From assembly GCF_000209165.1 (NCBI RefSeq), contig NC_009043.1:1116001-1180000 (forward strand): a stretch of 64,000 nt of DNA. Reading direction: 5' to 3'. Of the stretch, positions 1-64,000 are shown one piece after another. Made by a program: the position numbers and the translations under genes. Numbering within the stretch: the stretch's first letter is position 1; each line of letters opens with the position of its first letter. The notes under the pieces were generated by a model. The model made no database searches. It was given only the letters and a program-made list of their open reading frames with translations, and was not told where the DNA came from. The stretch comes from Scheffersomyces stipitis CBS 6054 (Eukaryota > Ascomycota > Pichiomycetes > Serinales > Debaryomycetaceae).

Positions 1-333
1 GAATACCAATAAAGAGATAAATTTCTTAGCATGGAACACTCTTGGCAAAGTTAGAATTGAAACTCTGCGACGGTGCGGCTCCAATGGAGTACGAATTTAA
101 AAGCTAGCATTAACAGAAGAATACATACAACAATTCTATTAGAATAGCATGCCATTGGAATGTGGCTATGCAGTGGAATGAAGAATAGATTTAACTGTAT
201 TAAGGTAACTTTATAGTAGTAATAGTATAATGGCGGTTTCTAAATTTTATGATAGTTTATACATCATGACAGTTTATATTGTAGAATAGTAATGGATATG
301 AGCGAACGAATGAATCACTGAGGGGAAATGAAC
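1..333. other. Intergenic, 3' flank of PHO8
   Basis: This A/T-rich stretch lies past the 3' end of PHO8, which runs leftward, and probably holds its 3' UTR and poly(A) signals. No open reading frame, RNA gene or repeat was recognised. The neighbouring gene lies outside the window. Confidence 0.6.
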
Positions 334-2022
334 TTATTGGTAGAGATTGTGGTGAAATTCGTCTGCCGAATACTGATCTGCGCCGGCTTTCTTTGGAGAA
401 TGTTCGGTGTTCTGCACCAACTTGGTGACCTTCTGTAAGTCGACGCCAGTGATAGCTTCCAAGAATGCACCAATTTCAATGTTCTCGTGGTTACCTAACA
501 AGCCCTCGTATTCTCTATGGGAATAAAGCTTCTTTTTGATGGCTGGGGAGTTGGTGTAGGCGTAGATATTGACATCAACAGCAGAGTGGCCATGTGTGGT
601 CCAGCCAGTTTGGGATCTCAACGAAAGGATGTTGTTCAAAACATACAATAATCTTCCTTGGTCGTTACGCTTGTCAATAATCTGCTTCACTTCCTCTTTA
701 GTGTATGAAGTTATGCCCATATCCTTTTCCAAGACTTCCTTGGTGACAAACTTCTCCAAAGCCTTGAGATCGTTCTTGTCCTTGAAAGAAACGATCTTGT
801 GTGCCAAGAAGTCACCAGAATGGGAGCTCTTTAACAAAACTTCTGGGTACCAGAGGTAGTCTGGGTAGTTCTCGGTGACTTGTCTAGCAGTGACTAAACC
901 ACCTGTTTCGTGGTCAGAAGTAGAAATAACTACAGTTTCTGTTTCTGACTCATCAATATATCTAATAACTTCCTGGAAAGCAGCATCGTAAGCCAAAACT
1001 TCTCTTACCTGGGCAGCAGGATCGTTGTGGTGACCGGCATGGTCGATTCTAGAACCTTCAATCAACAAGAAGAAACCCTTATCGGAGTTTTCAGTAGCTT
1101 TAGTCAAAGCAGTCAAAGCGACCTGGACCTGCTCAGCCAAAGAAGGGTACACTTTAGAGTCGCGATCGATGTCGTACGGAATGTCTGTGTCGGCCAACAA
1201 GCCCAATAATGGCAAAGAAACGTTGTGGCCCTGTTGCAAAAGGTCAAACTCTTGTCTATTGCCAACGTAGTTCCATGTTGCAGCGTCCTGAACTTCTTCA
1301 ATCAAGTTTCTGGCGTCAGAGCGACATCCACCAGGAACTGAAGATGGATAGAAGTGGCATCTGCCTCCTCCCAAGATCAAGTCTACAGATCTTCCTAAGG
1401 GATACTCGCCAATTTGGTGCTGGGCAATCAAGTCCTCTTGAAATCTGTAGTCAGCATGGGCACTGAAGGCAGCAGGAGTGGCATCGGTGATTCTGGTAGT
1501 CACTACCAAACCAGTCATGTAACCCTGCAACTTCAAGGCTTCAAGAATAGTACCACATGGTTGCTTGTTAGGAGTGACACCAATGGCTCCATTATACGAC
1601 TTCAAGGCGCAAGAAAAGGCTGTGGCGCCAGCAGCAGAGTCAGTGACCAACGAGTTGCTGGATCTCGTTCTGGACGAGCCGATCAAGTACTTGTCTATGG
1701 TCAAGATGTCGTTGATAGACAACTGGTCTCTGTGCTGTCTGAAGGATCTGGCCAACGATAACGAGGCAGGTCCCATTCCGTCCGTGACCATGAAAATGAC
1801 GTTCTTCTTCTTGAAGGGATCGACTTTGGCAGTTTCGCTAGATCTGGAGCTACCGAAGAAGAATAAGTAGCCCAAGAGAGAGATGGTCACGAAATGGATC
1901 AAAAGCGATAATCTCTTCTTGTTCTTATCACTCCCTTTGACATTCTTACTGTTGTAGACAGACATGTTCTCGACGATTTCGCCGCCCAAAAGCGGGTCAC
2001 TTTCCTTCTGGGCCATTTTCAC
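334..2022 (-). CDS. PHO8: Vacuolar repressible alkaline phosphatase
   Basis: This is a 562-residue type II membrane alkaline phosphatase of the vacuole, which releases phosphate from many phosphomonoesters. Residues 1-37 form a short cytosolic tail and residues 38-57 a single signal anchor; the rest is lumenal. The family core is clear. VTDGMGPAS carries metal ligand D81, VTDSAAGATAF carries phosphorylated nucleophile S129, and EGSRIDHAGH, STSDHETGG and TTHGHS carry further metal ligands. The length matches Saccharomyces Pho8 (about 566) and the match runs end to end. A second methionine at residue 3 is an equally possible start. The C-terminus is lumenal and is proteolytically matured in Saccharomyces. 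A TATA-like A/T stretch lies about 90 bp upstream on the minus strand. Confidence 0.97.
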   Translation of the reverse strand: MKMAQKESDPLLGGEIVENMSVYNSKNVKGSDKNKKRLSLLIHFVTISLLGYLFFFGSSRSSETAKVDPFKKKNVIFMVTDGMGPASLSLARSFRQHRDQLSINDILTIDKYLIGSSRTRSSNSLVTDSAAGATAFSCALKSYNGAIGVTPNKQPCGTILEALKLQGYMTGLVVTTRITDATPAAFSAHADYRFQEDLIAQHQIGEYPLGRSVDLILGGGRCHFYPSSVPGGCRSDARNLIEEVQDAATWNYVGNRQEFDLLQQGHNVSLPLLGLLADTDIPYDIDRDSKVYPSLAEQVQVALTALTKATENSDKGFFLLIEGSRIDHAGHHNDPAAQVREVLAYDAAFQEVIRYIDESETETVVISTSDHETGGLVTARQVTENYPDYLWYPEVLLKSSHSGDFLAHKIVSFKDKNDLKALEKFVTKEVLEKDMGITSYTKEEVKQIIDKRNDQGRLLYVLNNILSLRSQTGWTTHGHSAVDVNIYAYTNSPAIKKKLYSHREYEGLLGNHENIEIGAFLEAITGVDLQKVTKLVQNTEHSPKKAGADQYSADEFHHNLYQ

Positions 2023-2729
2023 TTGTCGTATATATTACAGGTATAAACTTGAGAAGATGGAAGTCCTGGGAAGCAGAGAATATCGTGTAAAACAGGAAAT
2101 AAATATGGAAATATATAAATGGTTATGGAGAATATCAACCATCGGCACGCGTGCGTCAGTGGAGTCTGCGGCGTGGATGTATGATTAGCCAAATGCGAAT
2201 GCAGAATCAGTCTAATTTTGTTCAACAATAGGCCTTGCTTTTGTTTGGTCTGCTACTACGACAACAGGGTAGAGTGTTTCTTTTGGGGGGAGTGGTGATA
2301 AGCGAGAAAAGAAATGAAATCACCAGTAAATCCGTAGATAACAAGATTAGTAGTAAGCTGAAGATATGTGAACGACTTCATGGCCCTTATATTTCATTCT
2401 TCAGAGTGCTCATCTCATCTCTGTAAGCAACTGTAAGCATGTATTCTATATTGTACTATTGGTACTGCTACTAAAGTGGTACTCAATACAGACTACTCAC
2501 ACAGTACGTATCATACACTCGTGTGCCTATAAATACATATGAAACTGGTGACTACAGCAATCCAGTTGTTGAGGAGTTGTAGTCACACGACCGTTCACGA
2601 CTAATACCAAATATTATTGGCTTGTTACAGGAATTTGGAACACCTTCTGCATCTCTGTGCATTTCCCACCCCTCGTGGGGTGCAATTTTCTGTCCTAATT
2701 AATTAATGCATTTTGCAATTGAAAAATGT
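2023..2729. other. Intergenic: PHO8 promoter and 3' end of the cyclodeaminase gene
   Basis: The PHO8 start is at the left edge and the stop of the next minus-strand gene at the right edge, so this holds the PHO8 upstream region. A run at about 2107-2120 reads TTTATATAT on the minus strand and is a plausible TATA element. Short ORFs here have no recognisable similarity and are judged chance. Confidence 0.6.
2145..2154. promoter_or_regulatory. 10-bp palindrome GCACGCGTGC in the PHO8 promoter
   Basis: A perfect palindrome about 125 bp upstream of the PHO8 start. Its core ACGCGT is the MCB (Mbp1/Swi6) consensus. It is also one step from a Pho4-type CACGTG half-site pair, which would be the expected regulator of PHO8. 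The sequence shows the palindrome; the factor is inference. Confidence 0.4.
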
Positions 2730-3797
2730 TTAGAATTCAGCCACTTCCACACCTCCACTCCTTGTATCCTCAGCAATGCACTTTGCAATGGACAAATCCA
2801 TGATGGACAACCCAACAATTTTCTGGACCACCACATTGTTCGCATGCAAAGTGAAGAGTTTGGGCGGCAAGTAATTGTCGGGGTCGTACAATTCTCCAAT
2901 CTCGATGAGGTGATCTGCGTCAAAATCAGCTTGGATAAGTTCTCCTGCTTCATGGAGAGTATGCTCTTTGGAGTCAACTAGAATCGCGGTACCTGTACTT
3001 TTAAATTGCTCTATTACAGCCAAGTCGAGCTCGATCATGTGAGGTTTATATGAGCCGATCAACGAGATGAACTTGTGGTACTTTGGATCCTGGTTGATAT
3101 AGTCGTTCAAGATCACAGGTGAAGTCGCAGGAGTACATCCGATTATGATAGAACTGTTTCGTATATGGCCAGTAAATTCGCTCTTATCCCCTTCGTACAG
3201 AAACTCGTTGAACACTACATCAGGATGTTCAACCCTAAATCTGTCACATAATTTTTCGGCATTGGCCAACGATCTGTTGAGAATATTTACTGTAGTAATT
3301 TTCTCTTTGTAGAACGTCAAGATCAACTTGACGTGCCAGTATGCCTGTGCACCTACACCGAATACAGTCAATTCTGGAAGAAGCTCTACCTCTTCCCAGT
3401 CGTAAGGAATCACCTTGGTGAGACCCGAAGTGCTGGCTAATGCTGTGCGGAAAGCTGTCAATGATTTTGCATTTACTAAAGCATTGAGCGAGCCAGTGAT
3501 TTCGTCCAAGACAAGCACACATCCTTGAAAACCCAACCCTTTGGCATTATTCCCGGCTCCTCCACTTATGACCTTGATTCCGACTTCATTAGGAGAAATA
3601 CAGGGCATGAACAAGTGGGTTGTATCTGAGTCTTCGTTGTTGCTCATTTGCGCAATTCGAGGTGGGACCACTTTGTCTGGATTCTGCTTGTAGGTCTTCA
3701 AGCCCTCAATCAAAACATTCTGAAATTTGGCAAGAGAGTTTTTGGTTAGATTGCTATTAAGATACGTGATGACGTCGGCATCTGTTAGCAACTTCAT
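2730..3797 (-). CDS. Ornithine cyclodeaminase / mu-crystallin family protein
   Basis: A 355-residue protein of the ornithine cyclodeaminase/mu-crystallin superfamily, NAD(P)-dependent enzymes that act on amino or imino acids (cyclodeamination, ketimine reduction, alanine dehydrogenation). The N-terminal dimerisation half has the typical GFQGCVLVLDEITGSLNAL segment and SLTAFRTALAS, where the Arg contacts the substrate carboxylate. The Rossmann half begins with VFGVGAQAYWHV, a GxGxQA dinucleotide loop, at about residue 155, followed by the acidic/polar NRS turn after beta-2. GCTPATSPVI later matches the family C-T-x-A-T/S-P motif. The substrate cannot be told from sequence. Fungal members often have unproven function, so calling it a true ornithine cyclodeaminase would be over-reading. 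Confidence 0.85.
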   Translation of the reverse strand: MKLLTDADVITYLNSNLTKNSLAKFQNVLIEGLKTYKQNPDKVVPPRIAQMSNNEDSDTTHLFMPCISPNEVGIKVISGGAGNNAKGLGFQGCVLVLDEITGSLNALVNAKSLTAFRTALASTSGLTKVIPYDWEEVELLPELTVFGVGAQAYWHVKLILTFYKEKITTVNILNRSLANAEKLCDRFRVEHPDVVFNEFLYEGDKSEFTGHIRNSSIIIGCTPATSPVILNDYINQDPKYHKFISLIGSYKPHMIELDLAVIEQFKSTGTAILVDSKEHTLHEAGELIQADFDADHLIEIGELYDPDNYLPPKLFTLHANNVVVQKIVGLSIMDLSIAKCIAEDTRSGGVEVAEF

Positions 3798-4020
3798 TGT
3801 TTGCTTTTGTAAATATGTAAATTTTATAGAAGAATGGGTTGAAGAAAATTTTCGAATTGTGGGGCATGAGTCAAATCTAAATAATTCAATTTTTCGCTAA
3901 TTATCTCGCTAAAGTTATCCTGAACCGGAATAACCTAAAATTAATTTTCATTACACTAAATTTTATTGATTATCAAATCATAAATCGTAAATTTCGCTAC
4001 TATACCTACGAAAACCCTAA

Positions 4021-5292
4021 CTATCCCTTTGTACTTTGTAAAACCATCTGTTCTTCAACCCATCTCAATTGTTCAAGCTCAGACCATTCGTTCTTGCGAA
4101 AGAGCTTCATAAGATACTGTTCGCGAAATTGCTTGATATCCTTGAGATTCTGAAGAAGCTCTACATTCTGCTCCTCTCCATCAATCAACTCATTCAAGAT
4201 CAAGTTTTCCATGCTATTTATCAAAGAATAATACAAGGAGCGAGAACTTTCGTTATTGGGGAACTCGCTCAAATTGTAAAGTTGGTACTTGATGGAAATC
4301 TTTTTTAAACTTGACAAGATCTTAGAACTCTTTCCTGCTAACAATTCATGTGAGATAGTTTGTTGAATCAAGTCGTTCGCACATATAGATAAGAAGATAG
4401 TTTGGATCTTGTTTAACTTGTGATTCTGTAAGATGTGTTTTGCTATATTGCAATTATTCTCTGAAGAAGATTCCCAGATCAAGAAACTGGACTTCAACTG
4501 GTTCAACTCTTTGATGTAATGAAGTTCGTTGAATTGCTTAACATATTCAAAGTTGAACTTCCACACTATTCTCTCGTAGAAAGATGCAAGCTTATTCTGT
4601 TCTATCAAAGGCAAATACTGACTACTGAAGTTCTCTCTTAAGTTCTTGATAATGAGCAACGGTTTGCGTAAGTCATGATATTTCTTAAGTAAAATGATGT
4701 TGAACTGGGTGTAGTTGATATCTTCCCATCTGATATTGTTATTACTACGAAGGTTGAAGAGATTTACTGGAGATTTGTCCAAATGCACAACATTCTTGTT
4801 GAGGATCAAATCGGTCAAGATTCGCAAACTCAACTTATTCTGGGAGTAGAAAAGTTCCATCAACTCAAAGATACGTGTCTCTTCTTTGATAGTCTTTATA
4901 TATGCAGATAAGTCTTTATTGTTCATTGAGTCCAAACTTGAGTAGTTGGAGGTCTTTTTGACGAGACTGGAAGACTGGATCCCGAGTAAAAGATTATTGA
5001 CGTAGTTCTCTGTGATATGGTTGGTGGTTGTTTTTGCAGGAAGCTTGATGAGATCGTCTACATTGAATTGTTCGTTCGCTGAACCCTTCGTTAAGTTGCT
5101 GAATAAGGATGGCTTGAACGTTGTGGCGGTGGTTCTGGACTGTTCTGTGGTTACTGAAGGCGATAATAAATTCAAGGCATCTGCTAGAACGACATTTTCA
5201 GGATGCGTGTTTTTCGATTTGTTGGAGAGCAATCTGCTGATGGCTCTGACAGCCGACGTCGCCACTTGTGGCCGACTCGGTCTGGAATACAT
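4021..5292 (-). CDS. Unrecognised protein, probable mitochondrial targeting
   Basis: A 423-residue protein I do not recognise. The first 35 residues are rich in Arg, Ser and Ala with no acidic residues (RPSRPQVATSAVRAISRLL), as in a mitochondrial presequence. The rest is leucine- and asparagine-rich and looks entirely alpha-helical. This resembles fast-evolving yeast mitochondrial RNA-binding or translation factors (PPR-like, AEP/PET/CBP type), but no diagnostic motif is visible. A consensus Cbf1 site lies about 120 bp upstream. The ORF is long, uninterrupted and has no credible rival in other frames, so it is surely coding. Function is left open. Confidence 0.8.
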   Translation of the reverse strand: MYSRPSRPQVATSAVRAISRLLSNKSKNTHPENVVLADALNLLSPSVTTEQSRTTATTFKPSLFSNLTKGSANEQFNVDDLIKLPAKTTTNHITENYVNNLLLGIQSSSLVKKTSNYSSLDSMNNKDLSAYIKTIKEETRIFELMELFYSQNKLSLRILTDLILNKNVVHLDKSPVNLFNLRSNNNIRWEDINYTQFNIILLKKYHDLRKPLLIIKNLRENFSSQYLPLIEQNKLASFYERIVWKFNFEYVKQFNELHYIKELNQLKSSFLIWESSSENNCNIAKHILQNHKLNKIQTIFLSICANDLIQQTISHELLAGKSSKILSSLKKISIKYQLYNLSEFPNNESSRSLYYSLINSMENLILNELIDGEEQNVELLQNLKDIKQFREQYLMKLFRKNEWSELEQLRWVEEQMVLQSTKG

Positions 5293-6581
5293 CGATGCGT
5301 GTGGATGCTCTGACGTAGATATGTTGATGTATGTCTTGTAGCAAATGGTTTGTTAGCCAGATGATATCGTATAGTTGTGACTGGATGGAAGGTGCACTGT
5401 GTACAGGAAATCATCACGTGAAAACATCAACTTCTGGGATTAATGGGATTACCTTCGGAAAGACCATATTTGGTTGAAGTCTGCATCAGCTTCGGGTTGG
5501 CGTCGCGATGGCATGATCCGTCAGTTTAGAATAGTTGTGCAGAGATTAATTTCACCATCGTATTCAACTTTGAGGCGAAACTAGAAGGTGATGTGGCAGC
5601 TTAGAGTTTGCTAAAAGAACGAAATTAGTGAGTACAGAGAGGCAAATTCTAGCAGAATGCATACGATACAATGCGGAAGGCTACTTCGTTCTGAAGAGAG
5701 ATCACCGACAATGTCAAAACAAGGAGGAGATGCTTCGGATTTATAGCTGAAAGCGGCATCAAGCCTGCAGAAAGAATCTAAGATATAGCCTGTTACAGGA
5801 GTTAGCACCATTGAGTGAATTGGTAAGATTACCAATCAGGATCCCAGCGATGAGGTATTCGTCGACTTGAAACAGGGTAGATAGTAACATGTAGATCGAG
5901 TAGAATTGTTGAACAAACTAGCCTGGTCACTGTGGTATGGTATGGCTCTTATGGCTCCAAAGGGTATGGCACAGTGATGGACTATGGCACGGACTGTATG
6001 CCATTCTGTCTAAACCAAGAATCAATATGTCTAACTGCTAAGGAGCAGAGCGAAGGAGGCTATAGCAGTTAATAAAAGACAAACAATTGCGGCTATAGAA
6101 GTTACAAATCAAGACATATGTTGACATAGCTTTTATCACCATCCTAGTCGACACCTACCAACCTCTTGTTAGGCTGATAGAGCCACCGTTTGCACTTGCT
6201 TATCTCTCCGCACCAGTGTTCTAGATTGTGGAGCCGTGCATACGAGCGAGTTCCGTTTGATAGAATATGTAAACAGTTTCCGTTTCTGATTCTGTCACAT
6301 AATAGATCTCCAGAAGAAGCCTAATCCCATGGAGTTTATGTAAGGGTGAAACCACTTCCGATTTTTCAACTTCTAAATTTCAGTTAGCATTTATAGTGTT
6401 CTGCCCTGGGCTCTTTTTTTCTGTTCAACATTCGATTCTACAGAGTTCGCTGAATTATTGCTGCTGTCTTTTTCACTGTCTACTGCCCGCAGCCTGGTCT
6501 GTTCCGTCTCTTGACTTCATCGATCTTCTGATCCGGTTATCTCGTCCATTGATCTGTTGATCTGTTGATCTGCTTTTTTCC
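5293..6581. other. Intergenic between divergent genes
   Basis: About 1.3 kb between the divergent mitochondrial-type gene and the MFS gene, so it holds both promoters. It contains a Cbf1 site (5413-5421). It also holds a 9-bp inverted repeat TAACTGCTA (6032-6040) / TAGCAGTTA (6063-6071), and a cluster of TATGGC repeats at about 5935-6003 flanked by CACTGTG/CACAGTG. A pyrimidine-rich leader precedes the MFS start. No convincing ORF. Confidence 0.55.
5413..5421. promoter_or_regulatory. Cbf1-type site ATCACGTGA
   Basis: A perfect RTCACGTGA E-box 121 bp upstream of the minus-strand gene ending at 4021. In CTG-clade yeasts Cbf1 marks respiratory, sulphur and ribosomal protein genes (known for Candida albicans). 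That fits the mitochondrial prediction for the neighbouring gene. Confidence 0.55.
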
Positions 6582-8492
6582 ATGACTTCCATGTCTTCCA
6601 CCCCCTCGTCGGAGTTCGAAACGCTTTTACCGAAACCCATAAATAAAACTCCCATCAACCCGAACAACTTGACCAACTTGGAAGAAGCCGTCAACAATGC
6701 CTACGAAGCCATAGTAGACGACGACGATGACTACGAGAACTCCACCAATGAGGATATAGTATGGCTCCGTGAACAAAGAACACACAACAAGACTCTTCAC
6801 TGGTTTAAGCGTCCCAGTGTGATGATGATCTCCTTAATCCCGTTCATATTCGCCTTTGGTAATTCCTCTGCCGAGTCCACCAGACAAGTCATCACCCTAA
6901 AACTCTGTTGCAACTACTTGAGCAATGGTTCGGGCTCCTGCAATCCAGCGGAGGCTCAGATCTTGATGTCCAACTTGCAATTGGGGTACAGCATCTCATC
7001 AGGCATCATTAGTTTAATAGCCCTGGGCAAAATGGGTCCTTACTCAGATAGGTACGGTAGAAAGTTGTTCATCGTGCTAATTCTCTTCTGCTTAGTCTTG
7101 GGAAGATCTTCTCGTTTCCTAATTATGTACAACTTCGACTCCTTGAAGTTCGCCCTAATGATCCTCACAGAAATCACAGCTAACATCTGTGGTGGTATCT
7201 TGACTTTGGTCACCCTAGCCAACTGCTATATCTCCGATGTCGTAGAGCCTCACCAGAGAATCTATTCACTCGGCATTAGTGTAGCCAGTATGATGGTCGG
7301 CTTGAGCGTGGGCCCTATTGTAGGAAACTTCATCTTGTCGTTTACAACTAATGTGTCTCAGAATATCATCGATATCAATACCTCTATCTCTCGCGAAGAA
7401 TTCAACCCTTTGAAATTCGAGTTGGTTATATTCATTTCAGGGTTGTTGTTTGCTGTTTTTGTCTTACCTGAGTCCAGATCTGAACGTGCTAGAAGAAAAT
7501 CTCGCTCCATGTCTCAGTCTCTGTTGGTTTTGCTCGAAACTGAACAGCCACAATCAAAATGGTCCTCTTTTGCAAGTGGTGCCAATTTCATGAAACCTCT
7601 TCGCCTTTTCCTTTTGCCCAGTGATGTAGTCAACAGAGGAAATCCCCAGAGACAAAAGAGGGATCGTTTTGCCGTCTTGGTTATGGTCATTGTCGATTGT
7701 ATCATGTCATCGCTTGCTATTTCCTTGGGAGAATTGTATATTTTATATGGAATCTACTCCTTTGGTTGGAATCAAAGGGACATCGGCCATTTGTTGGCTA
7801 TCACTTGCTCATCGAGAGCATTTGTTCTTCTCATATTGTCTCCTATTATTAATCATCGTATCCTTCAGAAATTCTTCGGTTTTAGGGTGTTGAAGAAACA
7901 ATTGGATATGATCGACTACTCCATGGCCCTGTTGGGATTGTTTGTTGATGCCATTTTGTTGATGCTGCTTCATCTCATGAGAACCACCCCGACCTTCTTC
8001 CTCATCATGGCATGCAACAGTCTTGGTTCTCTTATTAGTCCGACATTGAATTCAGCAATTGTTAAGTTCTATCCAGAGTCCAAGATTGGGGAGTTGTTTG
8101 GTGCCATCGCTCTATTGAAGAACATATTTACTCTTTTGGGACCTGTGCTCTTCATTTCAATTTACAAATACACCTTATCTACTTGGAACAGGCCTGACGT
8201 CGTGTTTACTTTGGCAGGTGCTATCTTGGCTGTATGTTTCATCTCGTTCTACATAGTCAAGCGAGTGATCAACTTGGATGCAGACAGCGAATCTGATTTC
8301 CTTAGCAGAAGCAATTCAGTTGTATCATTCTCAGATCAGTTGAGAAGGTCCTCTTCAAGTTCAAAATTGAATTACACCACTACTATCACAGAAGAATCGG
8401 CTGCACCAAAAACTACATTGCCACCTAAACCATACACAGAATTGCATCGGAAAAGTAGTTTTGTTCACAAGGAGAGAAACCTTATATCGTGA
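6582..8492 (+). CDS. Major facilitator superfamily transporter (YCR023C-like)
   Basis: A 636-residue membrane transporter of the major facilitator superfamily. An acidic cytosolic N-terminus of about 75 residues is followed by roughly 12 hydrophobic spans. After span 2 sits the MFS A-motif (GPYSDRYGRK, about residues 148-157). A central charged loop of about 75 residues separates the halves. The Ser-rich C-terminal tail contains LRRSSSSS-type phosphorylation motifs. The overall layout and the opening membrane segment (PFIFAFGNSSAESTRQVI) resemble the Saccharomyces YCR023C group, whose substrate is unknown. The start is the first Met after a pyrimidine-rich leader; a Met at residue 4 is also possible. 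The remnant ORF just downstream may be related to its C-terminus. Confidence 0.88.
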   Translation: MTSMSSTPSSEFETLLPKPINKTPINPNNLTNLEEAVNNAYEAIVDDDDDYENSTNEDIVWLREQRTHNKTLHWFKRPSVMMISLIPFIFAFGNSSAESTRQVITLKLCCNYLSNGSGSCNPAEAQILMSNLQLGYSISSGIISLIALGKMGPYSDRYGRKLFIVLILFCLVLGRSSRFLIMYNFDSLKFALMILTEITANICGGILTLVTLANCYISDVVEPHQRIYSLGISVASMMVGLSVGPIVGNFILSFTTNVSQNIIDINTSISREEFNPLKFELVIFISGLLFAVFVLPESRSERARRKSRSMSQSLLVLLETEQPQSKWSSFASGANFMKPLRLFLLPSDVVNRGNPQRQKRDRFAVLVMVIVDCIMSSLAISLGELYILYGIYSFGWNQRDIGHLLAITCSSRAFVLLILSPIINHRILQKFFGFRVLKKQLDMIDYSMALLGLFVDAILLMLLHLMRTTPTFFLIMACNSLGSLISPTLNSAIVKFYPESKIGELFGAIALLKNIFTLLGPVLFISIYKYTLSTWNRPDVVFTLAGAILAVCFISFYIVKRVINLDADSESDFLSRSNSVVSFSDQLRRSSSSSKLNYTTTITEESAAPKTTLPPKPYTELHRKSSFVHKERNLIS

Positions 8493-8726
8493 GTTTACTT
8501 CATTCTTTCAGTTGACCACATAACTTGAGAGTTCTGCGTTCGTAATAATACCCATAAGTGTAAATTATTCAAAATAACAATAATACAATATATATCTATA
8601 AATACAATACAATTTTACTTAATAAGATACAACATATTTATTACCTATGTCTGTATTACCGAGTCTCTTATGTACTGTTAAGAGCAGCTAGATAGTTGTA
8701 GGGCTGAAATTATTCGCAGTAATTAA

Positions 8727-9227
8727 ATGAGCCGCATGGTGATAAATTTCAAATATGGAGAAATAATGACACTGGATGCTATCAAGTGTAATTACTACTT
8801 TTGCTCTACTTTCACTGTCGAGAGTGGATGTCGCCTTTGTCATCCTTATATGTGTAACAAATTGTCAGGTGTCGTTCTGCTAATTTATCTCAAATTAGTG
8901 TGGAGGTTTTCAGTTTGTTTCGTCGCCTTATCATTGGTATTTCTAGCTGTAGTCTACTTAACATCTACCATATTCGTCAATTCGTACAGTCTAATTGAAG
9001 TAAACTCAGAATCTGAATCGTCAGAGAATACCACACAAGTGTTTGAAAAGTCAGCGTCTCCTTTCCCAGAGGTGAGAAGTCGTGGCCATTCGAGACAGAC
9101 TTCTGTAGAAGAGTCAGATTACGAAAGTGATTGTCACATATCTTCTTCGTTCCTCGATCACAAACAATTCTACCAGAACTTGAATAACAGTTCCCAATAT
9201 TTGCGACGGGATAGTTTTTCCCAATGA
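8727..9227 (+). pseudogene. Single-span ORF, possible C-terminal relic of an MFS paralogue
   Basis: A 166-codon ORF with one strongly hydrophobic segment (about residues 47-83) and a hydrophilic Ser-rich tail ending in LRRDSFSQ. The span and tail resemble the last span and tail of the MFS gene just upstream. Both have W-R followed by a V-x-F-rich helix, then an acidic Ser-rich tail with an LRR-x-S motif. No other transporter segments are found in the 230 bp before it, so it may be a truncated tandem duplicate. The first 45 residues look non-coding, and the true start is uncertain. Its TGA overlaps the GPI1 ATG by 4 bases (ATGA). A genuine small membrane protein cannot be excluded. Confidence 0.4.
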
Positions 9228-11140
9228 CTTGCAGTTCTGAATTACAGATATACTTTCCGCATGATCTTATTAGAACAGTATCCCGATCTAATGTCACTAA
9301 GAAATGGTATCTTGTTGGTTTCAACATCAACAATATATACATAGTTGTCCAAGTGGTTCAGAGGAAGTACTTGAATCTCAAGAAATTGCCCCCGGCCTTA
9401 AAAGGATTAGTCATCATTGGTTCCATTAATGATGAAGCAAACAAGTACGATTTGTCATTGGTTTGGTCAGAGAATACCAAATTGCCTATTATTAAGAATC
9501 GACCAGATCCCGCTTTTATCATCATATTCCAACCACCCAACTTCAAAAACTTGGAATACTTCTCTATAAACCCCATCTTACTACAATCTATGGGAAATGA
9601 CCTTGTGAACTTTGCCAGTAACGAGTTATCTGAGAAGTTTTGTAGCGTGGAACCTAAAACAATCACTTCCAAGAATCAAAGCTTTATATCGGATGACAAG
9701 ATTCTTCAACGAATAAACCGGATCGTCCAGTACAGAATAGAATTGCGGAACTGGTTAGGAGAATCTCATATTGTTAATTTCGATCCGTCGTCGTATGTAG
9801 CTTCCAGATCATTGAAGTCTTTTCTTCTCGGTATCTTAAGAACGGTAATCCGGAGCTTGCAAATGTTGATAATCTGGTTGATCTGGATAATTAACTTGAA
9901 CACCTTTGGCTTTAGTCTTGTATCGATATCTAAGGTATTTCGCCAACTTGATTTACGACTCAAACAACTCAATTATTTTCCCGTTCAGTTCCTCTTTTAC
10001 TACGACCGTTCGATTCTACTTGGTGATCTAGAAGAATCCAATCTCGTGAAGGAATTACAACTCCCGATCTTCAATTCGAGTTTAAACATCAACAATTCCA
10101 ATTACATCAACTTGTACAACTCTATCTGGTTGATATTTAATGACATCTTGTATGGTACAACCTTGTACAGAATCATAATCCTCAACTTTGACAAGATCAT
10201 CAAATTTTTGCATACAACAGTAATTGAAGGATTCCTTTTCAACAACTTGATGGAAACCATTGCGTGGGTATCTATAAAGCACCCGGCCGGTTTTAAGTTG
10301 AATAATGAATTGGGTCAGTTCCTTGGAGATTTGTATACTTGGATATTAAGATTCTGGAAGTTTTTTGTAAATGATTTTGCACAGCAGAACCTAGTGCCAA
10401 TGTTGAGAGGTGATATAGTCTATTCGTTGAAGAATTTGTTATTTATACTTTGCTACCTCGGGGGCATATCCTTCTTGTTGGGTTTTATTATTGATATCGT
10501 CAATCTTTTCACCCTTCATATCTACTTCTTCTACTACATTTCGACGAAGATTTACAGACGTCAGCTACAAGTCATCAACTCCTTGTTTCAATTGTTCAGG
10601 GGTAAGAAATACAATGTGTTGAGAGATAGAATTGACAATTTAAATAACTATGAGGATAACAATGATTTCGAAATTGACAGATTACTATTGGGTACTTTGT
10701 TTTTCATGGTGTTGATATTATTGTTGCCTACGATTTTTGCATTCTACTTGTTGTTCTTCTTGATGTGGCTCTCGCTCTTGATGACTTTGAACCTTCTTGA
10801 GAACCTACAGATTCTCGTTTCATTTACGCCTTTGTTTGTTATTCTATTAAAGATGAAGAATTCAAAAAGACTTCAGGGAGGAATAAATTTCAGCTACATT
10901 GGGTCTAGCGGAGCCACTAGCTATATCAGCATGTCCAACAAGTCATTGTCCTACAATGAAATATTCACTAATTATATCAAATTATTCCGAAATGCGAAAA
11001 ACTTCAGGGAATCAATAGTACAGCACTTTTTCTCGGGCAAGGTCATCTCAATCAAATACAATAACGACTTGAAGTTTCATTACTTAATGTTGCCCAAAAA
11101 TCATGACAAAACAATAAACATATGGAAATATGTTAGATAG
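9224..11140 (+). CDS. GPI1: GPI-GlcNAc transferase subunit GPI1 (PIG-Q)
   Basis: A 638-residue subunit of the ER complex that makes GlcNAc-phosphatidylinositol, the first step of GPI-anchor synthesis; it stabilises the Gpi2/Gpi3 core. The N-terminus opens with a short strand ending in FPHDL, as in Saccharomyces Gpi1 (FWPQDL). This supports the start at 9224 despite its 4-base overlap with the upstream ORF. The C-terminal half has several long hydrophobic spans and the family block IAWVSIKHPAGFKLNNELGQ (about residues 345-364, typical of Gpi1/PIG-Q), with further spans beyond. The length is close to the yeast protein (609). No other start is plausible, as the next Met is about 125 residues in. 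Confidence 0.93.
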   Translation: MTCSSELQIYFPHDLIRTVSRSNVTKKWYLVGFNINNIYIVVQVVQRKYLNLKKLPPALKGLVIIGSINDEANKYDLSLVWSENTKLPIIKNRPDPAFIIIFQPPNFKNLEYFSINPILLQSMGNDLVNFASNELSEKFCSVEPKTITSKNQSFISDDKILQRINRIVQYRIELRNWLGESHIVNFDPSSYVASRSLKSFLLGILRTVIRSLQMLIIWLIWIINLNTFGFSLVSISKVFRQLDLRLKQLNYFPVQFLFYYDRSILLGDLEESNLVKELQLPIFNSSLNINNSNYINLYNSIWLIFNDILYGTTLYRIIILNFDKIIKFLHTTVIEGFLFNNLMETIAWVSIKHPAGFKLNNELGQFLGDLYTWILRFWKFFVNDFAQQNLVPMLRGDIVYSLKNLLFILCYLGGISFLLGFIIDIVNLFTLHIYFFYYISTKIYRRQLQVINSLFQLFRGKKYNVLRDRIDNLNNYEDNNDFEIDRLLLGTLFFMVLILLLPTIFAFYLLFFLMWLSLLMTLNLLENLQILVSFTPLFVILLKMKNSKRLQGGINFSYIGSSGATSYISMSNKSLSYNEIFTNYIKLFRNAKNFRESIVQHFFSGKVISIKYNNDLKFHYLMLPKNHDKTINIWKYVR

Positions 11141-11189
11141 GTTAACCATATTAATAGATAATTAATTCGTACTATGCAGTACATACTTA

Positions 11190-11202
11190 TTTTGCACCCA
11201 TT
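11190..11202 (+). repeat. Dispersed 13-bp element, copy 1
   Basis: Exact TTTTGCACCCATT, 50 bp past the GPI1 stop. It is followed five bases later by GATTGGTA, matching the second half seen at other copies. One of five copies in the window, all non-coding. Confidence 0.6.
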
Positions 11203-11561
11203 TGGTGGATTGGTAGTATTATTTAGATGACAAGTATATTTGAAGGGTATCAAAGACGATTGCAAATCTCTGAGTTCCTACAATCTTGATGGGTCTGCTC
11301 ATGCGTGTCCTTAGAGAAGTGGACTTCTTAGGTTTATTAGGCAGAGTACGTATTTCCTTCCATCTTGGTGAGAATAGATATTGGACAAAGGACAGAGACT
11401 AGCTGTGAAGAACCTTCAGAAGTAAGACTAGACCTGGCTATATACTTTGATAAGTGGATACTTCTTCTCCTCCAAAACGAAGGCTACAAAGATCAATTAT
11501 TCCACATTGGGTTTGTGTCTAATAGTTTTGGAGTGGACTCTGTTCCTGTTCAAGAGCAATG

Positions 11562-11580
11562 TCTAGGGCACAGCCCTAGA
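11562..11580. promoter_or_regulatory. Inverted Tbf1-type site in the RPS0 promoter
   Basis: A perfect inverted repeat: TCTAGGGC, three bases, GCCCTAGA. AGGGC/GCCCT is the core of the Tbf1 site that drives ribosomal protein genes in Candida albicans. It lies about 310 bp upstream of RPS0 and 11 bp before a Cbf1 site. Confidence 0.65.
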
Positions 11581-11591
11581 AATACCACACT

Positions 11592-11600
11592 TCACGTGAT
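11592..11600. promoter_or_regulatory. Cbf1-type site TCACGTGAT in the RPS0 promoter
   Basis: A perfect TCACGTGA E-box next to the paired Tbf1-type site. Candida ribosomal protein promoters are known to combine Tbf1 with Cbf1, in place of Rap1. Confidence 0.65.
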
Positions 11601-11782
11601 TGAAAGAATGGATTTATCTGCAGTTCACACAAGGGAGCCTTTGCTCTCCAACCCAGTCGCACCGTTAACAGTGCGACTTAACTAAGGCTGGAATATCCTG
11701 CATACTATGAACACATAGTTAACATTTCCTTCGCACTCAGTGGCTCCTCACTGTGCTCAGTTAGTACCGGCACAGAGTTTTC

Positions 11783-11796
11783 ATGAAAATTTTCAT
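11783..11796. promoter_or_regulatory. RRPE-like palindrome ATGAAAATTTTCAT
   Basis: A 14-bp perfect palindrome containing TGAAAATTTTCA, close to the RRPE element of ribosome biogenesis genes (bound by Stb3 in Saccharomyces). It lies about 92 bp upstream of RPS0 and is followed by a T-tract at about 11806-11814. Confidence 0.5.
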
Positions 11797-11887
11797 CAGT
11801 AGTTAATTTTTTTTAGCAGTAGAAGAAATAAATTTCCCTCTTGACCTGAGAAGTCTTTATTCAATTACCAAGAGGATCTAACTAAAG

Positions 11888-13110
11888 ATGTCATTACCAG
11901 CTTCCTTTGACCTTACTCCTGAAGACGCTAAGTTATTGTTAGCTGCCAACGTTCACTTGGGTTCCAAGAACGTTCAAGTATGTGAAGATTACTGAACTGT
12001 CCCTCCATTGATCGAAGATGTGAATTCCTAGAAAGTAAAATGAAAAGTAAAATAGATCAACAAGTCCCTGTACCAAATCAAGTCCATCGTACCAGGGAGC
12101 CTCATACATGTAAAGTAGACGGGTCCCAAATCGAAATTGCTCCCCTTGTCTAGTCCATATTGACATCTATTGACGAATTGTAGATTGGAAAATTCCAAGT
12201 TGTATAAATCCATGAAGTGAGACGAAAGTTCAACACCAACGAACATCCGAAGAAGAACTAATGAACATCAAAGTTCATGTCATTCTGCCTATCATACAGA
12301 GTTTTATCCAATCGAAAACAGAATGAAAAAACTGATTTGAAAATCCTTCAACGATAGAGAATACCATAAACGATCAATGGAATGTAACTAACGAATTAAT
12401 ACTAACATATTTAGGTTCACAACAAGCCATACGTCTACAAGACCAGACCAGATGGTGTCAACGTTATCAACATCGGTAAGACCTGGGAAAAGATTGTCTT
12501 GGCTGCCAGAATCATCGCAGCTGTTCCAAACCCATCCGACGTTGCTGTCTGTTCTTCCAGAACTTTCGGTCAAAGAGCCGTCTTGAAGTTCGCTGCCCAC
12601 ACCGGTGCTACCCCAATTGCCGGTAGATTCACCCCAGGTAACTTCACTAACTACATCACCCGTTCTTTCAAGGAACCAAGATTGGTTGTTGTTACTGACC
12701 CAAGAACCGATGCCCAAGCCATCAAGGAATCTTCTTACGTCAACATCCCAGTTATTGCTTTGACTGACATGGACTCTCCATCTGAATACGTTGATGTTGC
12801 CATCCCATGTAATAACAAAGGTAAGCACTCCATTGGTTTGATCTGGTGGTTGATTGCCAGAGAAGTCTTAAGATTGAGAGGTATCATCCCAGACAGAACC
12901 ACCGAATGGTCTGTCATGCCAGATTTGTACTTCTACAGAGACCCAGAAGAAATCGAACAAAACGCTGCTGAAGAAGCCAAGACCACCGAAGACGTTGAAG
13001 AAGCTGCTCCAGTTGATGCCGACGAATGGACCGGTGAAACTGAAGAAGTTGACTGGGCTGAATCTGGTGCCACCCCAGCTGTTGAAGACGCTGCTGCCAG
13101 CAACTGGTAA
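11888..13110 (+). CDS. RPS0: 40S ribosomal protein S0 (uS2), one intron
   Basis: Small-subunit ribosomal protein uS2. The coding sequence is 11888-11977 joined to 12415-13110, giving 261 residues. Exon 1 encodes 30 residues ending ...GSKNVQ. The donor is GTATGT at 11978, the branch point TACTAAC at 12400-12406, and the acceptor TAG at 12412-12414. Exon 2 resumes [20 protein letters not shown], restoring the conserved N-terminus. The body has the uS2 blocks ([46 protein letters not shown]). The C-terminus is the acidic Trp-containing tail of eukaryotic S0/SA. Codon choice is that of a very highly expressed gene, with no in-frame CTG noticed. A Tbf1/Cbf1/RRPE promoter lies upstream. Confidence 0.97.
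11978..12414 (+). other. RPS0 intron, 437 nt
   Basis: Donor GTATGT, branch point TACTAAC, and acceptor TAG 9 nt after the branch A. It is long for a yeast intron and holds a possible hairpin, CCCTGTAC...GTACCAGGG, at about 12065-12101. No box C/D or H/ACA snoRNA could be made convincingly. Confidence 0.9.
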
Positions 13111-13856
13111 TTGTAATTTATTACTTTTTGATAAAATAATATAATCGAAACATATACGGTTCGGCTTTTTATTATTCATTCACTGTTTAATACTTATTAT
13201 TGGGGAGTATAAATTATTTCTTATCATCTGCAAAAATAAATAAATGAAAAAAATGTATCTGTATAAAATCTATAATAGATATGGTCATCTCTTTGTTTAT
13301 TATTGTATAGTTGTACCTTATTAATTGATGTCATAGTTGTACTAGCTGTAGAATTGAACCCGTTGGTAAACTTTTCAAAATCGAATTTTTCAGAGTGAGA
13401 ACTGCTCAGTTTCACATAATAAAGTTTTTCACATAATAAAGTTTTTCACAAAATAAAGGATTTCACAAGTCCGAGTATTGATTTATCCTCCAGATATACT
13501 CCGCCTATGACGACATCTAGTAACCACCGGCCCTGAGACGTGATAGAATATTTTATCGGGTTCCTGATAAATGTTGGAAGATTATGTCGCGGATATAGAG
13601 GTTCGGTTGAATTTGATTTCTCATTTTCCTAAAGGGGAAATACCGATGTCTGTTCCCTGTGATTCTTGCCAAATGGATTTGCCGAAAGTTGGAGAATCCA
13701 AACCAGCGAAGACTTCTTTTTCGATCAAAAGTTGTCAGTTGGATGACTTGAGTTTTATTTTGGGCAGTTGCATAATCCCGAGAAGTCATTAGAAAAATAT
13801 TCTTTGTATTTGGTGTAATTTTTAACTAAATACGTTATACTATAGTAAAGCAGAGA
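13111..13856. other. Intergenic: RPS0 3' end and first GRE2-like promoter
   Basis: The A/T-rich left part suits the RPS0 3' UTR. Three near-identical TTTCACA-AATAAAG steps occur at about 13410-13458. An AGGGG stress element (STRE, 13633-13637) lies about 220 bp before the reductase start, as expected for a GRE2-type stress gene. The small ORFs here are judged chance. Confidence 0.5.
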
Positions 13857-14867
13857 ATGACTACAGTTTTCATTACTGGTGCCAATGGATTTATTGGACA
13901 ACATATCGTGAAGGAATTGATCCAAGCTGGTTACACAGTAATTGGGTCAGTAAGAAGCAAAGAAAAAGGAGAAGCTTTGCAACGGAACTTCGCCTCAAAG
14001 CAGTTTTCATACGTCGTTCTCAGAGAACTCGAGAAGGAAGGTGCTTTTGACGAGGTCTTGAAATCTCATCCTGAAATAGAAGTATTTCTTCATACTGCTT
14101 CTCCCTTCGATTTCAATATTGACGAGCCTGAAGAAAAAGTCTTACTTCCAGCCCTCAACGGTGTCAGAAATGTGTTGTCAGCAATCCACAAGAATGCCCC
14201 ACAAATTAAAAGAGTAGTCTATACTTCTTCTTACGCAGCCATGATTGGCAGAGAGGTGGACCCAGACTTTGTCACAGATGAAACTATTTGGAGTTCTTTC
14301 AATTGGGATAAGGTCAAATCCAATGCCATATTTGCATATCTTGCTTCAAAGACATTTGCAGAACAGGCTGCATGGAAATTCATGGCAGAGCACAAGACAA
14401 ACTTTGAACTTACTACTGTTAACCCTACGTACGTGTTTGGTCCCCAGGCGTTTGACACCGGGGTGAAAGAGACATTGAACACTTCCTCCGAGATAATTGG
14501 ATCTTTATTGAAATTGCAGGCCGATGACGATATACCTCAGAACCAAGGAGGCTATGTAGATGTCAGAGACGTCGCCAAAGCCCATCTTGTAGCATTCAGA
14601 TCTCCAGCAGCTATTGGACAGAGACTCTTGGTGAGTAGTTTTGACAGATTTTCCACTTACCAGGTTCTCGAAATAATCCGTACGAATTTCCCCATACTTA
14701 GGGACAGGCTTCCAGTTCCTCAACCAGGTGAACACGAGGACGCAATTGAGTCCTACTGTAAGATGGACCCGTCTAAAAGTTGGGCAATTCTTGGATTTAA
14801 GCGCACCGAACTCACAAAGATGGTAACTGACACTGTAGATCAGATCTTGAGAGTCAAGGCCATATAG
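13857..14867 (+). CDS. GRE2-like NADPH-dependent aldehyde/ketone reductase, copy A
   Basis: A 336-residue extended short-chain dehydrogenase of the GRE2 (methylglyoxal/3-methylbutanal reductase) and dihydroflavonol-reductase-like group, cytosolic and NADPH-linked. Residues 5-14 hold the dinucleotide loop TGANGFIGQH. An Arg-containing SVRSKEKG turn favours NADPH. TSSYAAM supplies the catalytic Ser, and YLASK (about residue 161) the Tyr and Lys. VNPTYVFGPQ and DVRDVAKAHLVAF are family blocks. The length matches Saccharomyces Gre2 (342). It is one of a head-to-tail pair with the gene at 15500, colinear over its whole length. The exact substrate is unknown; members reduce methylglyoxal and many ketones. 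Confidence 0.9.
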   Translation: MTTVFITGANGFIGQHIVKELIQAGYTVIGSVRSKEKGEALQRNFASKQFSYVVLRELEKEGAFDEVLKSHPEIEVFLHTASPFDFNIDEPEEKVLLPALNGVRNVLSAIHKNAPQIKRVVYTSSYAAMIGREVDPDFVTDETIWSSFNWDKVKSNAIFAYLASKTFAEQAAWKFMAEHKTNFELTTVNPTYVFGPQAFDTGVKETLNTSSEIIGSLLKLQADDDIPQNQGGYVDVRDVAKAHLVAFRSPAAIGQRLLVSSFDRFSTYQVLEIIRTNFPILRDRLPVPQPGEHEDAIESYCKMDPSKSWAILGFKRTELTKMVTDTVDQILRVKAI

Positions 14868-15499
14868 GCATTTTGGTCTAGAACTTAGTATAATTTTTTA
14901 GTCTCAACAAGAAATTGAAATTACTTTTTCGTAGAAAGTATAACTCGGATGAAGTACCCAATATAGTACACGAACAGGAGTCTTCCGTTCCGTAATTCCT
15001 GAAGGTGTGGTTTTTCTTGGAAAGTGTCAATCGCTCTTATCGAATGCAACCGCAATTGCTTTTTTGATGCGTTTCTTACCTGCAGCGGGATTATCGTGCA
15101 ATTTTGTGACATGGCCACCATGGAAGTAACGAGATATTTTCTTCGAATCGTGGCAGAGGGAATACCGAATGAAGCTTGACAGACGCTAAACCTGGATTAC
15201 CCGAACAGATTGACCAGTCGAGTCATCATTCTTCGGACCAGCAGCCGGTCCCTTACTAAACTGGTAAGGCCGCACAACGCCTATGCAGTTTCGGCTACGT
15301 GCCACATAATACACTATGTACAGGATACGGGATAACTGAATCTAGCAACACCGAATCCTTCGCCCGAAATCCATCCTCTGGTGAAGCTAATCATAGAAAT
15401 CTTACTATAAATATGGCATTGAATCACTATTGGGAAAATTTAATCAATTCATATCATCACTATCACACACACTCAAATCTACTCACAATCAAACAAAAA
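14868..15499. other. Intergenic: promoter of second GRE2-like gene
   Basis: About 630 bp between the tandem reductases. A TATAAATA box is present at 15406-15413, about 90 bp before the start at 15500. It is followed by an A/C-rich leader (CACACACTC, AATCAAACAAAAAATG), typical of a well-expressed yeast gene. No other feature seen. Confidence 0.6.
15406..15413 (+). promoter_or_regulatory. TATA box TATAAATA
   Basis: Lies 87 bp upstream of the ATG at 15500 and downstream of an in-frame ATG at 15299, so it argues against the longer start. Confidence 0.6.
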
Positions 15500-16507
15500 A
15501 TGTCTCAAACTGTCTTTATCTCAGGTGCCAGCGGTTATATCGCTCAGCACATTACTGCTAAATTACTTGCTAAAGGTTACAAGGTCATCGGATCAGTTAG
15601 ATCTGCCAAGAAGGGTGACGAATTGAAGAGTCTCTTTAAGAATGAGAACTTATCCTACGTTGTTGTTCCTGACATTCAAGCAGACGGTGCTTTCGACGAA
15701 GCCTTGAAGCAACACCCCGAAATCAGTGTCTTCTTGCACACTGCTTCTCCATTTGTCTTTCAAGTCGAGGATGTTGAAAAGGAACTTTTGCTTCCTGCAG
15801 TTACTGGAACCAAGGTTGCTTTGACTTCAGTCTTGAACCACGGCCCTCAAATTAAGAGAGTTGTAGTCACCTCGTCTTATGCTGCTATGTTCGCCAACGA
15901 AGATATTCCTGACGTCGTCTCTGACGAGACCACGTGGACGGAATTGACCTGGGAGCAAGCCAAACAAAACGGTTTGGTTGGTTATCTTGCTTCTAAGGCT
16001 TTTGCTGAAAAGGCTGCCTGGGATTTTGTCGAAAAGGAAAAACCAAACTTCAAGTTGTCCACTGTCAACCCAACTTATGTGTTTGGCCCTCAATTATTCG
16101 ATGAATATGCTACTGGCCCTGTCAGCACTTCAGTGGAACTCATCAAGGCTGTTTTGAAGTTGCAACCAACTGATGAAGTCCCATCCGTACAAGGACCTTT
16201 CATTGACGTCAGAGATGTCGCCGATGCTCATCTCGTTGCTTTTGAATCAGATGCAGCTATTGGCCAAAGAATTTTGCTTCAAGATGGAAGATTCTCCAAT
16301 TCCAAGGTGGTTGAAATCATCAAGGCTAACTTCCCTGAGTTCAAGGACAAAATTCCAGCTCCTAAGACAACTCACGAGGAGGAAATCAAGAGTCACTGCA
16401 AGCTCGATTCTTCGAAGTCTGACAAGATCCTTGGAATCAAGTTTATCAGCATTGAGCAATCGATCAAGGACACTGTCGCTCAATTTATTAAGGTCAAGGC
16501 CGTCTAA
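15500..16507 (+). CDS. GRE2-like NADPH-dependent aldehyde/ketone reductase, copy B
   Basis: A 335-residue paralogue of the preceding gene. The reading frame is open back to 15299, but those 67 extra residues lie before the TATA box. The ATG at 15500 has an ideal A-rich context and gives the family N-terminus MSQTVFISGASGYIAQHI. Motifs: TGxxGxxG-type loop written SGASGYIAQH, catalytic TSSYAAM, YLASK, VNPTYVFGPQ and DVRDVADAHLVAF. Compared with copy A the first loop residue is Ser instead of Thr. Its codons are more biased toward high-expression choices, so this copy is probably the more strongly expressed. Substrate unknown within the GRE2 range. Confidence 0.91.
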   Translation: MSQTVFISGASGYIAQHITAKLLAKGYKVIGSVRSAKKGDELKSLFKNENLSYVVVPDIQADGAFDEALKQHPEISVFLHTASPFVFQVEDVEKELLLPAVTGTKVALTSVLNHGPQIKRVVVTSSYAAMFANEDIPDVVSDETTWTELTWEQAKQNGLVGYLASKAFAEKAAWDFVEKEKPNFKLSTVNPTYVFGPQLFDEYATGPVSTSVELIKAVLKLQPTDEVPSVQGPFIDVRDVADAHLVAFESDAAIGQRILLQDGRFSNSKVVEIIKANFPEFKDKIPAPKTTHEEEIKSHCKLDSSKSDKILGIKFISIEQSIKDTVAQFIKVKAV

Positions 16508-17912
16508 TCTTTGTTTTCAGATACATAAACTATATTATTGCGTCAATTCCATATATTTTTGAAATTCAATTCTTGTAGCCTCGTTTCAAAATGGTTGCGA
16601 AATTCTCAAAAGTAAATTAAGCCACGGAGAAAAATATTTTTCTGTTCCTGTGTATGCAATTGAGCTTACCCGGATATCCAAAAATTTTCACTATAAGGAA
16701 GTTTAAAGCCAGTTACTTTTGTATAGTTTTCTATTTTGTTCCTTATATTTGATTACCACGGATCGTGACCTGAAAACCAAAATCATCCTAGTCACTGGTT
16801 TCGCTTGCGTGCAAACGCAGTTCAACTTTGAACGGGTTCGTTTTGAATCCGCTTCTGCGTTGAAAGAGACCAGCTGATGCCAATTCTTGAATAATGCCTA
16901 GTATGGACAGAGGTATTCTCTGGCCATTTAGCTAGGTCTATGTGTTATTCGTTTCTATATTTTGTTTTTAGGATACTGTTTTGTTTTGTGTGGGTTCTTC
17001 CAATAAAAACGTTCCCGGTTTATCGTGTTCTTACTATTCAATAGAATTAGCACTTCATGCCCGGGGTATATCGTAGATGTAGCGTAGAGAGACTAGAAGT
17101 TGTAACGCCGGCGGAAGCGATTCTCGGCAGAGTAGAAGTTTAGAAATGATCTACGACAGTGCTAAGTTTAGGTACTTTAACCTGTGCTTCTCGTTCGTTC
17201 TTCTGCTTACTGCTATGGTTTAATTTCTAGTATACTTCATCTCGTAATACTTGCGATAAACTCAGTTTTCAGTGGAAGAAATCATTGCAACGAGAAATTG
17301 CAATCTTGCAATTGTTTATTTCTAAATTCTCTTATCTCGAGCTGCAAAGTTTTCTTCCTTTATGTCTTATTCAGACTCTCGGCATTATCTGGTATTGTTA
17401 AATGGGATCGTCGGATACGTCAAACTTCCGCTTACATAATCTGCAATTAATTTGGAATCTACGCGTTTCAGCAAAATATTTCCCATTAGGTAAAACCCTA
17501 TATTGTCTTCTTTTCTACCTGGCACCATTTAAGTTCATAAGCAGGGGAGTTTTTCTTTTCCAGACCACATTCTCTCAGTATACAACGTCGAGATTTCTTT
17601 AGCATCTGGTGACTTTTCGTTTCCAAGTGTTGCTCAGCATTGTTCCCCACACTTCGTTCTCGTCTAGTATTTACATTTCTGCACTGTTTCGAGATTCAAA
17701 ATAATATTGGTATCTAAATTTGAACGGCCAATTACGAAGTCACAGCCGACTCTGTATCTGTTCAACATTCAAAGTTCCGAAATAGCCAAAGCTGTGCAAA
17801 GCGATACAAAATTCTATATCTAGAAAGTCGGGCCACTGATCAAACTTTTACTATCAATAACTCCAACAGGGTTTATTTATTTTAACTTGCTAGAATTTTA
17901 ATAATTAGCAGA
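16508..17912. other. Intergenic, 1.4 kb, SMI1 upstream region
   Basis: A long non-coding stretch with many T-rich tracts. Small ORFs at 17184-17602 lack similarity and are judged chance. No RNA gene or repeat recognised. The length suggests a large regulatory region or a long 5' leader for SMI1. Confidence 0.5.
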
Positions 17913-19415
17913 ATGAGCTTGCGACAAAAGTTTCAGGAATTCATCTATTCCATCAGCACCAGTGACAAGTATTCGGAGTTTGACTCAAGAAAGTCGTTCA
18001 ACAGAGTCAACAAACCGGGCCCAGAATCAACCCTCTTGTATTCTCACCACAACCAATCGAGTCATGAACTAATCACAGAAAACGATCTTGATGACGGCAA
18101 TCTCAACAAACACAATCTTGATGGAGTCCACGAAGTCAAACTTGCCTGGAGACACATCAAGAACTGGATGGACAAGTACTCGCCGGACTTGGGTCATTCT
18201 CTCCAGGATAAATGTACCAATAGCGATCTTAACGACTTCCAGAAGGACTTGAATATCAAGTTGCCCAATTGTGTTTTAGAATTTTACAAATTGACCGATG
18301 GTCAGTCCGACTTTGGCAACAACACCAACGAAATCAACGGTCTCATATTCGGTCTTAAGCTCATGCCATTGGATGAGATTATGGTTCTGACTGAAAACTG
18401 GAGAAAGGTAGCAAGGGTCTTGAACTCAGAGTTGTCTCAAATTAAGCAAGCCAACAAGATCAGCGAGTTGTCGAAATTGCCTACAATTCACAGCAATCAA
18501 AATGCCTACAAGAAGAAGTTGAGTGGAAGTGGCGGCAGCGAAACTTCTTCAACTAAGACGTCTTTTGATTTAGTAGACTCTTTCTCTAGATCGACTCGTT
18601 CTTCATCTGTATCCAGTGAATTATCTTCTGGTTCAAACTCTCAATTAAACATTCCAAAACAGAGATGCATCCCTCCCGGGGCCACCCATGAGACATTTGC
18701 TCATCCTATGTGGATTCCCTTAGCAACCGATGAGGTAGGCAACTATGTGGGAATCGACTTGTCACCCGGTGCTACTGGTAAATGGGGACAAGTGATCTTG
18801 TTTGGTAGAGATTTCGACTTCAAGTTCAGAATAGCCGACAACTTTGGCGATTTCTTGTTGATCTTTGCCAACGACTTGGAAATTGGCAACTGGGAGCTTA
18901 AACGAGACCGGAAAAACAACTATGGAGACTTGTTTATTGGCAATGAGGGTGAATTGGTATACGTAGATAAAACCACCAAGTTGGAAATACCGTACTTGGA
19001 AGTTTTGAGAAGACGGGCTATTGAGAAATGGCTCTCTTCGTTAGAGATTTCAGAGAACCTTACACCTGAGCTTGAGCAGTTAAAGCAAGACTTGACTGCT
19101 AAGGATCAAACTTTGACATCGTTCAATAAGAGCTTAAACAATATCGATAAGTTCATCAACAATAATCTTTCTACCATAGACAACCTTGACGAGCCATCGA
19201 ATCAAGATGAATCATCAGAAGAGATCGAGCCAGTTTCAAAACAAAGCGCATTTAAGAAACCAAATGTGCCAACACTACAAACGAAGAATTTTAATAAGGC
19301 TTCTTCAAATATCAAGAGTCCTCTTTCACACGATGTGACAAAGGATTTGTACAATGAAGACGATGATGATGTTGAATCAAAGGAAAACAGGAAGTTCCAA
19401 GAAGTTAAGATATGA
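17913..19415 (+). CDS. SMI1: Cell-wall synthesis regulator SMI1/KNR4
   Basis: A 500-residue member of the fungal Knr4/Smi1 family. It is a hub protein that couples the cell-integrity MAP kinase and calcineurin pathways to glucan synthesis and localises near bud sites. The SMI1/KNR4 domain spans about residues 80-370. It contains W-x-x-I-x-x-W near its start (WRHIKNWMDKYSPDLG), LPNCVLEFYKLTDGQ, and after a Ser-rich insert of about 80 residues the blocks WIPLATDEVGNYVGIDLSPG and GQVILFGRDFDFKF. The C-terminal 110 residues are low-complexity and acidic, as in Saccharomyces (505 residues). It is convergent with ALG10, only 70 bp between stops. Confidence 0.94.
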   Translation: MSLRQKFQEFIYSISTSDKYSEFDSRKSFNRVNKPGPESTLLYSHHNQSSHELITENDLDDGNLNKHNLDGVHEVKLAWRHIKNWMDKYSPDLGHSLQDKCTNSDLNDFQKDLNIKLPNCVLEFYKLTDGQSDFGNNTNEINGLIFGLKLMPLDEIMVLTENWRKVARVLNSELSQIKQANKISELSKLPTIHSNQNAYKKKLSGSGGSETSSTKTSFDLVDSFSRSTRSSSVSSELSSGSNSQLNIPKQRCIPPGATHETFAHPMWIPLATDEVGNYVGIDLSPGATGKWGQVILFGRDFDFKFRIADNFGDFLLIFANDLEIGNWELKRDRKNNYGDLFIGNEGELVYVDKTTKLEIPYLEVLRRRAIEKWLSSLEISENLTPELEQLKQDLTAKDQTLTSFNKSLNNIDKFINNNLSTIDNLDEPSNQDESSEEIEPVSKQSAFKKPNVPTLQTKNFNKASSNIKSPLSHDVTKDLYNEDDDDVESKENRKFQEVKI

Positions 19416-19485
19416 AAGTTGCGAGATTTAGATACAGTTACATTTTTTAGTTCTTATTTGTATTTTATTATTTATAATTGTGATA

Positions 19486-20883
19486 TTACCATATTATTCT
19501 CTGAATGCTACCCGGCTCACTTGCCCATGTAAACTCATAGTTTAAGAATACTAATGTAGTAACAACGTTTATAGTGTTTAACCAAATAAACTCCAAGTAG
19601 TGTCTCTTTGTGTTGACAGGCTTTATGAAGAGTCTGAATATCACCAATGGAACAATGTAGTATCGTGGTTCAAATAATGGCGAAGGAATGATAGTCAAGC
19701 ACACTGCGGCCAAGTAGCACACAATGGTGACAAATCTCATGTTGATCTTATCACTTTGGGACAATGAACTAATTATAGAATAGGTTGCAAAGTGGTATAA
19801 TGGCACAGCTATGATGTAACTCTTTGGATGGCTAATGAGTCGCTTGAATATGTAGAATGTATAATGTCTATTATCAGCCAACAAGAATGGATGGACAACA
19901 GTAAAATTGTCTATGACGTATTTTATAGCACACAAACTCACCACATTCAAACCGAAATTAAGACCATAGTTTTGAACAAAGACAAATTTGAGGTATCTCT
20001 TCAAACAATGAACATCAAACCATACTGGCCAAGTGAAGAGAACAATAAATGTGAAACAGTAAAAGACTTGAACCACGTGCAATTGGATTTCGTGATTCTC
20101 TTTATCGCCAAAGGTAATACCACCATTGATCTTGAGAAAAATCGCAAAGAGCACAGCATTTATTACGAATGGAATTATCTTGAACCAGTTCTTAAAGAAC
20201 AGAGATATGAACAGCAGTGTCTGAGCCAAGAAGTTAGGACTCTCGCCTCTTTTTCTGACTACACTTCTTTCCACAAGTACAGCAAGAATGAAGGCGACCC
20301 AAACGATATTTGTTTGTCTGAACCACAAACTCAACAAACCAAGTAATCCACTGCAATAAGCCTGGTAGTCTCTCACAGGTTTGGACATGACAATTGTAAG
20401 TGCTAGCACTACAAATACTGTTGACCATATGTCAGTATAGAACAAGAAATAGTAGGTGAATAGCAACGGCTGGGACGCTATGTTGATCGAAAGGTATTGG
20501 TTTCCATAAGATTTCTTGAAACGATGAGCAATTGCCAAAAGAGCAAAGAAACCTAGTAAATTCACTGATCTCAAGATATCGTAGTTTCCACAATAGTAGT
20601 TCGATTCTGCCCCAGAAAGCTTCTGAATGGCATTCGTGTATAAGAACCCCAATACGTACAACCCTGGTGGAGTTGTGATCTTGTTGTCCCATTCGTGGAA
20701 TTTATGTTGGCAGTACTTCTGGCACTGGCGGATATGGAAGTATTCGTCTATGTATGGGTTCTTGACCTTGAGACTGACTTGATGATGGACATATCCGCAG
20801 AATGCAACTGTACTCAATGTTAGCAAGAGTGTAATGAGTCTCTTGCGGACTATGGAGCCACCCCTAGGTATAACCAACGCCAT
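19486..20883 (-). CDS. ALG10: Dol-P-Glc alpha-1,2-glucosyltransferase ALG10
   Basis: A 465-residue ER multi-span enzyme that adds the third and last glucose to the dolichol-linked N-glycan precursor (also called DIE2). The lumenal loop after the first span has the family signature: NPYIDEYFHIRQCQKYC, then EWDNKITTPPGLY. This contains the D-E pair and the TPPGLY motif of Alg10 and related DolP-sugar transferases. About ten further hydrophobic segments follow, with FRQTNIVW in the middle and HPFLLADNRHYTFY near residue 340, both typical of Alg10. It is somewhat shorter than the Saccharomyces protein (525). It is convergent with SMI1 and divergent from AMA1. Confidence 0.94.
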   Translation of the reverse strand: MALVIPRGGSIVRKRLITLLLTLSTVAFCGYVHHQVSLKVKNPYIDEYFHIRQCQKYCQHKFHEWDNKITTPPGLYVLGFLYTNAIQKLSGAESNYYCGNYDILRSVNLLGFFALLAIAHRFKKSYGNQYLSINIASQPLLFTYYFLFYTDIWSTVFVVLALTIVMSKPVRDYQAYCSGLLGLLSLWFRQTNIVWVAFILAVLVERSVVRKRGESPNFLAQTLLFISLFFKNWFKIIPFVINAVLFAIFLKINGGITFGDKENHEIQLHVVQVFYCFTFIVLFTWPVWFDVHCLKRYLKFVFVQNYGLNFGLNVVSLCAIKYVIDNFTVVHPFLLADNRHYTFYIFKRLISHPKSYIIAVPLYHFATYSIISSLSQSDKINMRFVTIVCYLAAVCLTIIPSPLFEPRYYIVPLVIFRLFIKPVNTKRHYLEFIWLNTINVVTTLVFLNYEFTWASEPGSIQRIIW

Positions 20884-21244
20884 AGTCGGATATGAGGCAA
20901 GGCTATTATGACTACAATAATAAATATAGCTGGCAATTAGGAAAGCTAATGAGTAAATGAATACTGAATTTTTCAGCCAAATAGATTTAATATTCGCGTT
21001 GAGTGTTTACTATGGGACAAAAATATAGGCGCCAAAATCTGGGAATTGAGACAGGCTGCAAAATATATCTCTTCTCTAAAAGTTAACCACACCAACAAAT
21101 GCATATGATCTTGTAAAACTCGAAGGGACTTAGAAGAAAGAATTACAGTCGACTGATATCTGAAAAGTGCAAAACAGTACAAAATAAAGGAAATTCTGGT
21201 TCTCTTGTGTATTCTCTCATTCATATTCAAAGCTACAAAGAACA
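20884..21244. other. Intergenic between divergent ALG10 and AMA1
   Basis: A shared promoter region of 361 bp. No consensus URS1 or mid-sporulation element could be identified with confidence; CACAAA-like A-rich words occur but do not match fully. Confidence 0.45.
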
Positions 21245-22885
21245 ATGTCTTCTACTTCCAATTTGACTGGGCACAACCGCCTGGTTTCCAACTCGTGGCT
21301 AGAAACTAACAGATATATTCCTTCCCATTCATCTTCTCTGGCCTATAGAAATCCAAATCTACAAGATGGCCCTAGTAGCCAATCTCTGGAGCCAGAGGTA
21401 GCCAGCATTTCCTTGAGGGAAGACCTTCTTTTCAATAGCAATAGGGATGTCAACAGAGTAGCACACTCTCAGATTGGCAGACAAGTAGGCAAGATTCCTT
21501 CAAAGAAATCCCCTGATGGTGATTCTTACCAAGAATGGATAGCTGACGCTCTTGGGTTCTCAAACGAGCTGAAGGTTCTACAATTCGAACACAACAGATC
21601 CCCCAAGGACAAAAGCAGAATGCAGAGAGGGGGAAGAAGTCAAGGGTCCAGAAGCAATAGCCATGGCTCCATCGAGATTGCGGGTCCACTTCTATCTACC
21701 TCTACTTCTAAGGAAGTTATACAATTATTGGCTTCCAGTAAACTTGAACAGGAAGCTCCCAGAACCAGACCTGCCACAATATTGACGGCAAAGGATATTC
21801 TCCAAGCTCCAGGATTGAGAAACGACTTCTACTTGAATTTGGTGAGTTGGTCAAAGATGACTAACAAAGTTTTGGTCGGACTTGGAAGCCACTCATATTT
21901 ATGGGGAGTGGACAATAAAGTGGAAGAAGTCAATTGTATTTCTAAAGAAACCATCACAGCAGTATCTTGTTCTGATTCCGAGTTGGCAATTATAGCTACG
22001 TATGGGGGCCATATATATTTGGTTGATATCGAACATAACACTCTTCGTTCGACATACTACAATAATGGGAAATGTATGTTTTGTTTTGCTTGGGTGCCAA
22101 ACTCCCAGATGTTTCTAGCAGGGGATGAAGATGGAGAAGTATATTCTTTTGAAATAGACAAGAACATGTTCTACGCATTGAGTTTGAAGAACAAAGTCAA
22201 ATGCAATCTGCAACAGATATGTGGTAATTATAAACCTATACCCATTACAATCTAGTACAGGGAAAATACTGACAATACACTAGGAATGGCCATAAATTGC
22301 CAAGGAACGGAGGTTGCTATAGGTGGAAACGATAATCGTTGCTCGTTGTGGCAGCTTCTTCCCACTGCAGAAGTACATTTACGATTCATTCTTCCACACA
22401 ATGCTGCTATCAAGGCAATAGCCTTTTGCCCGTGGACAAGTTCTCTATTGGCTACTGGGGGAGGGAGTAAAGACAGAAAGATTCGCTTCTGGCATACAAA
22501 TAGTGGAACGTTGCTCAAGGAGTTCAGCACTAGTGGCCAGATCACTTCACTAGTATGGTCAAGTTTCCGCAAAGAAATCACTGCTACGTTTGGGTTTGGC
22601 AGCGAGAAGAAGTCGTACCTAATGCAAGTCTACTCATATCCCCTGATGGCTACGCTTGTTGAAGTTCCAGCTACTCTTAACTTGAGAATCCTTTCTTCCA
22701 CACTCAGTCCAGACGGGACCTGTTTGTGTGTTGCAACCAATGATTCTACGATTCGTATTTACAAGCTCTGGGAGAAAACACACAAGTTGGTGAAGTCGCC
22801 CGATTCGCTGGGGTATGGAAGCTACGGGAGCTCACTTATAGATCTACAAGAAGGGGTGGTCAAGCGTGGTGAGACCATCAGATGA
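21245..22885 (+). CDS. AMA1: Meiotic APC/C activator AMA1 (Cdc20/Cdh1 family), one intron
   Basis: A WD40 activator of the anaphase-promoting complex. The coding sequence is 21245-22223 joined to 22284-22885, giving 526 residues. The junction splits a Gly codon (G|GA) and produces QQICGMAINCQGTEVAIGGN, the expected blade sequence. A C-box-like NRYIPSHS lies at about residues 20-27. WD repeats run from about residue 195 to the end. The protein ends in Ile-Arg, the IR tail that docks on the APC. Absence of a Cdh1-type N-terminus and resemblance of the loops favour Ama1. Without splicing, translation stops after ten intron-coded residues at 22255. Saccharomyces AMA1 also carries an internal intron, spliced in meiosis with Mer1. 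Confidence 0.9.
22224..22283 (+). other. AMA1 intron, 60 nt, weak donor and Mer1-element-like word
   Basis: Donor GTAATT (off consensus), branch point TACTGAC at 22267-22273, acceptor TAG at 22281-22283. ATACCCAT at 22238-22245 is one base off the Mer1 intronic enhancer AYACCCUY. The intron contains an in-frame stop (22253-22255). Confidence 0.88.
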
Positions 22886-23224
22886 ATGAAATTGACCGGA
22901 AAAGTATAAGCAAACCCGACCACACTATGACCTTTCCAAGAAAGTTGTAGGTGCAAAATGGTGCGCAGCAGTTTTTCCGCAGCAAGCGGTTAGGAGAAAT
23001 TTCCCAATAGAGTGTGACGTAATGCGCACCATGCATAGAAAAAGGATAGCATTGCCCCTCGAATAGGATGATATATTAAAGGTGATCTTTTGGAATTTTC
23101 AGACTCTCTTTGATTTACTGTTGTGATTTCAAATTTTGTTCTACTTTTTTTTACGCTACATTCATAATAGTTTTTACTCCGTCGCAGATATCTGTCGCTT
23201 TCCCATATATATTACATCTGAAAC
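22886..23224. other. Intergenic: AMA1 3' end and promoter of the SH3 gene
   Basis: Contains two GC-containing words (GGTGCGCAGCAG, ATGCGCACCATGCAT) at about 22951-23036 and a T-rich tract before the next start. No ORF or RNA recognised. Confidence 0.4.
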
Positions 23225-24091
23225 ATGTCTGTTCCGTTAATCAATCGTTCCTTGACTACAATTAGAACCGAGCTCGAGTTCTTGAAGGACTCTGAAGTCA
23301 TCACCGAGGAATTGTACCAAAAGTTGAACCAGAGCCTTCCTGCAAAATTCACCAAGGATATGAACGCTTGGGGTGTAGAGAAGCTCGGCTTAGGTAACAA
23401 CAACAACAACAACAGCACCACTACTGCCACTGATAGAATTGCTGAAGATTTGGCTATGACTACTATTTCAACTCCTTCTCAAATCGAAGCTCCCCCACAC
23501 CCTCCACGCTCAAACTCCACCGCTAAGAATATTGGTTACTGTAAAGTCTTATACGACTACCGTGCACTGGAAGCGGACGACTTGGATCTCAAGAAGGAAG
23601 ACCGTATAGCCATCGTCCAACACTTGTCACCTGACTGGTGGAAAGGATACAAACAAGATTCGTCTCCAGAAAAGGCAGGGGTATTTCCTTCCAATTACGT
23701 AGTGGAGATCACTGAGAAGGAGTTCCAGGACTCTTTCAATAGGGCACCTACTACAGTTCCAGAAAAGGCATCATACAAACCACAAAACAATTTGTATCAG
23801 CAACACCAAATGCCTCCTCCAGATTACGGTTCTCCATATGGACAGCCTCCAGTGCAACACCAACCTTCATATGGTGGATACGCTCAATATCCTCCTCCTT
23901 CAACTAACTACTATCAACCTCCTCCACCTCAGCAACAACCTCAGCAAGTTCAACAAGTTGAGGTTCAACCACAGTCATCGGGAGTTAATGCTCATCCTCA
24001 TTTGAAGAAGTTTGGAAGCAAGTTGGGTAATGCGGCTATCTTTGGTGCCGGTGCCACAATCGGTAGTAATGTGGTCAACTCCATTTTCTAA
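23225..24091 (+). CDS. SH3-domain protein of the LSB1/PIN3 (LSB2) family
   Basis: A 288-residue actin-patch adaptor of the Lsb1/Pin3 type. These bind Las17/WASP through SH3 and modulate actin assembly and, in Saccharomyces, prion induction. The N-terminal helical region (1-55) is followed by a poly-Asn run of six residues (about 59-64). The SH3 domain (about 101-163) has ALYDY-like VLYDYRALEADDLDL, the DWWKGY Trp pair and GVFPSNYV. The rest is Pro/Gln/Tyr-rich with a PPDY motif suitable for Rsp5. The C-terminus, GNAAIFGAGATIGSNVVNSIF, is the family's hydrophobic Gly-rich end. The length exceeds Pin3 (215) because of a longer Q/P-rich stretch. Confidence 0.9.
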   Translation: MSVPLINRSLTTIRTELEFLKDSEVITEELYQKLNQSLPAKFTKDMNAWGVEKLGLGNNNNNNSTTTATDRIAEDLAMTTISTPSQIEAPPHPPRSNSTAKNIGYCKVLYDYRALEADDLDLKKEDRIAIVQHLSPDWWKGYKQDSSPEKAGVFPSNYVVEITEKEFQDSFNRAPTTVPEKASYKPQNNLYQQHQMPPPDYGSPYGQPPVQHQPSYGGYAQYPPPSTNYYQPPPPQQQPQQVQQVEVQPQSSGVNAHPHLKKFGSKLGNAAIFGAGATIGSNVVNSIF

Positions 24092-24334
24092 TAAGTATAT
24101 AGTGATGTTTTGTGTATGCTAGATTAACAATTTTCAATGCAAAGTATTTGGTTTACGATGCCAGTATTCGAAGTATTCAGTTCCATAAGCATCAATACTA
24201 GACAAAGTATTTATTTGAAGCATAAAGTAGTCCAAGCTAGTTCACAATATATCATACTGCTATAGCAATTACATGCTGTTTATCATGAAATGTTCATTTT
24301 TCTATGTACAATGGTTCGAACCTGTTTATTTACC

Positions 24335-25243
24335 TCATTTACGACTATCCGTCACAGTATTCAACAACAAAGTATCGTTATCCAACAAGATTCTGTTAGG
24401 CGAATTGGCAAGGATGGTGGCAATTTCCCTGGCAGTGTCCAATCTCTTCAACTCAACGTAATCCTTGGATTTCTTGATTGCTTCACCAATCAACTCGGCA
24501 GATTTAGCTTCACCAGAGGCCTTGACGACCAATTGCTGTTTTTCCTGGATGGCCTTGTCGACTACAAAGGCAGCTCTTTGGGCATCTTGCTGGGCAATCT
24601 GCTTAGCTTCTACTGCAGCACTGAACTCAGGCGAAAACGTCATGAATGTTAAAGAAACATCGTCTAAGTCAATATTGAACTTGGCAGCACGACGAACCAA
24701 GTTGTCCTTCACTAAACGTGAAACTTTTTCTCTCTGAGTGATCAATTGCGATGCGTTAAACTGGGCTACAACAGACTTCAACACTTCGTTGACAATCGAA
24801 GGCAAGACTTTTTCATCATAATCAGTTCCCAACGTTCTAAAGATTGTAGGCAACTGCAAGATGTCAGGTCTGAACAACACTCTGCATGTGATGTTGACCA
24901 TCTGCAAATCCTTTGTGCCGGTTAAAGAGGCGACGTTTCTTGGTTTGGCACGGACATCGTAGATGATAGGTCTCTGGAACCAAGGTATGACAAAGTGAGT
25001 ACCTTCAGGGTAAATACGTGGTTGCACTCCACCAATACGAGAGTAGATAATGGCTCTCTGACCACCGTCGACATTGAAAAGAGCATTTTGGGCAACGAGA
25101 GAAACACCTCCCAACAACAATAACCCACCTACTCCAGCGAAAATTCCAAAGGGAGATCTGGGAGGTCCTCCTCCAGTAGACTTGGCTTGGGCTGCTCGAC
25201 GTCTTAATTCCTGGGATAAATTCTTCCAGTTCTGGTTACTCAT
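24335..25243 (-). CDS. PHB2: Prohibitin 2, mitochondrial inner membrane
   Basis: A 302-residue subunit of the ring-shaped Phb1/Phb2 complex that scaffolds the inner membrane and the m-AAA protease. Its N-terminus is Arg-rich with a hydrophobic anchor at about residues 35-55. The SPFH/PHB domain follows (RAIIYSRIGGVQPRIYPEGT onward), including LTGTKDLQMVNITCRVLFRP and FNASQLITQREKVS. A C-terminal coiled coil (about 200-275) contains EAKQIAQQDAQRA and GEAKSAELIG. The length fits Saccharomyces Phb2 (310). It is convergent with the SH3 gene (243 bp between stops). One copy of the dispersed 13-bp element lies about 220 bp upstream. Confidence 0.97.
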   Translation of the reverse strand: MSNQNWKNLSQELRRRAAQAKSTGGGPPRSPFGIFAGVGGLLLLGGVSLVAQNALFNVDGGQRAIIYSRIGGVQPRIYPEGTHFVIPWFQRPIIYDVRAKPRNVASLTGTKDLQMVNITCRVLFRPDILQLPTIFRTLGTDYDEKVLPSIVNEVLKSVVAQFNASQLITQREKVSRLVKDNLVRRAAKFNIDLDDVSLTFMTFSPEFSAAVEAKQIAQQDAQRAAFVVDKAIQEKQQLVVKASGEAKSAELIGEAIKKSKDYVELKRLDTAREIATILANSPNRILLDNDTLLLNTVTDSRK

Positions 25244-25648
25244 TATTGACTAGTTGAGAATTATGGTGATAGTTTCACGACGAAATTTCGGAATAAGAAC
25301 AAGTAATTGAGAAAAAGTACAAGCAAGGAAGTTGATTGAATTTCTGTAGAATTGGAAAGAGAAGGTTGCCTTCGTTAAATTGCGAATGTCTAATTGCCAT
25401 TGACAATGTCGTTTTTAATGGACAAATATAATAGTGAGAATGCGACATTGCAACTATTTTATCTTTTGCACCCATTTATTGAATTGCTAATTGTAGGATA
25501 GTGATTGTTATCAGACATATATTCTATGTAAGAGACATTTTGTTGTAATTACTTATTTTGTCCTTCTATCTGATTATTATGATTATCATCTATTAAGTTC
25601 TCTTCTTCTTTGGGTACCATCTATCCAATGCACTATGTAAACGAACGA
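25244..25648. other. Intergenic: PHB2 promoter and MTC6 3' end
   Basis: 405 bp between two minus-strand genes. Holds a dispersed 13-bp element. A/T-rich otherwise; nothing else recognised. Confidence 0.55.
25464..25476 (+). repeat. Dispersed 13-bp element, copy 2
   Basis: Exact TTTTGCACCCATT in the PHB2 upstream region. It is followed five bases later by AATTGCTA, the best match to the second half at 11190. Confidence 0.6.
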
Positions 25649-27430
25649 CTAGGATGGAACACCCTCATAGTCATGTTTTTTGTTATATTCTACAATCACT
25701 CTCTTCCAATACCGTCTTCTATTGGTCTGGATAGGGTTGACGCGGAATATCTTTTCCAAAAACACCAAGAAAAGAACAACTACAGCTACAACAAAACTAG
25801 GAGCGATCAACCCTGCCAAACCAGCTTCACTGACAGTCCTTTGATAAGGACATTCAGCATAAGGTCCTCCAGAAACAAAACAATTACTGACAGTAATGTC
25901 GTTGAGATCGATCCAGACAGGATATATAGCCTCCTGAATCCGAATGGAATTCTGTAACGACATCATTTCTACACTCAGCGACGGTAAACTGAACCTGTAG
26001 CCTTCGGGACAAGTTAGATCCTTGTAAGCTTCAAAGTATTGTTTTTTCTCTTTTGGGATAATCCAATCGTTGGGTGACTCATCGTTCTGACAAGCATAGT
26101 GAAGTGCTCTATAGCAGTTTTGCACCGTCCAGCCATTTTCATTCACAGCTACACATTGATATGCAACTTGTGAACCATCCGCAGAAGAATCATAGTTCGA
26201 ATCCGACTCTGCCAATGTGTAATTGGAATTGGTTGAGTTTAAATTGTACGAGCTAGGAGCTCTAGGTTCACCTTTTGCCCAAGACCAGAACGAAATGGGC
26301 ATGAATGTGTCTGCTATAGCCAGAATATTCGAAGTCAGTACATTGTTTAGATTGGGGATTTGGTACTGTGTAGCATTCAAGATAGGTGAGTATCCACACC
26401 TCAAGTACTGCGAGTACGTGTCATTTGTAAATGGATAGCCATCTTCATCAATAACATATCTGAAATGTGTAGCTAGCGATAATTTATCGAATGTGGTAAT
26501 GTTGAAAACGGGAGAAGTGTTGATTTCGTCACAGTTAGAAAGCACTTCTGAATTGGAGTTGGAAACTATAGTGCTGGCCAAATCCATGCTCAGAAAGAAC
26601 ACAGTACTATTATCGGCAGATGAGAAGGAGTATGAGTTAGCTGACGAGTGCAAGTCTACTGTTACGATGTTGATGAAAATACGTTTGAAATACGAGAAGA
26701 GCACCGTGTCTAACAGTGGAAGGGAATTTGTGCTCTGGTTGTAGAAAGACGAATACTCCTGGTTTTGCATCTGTGAGGTTCTGTAGGTTGCCAAGTCCGA
26801 CGGACTGAACACATACGAGCCGAGCGAGGCAAAGGTGTTAGCCAACGTCGAGTTTCCAAGAGCATTGAAAGCTGGATTCGAAGACGTATACGTCGATGTT
26901 GTTACTGACGTCTTGTTGGAAGTTGTGGCCAGAATAGTCTTTAAATTGATGAGAAGCTCAAGGAGGTTGACTTCCAAATTCGTGTGAGTCGAAGAAATAA
27001 ATGATGCGATAGAGTTCATCAACTGGTCTACAGTTAATCCCACCTCGCAACGGTACTGCTGTCCGTTCCAATATAGGTCCACGACGTCGTCTAGGCTATT
27101 AGTGACGTTTGACGGGAACGGAGCGGGACAAAGCTGCCATATGTGGGTGAATTCGTTCCAATAAAGATCAAGCATGAAAGTCTGGACTCCACTGGATAGA
27201 TGGGAAACTACAACATCCAGAGTCAGCTTGACATAGCCATTGGTGTTGTAGACTAAAGAGTTGAGTGAGATTCCAGGAGTCACAAGCTGGTCGATGGGAA
27301 CCGGCTTGCTGACATCCCGTTGTGTTCTTTCTGCTACTGTAAACTGTGACGAGTGTTGTATCATGTCTGGAGCATTTGCTGCTCCAGCCAGCGGTACATA
27401 GACACAGGATAGGAATAATAAAGGTATCAT
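25649..27430 (-). CDS. MTC6: MTC6-like type I membrane protein
   Basis: A 593-residue secretory-pathway membrane protein of the fungal Mtc6 (maintenance of telomere capping 6) family, whose molecular role is unclear. Residues 1-18 form a signal peptide (LLFLSCVYVPLAGAA). The mature start carries QRDVSKPVPIDQLVTPGISLNSLVYN, the family opening. A long lumenal domain follows, with many N-x-S/T sites and conserved Cys. A single span (about residues 539-560) and a short basic cytosolic tail end the protein. It is slightly longer than the Saccharomyces form (526). Despite the genetic name, the topology places it outside the nucleus, so any telomere effect is probably indirect. Confidence 0.85.
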   Translation of the reverse strand: MIPLLFLSCVYVPLAGAANAPDMIQHSSQFTVAERTQRDVSKPVPIDQLVTPGISLNSLVYNTNGYVKLTLDVVVSHLSSGVQTFMLDLYWNEFTHIWQLCPAPFPSNVTNSLDDVVDLYWNGQQYRCEVGLTVDQLMNSIASFISSTHTNLEVNLLELLINLKTILATTSNKTSVTTSTYTSSNPAFNALGNSTLANTFASLGSYVFSPSDLATYRTSQMQNQEYSSFYNQSTNSLPLLDTVLFSYFKRIFINIVTVDLHSSANSYSFSSADNSTVFFLSMDLASTIVSNSNSEVLSNCDEINTSPVFNITTFDKLSLATHFRYVIDEDGYPFTNDTYSQYLRCGYSPILNATQYQIPNLNNVLTSNILAIADTFMPISFWSWAKGEPRAPSSYNLNSTNSNYTLAESDSNYDSSADGSQVAYQCVAVNENGWTVQNCYRALHYACQNDESPNDWIIPKEKKQYFEAYKDLTCPEGYRFSLPSLSVEMMSLQNSIRIQEAIYPVWIDLNDITVSNCFVSGGPYAECPYQRTVSEAGLAGLIAPSFVVAVVVLFLVFLEKIFRVNPIQTNRRRYWKRVIVEYNKKHDYEGVPS

Positions 27431-28408
27431 ATCTGAAACATTTGGTGCTGTTTATTAGAGGATGGTATGGGGTGTTATCAGTAGCACAGTTTCTTAGAAT
27501 ACGAAATGCAGTGGTTCAGTGATGGAGCTTGTGAAAATGAAGGTCAATTCGGTAATTTAGTAATTTGGTATTTTGTACATGATTGATATTTTTGATAAAA
27601 ATGCGCACTGTGAAATAATTGACATTTCGCAACTCTGGCTGCGAATGTCTTCCACAGCAAGAAGACTATGGACATCTTGTGAAGCTAGTGATTTCTGAAC
27701 ATCTCAAGTGAGTTAGTGGGTTCTAAAGAATTGTTAACTCGGAATTAACCAAACGAAATTTAAAACGGGAATTACTTTCCTTATTCAGCAAGCTGTATAT
27801 GACGTGAAAGGTGGACTGGACTCTCTCCAAAACTGAGCCGAAGCATACCGTGAACTCGTTTATGTTACCATTCATCAGCATGTCTTCAACTATTTGACAA
27901 GCGAAATCACTATGATACCAATAAACATGATTGCATCTGGTTTGTTTCTCGTCCGGATTTCATTTCATCCCAAGTCGCAATTCATGGATTTTCCCCAGCC
28001 AACGCGAAGAGATAAGAATGTGTGAAGTTTAAATACACTTGAAAACTCTAGAAGAGTCTTTTTAATTTATACTTATTTGTGTTATAATTCCCCAGTTTAT
28101 GATGTGTACATTTTCTACCATTACAGAAATGTCTACAAATTATTCGCTAAAACTTGTGCATTCCTGGCAAGATTTTGATAACCGTCCAACAGTTAATTGG
28201 AGTCACTTCTATAAGGATCTACGATCTTTTTTCTGCTCGTCACATGACGTCTCCGCAACTCCATCAGATATCGCCAGATATAAATAAATTTCACTTTACA
28301 ACTCTACACTTCCTGGTTTGGTAGCTAGGTCTTTAGGTTTGTTTTTTATTCCAAGCGTCGCTCTTTGCAGGGCCCTCTCCATCGACCCGTAACTATTCAC
28401 GCTGCAAG
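27431..28408. other. Intergenic between divergent MTC6 and GH3-GNAT genes
   Basis: About 980 bp holding both promoters. Besides the TATA box there is a CACATGACGTC word at about 28240. A 62-codon ORF at 28099-28287 ends inside the TATA box and is judged chance. Confidence 0.5.
28279..28286 (+). promoter_or_regulatory. TATA box TATAAATA
   Basis: Lies 123 bp before the GH3-GNAT gene start and is the only clear TATA in its promoter. Confidence 0.55.
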
Positions 28409-31400
28409 ATGAGCCCGCTGAATCTTCCGCCGTTCCATGTGGGACAGCTTCTCTGCGGAGGCTTTCAGGGAACCACGGTCACACCGCAAGCGTACCATTT
28501 GATCGTCGACCATCACGTCTCGCTGATGATTTTGTCCCGCAAGAATGCCTTGCTGGCACAACAGATGCTGAAGTTGATCAGAGATTTGCAGTATATCGCT
28601 TTTTCGCAGGGCCATTACCAATATCCAATCATGTTTGCTATAGACGAAGAAGGAGGCATGATGAACTCGCTTTTTGATCCAGATTTCTTGACCCAATGCC
28701 CAGGAGCCATGGCTCTTGCTGCTACAGGAGATACAGAACTTGTGTACGAGCTTCTGAAGGCAATTGCTATCGAGTTGAAGAACATTGGTTTCCTGATTAT
28801 ATTGGGTCCCGTGTTAGACGTTGTCACCAAGCTCTCACATCAGTTGGTAGGAGTCCGCAGCTTTGGAACTACCATCGAAGACGTGTCTAAATACAGTCAG
28901 GCCTGTGCTAAAGGATTGCAAGAGGGTGGTTTGTTCACTGTAGGGAAGCATTTCCCTGGAATCGGTAACGCTACCGTAGATAGTCTTCTCGAATTGCCCA
29001 TGATTGTAGATTCATTGGACCAGATTAAGCACTTCAACAGCTTGCCATTTGCCAAACTCATCGAGCAGAATCTTCTCGACGGAATCAGTGCTGCAGGATG
29101 TGGAGTTCCGACAATCTCTCCAGACGAAACCCACGCCTGCTTGTCGCCCGTAGTCATAAACCAGTTGCTTCGTCAAGATTTAAAGTTCAAAGGTTTTGTA
29201 ATCTCTGAGTGTTTGGAAATGGATGCTTTGTACCATCTGATCGGTTTGGGCCAAGGTGTCATTCTTGCCATCTCTGCTGGTTGTGATCTAGTCATGGTGT
29301 GTCATGACATGGCTCTTCAGAATGAAGCTGTGGAATGCCTTGAGAAAGCCATAGCCAATGGCAATCTCGATGATGAAATCATCCTTGCAAGCTTAAATAG
29401 AATAGAGCGCTTGCAGAAGCGATTGCCTAAATGGTCACAACTTTTCCCTAGAGGTGAAATTTCAGCCAAGGAAGATGAGATCAAGTTGTTCAAATACGAG
29501 CATCCTGAGTTGTGGGAGAAACATCAGAAATTGGCCTCGCTAGCCTATCAGAAATCTATCACTCTTGTTAGAGACTATAATCATACTCTACCCATCTCAA
29601 AGTTCTTGTCTTCCAGTGAGGACGATAAGAAAATTGATCACATTCTCATATTGTCACCTTTGCTTAATCCTATTTATCCATCCACTAAACTGCACAGCAA
29701 AGACGACCAAACTCAACAGCTCTACACCGGAGAAGAAGTATTTCAGAAGTTTGGCGATTTGCTTGCTAATAATTCGTTGAGTAAAACCAAATCCTACAAC
29801 GTGTTACACACTACATACACAGCTAACGGATTGACTCAGCTTCACGAACTGCTCATTGAAAAATCGAAAGTCGTCATTGTCTTAACTTCCGAAGCTTCCA
29901 GAAATATGTACCAAATCGGAATAGTCAAATATGTATCGATTTTGTGCGGAGCGAACCCTGCTTCTTTCAACAACTCGGGTGCTACGTACTTTCAATTGGC
30001 AAAGCCTCTAATCATAGTAGCTACTCTGTCTCCATACGACTTTTTCTATAACAAGACGATGGGCAGTGCCTATTTATGCTGCTATGATTACACGAACAGT
30101 GCTCTTGAAAAGCTTGCTGGGGTTCTCATGGGTGACTTTGAACCAGAAGGCTGTATTCCAGGCGAGAAGAAATTCATAGGGAAGTCTAAGAAGAGGAAAT
30201 CAACAGGATCAGTGGAAGGAGTGAGAATGGAAAAACCACTTCTGATGAAAAAGATCAAGAGCTCTACACCCAAGAGAAGATGGTTAGTCGACGAGTTTGA
30301 CTTGAACCGTGACTGGACTGGGCTCCAAAAACTCTGGAAAAACAATACAGTAGAATCAGATATGGCGACTGGAACGAATCACAACAAAATTGACTATTCA
30401 GTGCCCGACTTCTACAAGAGACTCTACGGACTATTGGCGACTACTGCCAAGTCTCAGAAACATTTTGTGGTCAGAAACTCTTCTCTCAATATATTATACG
30501 GTGTAGTTTTAACCTGGGTCGATGAAAACTTACCTCTTGATGGTGACTTGACCTCAGAAGAACAGATTAGAGGCTCGATACTCTATATCTTGGTGGACAA
30601 GTCCAGAAGATTGCAGAGTATTGGGAAAAACCTCCATGCCAGAGCTATTCGGTATCTTTTGAAAGAGAGGAAATGCTCTACCATCACACTTGGATCATCT
30701 TTTCCGTTGTTTGTGTTTCCCGAGAACTCTAACATTTCTAACAATCGTAGCAACTCCAAGATATCTACGTTTATGCAGAGTATTGGCTGGGATGTGAACG
30801 TCACAAAGTCAGCGAAGAAGTATGTAATGCAACTAGGAGACTTGGACAACTGGCTGGTCCCAAAGAAAATATTCAGAGAGTTGATGATCGTTGGTGTCAG
30901 GTTCGATATATGTAGCGATCCTGAGAAGCTCATGAAGCTCATTGCTCGGTCAACAAAGGAAAATGAAAATTCCGACGATAATAAAGGCATCAAGGGGCTT
31001 TATTTGGAGGCTGTCAAACATTTGGGAAATACCTCTCCCTATGGTACCAAGATCATTATTGCATTGGAGCCTACGAACCAAAACGTAATTGGGAGCATTG
31101 TTCTATTCACAAACAAGTCGCAGTTGTCTAAATTCTTCCCATTCATTGACGAATTAAAGGCAGATGACGAAGGAGTAATTGGAGGAATTATTGGACCAAT
31201 TATAGATCCACTGTATTCAAACTTGACGGAAATCTTCAAATATGGATTGATCTGCAGTGGAATCACATTCCTTAAATCCAATTTGAATGACGGAGACACC
31301 ACAATGAACCAATGCATGATGCTAGATGTTAATGATGACAAATCGCTCACAGGTATAAAGGAGATTGGATTCTCCGAGTGGAAATATTATTACGATTACT

Positions 31401-31441
31401 ATGACAAGAAAAACAACGCCGAAAAGGCATTTCTTGATTGA
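28409..31441 (+). CDS. Fungal GH3 (NagZ-related) glycosidase fused to GNAT domains
   Basis: A 1010-residue cytosolic-looking fusion without a signal peptide. Residues 5-350 are a GH3 barrel related to NagZ beta-N-acetylhexosaminidases: IDEEGG (about 78-83), GPVLDVV, GVRSFGTT, KHFPGIGNATVDS (about 181-193) and VISECLEMDAL (about 263-273). About 370-600 resembles a second GH3 lobe. The last 370 residues contain an acetyl-CoA-type GNAT block, VDKSRRLQSIGKNLHARAI, and a second degenerate GNAT-like lobe. The usual catalytic His of the NagZ loop (DSH) is Leu, and the usual nucleophile Asp is Glu. From memory, a fungal subfamily shares these changes. A role in amino-sugar salvage is inference; the true substrate is unknown. 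Confidence 0.85.
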   Translation: MSPLNLPPFHVGQLLCGGFQGTTVTPQAYHLIVDHHVSLMILSRKNALLAQQMLKLIRDLQYIAFSQGHYQYPIMFAIDEEGGMMNSLFDPDFLTQCPGAMALAATGDTELVYELLKAIAIELKNIGFLIILGPVLDVVTKLSHQLVGVRSFGTTIEDVSKYSQACAKGLQEGGLFTVGKHFPGIGNATVDSLLELPMIVDSLDQIKHFNSLPFAKLIEQNLLDGISAAGCGVPTISPDETHACLSPVVINQLLRQDLKFKGFVISECLEMDALYHLIGLGQGVILAISAGCDLVMVCHDMALQNEAVECLEKAIANGNLDDEIILASLNRIERLQKRLPKWSQLFPRGEISAKEDEIKLFKYEHPELWEKHQKLASLAYQKSITLVRDYNHTLPISKFLSSSEDDKKIDHILILSPLLNPIYPSTKLHSKDDQTQQLYTGEEVFQKFGDLLANNSLSKTKSYNVLHTTYTANGLTQLHELLIEKSKVVIVLTSEASRNMYQIGIVKYVSILCGANPASFNNSGATYFQLAKPLIIVATLSPYDFFYNKTMGSAYLCCYDYTNSALEKLAGVLMGDFEPEGCIPGEKKFIGKSKKRKSTGSVEGVRMEKPLLMKKIKSSTPKRRWLVDEFDLNRDWTGLQKLWKNNTVESDMATGTNHNKIDYSVPDFYKRLYGLLATTAKSQKHFVVRNSSLNILYGVVLTWVDENLPLDGDLTSEEQIRGSILYILVDKSRRLQSIGKNLHARAIRYLLKERKCSTITLGSSFPLFVFPENSNISNNRSNSKISTFMQSIGWDVNVTKSAKKYVMQLGDLDNWLVPKKIFRELMIVGVRFDICSDPEKLMKLIARSTKENENSDDNKGIKGLYLEAVKHLGNTSPYGTKIIIALEPTNQNVIGSIVLFTNKSQLSKFFPFIDELKADDEGVIGGIIGPIIDPLYSNLTEIFKYGLICSGITFLKSNLNDGDTTMNQCMMLDVNDDKSLTGIKEIGFSEWKYYYDYYDKKNNAEKAFLD

Positions 31442-31797
31442 ACCTTTATGGTTTACCTAATCAACTTAATGAAGATGATGTATTTTATGGGAACTATACT
31501 GGACACGATAATCGGCTGAATTGCCCATTTAATTTCTACAATAAGCTAGGCTCTATTTTTTACCAGTTGTTCATTGGGCCGCTGTATTTTAGGTACTACT
31601 GTATAATAATGTAACATAAGGGCAATCTGAATGGCCGTTCAGGCTTTATATATTCACTTTCAAAGCATGTTTTTTCCTGTTCGACTCTTATTTTCCCCGT
31701 GCTCAACATGACATAAACAGCATTGACTCTCAATATTTGTATATTTAATTCATGAAGGCAGATATCTGTTGCCAATTTATTAGGTAGGATGGTCAAT
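31442..31797. other. Intergenic between convergent genes
   Basis: 356 bp between the stops of the GH3-GNAT gene and the Cys-rich protein gene, holding two 3' UTRs. Nothing else recognised. Confidence 0.5.
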
Positions 31798-32307
31798 TCA
31801 AATGAAGAACATAACCAAGAAGTAGAGAGGGTTAAAGAAGTTGACTCTCAAGTGGATAGCATCGTCCCCGATAGTGGTGGTCGTCCTAGTAGGGGTCGAT
31901 CCGGTAGTTGACCTGGTAGCTGATCCAAGACGGGGAGACGAAGAGGTAGTGCCATATCCTTCAACGTAAAGAGTAGTTGCGTTCAAGGTTTCCTCGTCAC
32001 AAAATACGTCTCTATAGTCCTGTGCTGTATTAGTTCCATCGCCAATATCTTCACAAATACAATTGGAGATTGGTGTGAAGAATTCCTCATCGGAGTACTT
32101 GCACAAACATTTGGAAATGTCTCCAACAGAATTATCAAATCCACATTTTTCCATAGCTTTAGCAGCTTTTTGACAAGCAGCCAGACCACAGGTAGGACTA
32201 AGCTTGAGTTGAAAATTCTTGATCTTCAACTTTTCAAAATTTAAGTCGGTGAGTGCAGCTACGGCTACAATCGAAAGGAGGAAGGAAAAAAGGTAAGCTG
32301 GTCTCAT
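31798..32307 (-). CDS. Small Cys-rich GPI-type cell-surface protein
   Basis: A 169-residue secreted protein. A signal peptide covers about residues 1-18 (LFSFLLSIVAVAA). The mature part has eight cysteines between about residues 39 and 104, spaced C-x4-C, C, C-x-C, C-x-C, C, with an acidic residue nearby. This resembles, but does not strictly match, a CFEM domain. A Ser/Thr-rich stalk (about 118-145) suits O-mannosylation. A hydrophobic C-terminus (NPLYFLVMFFI) suits a GPI-attachment signal. The likely location is plasma membrane or wall. CFEM proteins of CTG-clade yeasts bind haem or stabilise the wall, but that role is not shown here. A TATAAATT box lies about 95 bp upstream on the minus strand. 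Confidence 0.75.
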   Translation of the reverse strand: MRPAYLFSFLLSIVAVAALTDLNFEKLKIKNFQLKLSPTCGLAACQKAAKAMEKCGFDNSVGDISKCLCKYSDEEFFTPISNCICEDIGDGTNTAQDYRDVFCDEETLNATTLYVEGYGTTSSSPRLGSATRSTTGSTPTRTTTTIGDDAIHLRVNFFNPLYFLVMFFI

Positions 32308-32400
32308 TTTGTGGTAGTTTGGCTTGAACAGTTGATTTTTGTTCGGTGTGGGTCAATGTAGTAAGTGATCCTATTCGTGATCCAGTAGAGAAAATGGCTA

Positions 32401-32409
32401 CAATTTATA
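32401..32409 (-). promoter_or_regulatory. TATA-like element of the Cys-rich gene
   Basis: The minus strand reads TATAAATTG, about 94 bp upstream of the start at 32307. Confidence 0.45.
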
Positions 32410-32820
32410 GAGCCCGACATGTTCATGTTCTCTTCGTGGGATTACTTCGGATATGAGCACTACTGACATATACACAAATATCAAGTTGCAAGCGAACCTG
32501 AGGGCACGAGGTGTCGATGACCACAAAGGAGAATAGAGGGGGTTGCATGAAGATAGGAATCTCAGCGAAGCTGGAAGTTTACGAGAATTTGGAACTCAAG
32601 GAATTCAATGCACCAAGAGCCTAAATTACGAATCTTCTTGGAAATTTTGTTAAAATTGTACCACCACGATTCAGGATGACTCTTCGGTACATGTTACCAT
32701 ATTTAGATGGTCAACAACGTGGGATACTTCTGTAGGCATTGGTCGTTAGCTTGCTGGGTAGACATTCTAGAGGTCATGGCTAGGAGATGAGCTTAAAATT
32801 CGCAGCCGTCATGAATCTCG

Positions 32821-32839
32821 TTTAAGCCCCAGGCTTAAA
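32821..32839. promoter_or_regulatory. Inverted repeat TTTAAGCC-N3-GGCTTAAA
   Basis: Perfect 8-bp arms with a 3-base spacer. The layout suits a dimeric regulator. Factor unknown. Confidence 0.35.
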
Positions 32840-33117
32840 ATAATCGTTGCAACTAAACTTGTTTTGGGGTGCATTCTTCTAAGGGGTCATCTTCCATCTT
32901 TATGTTGAATCTCATCATATCGAAAGGCTTCTGTATTCCATTAGAGACAATAATAAAACCTACAATTGCCAATATCGTTATTTCGAAGTTAACAGTAGCT
33001 CAATGGTGTGTTCATTGCTCCCCCACTTTCACAATGGCCGAGTTTGCCTACTCCTCCAAAAAAAAATCATTTACGAGCCGAAACCAATAAGGGGGGAGAC
33101 CTCCTACTTTTAGTTTG

Positions 33118-33148
33118 AAACCAGTTGTACTCTGAAAACAACTGGTTT
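33118..33148. repeat. Hairpin-forming inverted repeat with 11-bp arms
   Basis: AAACCAGTTGT (33118-33128) and ACAACTGGTTT (33138-33148) pair perfectly around a 9-base loop. A TGTTTTAG stretch follows. Confidence 0.5.
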
Positions 33149-33648
33149 TGTTTTAGAGATAACCTTGTGACTCAGTGCTCTCAAGGAAAGAGTCATGTCA
33201 GCCGCAAAGAAATGACTTTCTGATCACTGTCAGAATGCGTACAAAGCCTACAGAAAACGGAAAAATGGTACAATCCCCGAAAGCTACGAATCTCTACTTG
33301 ATGGGAAGCTCACGTGTCTCATCTAGTCAAGAGCTGGTTTATTAGAGTGAATTTCGGCTCTCCAATTGGACAAGCCGAATAATTTCTAGGTGGATCACTG
33401 ATAATGTTCTTCTGGAATGACTGGAACTGCATTTTACAAGGGAGTGCAAGAACACTGACCTAGATAAGGAATCACAAGCGAATATATGACGTCAAGGAAT
33501 TATATCCATTGTCAGATTATAGTTATCTAAATAGCACAGTATGAATAGCATTTTTCACTTGGGAATTCATGGAATCTGCTCCTGGGCAAATTAATTGTGG
33601 TTATAATTTCTTCGCATGAAACATTTACATTCGCTTATAATTTCTACT

Positions 33649-33668
33649 TTGTCGAATATATTCGACAA
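33649..33668. repeat. 20-bp perfect palindrome
   Basis: TTGTCGAATATATTCGACAA reads the same on both strands and lies in A/T-rich non-coding DNA. Confidence 0.6.
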
Positions 33669-33788
33669 TTTGGAACAATATTATTCTGAATTAGTGAAAT
33701 GGAAGCAATTTTCTATAAAGCTCCCATATTCTCATGATAAGTACATAATTCTTGTGGAAGCCCAAATTCTACGGCAGAGTTAATTGTC

Positions 33789-33801
33789 AATGGGTGCAAA
33801 A
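33789..33801 (-). repeat. Dispersed 13-bp element, copy 3
   Basis: The minus strand reads exactly TTTTGCACCCATT. The second half found at other copies is weaker here (AATTAACT). Confidence 0.55.
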
Positions 33802-34008
33802 GTACTCCTGCACCACTAATTCAGAAGCTTTCCGTAAGAATCAGTTGCATAAGCACGCTCGCAGAGATTCTTTTTCCCACTCATTGTTCTCCCTTTTTGG
33901 GCAGCCATCTCCCAATAACACGGAGTTGTGGGCCGATAACCCACACGTTCATCTAGTAATTGAGTTCTGGGACTATAGAGAACAAAGGAGGGGAACGTCA
34001 AACCGAAG

Positions 34009-34016
34009 CGGAACCG
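34009..34016. promoter_or_regulatory. CGGAACCG word 1 (Zn-cluster type site)
   Basis: An inverted CGG/CCG pair with 2-base spacing, typical of Zn2Cys6 dimers. It is the first of three exact copies upstream of PCK1. Confidence 0.4.
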
Positions 34017-34259
34017 AAAACTTTGGTTCTTGACAGTCCGAGATCGAGCACGGAACAAGAAACGAGCAGTGTGTTAGCGACGGTTGCGAAAAGAGGAGAA
34101 GACGCGATAACCAAAGATGTTGCAGTTCTTTGGCTATCTACTTAGTCAATGTCGGTGCTCCAACAGGATGAATACGGAAAGAACCACCCGAGTTTGGAGC
34201 CGGTGGTTTACAGTTGCAAAATGCCTGAAGGTTTGGCTATTTCTTTGAATCTCCCGGAA

Positions 34260-34267
34260 CGGAACCG
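34260..34267. promoter_or_regulatory. CGGAACCG word 2 (Zn-cluster type site)
   Basis: Second exact copy, directly preceded by CCCGGAA, giving a compound CGGAACGGAACCGG. Confidence 0.4.
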
Positions 34268-34936
34268 GAAGGTTATGTACTGCGGTACGGGTTTTTGCTT
34301 TGCCCGCGCTGTCCCGCTTCGGCAAGCTCTTCCGGGCTAGCATAACGAGGGAAGGAGGAGAACGTCAGAATAGGAACCAGACCAGCAATAAGAGACAAAA
34401 CAAGCCTCCTAATACGCCAGCCAACTGTCGGACTGAAGAGGTGCAAGATTGCAAAATTTTCCCAGCGACAACGTCATTGCTCTAATTGGAGTAGTGACGG
34501 ACAGACATACAGACATTTTTTCAAATTCTTCTGCGAGCTCCGAATTTTTCAGAACCCCAAAAAACGACGCATGTGGCATTGCCGCACGTCTGCAGACAAC
34601 CAGACAGAAACTCTGGGGTTTCTGTCTTGATCCAAGCTACAGAAGCCAGCTGATCCGTGAACGTGTAAAGGAAATGGGCAGTTCTTCCAGCGAGCGAAGA
34701 CCAGAGGACATCAGGTGACAAAAGATTGGAATCATCTGATTGTGCCCAGCTACATTGTTCAGACGAAGTAATGAGCGGAATGTCGGACGTCTTCTGAGAG
34801 GGACCGTGCCAGCGGAAGAGAAATTCAGAGACTGTTTCGGCACCGACATCCGCTGGTGCACAGTCCCATACCGATGTCACACTAGCCAGAGCTTATTGAA
34901 GCAGGCGGAGGGATCCCTTGACCCGAGCACCGGGGT

Positions 34937-34948
34937 GCTGACGTCAGC
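34937..34948. promoter_or_regulatory. CRE-type palindrome GCTGACGTCAGC in the PCK1 promoter
   Basis: A 12-bp perfect palindrome around TGACGTCA, the ATF/CREB-family bZIP site (Sko1 or Aca1 type in yeast). It lies about 200 bp before the TATA box and directly follows an AGCACC-GG-GGTGCT inverted repeat. Confidence 0.5.
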
Positions 34949-34998
34949 TTTGACATAAGACGGGTCTGCTCGGGAAACACCTCTTCCAGCATAGATAG

Positions 34999-35006
34999 CG
35001 GTTCCG
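34999..35006. promoter_or_regulatory. CGGTTCCG word 3 (Zn-cluster type site)
   Basis: Third copy of the CGGAACCG word, on the other strand, 143 bp before the PCK1 TATA box. Confidence 0.4.
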
Positions 35007-35148
35007 GCTTGCTCCTTTCCCCAGACTTTAGGTCTGTGTGCAGGCCCACCTATATCAATGTTCCATGTTCCCGGGGAAGTGGAATATTCACGTACGATGA
35101 CTGTTGTAGAACAAGAAAAAGCAAAACCAGATGATTTTAGTATCGGGG

Positions 35149-35156
35149 TATAAATA
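35149..35156 (+). promoter_or_regulatory. PCK1 TATA box TATAAATA
   Basis: Lies 107 bp before the PCK1 start. The in-frame ATG at 35131 lies upstream of it, so that longer start is unlikely to be transcribed. Confidence 0.7.
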
Positions 35157-35262
35157 CTGGAGGAATTCCTCACTTGGACAGTCATGGTTCCGGTTGTCTC
35201 TATTCCATCACCGATTTTTCAGGTATCCTCCTCTATTCATAACTTTTACCTATTATCACACG

Positions 35263-36924
35263 ATGTCTCCTCCATCTGCCGTAGAATCATCCATTAACTT
35301 CGAAGGTCACCCTACCATCAAGTCCAACCAAGACCCATTAGTCAAGCAATTGTCTTTGGGCTCTGAAACCATCATTCGTCACAATGCTCCTCCTCCAACC
35401 TTGTACGAAGACGGTTTGTTGGAAAAGGGAACTACCATTTCCTCCACTGGTGCTCTTATGGCCTACTCTGGTAAGAAGACCGGTAGATCGCCAAAGGACA
35501 AGAGAATTGTCGATGAAGAAACCTCTTCGCAAAATATCTGGTGGGGTCCAGTCAACAAGCAGGTTGACGAATTAACCTGGAAGATTTCCAGATCAAGAGC
35601 CCTCGACTACTTGAGAACTAGAGAAAAGTTGTTCGTCGTTGACGCTTACGCCGGTTGGGATCCAAGATACAGAATCAAGGTCAGAATTATCTGTGCCAGA
35701 GCTTATCACGCCTTGTTCATGACCAACATGTTGATCAGACCCACTGACGAAGAATTGGCCAACTTTGGTGAACCAGACTTCACAATCTACAACGCTGGCC
35801 AGTTCCCAGCTAACGTGCACACCAAGGGAATGACTTCTTCAACTTCTGTTGAAATCAATTTCAAGGATATGGAAATGGTCATCTTAGGTACCGAATACGC
35901 TGGTGAAATGAAGAAGGGTATCTTCACTGTCATGTTCTACTTGATGCCTATCAGACATAAGGTCTTGACCTTGCACTCTTCTTGTAACCAGGGTACCGAA
36001 AAGGGTGATGTCACTCTCTTCTTTGGTTTGTCCGGTACCGGTAAGACCACCTTGTCTGCCGACCCACAAAGAAAGTTGATCGGTGACGATGAACACTGCT
36101 GGTCCGACAACGGTGTATTCAACATCGAAGGTGGTTGTTACGCCAAGTGTTTGGACTTGTCCGCTGAAAAGGAACCAGAAATCTTCAACTCCATCAAGTT
36201 TGGTGCCATTTTAGAAAATGTCGTCTACGACCAGAACACCAAGATTGTAGACTACGAAAACTCGGCCATCACCGAAAACACCAGATGTGCCTACCCTATC
36301 GATTTCATTCCATCTGCCAAGATCCCATGTTTGGCTGACACCCACCCTACCAACATTATCTTGTTGACATGTGACGCTTCCGGTGTGTTACCTCCAGTTT
36401 CCAAGTTAACCAACGCTCAAGTCATGTACCACTTTATTTCTGGTTACACCTCCAAGATGGCCGGTACCGAGGAAGGTGTCACTGAACCAACTGCCACATT
36501 CTCTGCATGTTTCGGTCAACCATTCTTGGTTTTGCACCCAATGAAGTACGCCCAACAGTTGTCTGACAAGATCTCACAACACAAGGCCAACGCTTGGTTG
36601 TTGAACACCGGTTGGGTTGGTGCTTCTGTTGCCAGAGGTGGTAAGAGATGTTCCTTGAAGTACACCAGAGCCATCTTGAACGCTATTCACTCCGGTGAGT
36701 TGGCCAAGGTGGATTACGAAGTATTCCCAACTTTCAACTTGAACGTTCCAACTTCGTGTCCAGGTGTTCCATCAGAGCTCTTGAACCCAACTAAGGCATG
36801 GACTGAAGGTGTCGACTCTTTCAACAAGGAAATCAAGTCTTTGGCTGGCAAGTTTGCTGACAACTTCAAGAAGTACTCTGATCAATCCACCGCAGAAGTT
36901 AAGGCTGCTGGTCCAGATGTTTAA
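35263..36924 (+). CDS. PCK1: Phosphoenolpyruvate carboxykinase (ATP)
   Basis: A 553-residue cytosolic enzyme converting oxaloacetate and ATP to phosphoenolpyruvate, the committed step of gluconeogenesis. The frame is open from 35131, but those 44 residues precede the TATA box; [10 protein letters not shown] at 35263 is the family start. Motifs: [10 protein letters not shown] (substrate Arg), [12 protein letters not shown], kinase-1a loop [11 protein letters not shown] (about residues 254-264), metal-binding [15 protein letters not shown], and [13 protein letters not shown]. The length agrees with Saccharomyces Pck1 (549). Codon use is strongly biased, with no in-frame CTG noticed, so it is highly expressed when induced. 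The large upstream region suits glucose repression and carbon-source control. Confidence 0.98.
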
Positions 36925-37275
36925 GTTTTGTATTTATTGGGTTGGTAATTATTTATTTATATAGTCATTAAAGTTTCATTATATTTATAAACGTTGACTA
37001 ATGGAGTATATTGAGTAGATAAAACCAATATGGCAAGTTGCGCCATCTGATCGTATTTTCACGATTCTCGTACCGATCGCCTGTTAAATTATACTATCTT
37101 GATAGGTTCCAAGCTCTCAGCGCGGATCTACTCTTTAAATACTCCTGATATTCTGTGTAAGACCGGACTCCCAGTCCAAGAATTTCATCCGACTCTTCTA
37201 CAGACTATTCCAACAGGTAGAAGAGCAAGAATCTGGAACAAGAGAGCCTGAAAGTCAAGGGAATAGAATGGCAAG

Positions 37276-37288
37276 GATGGGTGCAAAA
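37276..37288 (-). repeat. Dispersed 13-bp element, copy 4
   Basis: The minus strand reads TTTTGCACCCATC, one base off the others, followed by CATTCTA as second half. Confidence 0.55.
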
Positions 37289-38310
37289 TACATCTGGCTT
37301 CTTCGAATCTAAAGATACGAGCTTACTGATCTTGCTACCACTTTTTAGATGCAGTATTACGATAGTTGTCCGACTCTTCCAGGGATCACAGTGAAACACA
37401 TTGAAGTCCTACTTAAGATCCTTCCGATGCACCCACCTTGTTCGAGTAATTCCAGGTATCGAAGCCAATCTGAATTACTCTGCAGTTTCTCCACAGCCAG
37501 ATGAAAAAATATCTGCAATTCACATCTCCGACAGAATCGCGATATCAAATTGCGCCTGATTGCGACAACTCGACAGAAGATGCAAAGATGACAGAGTAGA
37601 AGACCATCCTAATGCTGTCTCAGCGGCATCAATAAACGGATTAATAGAAATTGCAAGTTATCCTTTGCTCGCTCTTTTGTCCTCACTCCTTTGTCCTCAC
37701 TCTCAGCTTCTCAGAAGGAGAACTCGATGCGCCCAGATCACCGGTACTCTTCGAACACATATCCTAAGCTATTGTCTAGAGACATTTCTATTATGGTAGT
37801 AGCACTTTCCAACCCCTTTCCGACAGTAGATTAAAACAGATGGAAGGGATTTTCAGCTGGCAATTTTCATACCTCCGACTAGAGCCGGATGCCTGTGCCC
37901 AAAAATATTTTTGGGTTGCAGAAGCGGGGGAGACATCTAGGACATAGAAAATAGTCTCGAAAACTCCGATTTATGCATATTGCACATGCAATTTTTTCAC
38001 TTTAAGCGAAATACAGGAATGCTTCTATAAGTCCGTTGAACCAATAGTGTTCACAGCGATGTCATTCACCCAAAGAGAATTCAGGGCTAAGAACCACCTT
38101 TTGAGCCGTAGGCTTGAAAGCTCCGAGAAAACAAAACAGACCGGACATTGAATTCGTGTGGGATGCACTCTTTCAGCAAGTTTACTCGATAATTCGGCAA
38201 ATTATTGTACTACAAGCCTCTATTCAGCACCGCCAAAGCAAGTCACACCGAAAGAATCGGAGGTGGTCGCTACCATAGCTCCGAAATGTGGAGGCGTATC
38301 CGCTTTGAAA

Positions 38311-38332
38311 CTTGTGAATAACCGTGCACATG
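38311..38332. promoter_or_regulatory. ARE1-like paired E-box in the CYP52 promoter
   Basis: CTTGTG (38311-38316) and CACATG (38327-38332), about 450 bp before the P450. Yarrowia ARE1, bound by the Ino4-like Yas1 with Yas2, is CTTGTG plus CATGTG; here the second box is inverted. A further CACATG lies at 37983-37988. Confidence 0.4.
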
Positions 38333-38618
38333 GATATTCTTCTACCCCATTTGCGCAGGAACCGGCCATTCTGTAGCTGTTCAGGGAGGTTTTGAGCAAG
38401 GCCCTAGCGGAGCTAACAGAATGTTCCTGGCCATAGTTTTCCTCCTGTGAAAAGTGCAGACCTTATTCCCAGGACGGAAGTTCTGAGAGTCACAGCATCA
38501 CATACCATTTGGAACGAACACACCATTGAGCATGTACGATTTCTCCACTCCCATGGTTTGATCTGCGAATTTTCATGCTCAAAAATTCATTTGCTTTTGT
38601 GCTTTTTCAGTAATAAGG

Positions 38619-38627
38619 TATATAGAG
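38619..38627 (+). promoter_or_regulatory. CYP52 TATA box TATATAGAG
   Basis: Lies about 150 bp before the P450 start and is followed by a pyrimidine-rich leader. Confidence 0.5.
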
Positions 38628-38777
38628 GGGCATATCCGACTTTTTCGCAGCTTTGAGATTTGGCATAGTAAGGAAGTCGTTCTTAATTGCTTCAGCTTAT
38701 TTTGTCCACCCTCTTCATTTTAGACCTGGAATTCTTTGTACACCTAGAGAATCTTCTATCTATTCAAGCGTTAAACA

Positions 38778-40349
38778 ATGGCAAATTTTATTGAATTCGT
38801 CACCACCAACTGGTACATCATCATTCCAGCACTTCTAGTGTTGCACAAGGTCTTTGACCTCTTGTATGTTCAGTATTTGTACAGAAAGCTTGGAGCAAAG
38901 CCTTGCACCAACCAGACAGATGACCATGCTTTTGGTATTCGTGCTGGATTTGAAATGTTGAAGAAAAAGAACGAAGGAACTGTTGTAGACTTTGGTGCAG
39001 AAAGATTTGAATCCCGCATCGACCCCAAGATCCCAACCTTTTCCATGAGATTGTTCTTGATTCCAATTGTGCTTACCAGAGACCCCGAAAACATAAAGGC
39101 ATTATTGGCCACTCAATTCAACGAGTTCGTATTAGGCTCTAGATTCGAACAGCTTGCCCCATTGTTGGGTAAAGGTATTTTCACGTTGGACGGTGAAGGC
39201 TGGAAGCATTCCAGAGCCATGTTGAGACCACAGTTCGCTAAGGAGCAAGTTGCCCATGTGCAATCTTTGGAACCTCACATACAAGCCTTGGCCAAGCATG
39301 TTCGTAACGCCAAGGGCAAACTGTTTGACATCCAAGAATTGTTCCACAGATTGACTGTCGACTCTGCCACTGAATTCTTGTTTGGTCAATCTGTTGAATC
39401 ATTGAGAGACGAATCTGTTGGTATGGCCGATGAAGCTACGGACTTCGCAGGGAAGAGTACCTTCGCCGCTTCGTTCACCATTGCCCAAAACTGGTTGGCT
39501 AACAGAGCCGTTGCCCAGAAGTTCTATTTCCTTATCAACCCCAAAGAAATGCGTGATTCTATCAAAGATGTTCACAGATTTGTCGATTACTACGTTCAGG
39601 TCGCATTGGACACTCCTCAAGACGAATTGGACAAAAAGTCCAAGGACGGTTACATCTTCTTGTACGAATTGGTGAAACAGACTAGAGATCCATACGTGTT
39701 AAGATCGCAGTTGTTGAACGTCTTGTTGGCTGGCCGTGACACCACCGCCGGTTTGTTGTCATTTGCTTTCTTCGAATTAGCCAGAAGACCAGATATATGG
39801 AGCAAGTTGAAGGACGAAATCTATGAGAATTTCGGCCTGGGTGAGAACTCCAAAGTTGACGAGATTACTTTCGAATCGTTGAAGAGATGTGAATACTTGA
39901 AGGCATTCCTTAACGAAACCTTGAGATTGTACCCATCTGTCCCTGTTAACTTCAGAGTTGCTACTAAGGACACCACCTTGCCAAGAGGTGGTGGTAAGGA
40001 TGGTAGTGAGCCTATTCTTGTCAGAAAGGGCCAGTCTGTCTTCTACAGTGTCTATGCCACTCACAGAAGCGAAGCATACTACGGCAAGGACAGACATGTG
40101 TTCAGACCTGAAAGATGGTTCGAGCCTTCTGCTAGGAAGCTCGGCTGGGCTTACTTGCCATTCAATGGTGGTCCAAGAATCTGTTTGGGTCAACAGTTCG
40201 CCTTGACTGAGGCTTCGTACGTTGTCGCCAGATTGATTCAACTTTTCCCTAACATTGAAAACTATGAACCGGAGGAAGTTTACCCACCATTTAAGAACTC
40301 CCAATTGACCATGAACCTTTTGAACGGGTTACACATTGGCTTATACTAG
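38778..40349 (+). CDS. Cytochrome P450 of the CYP52 (ALK) family
   Basis: A 523-residue ER-anchored P450. CYP52 enzymes hydroxylate n-alkanes and the omega end of fatty acids, feeding peroxisomal beta-oxidation. An N-terminal anchor occupies about residues 13-33. The I-helix oxygen motif AGRDTTAG is near residue 318. [16 protein letters not shown] gives the ExxR motif, and [20 protein letters not shown] holds haem ligand Cys469. [24 protein letters not shown] is typical CYP52; the x is a CTG codon (residue 182), where relatives as I recall carry Ser or Thr, matching CUG = Ser. Substrate chain length cannot be read from sequence. It is a lone copy here, not in a cluster. ARE1-like boxes lie upstream. 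Confidence 0.95.
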
Positions 40350-41411
40350 TCAGGAATACATACATTATATAGTTTAATTGTCCGCTGGATTGGATATGAA
40401 TGCGATTTTAGAGACTTGATAAAGTGGACCGAAGTAGTATTTTCACAGTATAGTGTTCCGAACGCTGTTCTCTTCACCTTTGAAAGAGTACGTGGTATAT
40501 ATCTTAACATATACTAGTGCTGGTGATGACTTCAGATAGCACTTGTGCCTTTGTAGATGGTTAATATTGTTTCTACCTGACAATTCCGAATGTGATTATT
40601 ATACAAATTGAATAAAGTATCCAGTGCTCCTAGTCCCAAGCCAACCAACTTCATTAGCATTGAATCCGGTTATCTATTTTTACACCATTAGTGGACTCTA
40701 GTCACTGGCATACTGGCTCGAATGTCGAAATTGAAGTCTCTGCTTCGAATAATTGTGAATTATCTACGCTTCTTGACTACGAATATAAAAACTACATCTT
40801 TACCATGAATACATTACCAAATAACCCATTCTCTATGAATATTTCAGGCTTCATGAGCTTTCAAAAACATACAATATCTCAACCATGAATATTCTATGAA
40901 ATGTCGATGTAATCCTTGCTCAAAGTTATCACAAGCAGATGACTCAATAATGCAGTAGTGCTCTTTCTCATTTCACTTTCCAGATCTTTACACTTTACAC
41001 GCAATAAGCACTGAAAGCTAGCTGGGAGTCTTGAATCCTAACCTAGACATACCATGATCTAACCCTGTCCACTGGTGAGCCAACTTATGTCGCCCCTTCA
41101 CTATCTCTCTTAAACTTATAAATATGCCTGTAACCCCCATCTCTTGACCATGTCTCTGGGATGTTCTCATCCATTTCTCTTAGCTTTTTACCGACTAGCC
41201 AGACTCTCTGGCCCTCACAAAGTCTTCTTCTAATCCGCACTGTCTTAACAAATCTTCACGTAGATTTACACTATTTAAATCTGCTACATGCACACTTTTC
41301 CAGGTAAACAAATTTTTAGGCTCTTCTTCAAAACGCTCCAGTTTAACGTTACAGCTCTTCAATTCTCCTAGAAATCTCTTCCACATCACACAATTCCACC
41401 ATAGCCAGCCA
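40350..41411. other. Intergenic, 1.06 kb, NUP192 upstream region
   Basis: CYP52 3' UTR at the left. A TATAAATA box at 41117-41124 is followed by a G-poor leader with a 27-codon upstream ORF (41150-41233). A GTGATGA / CTGA pair at 40522-40580 was considered as a snoRNA and rejected. No other gene seen. Confidence 0.5.
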
Positions 41412-44400
41412 ATGACGTCGCTTACGTGGACACAGTTGCCACTAGCGACATGCTACAATGCGATTCGCTGCGACGACCTGACTTACATGGACCTGGTCAC
41501 CTCCATCAGACTGGATCTACTCAATGTGCTTATGGCTCCAGGCAAAAGCGACGGATCCAGGGCTCGGTTGGTCGACCAGCTGAAGCCAGTGACCTTTTCT
41601 GATGGCGATGAGTATCGCATCAACAAGCTGTTCGCGGAGATTGCAGTCTTGCTTGCGTCGGAGTTTGACTTGGACGAAGTCATCACGGCCGAGTTGCTTT
41701 TCCACGCCAACAACTTGAGCTTCCAGAAGGGTACCAATCTCGCCGACTCCGCCAGGATCGCGTTCTACCAGCGACTGCTGTACATTTTAAACATCTTGAT
41801 CTTTCTCGTCGGGCTGGGCCAGGTGCTGTCAGTTGTAACGGGGGAAGCTGAGTACGAGCTCTTCTTCCGTAATATCCTCGGGTCATTTTCGAGGATCTAT
41901 ACGCTTCTCAGCATCCTTAACGATCTCATCGACAAACAGCGAGTCACTAGCGATATAAATAGCCTTGAATTTATCAAGGCGATAGGCCACGCCAGAGCAC
42001 AGTTGTTTGAGCACCACGAACTCTTGGGCCAGTTGTTGTACAGCTTGATAGAAGCAGAACCTCGTAAATACGCCGACCAGGCGCATTTTGCAGAAATAGC
42101 TGATTTGCTCAATAAAAAAGTCTCAGACGAGGACGTATTTGTGCTCCACTTTTTGCCTGCCATATTCAGTCTTGTAACGCAGACTTTGGGCTCCGATGCC
42201 GAAGCGGACAAGCTTCACAGACACATCACGTCTACACTCGCGACCGACTACCGGACCGTGGCAGATAACGATGTAGTGGACGTGTCCAAGTCGAAACTCA
42301 AAGGTGTGGATATCGTAGTGTATTTCTTCTTCTTATCCAGGTTCGTCCCCTGGTGCAAGCAGCTGGACGAACGTACTAAAAAATACGACTACAAGGACGA
42401 CATACTTCGCTACTTGGAATGGCTCATCAACTACGGGGCCATGGAGAGACTTTTGTCGTACACAGCAGACACGGCACATCCGCATACCACACAACTTTTT
42501 GAATGGAGCAACCTCTACGACTTTCGGTCACTTCTCCAGAAGTCGTGTCCTCGTCTTAGCCCGGTGAAGTTTGTGTATCCGTCAGCTCAGGAGGTAATCC
42601 ACGCATCGCACACCAAGCCAGGATTGGACAACGTCTCCATACTTTTCGATACTACTGTCTACAAGGTGACACCGGCCTTCAGCGAGAACTTGTTGGCGCC
42701 GCTTTTCCACCAGTTCTTCACGTGCTTCATCAACAATTCTGCGTTGATATTGACACTGTTGCGTGACACAGAAGAGGACTTTGTGTTGTCATACATCAAT
42801 AGAAAGCAGATCGAGAACGACTCGGACATCGACGCCGTAGTAACTAGAAGCAAGACAGAAGCCAACGGAGATGCGCCATCCAAGAACGATAAATCGAGGT
42901 CTGACGAGCTTGATCTCGACGAGATAGCCTCACGGTCAGACTTAGAACGTTTCTACTTGGCCTTCGCCTACACATACAACTCGCGGCCAGAGCTCTGTTC
43001 GGACTTCTGGTCATCAGACGAAATAACGAACGACATCGTAGGCTTCCTCGCGTGGGGGTTGAGCAACAATACGTCTCCGCTCATCACGGCTACCTTCAGC
43101 TTGTTGCTCGGTTCGTTGGCGTCTAGCGGTGACGAAGCTTCTGCCCGTATCTGGGAGATCTTGGTCAAGAACAATACTTCCTTGAAGAAGAATGACTACT
43201 CCAAGATTTCCATAGACTCCATCGTCGACTCTTTGAACTATTACATTGACGCTCTCATAGAAAACTTCGAGCAGGACTTATTTGACCAGATCAAGCAACA
43301 GCAGAAGAGACAAGAGTTTCTCTTTTCGAGCAGCTCCAGCAAGCAGGATGGAGACGACCAAAGCAACAATAAGATTGTCATAGAATTGGCCGAGGATGCT
43401 GTTGTCTTCATTTCAGGATTTGTTCAGTTGATCTCGTCCATCGTAAGAAATCTTTCGTCGTCGAATGAGCGTTCCAACGAAATCAAAAATATTGCCTTCT
43501 CCAGATTCTCGCCCATCATCACGGGGTTTTTGAGATTTGACAATTTGATCACGGGCTCCAAGTTGGTATCAGTTGATATTCAGCCTATTGGAGCCAATGC
43601 ACCCAAGTTGATCGATTTGCCAAGCGTTTTGGTCAATGAAGACAACAGAGTCGTTTTGTCGAACTTGATGTTGAGCTTCTTGGCTGACTTCGTTCATAAC
43701 GGTGACAATCTAGCTACAAACTACAAGGTGTGGCGAATTGTTGACCGCTGGATATACCACGGCTTATTAGACCAGACAAACAGCAATGGCCCAACTCCGT
43801 CTCAATTAGATAGCACGTCACTTAGACAGCCGCCGTCCAAACCCAAGTATTCCAGCAAGCGCAACTTGAGAATCAATCAGGCTTTCCAAATTAGCTTGAG
43901 CCACCTTTCCCAGGTCTCTAATTTCACCAGATTGTTGGCATGTCTATTGAAGCCGCTTAGCAACGAGAACCAAGCTTTCACGCCGTACTCGCTCTTGTAC
44001 CCTGTAGATTTGGGTTATGGCTATAGAAGCAACAACTTAATAGGCATTTGGCCGTACATCGAATACCTCTTGTTGGAGGTATTGGCAAAGACCGACGACT
44101 TGGATCTGAATGAAGACAGACATAAGTTGCAAGGCGTCATCATGGAGATCATCTATTCATCTTTGGGAGAAGTCGATTGGAAGTTTTTGAACGACCTTGC
44201 TCCTAATGTCATCAAAAATATCACCAACATTGATGACATCTTTGACTCTTTGGTGCCAAACATTCATATGACGTACCAGTTGTTTGTAAAGCTGCATCAT
44301 TCGATGGCCGTGATGAACTTCTTGTTTGACGAGAAGGCATGGAAAGCATTATTCAGTATCATCAATATCGGTGTAGATGCTGCTAGTTCAAGCGATGACT

Positions 44401-47015
44401 TGTCAATTTTGATTCAAAACACTTTGTCTACTATTGACAAGGTTTTGGAATTGCAGGACACCTTTATCAATAGATTGCTTCCAATGTTGAAGAACAAGGA
44501 TATTGTTCCTATATCTAATACTAGCGCTCCCAATGGGTTTGGTACCAGCATGAGCTTAGCACTTAGCACTCCGAGATCAGTGTCCGACAACTTTTATTTC
44601 CCCAAAGCTGTAGGTACACACGGAACGTCTGATTTCTACGAGATATTTTTATTCAACTTGAAGACTGTAGCCCATTTTGGACTTTATGTTGGTTCGTCCA
44701 ATCCAGTTCTTGCAGAGTCAGCTTTGAGCATCTTGGATAGGATTCGCTTGTCTCACTACTTTATTGCCAAGAATCTGTTCCTGTCCAATGACCCAGTTTT
44801 GAACACGAACAGATTATTGACAACTTTTGAAAGTATCGATGAATCGCTCAAGATCAAGTATGCGTTCATTGATCACTTTGAGAGTTACGAAACCAACTTG
44901 GAGTTGAAGTATAAGATTCTCCATTTCTTGCTAGGGAACTTGAATCAAGCCACTGGAAAGGAGCCTACAGTGGCACATTTCCTCTTGGGTTATGATATCA
45001 GAGGTGGAAAGCTATTTTTCCACGATTCCGATAATACAAATACACTCTTGAAATGTTTGTTGAGCTGCTTGAACTTGAGTTTAGATTTGATTTCGGAAAT
45101 TGACTACAACAACGGAAACAACAATATCATCGACATTGGTCCGGCCAAGCTCTCGTCTTTGATTTTGGAAATTTTGATCAAGCTTAGTAGAGATTCGATT
45201 TCCTCTATTATTACTTTGAATCATTTAAGAGAATCAGACAGTTTGTTTGAAAAGTTAATCAACTATCAACCCCGTCTTGATATGCACACTATCTGGTGTG
45301 GAAACACATTTGATGGTGATCTTCAAGAGGAAAACTATAATGAGTTTGTGAATAGCGCCTTGAGTACCCAGGCTTTCTTTTCATTCATCAACCAAAGAAA
45401 CTTGATTTTGCAGTACTTGTCGCTTGAATTTCATCATATCGTTTCCATCACCAAGAAGGAGTTCTATACGCAATTGCTCTTGAACAACAAGGAATTTTTG
45501 AATGGTACTCCAAAATTCTTATCTTTCTTGGATGTCTTGAACTATAATTTCAACAACTTTGAAATTCACAACGGCGAAGGATTCAACAGAAAGTACAACT
45601 TGCCCTTATTGATTGAACATGTACACGACGAGCAAACCCACACAGTTGATTTGTCAGTGTTGAACAAGGTGTACAAGCTAGTATGCCAATCGTCAACGTT
45701 CACGACTAGAGAACAGAAGATTTCATTTGCGCAAGAAATAATGGTGGAAGGAAACAAAATAAGCGAGTTTGTCACGAAGTATTTAGTTTCCAACGACTTG
45801 AGAGAAATTCAATTGAAGACATTGCATTCGTGGTGTCAATTGGTTGAGATATTGATCACTGATGATACGGTTGGATCCAAAAACTTCATCCTTGAGGTTC
45901 TACAGGTAATTTTGCCAAAGATTAACGACTACTTAGAGTCAGACATCTTGTTCTCTGAAGAGCTTATCTCGTTGAGTGTGTTGTTGTTTGACTTGTATGA
46001 CCAAGAAATATTGGCCGAGAAGAACAACGAGGATTTTGCATTGGGAATCCAGAGATTGATCCCCTTGTTCAAGACATGCATAGCTGGTATCTTGAATTCT
46101 AATTCAACTCCAAACTTGAGATCTGATTTGTATGTCTTGGCCAATAAGTTTTTGATCAAGGTGATCAGCAGCGAAGAGCTCGTTAGAGAGTTGTCTGTTA
46201 TTATCAAATCTGTGGACAAGAAGTTTGTCGATCTCATTTCCAACGACGCAATATATTCTGAAGGGTCTTCCCGAATCACTTCGATTTTGTTATTGGAGTC
46301 GTTATTCCACTTGGCGTCGTTGTCAAAGAACAATTTCATTCTAGACTTGTTGGTGAAGAACAACTCGTTGTTGTTGTTGCTTCGTTCAGTTACCAGGACC
46401 GATGAGATGTTGCTGATTTGCTCAAAGAGTGGATCTGGTGTAAGTTTAGATTCGTTGTTGTACGAGTTGACTGCATTCCGTTCCACACTCTATCTTCTTA
46501 TCAGAGTTGCCCAATCAAAAGCTGGTGCATTGCAGTTAATACAGGGCGAAATCTTTTCCATTCTCAAACAATCCAACTTGTTGAAGATCGACCCAGACTT
46601 GGGATTGGACTTGCTGTTTGACGAATTCCAAGACCTTAAGAACGTCAGGGTCAACTTACTCTTGGACACACCGTTGTCGTTGAATGATTTGGCCGATATT
46701 AGGAACATCAGAAACGAGAACAGCATCTCTTACTTTGAGTTCTTGATTCCGATATTCCAATTGATAGCTACCGTCCTTTTGTCAATGGGCCCCAGCTATA
46801 AGCCTAGCATCATTCAAGCCAGAGATTTGATGGCTGGCGTGAACAGACTAGTTGTAGGCATAATGAAGAGAGACATCATATTGGAGACTAAGAAGGTTGA
46901 ACCTCTGTTGTACAAAGAGGACCAGTTTTCACTACATGGGTTGAAGGAGTTGGTGAGGTTGTTTACCTTGTTGGACTCGTTGATCTCGTACGAAGAAAAG
47001 AACAGATATGTTTAG
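41412..47015 (+). CDS. NUP192: Nucleoporin NUP192 (inner ring, Nup205 family)
   Basis: An 1867-residue alpha-solenoid nucleoporin of the inner pore ring. It is a scaffold partner of Nic96 and Nup53 in the pore membrane coat. The whole protein is predicted helical, without membrane spans. The N-terminus has LLFHANNLSFQKGTNLADSARIAFY (about 96-120, Nup192-type), and the C-terminus ends with the family block GPSYKPSIIQARDLMAGVNRLVVGIMKRD. It is longer than Saccharomyces Nup192 (1683) because of polar inserts, for example a Ser/Lys/Gln-rich acidic run near residue 640. The first 60 codons are rich in CTG, so the displayed Leu residues there should be Ser. Assignment rests on length, fold and end motifs. 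Confidence 0.88.
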   Translation: MTSLTWTQLPLATCYNAIRCDDLTYMDLVTSIRLDLLNVLMAPGKSDGSRARLVDQLKPVTFSDGDEYRINKLFAEIAVLLASEFDLDEVITAELLFHANNLSFQKGTNLADSARIAFYQRLLYILNILIFLVGLGQVLSVVTGEAEYELFFRNILGSFSRIYTLLSILNDLIDKQRVTSDINSLEFIKAIGHARAQLFEHHELLGQLLYSLIEAEPRKYADQAHFAEIADLLNKKVSDEDVFVLHFLPAIFSLVTQTLGSDAEADKLHRHITSTLATDYRTVADNDVVDVSKSKLKGVDIVVYFFFLSRFVPWCKQLDERTKKYDYKDDILRYLEWLINYGAMERLLSYTADTAHPHTTQLFEWSNLYDFRSLLQKSCPRLSPVKFVYPSAQEVIHASHTKPGLDNVSILFDTTVYKVTPAFSENLLAPLFHQFFTCFINNSALILTLLRDTEEDFVLSYINRKQIENDSDIDAVVTRSKTEANGDAPSKNDKSRSDELDLDEIASRSDLERFYLAFAYTYNSRPELCSDFWSSDEITNDIVGFLAWGLSNNTSPLITATFSLLLGSLASSGDEASARIWEILVKNNTSLKKNDYSKISIDSIVDSLNYYIDALIENFEQDLFDQIKQQQKRQEFLFSSSSSKQDGDDQSNNKIVIELAEDAVVFISGFVQLISSIVRNLSSSNERSNEIKNIAFSRFSPIITGFLRFDNLITGSKLVSVDIQPIGANAPKLIDLPSVLVNEDNRVVLSNLMLSFLADFVHNGDNLATNYKVWRIVDRWIYHGLLDQTNSNGPTPSQLDSTSLRQPPSKPKYSSKRNLRINQAFQISLSHLSQVSNFTRLLACLLKPLSNENQAFTPYSLLYPVDLGYGYRSNNLIGIWPYIEYLLLEVLAKTDDLDLNEDRHKLQGVIMEIIYSSLGEVDWKFLNDLAPNVIKNITNIDDIFDSLVPNIHMTYQLFVKLHHSMAVMNFLFDEKAWKALFSIINIGVDAASSSDDLSILIQNTLSTIDKVLELQDTFINRLLPMLKNKDIVPISNTSAPNGFGTSMSLALSTPRSVSDNFYFPKAVGTHGTSDFYEIFLFNLKTVAHFGLYVGSSNPVLAESALSILDRIRLSHYFIAKNLFLSNDPVLNTNRLLTTFESIDESLKIKYAFIDHFESYETNLELKYKILHFLLGNLNQATGKEPTVAHFLLGYDIRGGKLFFHDSDNTNTLLKCLLSCLNLSLDLISEIDYNNGNNNIIDIGPAKLSSLILEILIKLSRDSISSIITLNHLRESDSLFEKLINYQPRLDMHTIWCGNTFDGDLQEENYNEFVNSALSTQAFFSFINQRNLILQYLSLEFHHIVSITKKEFYTQLLLNNKEFLNGTPKFLSFLDVLNYNFNNFEIHNGEGFNRKYNLPLLIEHVHDEQTHTVDLSVLNKVYKLVCQSSTFTTREQKISFAQEIMVEGNKISEFVTKYLVSNDLREIQLKTLHSWCQLVEILITDDTVGSKNFILEVLQVILPKINDYLESDILFSEELISLSVLLFDLYDQEILAEKNNEDFALGIQRLIPLFKTCIAGILNSNSTPNLRSDLYVLANKFLIKVISSEELVRELSVIIKSVDKKFVDLISNDAIYSEGSSRITSILLLESLFHLASLSKNNFILDLLVKNNSLLLLLRSVTRTDEMLLICSKSGSGVSLDSLLYELTAFRSTLYLLIRVAQSKAGALQLIQGEIFSILKQSNLLKIDPDLGLDLLFDEFQDLKNVRVNLLLDTPLSLNDLADIRNIRNENSISYFEFLIPIFQLIATVLLSMGPSYKPSIIQARDLMAGVNRLVVGIMKRDIILETKKVEPLLYKEDQFSLHGLKELVRLFTLLDSLISYEEKNRYV

Positions 47016-47346
47016 CTGATAAAAGTACAGGCAAGTAAAATAGACATATTATAGATGCAGAAATGTGTATATATGTTTTGACCTAAAATGTCAAATAAAA
47101 TTTAATTACATTAAACAGTACAGAATGGCGAATAGAAAACTCTATAGAATACCAAAATCCAAGTAGTGGAGAGTAATCCTAAATATTAGACTCCAGTGTA
47201 TGGTAGAAGACTTCATGCTACTTTATCTGGTCCACCTGCAGTGCGGAAAAGTTCAAGTATGGCGAACAAAATTTAGCACAGAAGTAAGAATACTATTTGT
47301 TCTTTAATACTGGAAGCTTCATTATCTAACAGTAGCAGTACAAAAA
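47016..47346. other. Intergenic between NUP192 and LSM6
   Basis: 331 bp, A/T-rich, holding the NUP192 3' UTR and the LSM6 promoter. Nothing further recognised. Confidence 0.5.
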
Positions 47347-48113
47347 ATGGCCGAAGAAATCGCTACTTCGAACACAGACCCCTCCAACTTCTTGAGCAAC
47401 GTGATCGGCAGCTCTGTGGTTGTGAAGTTGCACAATGGAGTTGAATATTCAGGCAACTTGCAAAGCATCGATGGATACATGAACATTGTGTTGGACGACG
47501 GCAAGGAGCTTGTCGGTGGACGTGAGATCAGAAACTACGGAGATGTTTTCATTAGAGGAAACAATGGTATGTATTAAAAAGTGAAGGAACAATATGAGGA
47601 CTGAATCGTGGTTGTTGAAATACAGAGAGGACTTGGTATAAATGAGATTAAGATATAGAAGAAATCCGAACACACACGAAGATCAAAAGATTGAGATCCG
47701 ACACGACAATATAAAGTCGTAGATACTGCTGGAAATGGATATATAGAAGGATTTAACCAGACAGTTGTAGCTTGAAAGAGTCAACTAGAGGAAGAAACCT
47801 TCAGAGTGAAAGAAAATGATTATAGGAAAACTCTGGTGAAGTTCGAAGACCTCCAGAAAAGAAAGAAAGGAACGGAGTTCGGGCAGAAAAGAGATTGAAA
47901 ATATTTCAAGTTCAGTGTGGAAATGAAGACAGTCCCACTTCCAAATTCTTCAAGTTCATGGATTCATTCAGGTTTTCCATAGTTGTCACTGTTCTCATAT
48001 TTTGAGAAATACCATTTATGAGAGGTATCGATTTTCAATCGTAAATGCCACATTTTTGACTTCTAACGTCAACATACTAACCTATTCTAGTATTATATAT
48101 AAGCGAAGCTTAG
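47347..48113 (+). CDS. LSM6: Sm-like protein LSM6, intron near the 3' end
   Basis: An 80-residue Sm-fold protein of the Lsm1-7 (mRNA decay) and Lsm2-8 (U6 snRNA) rings. The coding sequence is 47347-47566 joined to 48091-48113. Exon 1 carries Sm1 (VVVKLHNGVEYSGNLQSIDGYMNIVL) and the start of Sm2 (GDVFIRGNN). The donor is GTATGT at 47567, the branch point TACTAAC at 48075-48081, the acceptor TAG at 48088-48090. The 23-nt last exon completes a split Val codon and adds LYISEA, giving FIRGNNVLYISEA, the exact family ending. If unspliced, translation would stop after GMY, three residues past RGNN, losing the last beta strand. Confidence 0.94.
47567..48090 (+). other. LSM6 intron, 524 nt
   Basis: Consensus donor, branch point and acceptor. 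Purine-rich interior. Much longer than the gene's coding sequence. No snoRNA motif pair was found convincing. Confidence 0.9.
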
Positions 48114-48368
48114 ACTAGTTGAACGGTATATATCGAATATTACATGTACTATAGTAGAAGAATTGTTACGTTCGTAGAGAAGTCCATGGATTTCGAATTT
48201 TCTCTGAGTTTCAAATTTCCTCAGGATTTCTAAATAAACACAGAAAGAAAAACAATCTAAGAAGATTCTCAGGATATTATTCACCTTCTCTTTGGGTGAA
48301 TAGTATCTAGATATTGAATCGTAAAGTTTTGACCATATAGACTATTGAATACGGTCACATGACATTAG

Positions 48369-48388
48369 CACCTGACTGATCACCTGAC
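48369..48388 (+). promoter_or_regulatory. Direct repeat CACCTGAC, two copies 12 bp apart
   Basis: Copies at 48369-48376 and 48381-48388 in the ATP17 promoter, just before a CCAAT box. Factor unknown. Confidence 0.35.
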
Positions 48389-48399
48389 CATTTAGCCAA

Positions 48400-48406
48400 C
48401 CAATCA
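48400..48406 (+). promoter_or_regulatory. CCAAT box CCAATCA, HAP-type
   Basis: Lies 179 bp before ATP17. CCAAT is the HAP complex site that controls respiratory genes in yeasts, which fits an ATP synthase gene. Confidence 0.5.
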
Positions 48407-48584
48407 CAACTACTGGCTAACCTTTACCGAGAGAGTACTGGGGCCGCGTTAACTATGGAGGTCGTGTGCGACCAAAAGCCCGAACGAAAATTGGTCTCTG
48501 GATTCATTGAAAATCTATCAACATATTTGCCTAACAAATACTTCTTGAAGCTTTTATACTTTATTGACCAAAGCATCGTTCAAC

Positions 48585-49460
48585 ATGTCGTTCGTCATCA
48601 GAAGACAATTGTCCACCTTAATCCCACCAAAGATTGCTTCTGCCAAGGTATGTAGAGAGAAGAAGCAACTTCAAATGCGAGAATGAAAAATGAACAGACG
48701 AGCAAGAGTAGAACAAGAGAGATCAACTCCACAAAAGTTGGATTGTCAGCCAACATGGGCTTCTAATCAATGGATTCCAGGATATCATCATAGCGGAAGA
48801 TTGAATTTTACGAGAGAGAATCTTTTGATTTATGAGAATTGAGAGAAAGGGAAGAGATTATAGAGATGATTCATGAATCTCAGTATAACGAGAAAGAAAC
48901 TGATGGCTAACGTGCGGAAAGCCTGATGAATCCAACTGAAAGTCGACAAACTACAAAGGTCCTATCGTTTTTACCTTCATGATTTCAAAGATGTCAACTT
49001 CAATTGTATCAAATGAACATTCAACATCACATCCAGCCGTATAATCGTAACATATGTTGCAACAAAAACATGTCGTATATCCATTACCATAACATATTAT
49101 TATAATATGGTTTCTTGTCATATTGAATATGAATATGTCATGATAATCTCACCAGACGTCTCTTGTATACATTTTTTCATTTTCTCCAGGCCTATCATCA
49201 TCATATACTAACATTAGCAGAACCTTGGCTCGAACCCCAACGCCAAGAGAATGGCTGAGGTTGTCTCCTTCTACAAGAAGTTGCCAACTGGACCAGCTCC
49301 AGCTGCAACCAAGCCAACCAACCCAATTGCCAGATACAGAGCTGCCTTCTTTGACGGAGACAATGCTTCCGGTAAGCCATTGATACACTTGGTTCTTGCC
49401 GTAGTTATTTTGGGTTACACCTGGGAATACCAGTCCCACTTGAAGCACCACAAGCACTAG
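48585..49460 (+). CDS. ATP17: F1Fo ATP synthase subunit f, one intron
   Basis: A 100-residue inner-membrane subunit f of the Fo sector, beside subunit a in the membrane domain. The coding sequence is 48585-48647 joined to 49221-49460. Exon 1 encodes a basic presequence MSFVIRRQLSTLIPPKIASAK. The donor is GTATGT at 48648, the branch point TACTAAC at 49206-49212. Exon 2 starts NLGSNPNAKRMAEVVSFYKK, then PTGPAPA, RYRAAFFDGDNASGKPL and one membrane span. This matches Saccharomyces Atp17 (101 residues) along its length. The acceptor is TAGCAG; use of the inner CAG gives 9 nt from the branch A, equal to the RPS0 intron. Use of the TAG would add one Gln. Confidence 0.95.
48648..49220 (+). other. ATP17 intron, 573 nt
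   Basis: Consensus donor and branch point; tandem TAGCAG acceptor at 49215-49220. The interior is A/T-rich with an ATATGT/ATATTAT-rich part near 49050-49140. No RNA gene recognised. Confidence 0.9.
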
Positions 49461-51080
49461 GTGGATTGCATAGGCACTAGTTATTTATATTAGAGTAACG
49501 AATACAAAATTGATTTGAGTAGATGTAGAGCTTGAAGGAAGGGATAGGAGGAAAAGGAAGAGATAGAGAAAGTCACAGAATGGAGCTGGTTACATATATC
49601 GTAGGGTGAGCAGATGAAGCCATGAGATATGTAGATATAGAGTCTGCTAACAAGAATTCCGTGAAAACTCGCTGTCGAGCTTGATAAGAATAGCACAGAA
49701 GAATGTAGAGGGTGGAAAGAAGTTGTGTAGGATTAGGCGAGCTTAGCGAGAAGAGTGATTACTGAGAAACAATAGGGGAGAATTACGTGAAGAAGGAGAG
49801 CCAAAAGTGTTGGGAATTGCCTAATATAGGCAGAAGTTGCAGTCCCAGTTTGTAGTCGTACTGTTCGTACGATTTTACCGGGTTGTATAGAGTTGGCCAG
49901 AGATTTAACCCATCCCCCTTACATTCTCGTGCGGGCAGAGGTGGAGAAGAAGAAAATAGCGAGATTCTCGACAGTGAGCATTTATAAAAAGAAAAGGATC
50001 ACCGTGAAACAGAATAGCGGAGCAACACGGCGAAGAGGATGGCCACTACGGCTATGGCGGCATCACCAGTTCGTTAACCAAAATATAGTGCTAGAAAAGC
50101 TTGACGAACTTGCTGATTCCCTCTCGCTAATCCACGATCGCCAGGGCCCAGAAGGAAGAAATTAGCGATAGCGCGGGAGTGGTAGTGCGACAGAGAGTGG
50201 CAGGAGATGAGATGAAGGCTGTGGGAGATCCATTAGGACCAACCGTCAATTTTAATTCGACTTACGACTTCTGTGAACTGTCCCATTCTACGAGCTGCTA
50301 GATCTTCCGTGATATTTACAGTAAGTCTATACAATGTAGATGTAGATTATACACTATGATAAGATGAGCTCTGGTAGCCGTATCTCAAGCTCTCGCAATT
50401 TCAGATCTCACAGCACTGGCGATACGCACCAGCAAATTCCCTACTCTGCGCTATTTCCCGCTACTCTCGCTGCGCTCTCTCACAATTTCTCACTACTTCT
50501 CCCTATTTCCAGCTTCTGTAGCCAGCACTGCTGCACTAACACACGACTTTGGGCTCCACACACCCCCACTTCCCGGTCCACTATCAACAGATGATAGTTT
50601 CACCAGACTCTCTTTTGGAAGACGGACCCCATCGTGACGCCACATCGAAGAACTGTCCATTGCGCCGTCTGGTCCTGAGGATACTGTCTACCCATATCGA
50701 TCCTATTGCTATTGCCCAAGAACAGTTGTATCGATCCAGTCAGGCTCTCTCAGTTCCCAGAACATTCTCGCTTACCAGAACTTGAAGACACAGACTACAT
50801 ACCCAGTTCATTCTGTCCATACCATCTCAACAGCATCCCCGTTACATCATCTCACGACCACCTCCATCATTACCATCGCATATCCGTACAGTTTGCATCA
50901 ATCAACCATCGCAATCGTCTTCAATCGGCTCATCGTCAAACGGCATTAATTTTTTCAGTCGATACTTTCAATTGTAAATCTCAAAATCTGAACATCACAT
51001 AATTTCCAACCGTGTGAACTGCGCCGTTTTCTCAACAAAATTTGCCCAAATTACTTCCAATCACAATCTAATCCGCCACA
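49461..51080. other. Intergenic, 1.6 kb, with long G-poor leader of the kinase gene
   Basis: The left 700 bp (ATP17 3' UTR and beyond) is purine-rich on the plus strand. From about 50440 to 51070 the plus strand becomes C/T-rich and very poor in G, typical of a yeast 5' leader, with several short upstream ORFs (for example 50364-50594 and 50706-51002). These have no recognisable similarity and are not called as genes. Confidence 0.55.
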
Positions 51081-54000
51081 ATGGACCCGCTGGCCTACGA
51101 CTACCATCCAGCTCGTTCCACGGCCGTTCCATCGGTGCTGACTGGCGCCACTAGTGACTCCTCTTCCCAGCAGCAACAAGCTCATCCCGCTCAGCCTGCC
51201 ACACCTCGAATGCTTCGTTCGGTTTCAGGAAACCTCCGAAGATCCAACAACAATGTAGCTGACAATACCAGTAACGTGGAATCACCACACTACATCGCTG
51301 CTTCGGCTACAAATGACCACCAGTCTCATTCCAGAAACCCCAGCTTCCAACAACCAGCCAAAAGGACTTCATCGGGCTCCAGCGCAGGGAGAATACAACC
51401 ACCATTGACTCCGGCTCCAATCAATGCCACCGGAGCACTGCTGCCCACACATAGGCCCGAGCTTTTGCCCCCAGCCTCTATCGCATCTCCCTCAACCAGA
51501 GAGTCTCCGAAGGGCCAGACTCAACAACAAAGCAATCAGAACCAAAATCAACAAGGGCAACAAAATCAAGGCCATTCTCGTCACGAACACCACGGAAACC
51601 ACCATACAGCACAACAGTCGCATTCATCTCAACACCATCAACAGCAGCCTCAGTCTCAGTCACAGTCTCAGTCACAACTGCAGTCACAACAGCAGTTCCA
51701 CAGAAAATCAATTGGCGACTGGGACTTCGTGAAGACCATCGGTGCCGGATCGATGGGAAAAGTCAAGTTGGCACAACACAACACCAGCAAGGAAATATGT
51801 GCTGTGAAAATTATCCCAAGAGCTGCGAAGTTGTACCAACGAGCCCATGCCAATGATCCTCCGCCACAGACGACCCAGGAAGCTGCTCAAAGACACAAAG
51901 AGTTCGATAAGGAGATTGCGCGCGACAAGCGGACCATCCGTGAAGGCGCCTTGGGCAGGCTCTTATTCCACCCATTCATTTGTAGATTGTACGAAATGGT
52001 ACCCATGACGAACCATTACTATATGTTGTTTGAGTACGTGGAAGGCGGCCAGATGTTGGACTACATCGTTGCACATGGGTCTTTGAAAGAGAAGCATGCT
52101 CGTAAATTTGCCCGAGGGATAGCTTCAGCCTTGGACTATTGCCACAAGAATAACGTAGTGCACCGTGACTTGAAGATCGAAAACATTATGATTAACGAGA
52201 AGGGCGATATCAAAATTATTGACTTTGGCTTATCCAACTTGTACTCGCCTAAGACGTTGCTCCAAACCTACTGCGGCTCGCTATACTTTGCAGCTCCGGA
52301 GTTGTTGAGTGCAAAACCATACACAGGCCCAGAGGTCGACGTATGGTCATTTGGTGTCGTTTTGTATGTTCTAGTGTGTGGAAAAGTCCCATTTGACGAC
52401 CAGTCGGTTTCGGTGTTGCATGAGAAGATCAAACGGGGTAATGTGGATTACCCCAACTTCTTGTCCCGTGAGTGCATCTCGTTGTTGTCGAGGATGTTGG
52501 TTGTAGATCCTTCGAAGAGAGCAACTCTCTACGAAGTGTGCCAACACCCTTGGATGAACAAGGGTTACGAGTACAAGGTATCGAACTATCTTCCCAAACG
52601 AGTGCCGTTGACGTTGCCGTTGGACCCGGAAATCATCAAGACAATCGCTGCCTTTGACTTGGGCCTGGCACTGCACATCCAGGAGGAGTTGACGAATGTG
52701 CTCACTAGTGTAGAGTACCAGATGAGTTTTGAAAACTGGTACAAAATCACAGACATGGGCCGTGAGTACGCTTCTGCTTCCAACACACACATCTTGCCAG
52801 ATCCTACAGGTGGTTTCCATCCGTTGATCTCGATCTACTTCTTGGTCGATGAAATGAGAAAGAGAAAGAGAGCCAAAGAGGAAGCTGTAAAAACACAATT
52901 GCTAGTACAACAGCAGCAATTACAAGAGAAACAGCTTCAGGAGAAACAGTTGCAAGAGAAACAGTTGCAAGAGAAACGTGAACAGCAGCGACAAGCCGAT
53001 ATTGCTGCTGCTGCAGCCATTGTAGCTGCTTCTTCTGGAGCTCCACAGGAAATCGCTACACCTAGAATGCCTGCAGAACAAGATTTTTCACATCTCCCTA
53101 CCGCTAGCGTGAACACTCCAAACCAGCAGTTCCAGTCCTCCCCAGCACCTCAGCAGCTGCGTGTAGCCGTTTCGGTTTCTCCAGCTGAAGTCCAGGACAT
53201 TTTGTTCCCAGAACGGGCGCACACCACTACTACTCCTCGTAGAAGCTCTCTGTCGCCTTCGAAGGACGAACTGTCGCAGCTTCCTGAACCTTCTCGACAT
53301 GTTCCAGAACAGCAGCATCTCAGTCCTCGTGAATCTCTCAGTAACCGTGAGACGTTGGACCCAAATGCCGGCAAGAATGCCGGAGGAATCAACTCGATTT
53401 TACGTAAGTTGTCTACGAAAAAGACTACCAAATCGAGCCAGTCGTCTCCAGCTCGAGACAGCTCTCCTCCACAGATAGACTTCTCTTCGATTCCACCTCC
53501 TCCAGTTGCAACAGTAGCTCTTGTAGACTCACAGGAGAAGTTATCCCCTCTGGAATCGTACACCTCCAAAAGAGACCCAATGGTTCGCCGTGGTGTCAGT
53601 ATGAAGGTGACAGCCAAGGAGAAGCAAACCAACTCCAGACTCAATTTGAACCCTCTGGCGAACACGTCAAACGCTCAACAGTCGCAGCATTCAAACTCAC
53701 CAAAGCTTCCCTCTTCGAAGGTACCCGAATCGGGCTCCAAGAAGAACCACGCTCGCTCCTCGTCCACTTCGAACAACCAGAACAAATTCCACGGCTTTAT
53801 CCCCGTGGAGTACTTGCCTCCTTTGCCTAATATCAATGCCAACACAAATACCATTGTCCCAAGCCAGGCTGGCTCTGGCGTCCAAAAGGCTGGTGCTATC
53901 TCGACTTCTGGACGTAAGTTGCATCCCACCGCAAGAGCTAAGTCTGTTGGGGGCCATACCAGAAAGGACTCATACAACTACCGCCAAACTGGAAACCATC

Positions 54001-55130
54001 CACCGTTGCCAAACAATATGGCGGCTCAGAACAGCGATGAGCTCATCCAGACAGCTAACTCGTCCAACAATGACGGCTTCTTTGACGACGTAAAGTTGGA
54101 CGATTTCGACTACCAGGACATTCCACGTTTGACAGAGGCTGAAATCATCGAGCAGTTCAACAACGCTCCGCCAAACAGCATGCCCTCTATCGAACACTGT
54201 AAGACATTGTTCTTGAAGGGTTTCTTCAGTGTCCAGACAACTTCCACCAAACCTTTGCCAGTAATCAGGTACAACATCATCAACGTGTTGTGTAAGTTGG
54301 GGGTGAAATTCCAAGAGGTTAAAGGAGGTTTTGTCTGTGTTCACACGCCGTCGGTTCAACAGCCAGTGGGTGATAAGAACGACTACTCAGCTAATACCAG
54401 CACGATAGCCGACTCTCAGAACGACGAAGAAGACACCCAGCACGATGAAGATGATTTCAATAGTGAAGAACGTAAATTGTATGGTGACGCATTCAAGTCA
54501 ACATCTTCTTCTATTGACGGAGAACAAGACACCGCCACAATGAGGACGCCAGAACCAGAACAAGTCAGAACTCCTAGTAGACAGCCTCTGTTACACATTC
54601 AGACCCAAACGTTGTCGCCTAGCTCGAATAGCTCTCGCGACCGTAGATCGTCTACGTCCACCGGCAGTGGTGGCCATAGACGGAAGTTCTCAATCGGCAA
54701 CTCCATCTTGGGAACGTACCGCAAGAGAAATGGCTCACAAGTCAACATGCCCCCCAACACGCCAGCAACAGCTAGAGTGGGCAAGGGCTTGTATCCCGAC
54801 GATGAGGATTACGATTATGATACTGGGTCTAAAGAACGTGACTATGATGAAACTGGTGACGATGTTTCTGTCGACTCCTTAAATGGAATGATGATTGGCG
54901 GAGGCAGCGACATGTTGGTTTCGTCGAGAATCGAGCACAGAGCCAGACACCAACATAGTGCCAGTATTTCTTCGGCCTCTAGAGGCAAGAAGTCACCATT
55001 GAAGTTTGAGATCCACATCGTTAAGGTTCCGTTAGTAGGCTTGTACGGTGTTCAGTTCAAGAAGCTCTTGGGTAACACGTGGAACTATAAGACGTTGGCT
55101 GGGCAGATCTTGACGGAGTTGAACTTGTAG
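51081..55130 (+). CDS. Ser/Thr kinase of the KIN1/KIN2 (MARK/PAR-1) family
   Basis: A 1349-residue kinase. Saccharomyces Kin1/Kin2 act at the plasma membrane in exocytosis, polarity and ER-stress mRNA targeting. The N-terminal 208 residues are low-complexity (Ser/Gln/His). The kinase domain spans about 212-485: GAGSMGKV loop, AVKII Lys, HRDLKIEN catalytic loop, DFGLSN, T-loop TYCGSLYFAAPELL. A four-copy LQEKQ repeat follows near residue 614. The C-terminal 45 residues form a KA1 domain (EIHIVKVPLVGLYGVQFKKL) that binds acidic lipids. CTG codon 200 sits inside a Gln-Ser repeat and should read Ser. It is longer than Kin1 (1064) and Kin2 (1147). KIN1 and KIN2 are not distinguishable here. Confidence 0.94.
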   Translation: MDPLAYDYHPARSTAVPSVLTGATSDSSSQQQQAHPAQPATPRMLRSVSGNLRRSNNNVADNTSNVESPHYIAASATNDHQSHSRNPSFQQPAKRTSSGSSAGRIQPPLTPAPINATGALLPTHRPELLPPASIASPSTRESPKGQTQQQSNQNQNQQGQQNQGHSRHEHHGNHHTAQQSHSSQHHQQQPQSQSQSQSQLQSQQQFHRKSIGDWDFVKTIGAGSMGKVKLAQHNTSKEICAVKIIPRAAKLYQRAHANDPPPQTTQEAAQRHKEFDKEIARDKRTIREGALGRLLFHPFICRLYEMVPMTNHYYMLFEYVEGGQMLDYIVAHGSLKEKHARKFARGIASALDYCHKNNVVHRDLKIENIMINEKGDIKIIDFGLSNLYSPKTLLQTYCGSLYFAAPELLSAKPYTGPEVDVWSFGVVLYVLVCGKVPFDDQSVSVLHEKIKRGNVDYPNFLSRECISLLSRMLVVDPSKRATLYEVCQHPWMNKGYEYKVSNYLPKRVPLTLPLDPEIIKTIAAFDLGLALHIQEELTNVLTSVEYQMSFENWYKITDMGREYASASNTHILPDPTGGFHPLISIYFLVDEMRKRKRAKEEAVKTQLLVQQQQLQEKQLQEKQLQEKQLQEKREQQRQADIAAAAAIVAASSGAPQEIATPRMPAEQDFSHLPTASVNTPNQQFQSSPAPQQLRVAVSVSPAEVQDILFPERAHTTTTPRRSSLSPSKDELSQLPEPSRHVPEQQHLSPRESLSNRETLDPNAGKNAGGINSILRKLSTKKTTKSSQSSPARDSSPPQIDFSSIPPPPVATVALVDSQEKLSPLESYTSKRDPMVRRGVSMKVTAKEKQTNSRLNLNPLANTSNAQQSQHSNSPKLPSSKVPESGSKKNHARSSSTSNNQNKFHGFIPVEYLPPLPNINANTNTIVPSQAGSGVQKAGAISTSGRKLHPTARAKSVGGHTRKDSYNYRQTGNHPPLPNNMAAQNSDELIQTANSSNNDGFFDDVKLDDFDYQDIPRLTEAEIIEQFNNAPPNSMPSIEHCKTLFLKGFFSVQTTSTKPLPVIRYNIINVLCKLGVKFQEVKGGFVCVHTPSVQQPVGDKNDYSANTSTIADSQNDEEDTQHDEDDFNSEERKLYGDAFKSTSSSIDGEQDTATMRTPEPEQVRTPSRQPLLHIQTQTLSPSSNSSRDRRSSTSTGSGGHRRKFSIGNSILGTYRKRNGSQVNMPPNTPATARVGKGLYPDDEDYDYDTGSKERDYDETGDDVSVDSLNGMMIGGGSDMLVSSRIEHRARHQHSASISSASRGKKSPLKFEIHIVKVPLVGLYGVQFKKLLGNTWNYKTLAGQILTELNL
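51651..51695 (+). repeat. Gln-Ser codon repeat interrupted by CTG
   Basis: CAG/CAA codons alternate with TCT/TCA for nine codons, then CTG (51678-51680), then CAG TCA again. The CTG takes a Ser position in the alternation. Confidence 0.85.
52920..52979 (+). repeat. Four tandem 15-bp units encoding LQEKQ
   Basis: Four copies of a TTGCAAGAGAAACAG-type unit with few differences, inside the kinase ORF and in phase with codons. The product is a charged helical stretch. Confidence 0.85.
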
Positions 55131-55441
55131 ACTAGATAGTTGACTTATAATATCCAGGCGACCCATAGATCTGAGATATGTGACTTAGCTCCAATCTACG
55201 TCATCTTATAAGACTTAAGCTGATCTGTAATATCATAGTAACGATATAGGATCTGTGTTAAACTACTAGACTAACAGTTCTGAGAGAGAAGGAGAATCAT
55301 ATATAAATACTTATTTATTGGAAAAGGAAACGGTTTCCTTCTGTAGATTAGGTAAGAATTAAATTCTTTGTTCAAAGCACCATAATATATATATTCGATG
55401 TTATACTAATTCTAAGTCTAAGTAGTTGTCTCTAATTGTAG
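55131..55441. other. Intergenic between convergent genes
   Basis: 311 bp with 3' UTRs of the kinase and ABM genes; A/T-rich, rich in TAT words. Nothing else recognised. Confidence 0.5.
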
Positions 55442-55792
55442 TTAATCCTTGAAAGTGGAAGACTCTAATGTGTACAGTTTTTCAACCTTGGCTACTCTAG
55501 TGGTATAGTTCGAATAGAACTCGTTGCGGCCGGCTTTCTGAGCAAGAAGGTGTTCCGAGTTCTTCTTCCAGTTGACTATACTAATACGGTCTGTCCAGTA
55601 GCTCAACGTGATTCCCTCTCCTTTGTCGTTAGAAACGCTTTCCATACCCAAATAGCCAGGCAGTTTTTGGGCAAGTTTTGCTATTTCTGTGCCTAATGCC
55701 CGGTACTTTGTAGGATCCAAGCCTGGCTTGAAGATCTCTGTGAAAGTGACTACGTAGTAAGGAGGCTCCGGCGTCTCAGCTATAAAAGACAT
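55442..55792 (-). CDS. ABM-fold (dimeric alpha-beta barrel) protein
   Basis: A 116-residue protein with the antibiotic-biosynthesis-monooxygenase type ferredoxin-like fold: YYVVTFTEIF strand, a helix, LPGYLGMESV, then ITLSYWTDRISIVNWKKNSEHLLAQKAG. The Y-W-x-D/S-x-x-x-x-x-W-K and H-x-x-A-Q-x-x-G pattern is the hallmark of this fold. Members include small oxygenases, haem-degrading enzymes and proteins of unknown role, so no reaction is assigned. There is no targeting signal, so it is probably cytosolic. The promoter has an inverted repeat with a Tbf1-like TAGGGCTA word about 110-135 bp upstream. Confidence 0.82.
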   Translation of the reverse strand: MSFIAETPEPPYYVVTFTEIFKPGLDPTKYRALGTEIAKLAQKLPGYLGMESVSNDKGEGITLSYWTDRISIVNWKKNSEHLLAQKAGRNEFYSNYTTRVAKVEKLYTLESSTFKD

Positions 55793-55900
55793 GTTGATAT
55801 ATAGAAAGATACAAACTTCAAGAATGCAATTGAGGTGGGAAAAAGGAGGAGTCAGAAAAACGACTTGATTTATACAACTTGAAGCTCCAAGGTCTTCAAG

Positions 55901-55928
55901 AAGCCTAGTGACTAATAGGGCTAGGCTT
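55901..55928. promoter_or_regulatory. Inverted repeat AAGCCTAG-N12-CTAGGCTT
   Basis: Perfect 8-bp arms at 55901-55908 and 55921-55928, 109 bp upstream of the ABM gene. TAGGGCTA, a Tbf1-like word, spans 55916-55923. Confidence 0.4.
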
Positions 55929-56311
55929 CAACTCCGGCATTTAAGAGATTCTTGTTGTACCCCACAAAAACAGAATCCCTGTATGACTAACCCTTCCTTT
56001 CTATTGGTGGACCTAGAGCAGTGATATTACAGTAATGGGATTAAGCGTGGAGCAAGGGAGTAAGCATTGTGCGTATCAAATAGTGTCAGCTTGTTAAATA
56101 ATTTAAATAATGAGTTTATTGCTGTGAATTTGGTTAAAGAGAATTGATTTTTCAAAAATATAATTACTACACCTTCACTTTGTTAGATCCATGATGCCAT
56201 ATCATTTGTTGAACACTGTCAGTATCAGAGACAATTGAAAATACCCTTCTGATAGAGGTGTTAAGGGATAAATTTAGAAAAGGAGGCTGCAAGCCGAATA
56301 TTGTGATCACA

Positions 56312-56324
56312 TTTTGCACCCATT
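56312..56324 (+). repeat. Dispersed 13-bp element, copy 5
   Basis: Exact TTTTGCACCCATT followed by AATTCTA as second half. Confidence 0.6.
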
Positions 56325-56527
56325 GCACGAATTCTAGGTCGAGCATAAATTAAATCATTTACTGATACGCACAAAAGCCTCGAATGTCTATTTGTCTATT
56401 GATACTGGTCGTATATCTGTGTGTCGCTACTTATCTCTCTGCCAATTGTGTAATCGTCTCAATGTCTTGTTTAGATTGGTGTTCTATGTGCAACAGCATA
56501 TTTAACAGTATTTGCATCTGTTTCTTC

Positions 56528-58105
56528 TTAAGTTTCTAAGGCATTTGCTTCGTTTTTATCTTCAGGTGTCACGCCTGTAACTTCCCGTACTTCTTCCTTT
56601 ACTGGCCCCGCTTGCGCCACAGCAACTTCTGAAGTCGCCTCAATAGAATCTTCCGTAGTTGCCTTTGTCGCTTCTGTGGCAGCTAATGCAGCTGTTTCAT
56701 TGGCAGTTTCCGAAAACTCTTGTTCTACTTCTGACTTAACAGTCTCATATTCAACTGAGTCCGCAGTTTCGCTAGCTTCTGCAGGGTTTGGTGTTGGTGT
56801 GAAAGTAGGTGTTTTATCAAGTCTTCTGAGTTTGATTCTATCTTCTCTAGTCAACCCAAAACCGAAATCAGTCCGCTGCCCTTCATTTATGAGTCGCTGT
56901 TGTTGCTCTTTAAAAATTCTTCTTCTTTCCAATCTCTTTTCCGCCGCCAACTTCAATTCGTATTCTTCTTGTTCACGTTGCTTTTCCAACTCTTCTTGCC
57001 TTTGTTTTTCCTTTGCTTCCAATCTAGAAGATCTTTTCCTTGTTGCCAAAAGTGTAGCTAATTGTACTTCCTTACGCTTGTTGACTAGGAACTTTCTCTT
57101 TTTGATTTCGCTGGCAAAAATAGCATCTACAACATCGTTCTGATGCAATCTGTTAACCAACGCCTTGAGCTTGACACTCTTCTTCAGACGCTTGAGAAAC
57201 TCGTCGAACTCGTAAATGTTCTTGTACAATAACTCGAACTTGATGTTTTTCGAAATATCAAATTGTGTTGGCTTAAAGTGGCCCTCAGGATACTCTGGAG
57301 CTGACTTCCGCTTCTTAGGAATTACAAGTTGCGGGTACAGCACTACACGTTTATAGAGCCTGTTGCTGTCGAAAAGAAGATAGTACGAGTCGGTATTATG
57401 AGGGTCGGCTATAAGTGAGTTAACTCGCAAGTTTTCGGCCGAAAGTCCCCACTTATCCACCCAGTCCCGAAACTTGGAGTACGACGAGATATATGATATC
57501 AAAATATACAATACCTCAAACTTGTCGGAAATGGACAAAGTATCAAACTCTATGTCATCCTCGGCTGTAGGTTTTGTGGGTCCGTTTTCTGTATTTTCAT
57601 TTTGTTCATCGTCAAGATCTTCTGTTCCACCAAGGGGTGTGTCTGTGCCAAACCAAAGACGGAAGATCTTTTCGAAGTTGTTCAACGACGAGAGTTTGGA
57701 GTTCTGAAGAGTTGAGATAAGGGCCAACTTCAAGCGATTGATAAAGAGCATCGAAGAACTTGCAGCGTTGGACGAAGCTTCGGGATCGAAGTTGAGTAAG
57801 TGGTTAGGGGTCAGAGGGAAGTAGTTCAACAATTCCAACTCAAATAAGTCAACATCAAAGAGGTCCAGCTGCAATTTGATATATCCTCGAAAATGATAGA
57901 GCCAGTTGACGACGTAGAGGTATTTGTACGAAGCTCTGAGATCATTTAGTGTGTCTGTGTTGTACTCGTCCTGTTGATTGGCAAGAAGAGTAGGGTGAAG
58001 TTTGGAGAGGGCGGAAATCTGGTCATCGTTTCCGAACGAAAGCGAATTGGCGGGATGTGACGAATCAGCCACCGTTGGAGTAGATGACTTGCTTTTAGAA
58101 ACCAT
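56528..58105 (-). CDS. DDT/WHIM-like putative chromatin-remodelling protein
   Basis: A 525-residue nuclear-looking protein. About residues 60-97 form a helical block (WLYHFRGYIKLQLDLFDVDL, then FELELLNYF) resembling a DDT domain. Near residues 190-260 a second helix (FEVLYILISYISSYSKFRDW) is followed by LRVNSLIADPHNTDSYYLLF then RLYKR. This echoes the WHIM pattern LR-x-x-P-L-x-x-D-x-x-x-x-x-YW-x-F...RLYRE of CECR2, RSF1 and ISWI partners. A highly charged Glu/Lys/Arg/Gln coiled coil spans about 345-410. The acidic Ala/Thr/Glu-rich tail is unstructured. Binding to an ISWI-type remodeller is inference. No clear Saccharomyces counterpart comes to mind. Confidence 0.7.
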   Translation of the reverse strand: MVSKSKSSTPTVADSSHPANSLSFGNDDQISALSKLHPTLLANQQDEYNTDTLNDLRASYKYLYVVNWLYHFRGYIKLQLDLFDVDLFELELLNYFPLTPNHLLNFDPEASSNAASSSMLFINRLKLALISTLQNSKLSSLNNFEKIFRLWFGTDTPLGGTEDLDDEQNENTENGPTKPTAEDDIEFDTLSISDKFEVLYILISYISSYSKFRDWVDKWGLSAENLRVNSLIADPHNTDSYYLLFDSNRLYKRVVLYPQLVIPKKRKSAPEYPEGHFKPTQFDISKNIKFELLYKNIYEFDEFLKRLKKSVKLKALVNRLHQNDVVDAIFASEIKKRKFLVNKRKEVQLATLLATRKRSSRLEAKEKQRQEELEKQREQEEYELKLAAEKRLERRRIFKEQQQRLINEGQRTDFGFGLTREDRIKLRRLDKTPTFTPTPNPAEASETADSVEYETVKSEVEQEFSETANETAALAATEATKATTEDSIEATSEVAVAQAGPVKEEVREVTGVTPEDKNEANALET

Positions 58106-59816
58106 TTAGGAAGTAATTAAAAAGAGAGAAACGAGTGATAAGGAAAGAACACAACTGAATAGCTGAAGTACAGTTGCAAAATCAGAACAGATGGTCGAAG
58201 TTTTCAAAACGCGACGGTGTGCATATAAACTGAAAAATGAAAAGTGAAGAAGAGCCATAGTTAAGAGCAGAAAGAGATGAGAGAGAGAGGTGAGAGGTGA
58301 CTGTGCAATAATAGAAATGTACAACAAAGACAGCTAGTAGTTCGAGATAAACAGCAGAAAGAAGTAGTCAGGTCCAAAATTTGAATTGCAAAATTCTGGC
58401 TATTTCGACAATTATCGTAGTCTTTACCACCTGTTAATTATGGAACTCGTGTTCCTGCACATTATTTTATGTATAAGAGTCTTCCCAGAATAACCAACTC
58501 TGCCAATCTTCACTAACTAACTAGAATAAATAACTGCTTTCATAAACCAATAGTCAGAATTGGCGTTTCTCGGTCAAAATGACTGAAGACCAGCGTGGAT
58601 ATTTGCCCTACACTACCTCAGTTATTTCGCAGTCTTCGTTGGGCAATTCCAGCTTTTTTGGCAATCCAAATCCTTCCGACTCATGTCTAGATTCCTAGAT
58701 CAAGAAGTAGCCGAGATTACAGATCACAGACTAGGTTATTGACATGAAACGCAATGTGCATCGCAAATTGTGAACTTTTAACACATTTCCTATCGTCAAG
58801 ACGTAGTCTATTTCTCGTATAAATGGAAATCAAGCTTTCCATTGTTAGTTCACACATACACCGGCTATCTGATTATAGCTTAAAGCCTTTTGCAATATTG
58901 GCTACATCTACACACACAAATCATTTGCACAATACCCGATACACAAATTTCTGGGTCTGGCCATACGACCCAACGGATATGAAACGACTGCATTCAATGA
59001 GAGCCCAATACAGTTTTACAAGTTTTGCAATTACGTCACTCTCACATATAGCTCTGTCGATCAGAGAGATGTGAAATTGGGCGCATTGTTAATACCGTCA
59101 ATTGACACAAATAGTGTCCTGCTTTGGCGGCAAGTATTACCTCAGAGAGCCAGATGGAGGTCGTCGCCCCTGAGTGTTCTCGCTTGTTCGGAATATGTTT
59201 GTTTCACGAACGGCAGATCACTCTTCCGAATGCTAACCAATTCCAGTTCGCATTTAAGCGAACTTCTGTAATTTCACGAGGTGATTTAATGGGTAGCATT
59301 GCTTTACTTACTGTAGAAATATTCGGCAAAAATTCTGTACTTCGGATGCTTAACCTGACTATGAGTGTTTCTCCTTTCTGGACCGAACACGCCTCTTCGT
59401 GAGAGTCCTCTGTGCTTGTTAAAGCAAATCATGGCTACTGGTTGCAGAAACAGGAGCGCAAAATTTCATCAGTTCCAGTTCCACATGGTGCCTGGCTCTA
59501 GACCCTGCCGATTAGTAAAGAAACTTGTCGTAATGGTGTCGTAGTACATTATCCTTATCCGTAGTAGAAGGAGCAGTACTAGAGGTAGAAACAGTAAAGT
59601 AGCTCGTAGATTTGAGAGTAAAGAAACACTACAATTGTATTGTTTGTAACCGTGCTGCAACCAGCTTCATCATTCATTAAAAATATAGTAAAACACAACT
59701 AGAAAGAACTAAAACCAGGGAAGTGAATATGTATGTCGATTTCTTCATTTTATATCCCAAATAAATACCATGCTGAGCAAACCGTGAACTCTATAACTGA
59801 AAAAAGTGTAAGAAAT
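58106..59816. other. Intergenic, 1.7 kb
   Basis: Promoter of the DDT/WHIM-like gene at the left, 3' UTR of the bHLH gene at the right. Contains one candidate small ORF (58579-58698). A TATAAATG word at 58818 falls on the start of an 83-codon ORF (58823-59074), which is therefore not credible. No RNA gene seen. Confidence 0.5.
58579..58698 (+). CDS. Possible 39-residue small ORF
   Basis: ATG in an A-rich context (CAAAATG), about 100 bp after a TATAAG word (58472-58477). It encodes a Ser-rich peptide opening MTEDQRGYLPYTTSV. No homology recognised. It stands in 1.7 kb otherwise empty of genes. Promoter-like spacing is the only support. Confidence 0.25.
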   Translation: MTEDQRGYLPYTTSVISQSSLGNSSFFGNPNPSDSCLDS

Positions 59817-61304
59817 CTATTTTTGATCGATAAGACTTCTGATTCCCTCGTTCAACGACTGGATCAACATAATCTCGTTGCTGATCCTGATCAAGGCGTT
59901 ATGCTTCGACAAGTTGGGTAAGCCTTCCTTGTTGACACGAGCACGCTTACTCTTTCTCTGTTCTTCACTGATGGCTGGTAACCTATTGAATGCCTCGATA
60001 TCGATGATCTGGCGCAAGCAACGCTGGTAGGCCAACTTACACAACTGTCTTCTCTTTTGTTCAGAGTGGGAGTGATTCAAACGCTTTTGTTCCAACGACA
60101 ACAATGGCTTTTGGGAGGATCTTCTTCTCTTTTTATGTTGCGTATCATCGTCTTCGTCTTCTTCGTCTTCTTCAGAGTAGCCGTGCTTTCTTTCATTAGA
60201 GTCGTAACCTGGAGGCGTTATTATGTTGCTGTTGGCGTTGTTTTTGTTGTTCTTTCCGTTGATGTCATCAAAAGACGTAGACGACGATTGACGCGAGTCT
60301 GATGGTGTAGGCAACTGACTAGGCGATGCTGTGTTGAGTTTCAAAGAAGGATGGCTGAATGCTTCGGTCAACTCCTTTTTCAAATGCTCGTGGTCTTGCA
60401 TGCGAGTCTGGGGTTGAGTTTGACTCTTGTATTCGGGCTTCATCGTGTACAAGTCATACATGTAGTCCTGGTTGCCGTTGGCCTTGAAGTTCTTCTGCTG
60501 GCTTTGGGGATGTTGCAAGTTATTATAGTAGAATTGCAATGGATTGGTGCTTCCATTAGGGTTGGCTAAGTTGTCCAAGAACTTTTCCAACGCATCAGAC
60601 TCAGTGCTAGAGAAGAAGGTGTCGAGTTCTTCTTCGTCTTCATTTCTCTGCAAAGACTGCTTAGCATTGGAAAATGAGTAGTTCTTGTTAGCATCGAAGC
60701 CTTCTGCATTGGCTCCGTGATAGGGGAGAGCTGTAGAGCCTACAGCAGAGTTGGTGTTACCGGCAGTGATTCCAAGGCCAGAACTGGACGCGGAACTAGA
60801 GCCAGAACCAGAGGCCACCGAAGGGTGGTAGGCTTGGGAAAAGTTATATTGCGGAATGTTGTTTTGGATCCGACGACTGGGACTGTGAAGACTAGTCTGG
60901 GCATGGTCACCAGCAAGCTGGTGATGGCTCTGAGCATCAAGCGAAGTTGAGTACTGTTGGTTCAACATCTGCAATTGGTCAAACGAGTTGAGAGCGTTGG
61001 CACTGCTGCCGTTATTGTTGTCCTGCAACGACGAGAACATCAAGTAGGCTTGTTCGAAGTCCATGTCTGTAGAGAGTAAATCAATGAAGTTGGTTTCAGA
61101 TTGTAGAGTAAGGGTGTCGATAGGGTGATCGAAATTCTGATTCTGATTTTGGCTTTGACTTTGGTTTTCGTTTTGAGCTTCGCCTAAGTTTTCTGTGCTG
61201 AAGGTGTTATCAGAGTTATGTGAGTGTTCTATACTACCGTCAGGATGACTATCTATGTTACCACCAGATATACTATGTTCAGGAGGATACTCAGTGTATG
61301 ACAT
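59817..61304 (-). CDS. INO4-like bHLH transcription factor
   Basis: A 495-residue nuclear DNA-binding protein. The first 390 residues are low-complexity (Ser/Asn/Gln, acidic patches). A Lys/Arg cluster (KKRRRSSQK, about 390) suits a nuclear signal. The bHLH lies at about 402-495. The basic region RLNHSHSEQKRRQLCKLAYQ is close to Saccharomyces Ino4 (RINHVSSEKKRREL). Helix 2 is LSKHNALIRISNEIMLIQSL. The loop between helices is unusually long (about 30 residues, basic). Ino4 with Ino2 activates phospholipid genes; the Yarrowia counterpart Yas1 activates alkane P450 genes. It is much longer than Saccharomyces Ino4 (151). PHO4 and CBF1 were considered and fit less well. Confidence 0.75.
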   Translation of the reverse strand: MSYTEYPPEHSISGGNIDSHPDGSIEHSHNSDNTFSTENLGEAQNENQSQSQNQNQNFDHPIDTLTLQSETNFIDLLSTDMDFEQAYLMFSSLQDNNNGSSANALNSFDQLQMLNQQYSTSLDAQSHHQLAGDHAQTSLHSPSRRIQNNIPQYNFSQAYHPSVASGSGSSSASSSGLGITAGNTNSAVGSTALPYHGANAEGFDANKNYSFSNAKQSLQRNEDEEELDTFFSSTESDALEKFLDNLANPNGSTNPLQFYYNNLQHPQSQQKNFKANGNQDYMYDLYTMKPEYKSQTQPQTRMQDHEHLKKELTEAFSHPSLKLNTASPSQLPTPSDSRQSSSTSFDDINGKNNKNNANSNIITPPGYDSNERKHGYSEEDEEDEDDDTQHKKRRRSSQKPLLSLEQKRLNHSHSEQKRRQLCKLAYQRCLRQIIDIEAFNRLPAISEEQRKSKRARVNKEGLPNLSKHNALIRISNEIMLIQSLNEGIRSLIDQK

Positions 61305-64000
61305 CGTGAAAAAACCTCTCTGGAAACATATGAAAATTTAAGATAATTGGCAAGCTATTTATTTGAAATCCTTTGGAATTCCATCCACACCGAACCCCAG
61401 AATTTGCCTCGTACGGAAATACCCAAATCCTGTTTGGCTAACTAGTTGGAGATGAAAATCTAGGAGTTGTTAAAATTGCTTATAGCTGAACATTTTTATT
61501 TTTGCCTCGTTTTATAAATTATTATTTTCGGTTTTCATTTCTAGTCCATAAAGATATTTTCCTGCGGGTGCGCCCAGGGTTAGAAAATACCGCTGATAGA
61601 AATTTGGATTGCAGGAGAGTTGCATCCATGGAACAAAGGAGGAGAGCGCAAAGAAAGTTATAGTGGGGATTTCAGAAATGCCAATCAAATTGTTGCCAAT
61701 CCCGACTGATTGTTGAGCGCATAGTGTGCTCACTGCTGCACAAGAAATCTCTCAAATAGTAGCTATCTTTTTTGCGGTAATTTTACCCACTCCGGTGCTA
61801 CTTTCGGCAGCCCCTTAAGTATGACGAGGACAAAAGGAAGTTTGGCTGTACTAGCGCGGTTTAGTTCAACACTAGCTCCGGTATGTAGCTCCGTCCGTGA
61901 CGTGCTTGACCGGAGTAGCCTACTAACACTTGAGGATATTATCCTGTTTGTGCGTCAACTACGCCGGCGTTAATGCACGTGTCGTCAGTTAACTCTACAC
62001 CGTTGATGCACGGTGCGGGATTGTCCTGTCGGCTGCCTCTCCTGCCTTCCTCTCTACTCCTCTTCTTCTTTGTCTTTGAACACATTCTACTGTGAAGTCA
62101 CCGTCTCCTAAACGGTCAAACCTGACACTAAATCAAGAGCTATATGAGCAATCGTTTACAATCTTGCTGTGCAATGATATACCCATGGATCTGCCGTTTG
62201 GTGGCCGCAAACGATACCTGCATGCATGTTCGATGTGGACTGCGATGCCATTAAAGTCTGACTGGAAAGTTTCGGAGGGCCCCTCAGCAGTCGGATCTGC
62301 TAGCTCGAATACCCACAATTGCATTTTCGTTTCACGTAGTTGCTGGTTGCGGCCGATCTTTCCCCACCTTCCACTAAGATGAATTATGGGCCAAGTTTGA
62401 TGTGCCCTCTTGTCAAAAGCTTGAAGTTAAATTGCTACAGATAAGCCTGGCACATATCCTTTGCCCTGTCAAAGGGTGGAATGAAGGCACCTCATTCTCG
62501 CTCTCGTACTCTTAGTAGGCAGAATAGATATTCCGGTAATTTTTACACTTCGCTGTACGCTAATTACACATTGACAACTTGGCAACGCAATTAAATAATA
62601 TGGGATTGCAATTGCAGATATCGCATTATCGCATATTCGCGCTAATGAATCTTTACTGGTTAACTTCGTCTACCGCAGACTTACCCAAACCTGGTACCAA
62701 CAAGCCTAGAACACCCACTAACAGCAACCTAGATCTCCCGAGTTCTCTAAACCAGTCCCCACATACTTGGCCCAAGAGGGTCGCGGAAACTTCTCGTACC
62801 ATCTCGTCTCCGCATTTGGTTGGAACAATGCAACCAGCTCTGCTATCTCCTATTTGCTCAGATGTAGGTCTTCTTCTCCTGGAAAGCTGCATATCTCAAC
62901 CCCACTACAGTACCTCAAAACTCCTGTTATTACATACTGTTTGACGGATGCACGACGGATTCCATACAGCAAGTATTGCCTCTTAAGTCCAAGTTTCACA
63001 ATGCCAGTCGCCCTTTTGGGCCTGATGCGGGGTCTAACAATCCATCTCTCGCCCACTTGCTCGCTTGCGAGCTGCGGCTGCGCTATTCCCTGTGTAACCT
63101 GTAAAGTGTCTTGATGTCCGATTTACAGTTCTTGGCGCATCTCCAGTCCAGAGTCGTTCCATCTCCCGTCGCCCGCGTCGCCATCAACCTTCTATACCTC
63201 TCTTGAAGATGCCTATTTTTAACCTGACAGAGCCTAAGTCTGATTGCGGAGAGAACAATCGGCCAGTTATCAAGCTCGGACTCGGAAGAAGTTGGGGTAA
63301 AAGCTCCAAATCTGCCGGAGGTGCTTCGGGTAAAAGGTTTGGTTCGCAAACTGAAGACGTCATAATGCCACCTTAAATTACTTGCCTATCGTCTCAAGAC
63401 CCATTGTTCTGAGCTCCAAAGTCGCCTGAGTGTTACAATCCGATTATCCAAGCGAAGAACCATTTCTGTGAATGCCCCCTCTTCTCGAATTGCTCCACTT
63501 GAAACACTCCTCAGCAGGGACTGAACTCTCCCCTACCCTGAACTCTCTTTATCTCCTTTTAGTGCTCTAGTTTATATCTATTTACGGACTATATTTCTCG
63601 AAAATTGCCTATTTTTTTGGACAAGTTTGTGACCTTGTAACTCTGTCGTTTTGTTTCAATTTATTATTGTAAGCTGTCCATGTATTACCTAGATAATTTT
63701 CGGGGAGAACTGGCGCCGGATTTTTGCCATTTCAGTCAACATTTTATTATAGGGCTCGAATGTGGAAGTCTGGCATTTCTTAGAAAGGAGTTGCAACCCA
63801 AATTTCGTCTTTGGACTTTCTTTTCTCGAACTAACTGTAACTAAAAATGTAACTGTAGATCGTTCCACCCCTTTCTTTTCTATAGATTTCTCCCACGAAT
63901 GACACCTTGACCAGGCACTATCACCCAATTGAGAAATACTTTTGGCTAAACTCAGGTTGCTCCCTGAACTTCTTTCTTGGTGGTGGCTGAAGCTATTTGG
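61305..64000. other. Intergenic, 2.7 kb, bHLH gene upstream region to window end
   Basis: No convincing gene in any frame. A cluster of GC-containing palindromes lies at 61876-61981. ORFs of 60-121 codons after 62092 overlap each other and resemble nothing. A gene start just beyond the window is likely, and pyrimidine-rich DNA at 63520-63900 may be its promoter. Confidence 0.5.
61961..61981. promoter_or_regulatory. Palindrome ACGCCGGCGT next to E-box CACGTG
   Basis: A 10-bp palindrome (61961-61970) and CACGTG (61976-61981), about 660 bp upstream of the bHLH gene. CACGTG is a bHLH target, so autoregulation or Cbf1/Pho4 control is possible. Confidence 0.4.

What the first reader, a model, noticed from the sequence alone, without database searches (positions are those of the whole stretch)
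22224..22283. AMA1 carries a tiny intron with a weak donor and a Mer1-element-like word
Joining 22223 to 22284 yields a perfect Cdc20/Cdh1-family blade and keeps the frame to an Ile-Arg tail. The donor is GTAATT rather than GTATGT, and ATACCCAT (22238-22245) differs by one base from the Mer1 enhancer AYACCCUY. In Saccharomyces cerevisiae AMA1 splicing is meiosis-specific and Mer1-dependent. If unspliced, the intron's own stop gives a truncated activator. This suggests meiotic splicing control of AMA1 may reach into the CTG clade, or has arisen again there.
Basis: partly seen in the sequence, partly recalled or inferred. Interest (0 to 1): 0.75.

Follow-up and report, generated by a model that had tools for sequence, protein, structure and literature searches.

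The report
Ancient AMA1 intron, with Mer1 candidate
A CTG-clade yeast carries, inside a meiosis gene, a tiny intron at the same place as distantly related yeasts, and also has a candidate for the splicing activator Mer1 that helps remove this intron in baker's yeast, so this meiotic splicing switch may be older and wider than described.

Summary
In detail: 22224-22283 is a 60-nt intron (GTAATT...TACTGAC...CTAG) in AMA1 of a genome matching Scheffersomyces stipitis CBS 6054; retention stops translation after 336 aa. The word ATACCCAT is present but weak evidence: random introns match this well in 3.5-9.4% of trials, and P0069, which shares the donor pattern GTAAYT, lacks it.

(1) The intron is old: 13 unspliced exon-1 frames from assembled contigs end just after the same Gly codon, 12 in the CTG-clade part of the tree and one beside Lachancea; Naumovozyma dairenensis shows it as an in-frame insertion. 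In 10 of 15 such junctions, window included, the donor cannot be GTATGT. (2) A 349-aa gene with one C-terminal KH domain lies between a tyrosine phosphatase and SSB1-RIO2, the neighbourhood I recall for MER1. Four tested meiotic families (SPO22, MER2, HOP2, MND1) gave no match and HFM1 was not seen; these absences are soft.

Most likely: a weak ancestral intron plus an inherited MER1 orthologue. That Mer1 controls splicing here is plausible (about even odds) and untested.

The parts
21245..22223 (+). AMA1 exon 1 (979 nt; ends after the first base of the Gly327 codon, phase 1)
   Evidence: aligned with Ama1 proteins
21308..21322 (+). NRYIP, C-box-like motif (name of the motif recalled) at residues 22-26
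   Evidence: aligned with (D/N/E)R(F/Y/L)IP of relatives
22224..22283 (+). AMA1 intron, 60 nt
   Evidence: same junction in P0001; same place in 13 run-on frames
22224..22229 (+). donor GTAATT, not the consensus GTATGT
   Evidence: donors of relatives
22238..22245 (+). ATACCCAT, one mismatch from the Mer1 enhancer AYACCCUY, 14 intron bases before it
   Evidence: chance 3.5-9.4%
22253..22255 (+). in-frame TAG met if the intron is kept (336-aa product)
22267..22273 (+). branch-point-like TACTGAC (consensus TACTAAC recalled)
22280..22283 (+). acceptor CTAG
22284..22885 (+). AMA1 exon 2, rest of the WD40 domain and Ile-Arg tail, with stop
   Evidence: tail aligned; P0001 matches PF24807 CDC20/Fizzy WD40, 276.7 bits

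Best explanation
The stretch is a true phase-1 spliceosomal intron of AMA1, present at this codon before the CTG clade and Saccharomycetaceae parted. Shown: junction, shared place and phase, non-consensus donor here and in many relatives, truncation inside the WD40 domain if kept, and a single-KH gene between a tyrosine phosphatase and SSB1-RIO2. Inferred: weak donor and branch point make splicing poor in growing cells, so little full-length activator is made; in meiosis the KH protein, an orthologue of Mer1, binds the ATACCC word close to the donor and helps U1, raising AMA1 splicing. Odds of the steps, as my judgement: intron old, 0.95; KH gene is the MER1 orthologue, 0.85; it controls this intron, about 0.5. 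The confidence given is for the whole chain.
For: Same codon and phase in 13 run-on frames and N. dairenensis, placed by a 51-row tree. 10 of 15 junctions, window included, cannot have GTATGT. The Lachancea-like P0128 can encode an exact AYACCCTY with 17 intron bases before it; the window's word has 14. Nearest folds of its model are hnRNP K and poly(C)-binding KH domains. BUD13, which S. cerevisiae needs for AMA1 splicing by Mer1 (PMC6380292 passage), is present.
Against: No RNA data. The word has one mismatch and is matched by chance in 3.5-9.4% of random introns; it cannot stand in the visible intron part of P0069, P0073 or P0121. The exact word AYACCCTY is not enriched in the genome (725+798 against 935+966 backwards). 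The KH gene found only itself in the protein search and was not compared with a Mer1 sequence. No meiotic promoter motif was seen upstream of either gene. N. dairenensis can have a canonical donor.
Confidence: 0.5

Rival explanations
1. An ordinary ancestral intron, spliced whenever AMA1 is transcribed. If AMA1 is expressed only in meiosis, weak splice signals are tolerated and drift; the word is chance and the KH protein acts elsewhere.
For: The word is within chance (3.5-9.4%) and not strictly conserved (P0069, P0073, P0121). 5 of 15 junctions can have GTATGT, so a weak donor is not required. Even in S. cerevisiae 31-32% of AMA1 RNA is spliced without Mer1 (PMC3226532 passage).
Against: The single-KH gene in the MER1 neighbourhood; donors that cannot be GTATGT in 10 of 15 junctions.
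Confidence: 0.35
2. The intron is regulated in meiosis, but by another factor or by transcription rate and spliceosome competition, not by the KH protein.
For: The word is imperfect. Splicing of non-ribosomal genes rises when ribosomal-protein genes are repressed (abstract start of PMC6726248, seen in listings).
Against: No positive evidence for another factor here.
Confidence: 0.12
3. The intron was gained separately in the CTG clade and the Mer1-like word arose anew.
For: Frames of several species run through the site unbroken (for example P0008, P0016, P0023, P0026, P0027, P0058), so the intron is not everywhere.
Against: Same codon and phase in Lachancea-like P0128 and N. dairenensis P0036; losses are the simpler reading.
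Confidence: 0.03

Closest known systems
Mer1-activated AMA1 intron of Saccharomyces cerevisiae
   Same: Same gene; intron in the aligned Gly codon (Gly395; the S. cerevisiae intron coordinates are recalled); non-consensus donor (PMC6380292 passages); ATACCC word near the donor.
   Different: Word has one mismatch; intron 60 nt against 93 (recalled); no splicing data; of the other targets HFM1, SPO22 and MER2 none was found here (soft absences).
Mer1, KH-domain splicing activator
   Same: One KH domain near the C-terminus; beside SSB and RIO2, with a tyrosine phosphatase on the other side, as I recall for MER1/SSB2 and PTP1/SSB1.
   Different: 349 aa against 270 (recalled); no relative found by words; not compared directly.
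AMA1 intron of Naumovozyma dairenensis (P0036)
   Same: Same codon and phase; can be read as G|GTATG...TACTAAC...TTAG|G.
   Different: Donor can be canonical and no exact Mer1 element is possible (best one mismatch).

Membership tests
Ama1, meiotic APC/C activator | CDC20/Fizzy WD40 domain | tested here: met
   PF24807 276.7 bits, over its cut-off of 200, in P0001, the public model of this gene
Ama1, meiotic APC/C activator | closest relatives named AMA1 rather than Cdc20 or Cdh1 | tested here: met
   among the best hits are proteins named AMA1 of C. viswanathii, C. maltosa and Spathaspora sp. JA1; S. cerevisiae Ama1p at 288 bits, against 175 bits or less for the Cdh1-like hits from P0078 down
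Ama1, meiotic APC/C activator | C-box-like motif and Ile-Arg tail | tested here: met
Mer1-dependent intron | non-consensus donor | tested here: met
   GTAATT
Mer1-dependent intron | enhancer AYACCCUY in the intron | tested here: not met
   best is ATACCCAT, one mismatch; so it is not filed as a Mer1-dependent intron, only as possibly working like one
Mer1-dependent intron | splicing rises with Mer1 | not testable with these tools
   no RNA data
Mer1 | single KH domain at the C-terminal side | tested here: met
   PF00013 at 265-335 of 349; KH fold at the C-terminus in a low-confidence single-sequence model
Mer1 | gene next to SSB and RIO2 | tested here: met
   order PTP - KH - SSB1 - RIO2; the S. 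cerevisiae order is recalled
Mer1 | sequence similarity to known Mer1 proteins | tested here: inconclusive
   only itself found (the search needs shared 5-residue words); no Mer1 sequence was at hand

The most novel reading that the evidence does not exclude
The Mer1-AMA1 splicing switch dates to the ancestor of the CTG clade and Saccharomycetaceae. In S. stipitis AMA1 is the last recognisable target, and Mer1 and its word have drifted together towards AYACCCAY: a meiotic splicing programme reduced to one activator and one intron.
Probability: 0.3. Interest if true: 0.7.

Novelty: new member of a known kind. Interest (0 to 1): 0.52.

Why it matters
Mer1-driven meiotic splicing is known from S. 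cerevisiae. A 2021 survey (section 6 of PMC8567612, read) names MER1 relatives by synteny in Phaffomycetaceae, Ascoideaceae and Saccharomycopsidaceae; its text does not name the CTG clade, though its figures could not be seen. A MER1 candidate and an AMA1 intron at the shared place in a CTG yeast would make the switch a trait of much of the budding yeasts and offer a small test system: one activator, perhaps one target.

Tried and rejected
Other joins: 31 frame-keeping GT/GC-AG joins were listed; only 22224/22283 restores the conserved block. Other Mer1 targets and meiotic genes: SPO22 PF08631 no match (one control genome rang, below the cut-off), MER2 PF09074 no match (no control rang), HFM1 through Sec63 PF02889: 4 matches in two long frames of 2126 and 1947 aa, which I read from memory as Brr2 and Slh1, HOP2 PF07106 no match (no control rang), MND1 PF03962 no match (one control rang, below the cut-off). 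The control genomes are prokaryotes and the genes diverge fast, so these absences are soft. Exact AYACCCTY is not enriched in the genome. Donor statistics: in 308,675 bases held, 25 strong-donor/TACTAAC pairs against 29 in reversed sequence, so no intron catalogue came of it and 'weak donor' rests on the known consensus and on relatives. Promoter motifs CRCAAAW, GGCGGC and TTACACAAA: none in 600 bases upstream of AMA1 or of the KH gene. Papers: in 10 searches (one search listed 20 of 220) I saw no title on AMA1 splicing or MER1 in the CTG clade; most listed papers I saw only as title and start of abstract. One section of PMC8567612 and passages of PMC8567612, PMC6380292, PMC5648754, PMC8624252 and PMC3226532 were read.

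Full report
WHAT IS THERE. Its contig C3 has 1,841,851 bases, the same as the contig of P0001, 'predicted protein, partial [Scheffersomyces stipitis CBS 6054]', so I take the species to be S. stipitis. AMA1 has exon 1 at 21245-22223, an intron at 22224-22283 and exon 2 at 22284-22885 and codes for 526 aa with table 12. The intron has donor GTAATT, branch-point-like TACTGAC at 22267-22273 and ends in CTAG. If it is kept, translation stops at 22253 after 336 aa, inside the WD40 domain. P0001 uses the same junction; elsewhere in exon 1 it leaves out one stretch and reads another differently from the continuous frame, so it is only a prediction.

THE WORD. ATACCCAT at 22238-22245 is one mismatch from AYACCCUY. 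Random introns of this make-up hold a word this close between donor and branch point in 3.5% (iid) to 9.4% (Markov) of 20,000 trials each, and an exact one in 0.2-0.5%. Alone, the word is a lead.

THE INTRON IS OLD. The search with the spliced protein (468 proteins, best 120 listed) and the one with the unspliced reading (46 proteins) returned 13 proteins from assembled contigs whose frame runs past ...Q(Q/H)(I/V)CG and stops 1 to 31 residues after that Gly: P0069, P0073, P0074, P0076, P0114 and P0121-P0128. Unspliced exon 1 gives just that; the window reads QQICG-NYKPIPITI-stop. N. dairenensis P0036 has 27 extra residues at this place, which can be read as G|GTATG...TACTAAC...TTAG|G. In a tree of 51 chosen rows of the exon-1 part, 12 run-ons fall in a group (support 98/93) that also holds the 11 named CTG-clade rows and the window; P0128 joins Lachancea mirantina (100/99); P0036 lies in the Saccharomycetaceae group (100/100). 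The aligned residue of S. cerevisiae Ama1 is Gly395. I recall its intron in that codon but found no held paper with coordinates, so P0128 and P0036 carry the comparison. Several frames of the same kinds of collections run through the site unbroken (for example P0008, P0016, P0023, P0026, P0027, P0058), so the intron was probably lost repeatedly, provided those collections do not splice, as the run-ons suggest.

DONORS. Assuming G|GT, back-translation of the 15 junctions (window, 13 run-ons, P0036) leaves 10 that cannot be GTATGT: GTAAYT in P0069 and P0125 and GTAATT in the window; GTACNT in P0114 and P0123; GTATHT in P0124 and P0128; GTAART in P0073; GTAARA in P0126; GTAARC in P0127. Five can be GTATGT: P0074, P0076, P0121, P0122, P0036. 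P0074/P0122 and P0126/P0127 are close pairs, so there are fewer lineages than rows. I had no background set of introns for these species.

WORDS IN RELATIVES. Only the part up to the first stop is visible. P0128 can encode an exact AYACCCTY with 17 intron bases before it (6.1% of random tails of its length can); the window's word has 14. P0114 can encode AYACCCAY, the window's variant, with 33. P0122, P0123, P0126, P0127 and P0036 reach one mismatch, as do 55-83% of random tails of their lengths. P0073 and P0121 reach only two, P0069 three. P0074, P0076, P0124 and P0125 are too short to test. So the word is not strictly conserved.

A MER1 CANDIDATE. KH domains in the genome: 16 matches in six open frames. 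One is a 349-aa gene at contig C7:458902-459951 with one KH domain at residues 265-335 (44.2 bits). Its neighbours are a protein tyrosine phosphatase at 457446-458684 (PF00102, 180 bits), an Hsp70 at 460467-462308 whose best solved relative is SSB1 (1154.5 bits) and RIO2 at 462546-463814 on the other strand (588.8 bits); positions. From memory, S. cerevisiae has RIO2 YNL207W, SSB2 YNL209W, MER1 YNL210W, and PTP1 YDL230W beside SSB1 YDL229W; PTP1-MER1-SSB-RIO2 is the order to expect before the genome duplication. My note named the SSB neighbourhood before the locus was read; PTP and RIO2 were recognised afterwards. A single-sequence model is poor as a whole (mean pLDDT 41.3) but gives a KH fold at the C-terminus (blocks of 52-85); its nearest solved folds are KH domains of hnRNP K and poly(C)-binding proteins. 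The protein search found only the gene itself, so orthology rests on place and domain plan. Section 6 of PMC8567612 reports MER1 by synteny in three other distant families; stipitis, CTG, albicans and Debaryomycetaceae do not occur in its main text; its figures could not be seen.

THE REST OF THE REGULON. HFM1 was not seen, nor SPO22, MER2, HOP2 or MND1 by Pfam models; these absences are soft. BUD13 is present (68.4 bits). No meiotic promoter motif was seen upstream of AMA1 or the KH gene.

HOW IT LIKELY WORKS. Shown: intron, junction, truncation if kept, shared place and phase, non-consensus donor, KH gene and neighbours. Inferred: poor U1 recruitment without help, and help from the KH protein in meiosis through the ATACCC word. 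PMC8624252 (passage) describes Mer1 as enhancing U1 recruitment to suboptimal donors. In S. cerevisiae AMA1 goes from 31-32% to 71-72% spliced (PMC3226532 passage), so a partial switch is the model to expect. A constitutive intron with drifted signals remains the main rival.

VERDICT.

Noticed in passing
contig C7:450715-454755 and 455008-456216 (-), loci L030, beside the PTP-KH-SSB1 block: Two long frames that look like a Ty1/copia-type retroelement (reading from memory of such proteins). Described only.
   Followed up: no
proteins P0009, P0012, P0015, P0017, P0018, P0043, P0044, P0053: Annotated AMA1 models of several Candida and Lachancea species have residues added or missing just at this junction, which suggests mis-called versions of the same intron.
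   Followed up: partly
window 23225-24091 (+): An SH3 protein gene follows AMA1; in Candida theae the public model P0012 runs AMA1 into an SH3 protein, so the two genes seem to be neighbours there as well and wrongly fused.
   Followed up: partly
P0001 against window 21245-22223: The public CBS 6054 AMA1 model starts late, leaves out one stretch of exon 1 and reads another differently, although the frame is continuous.
   Followed up: partly
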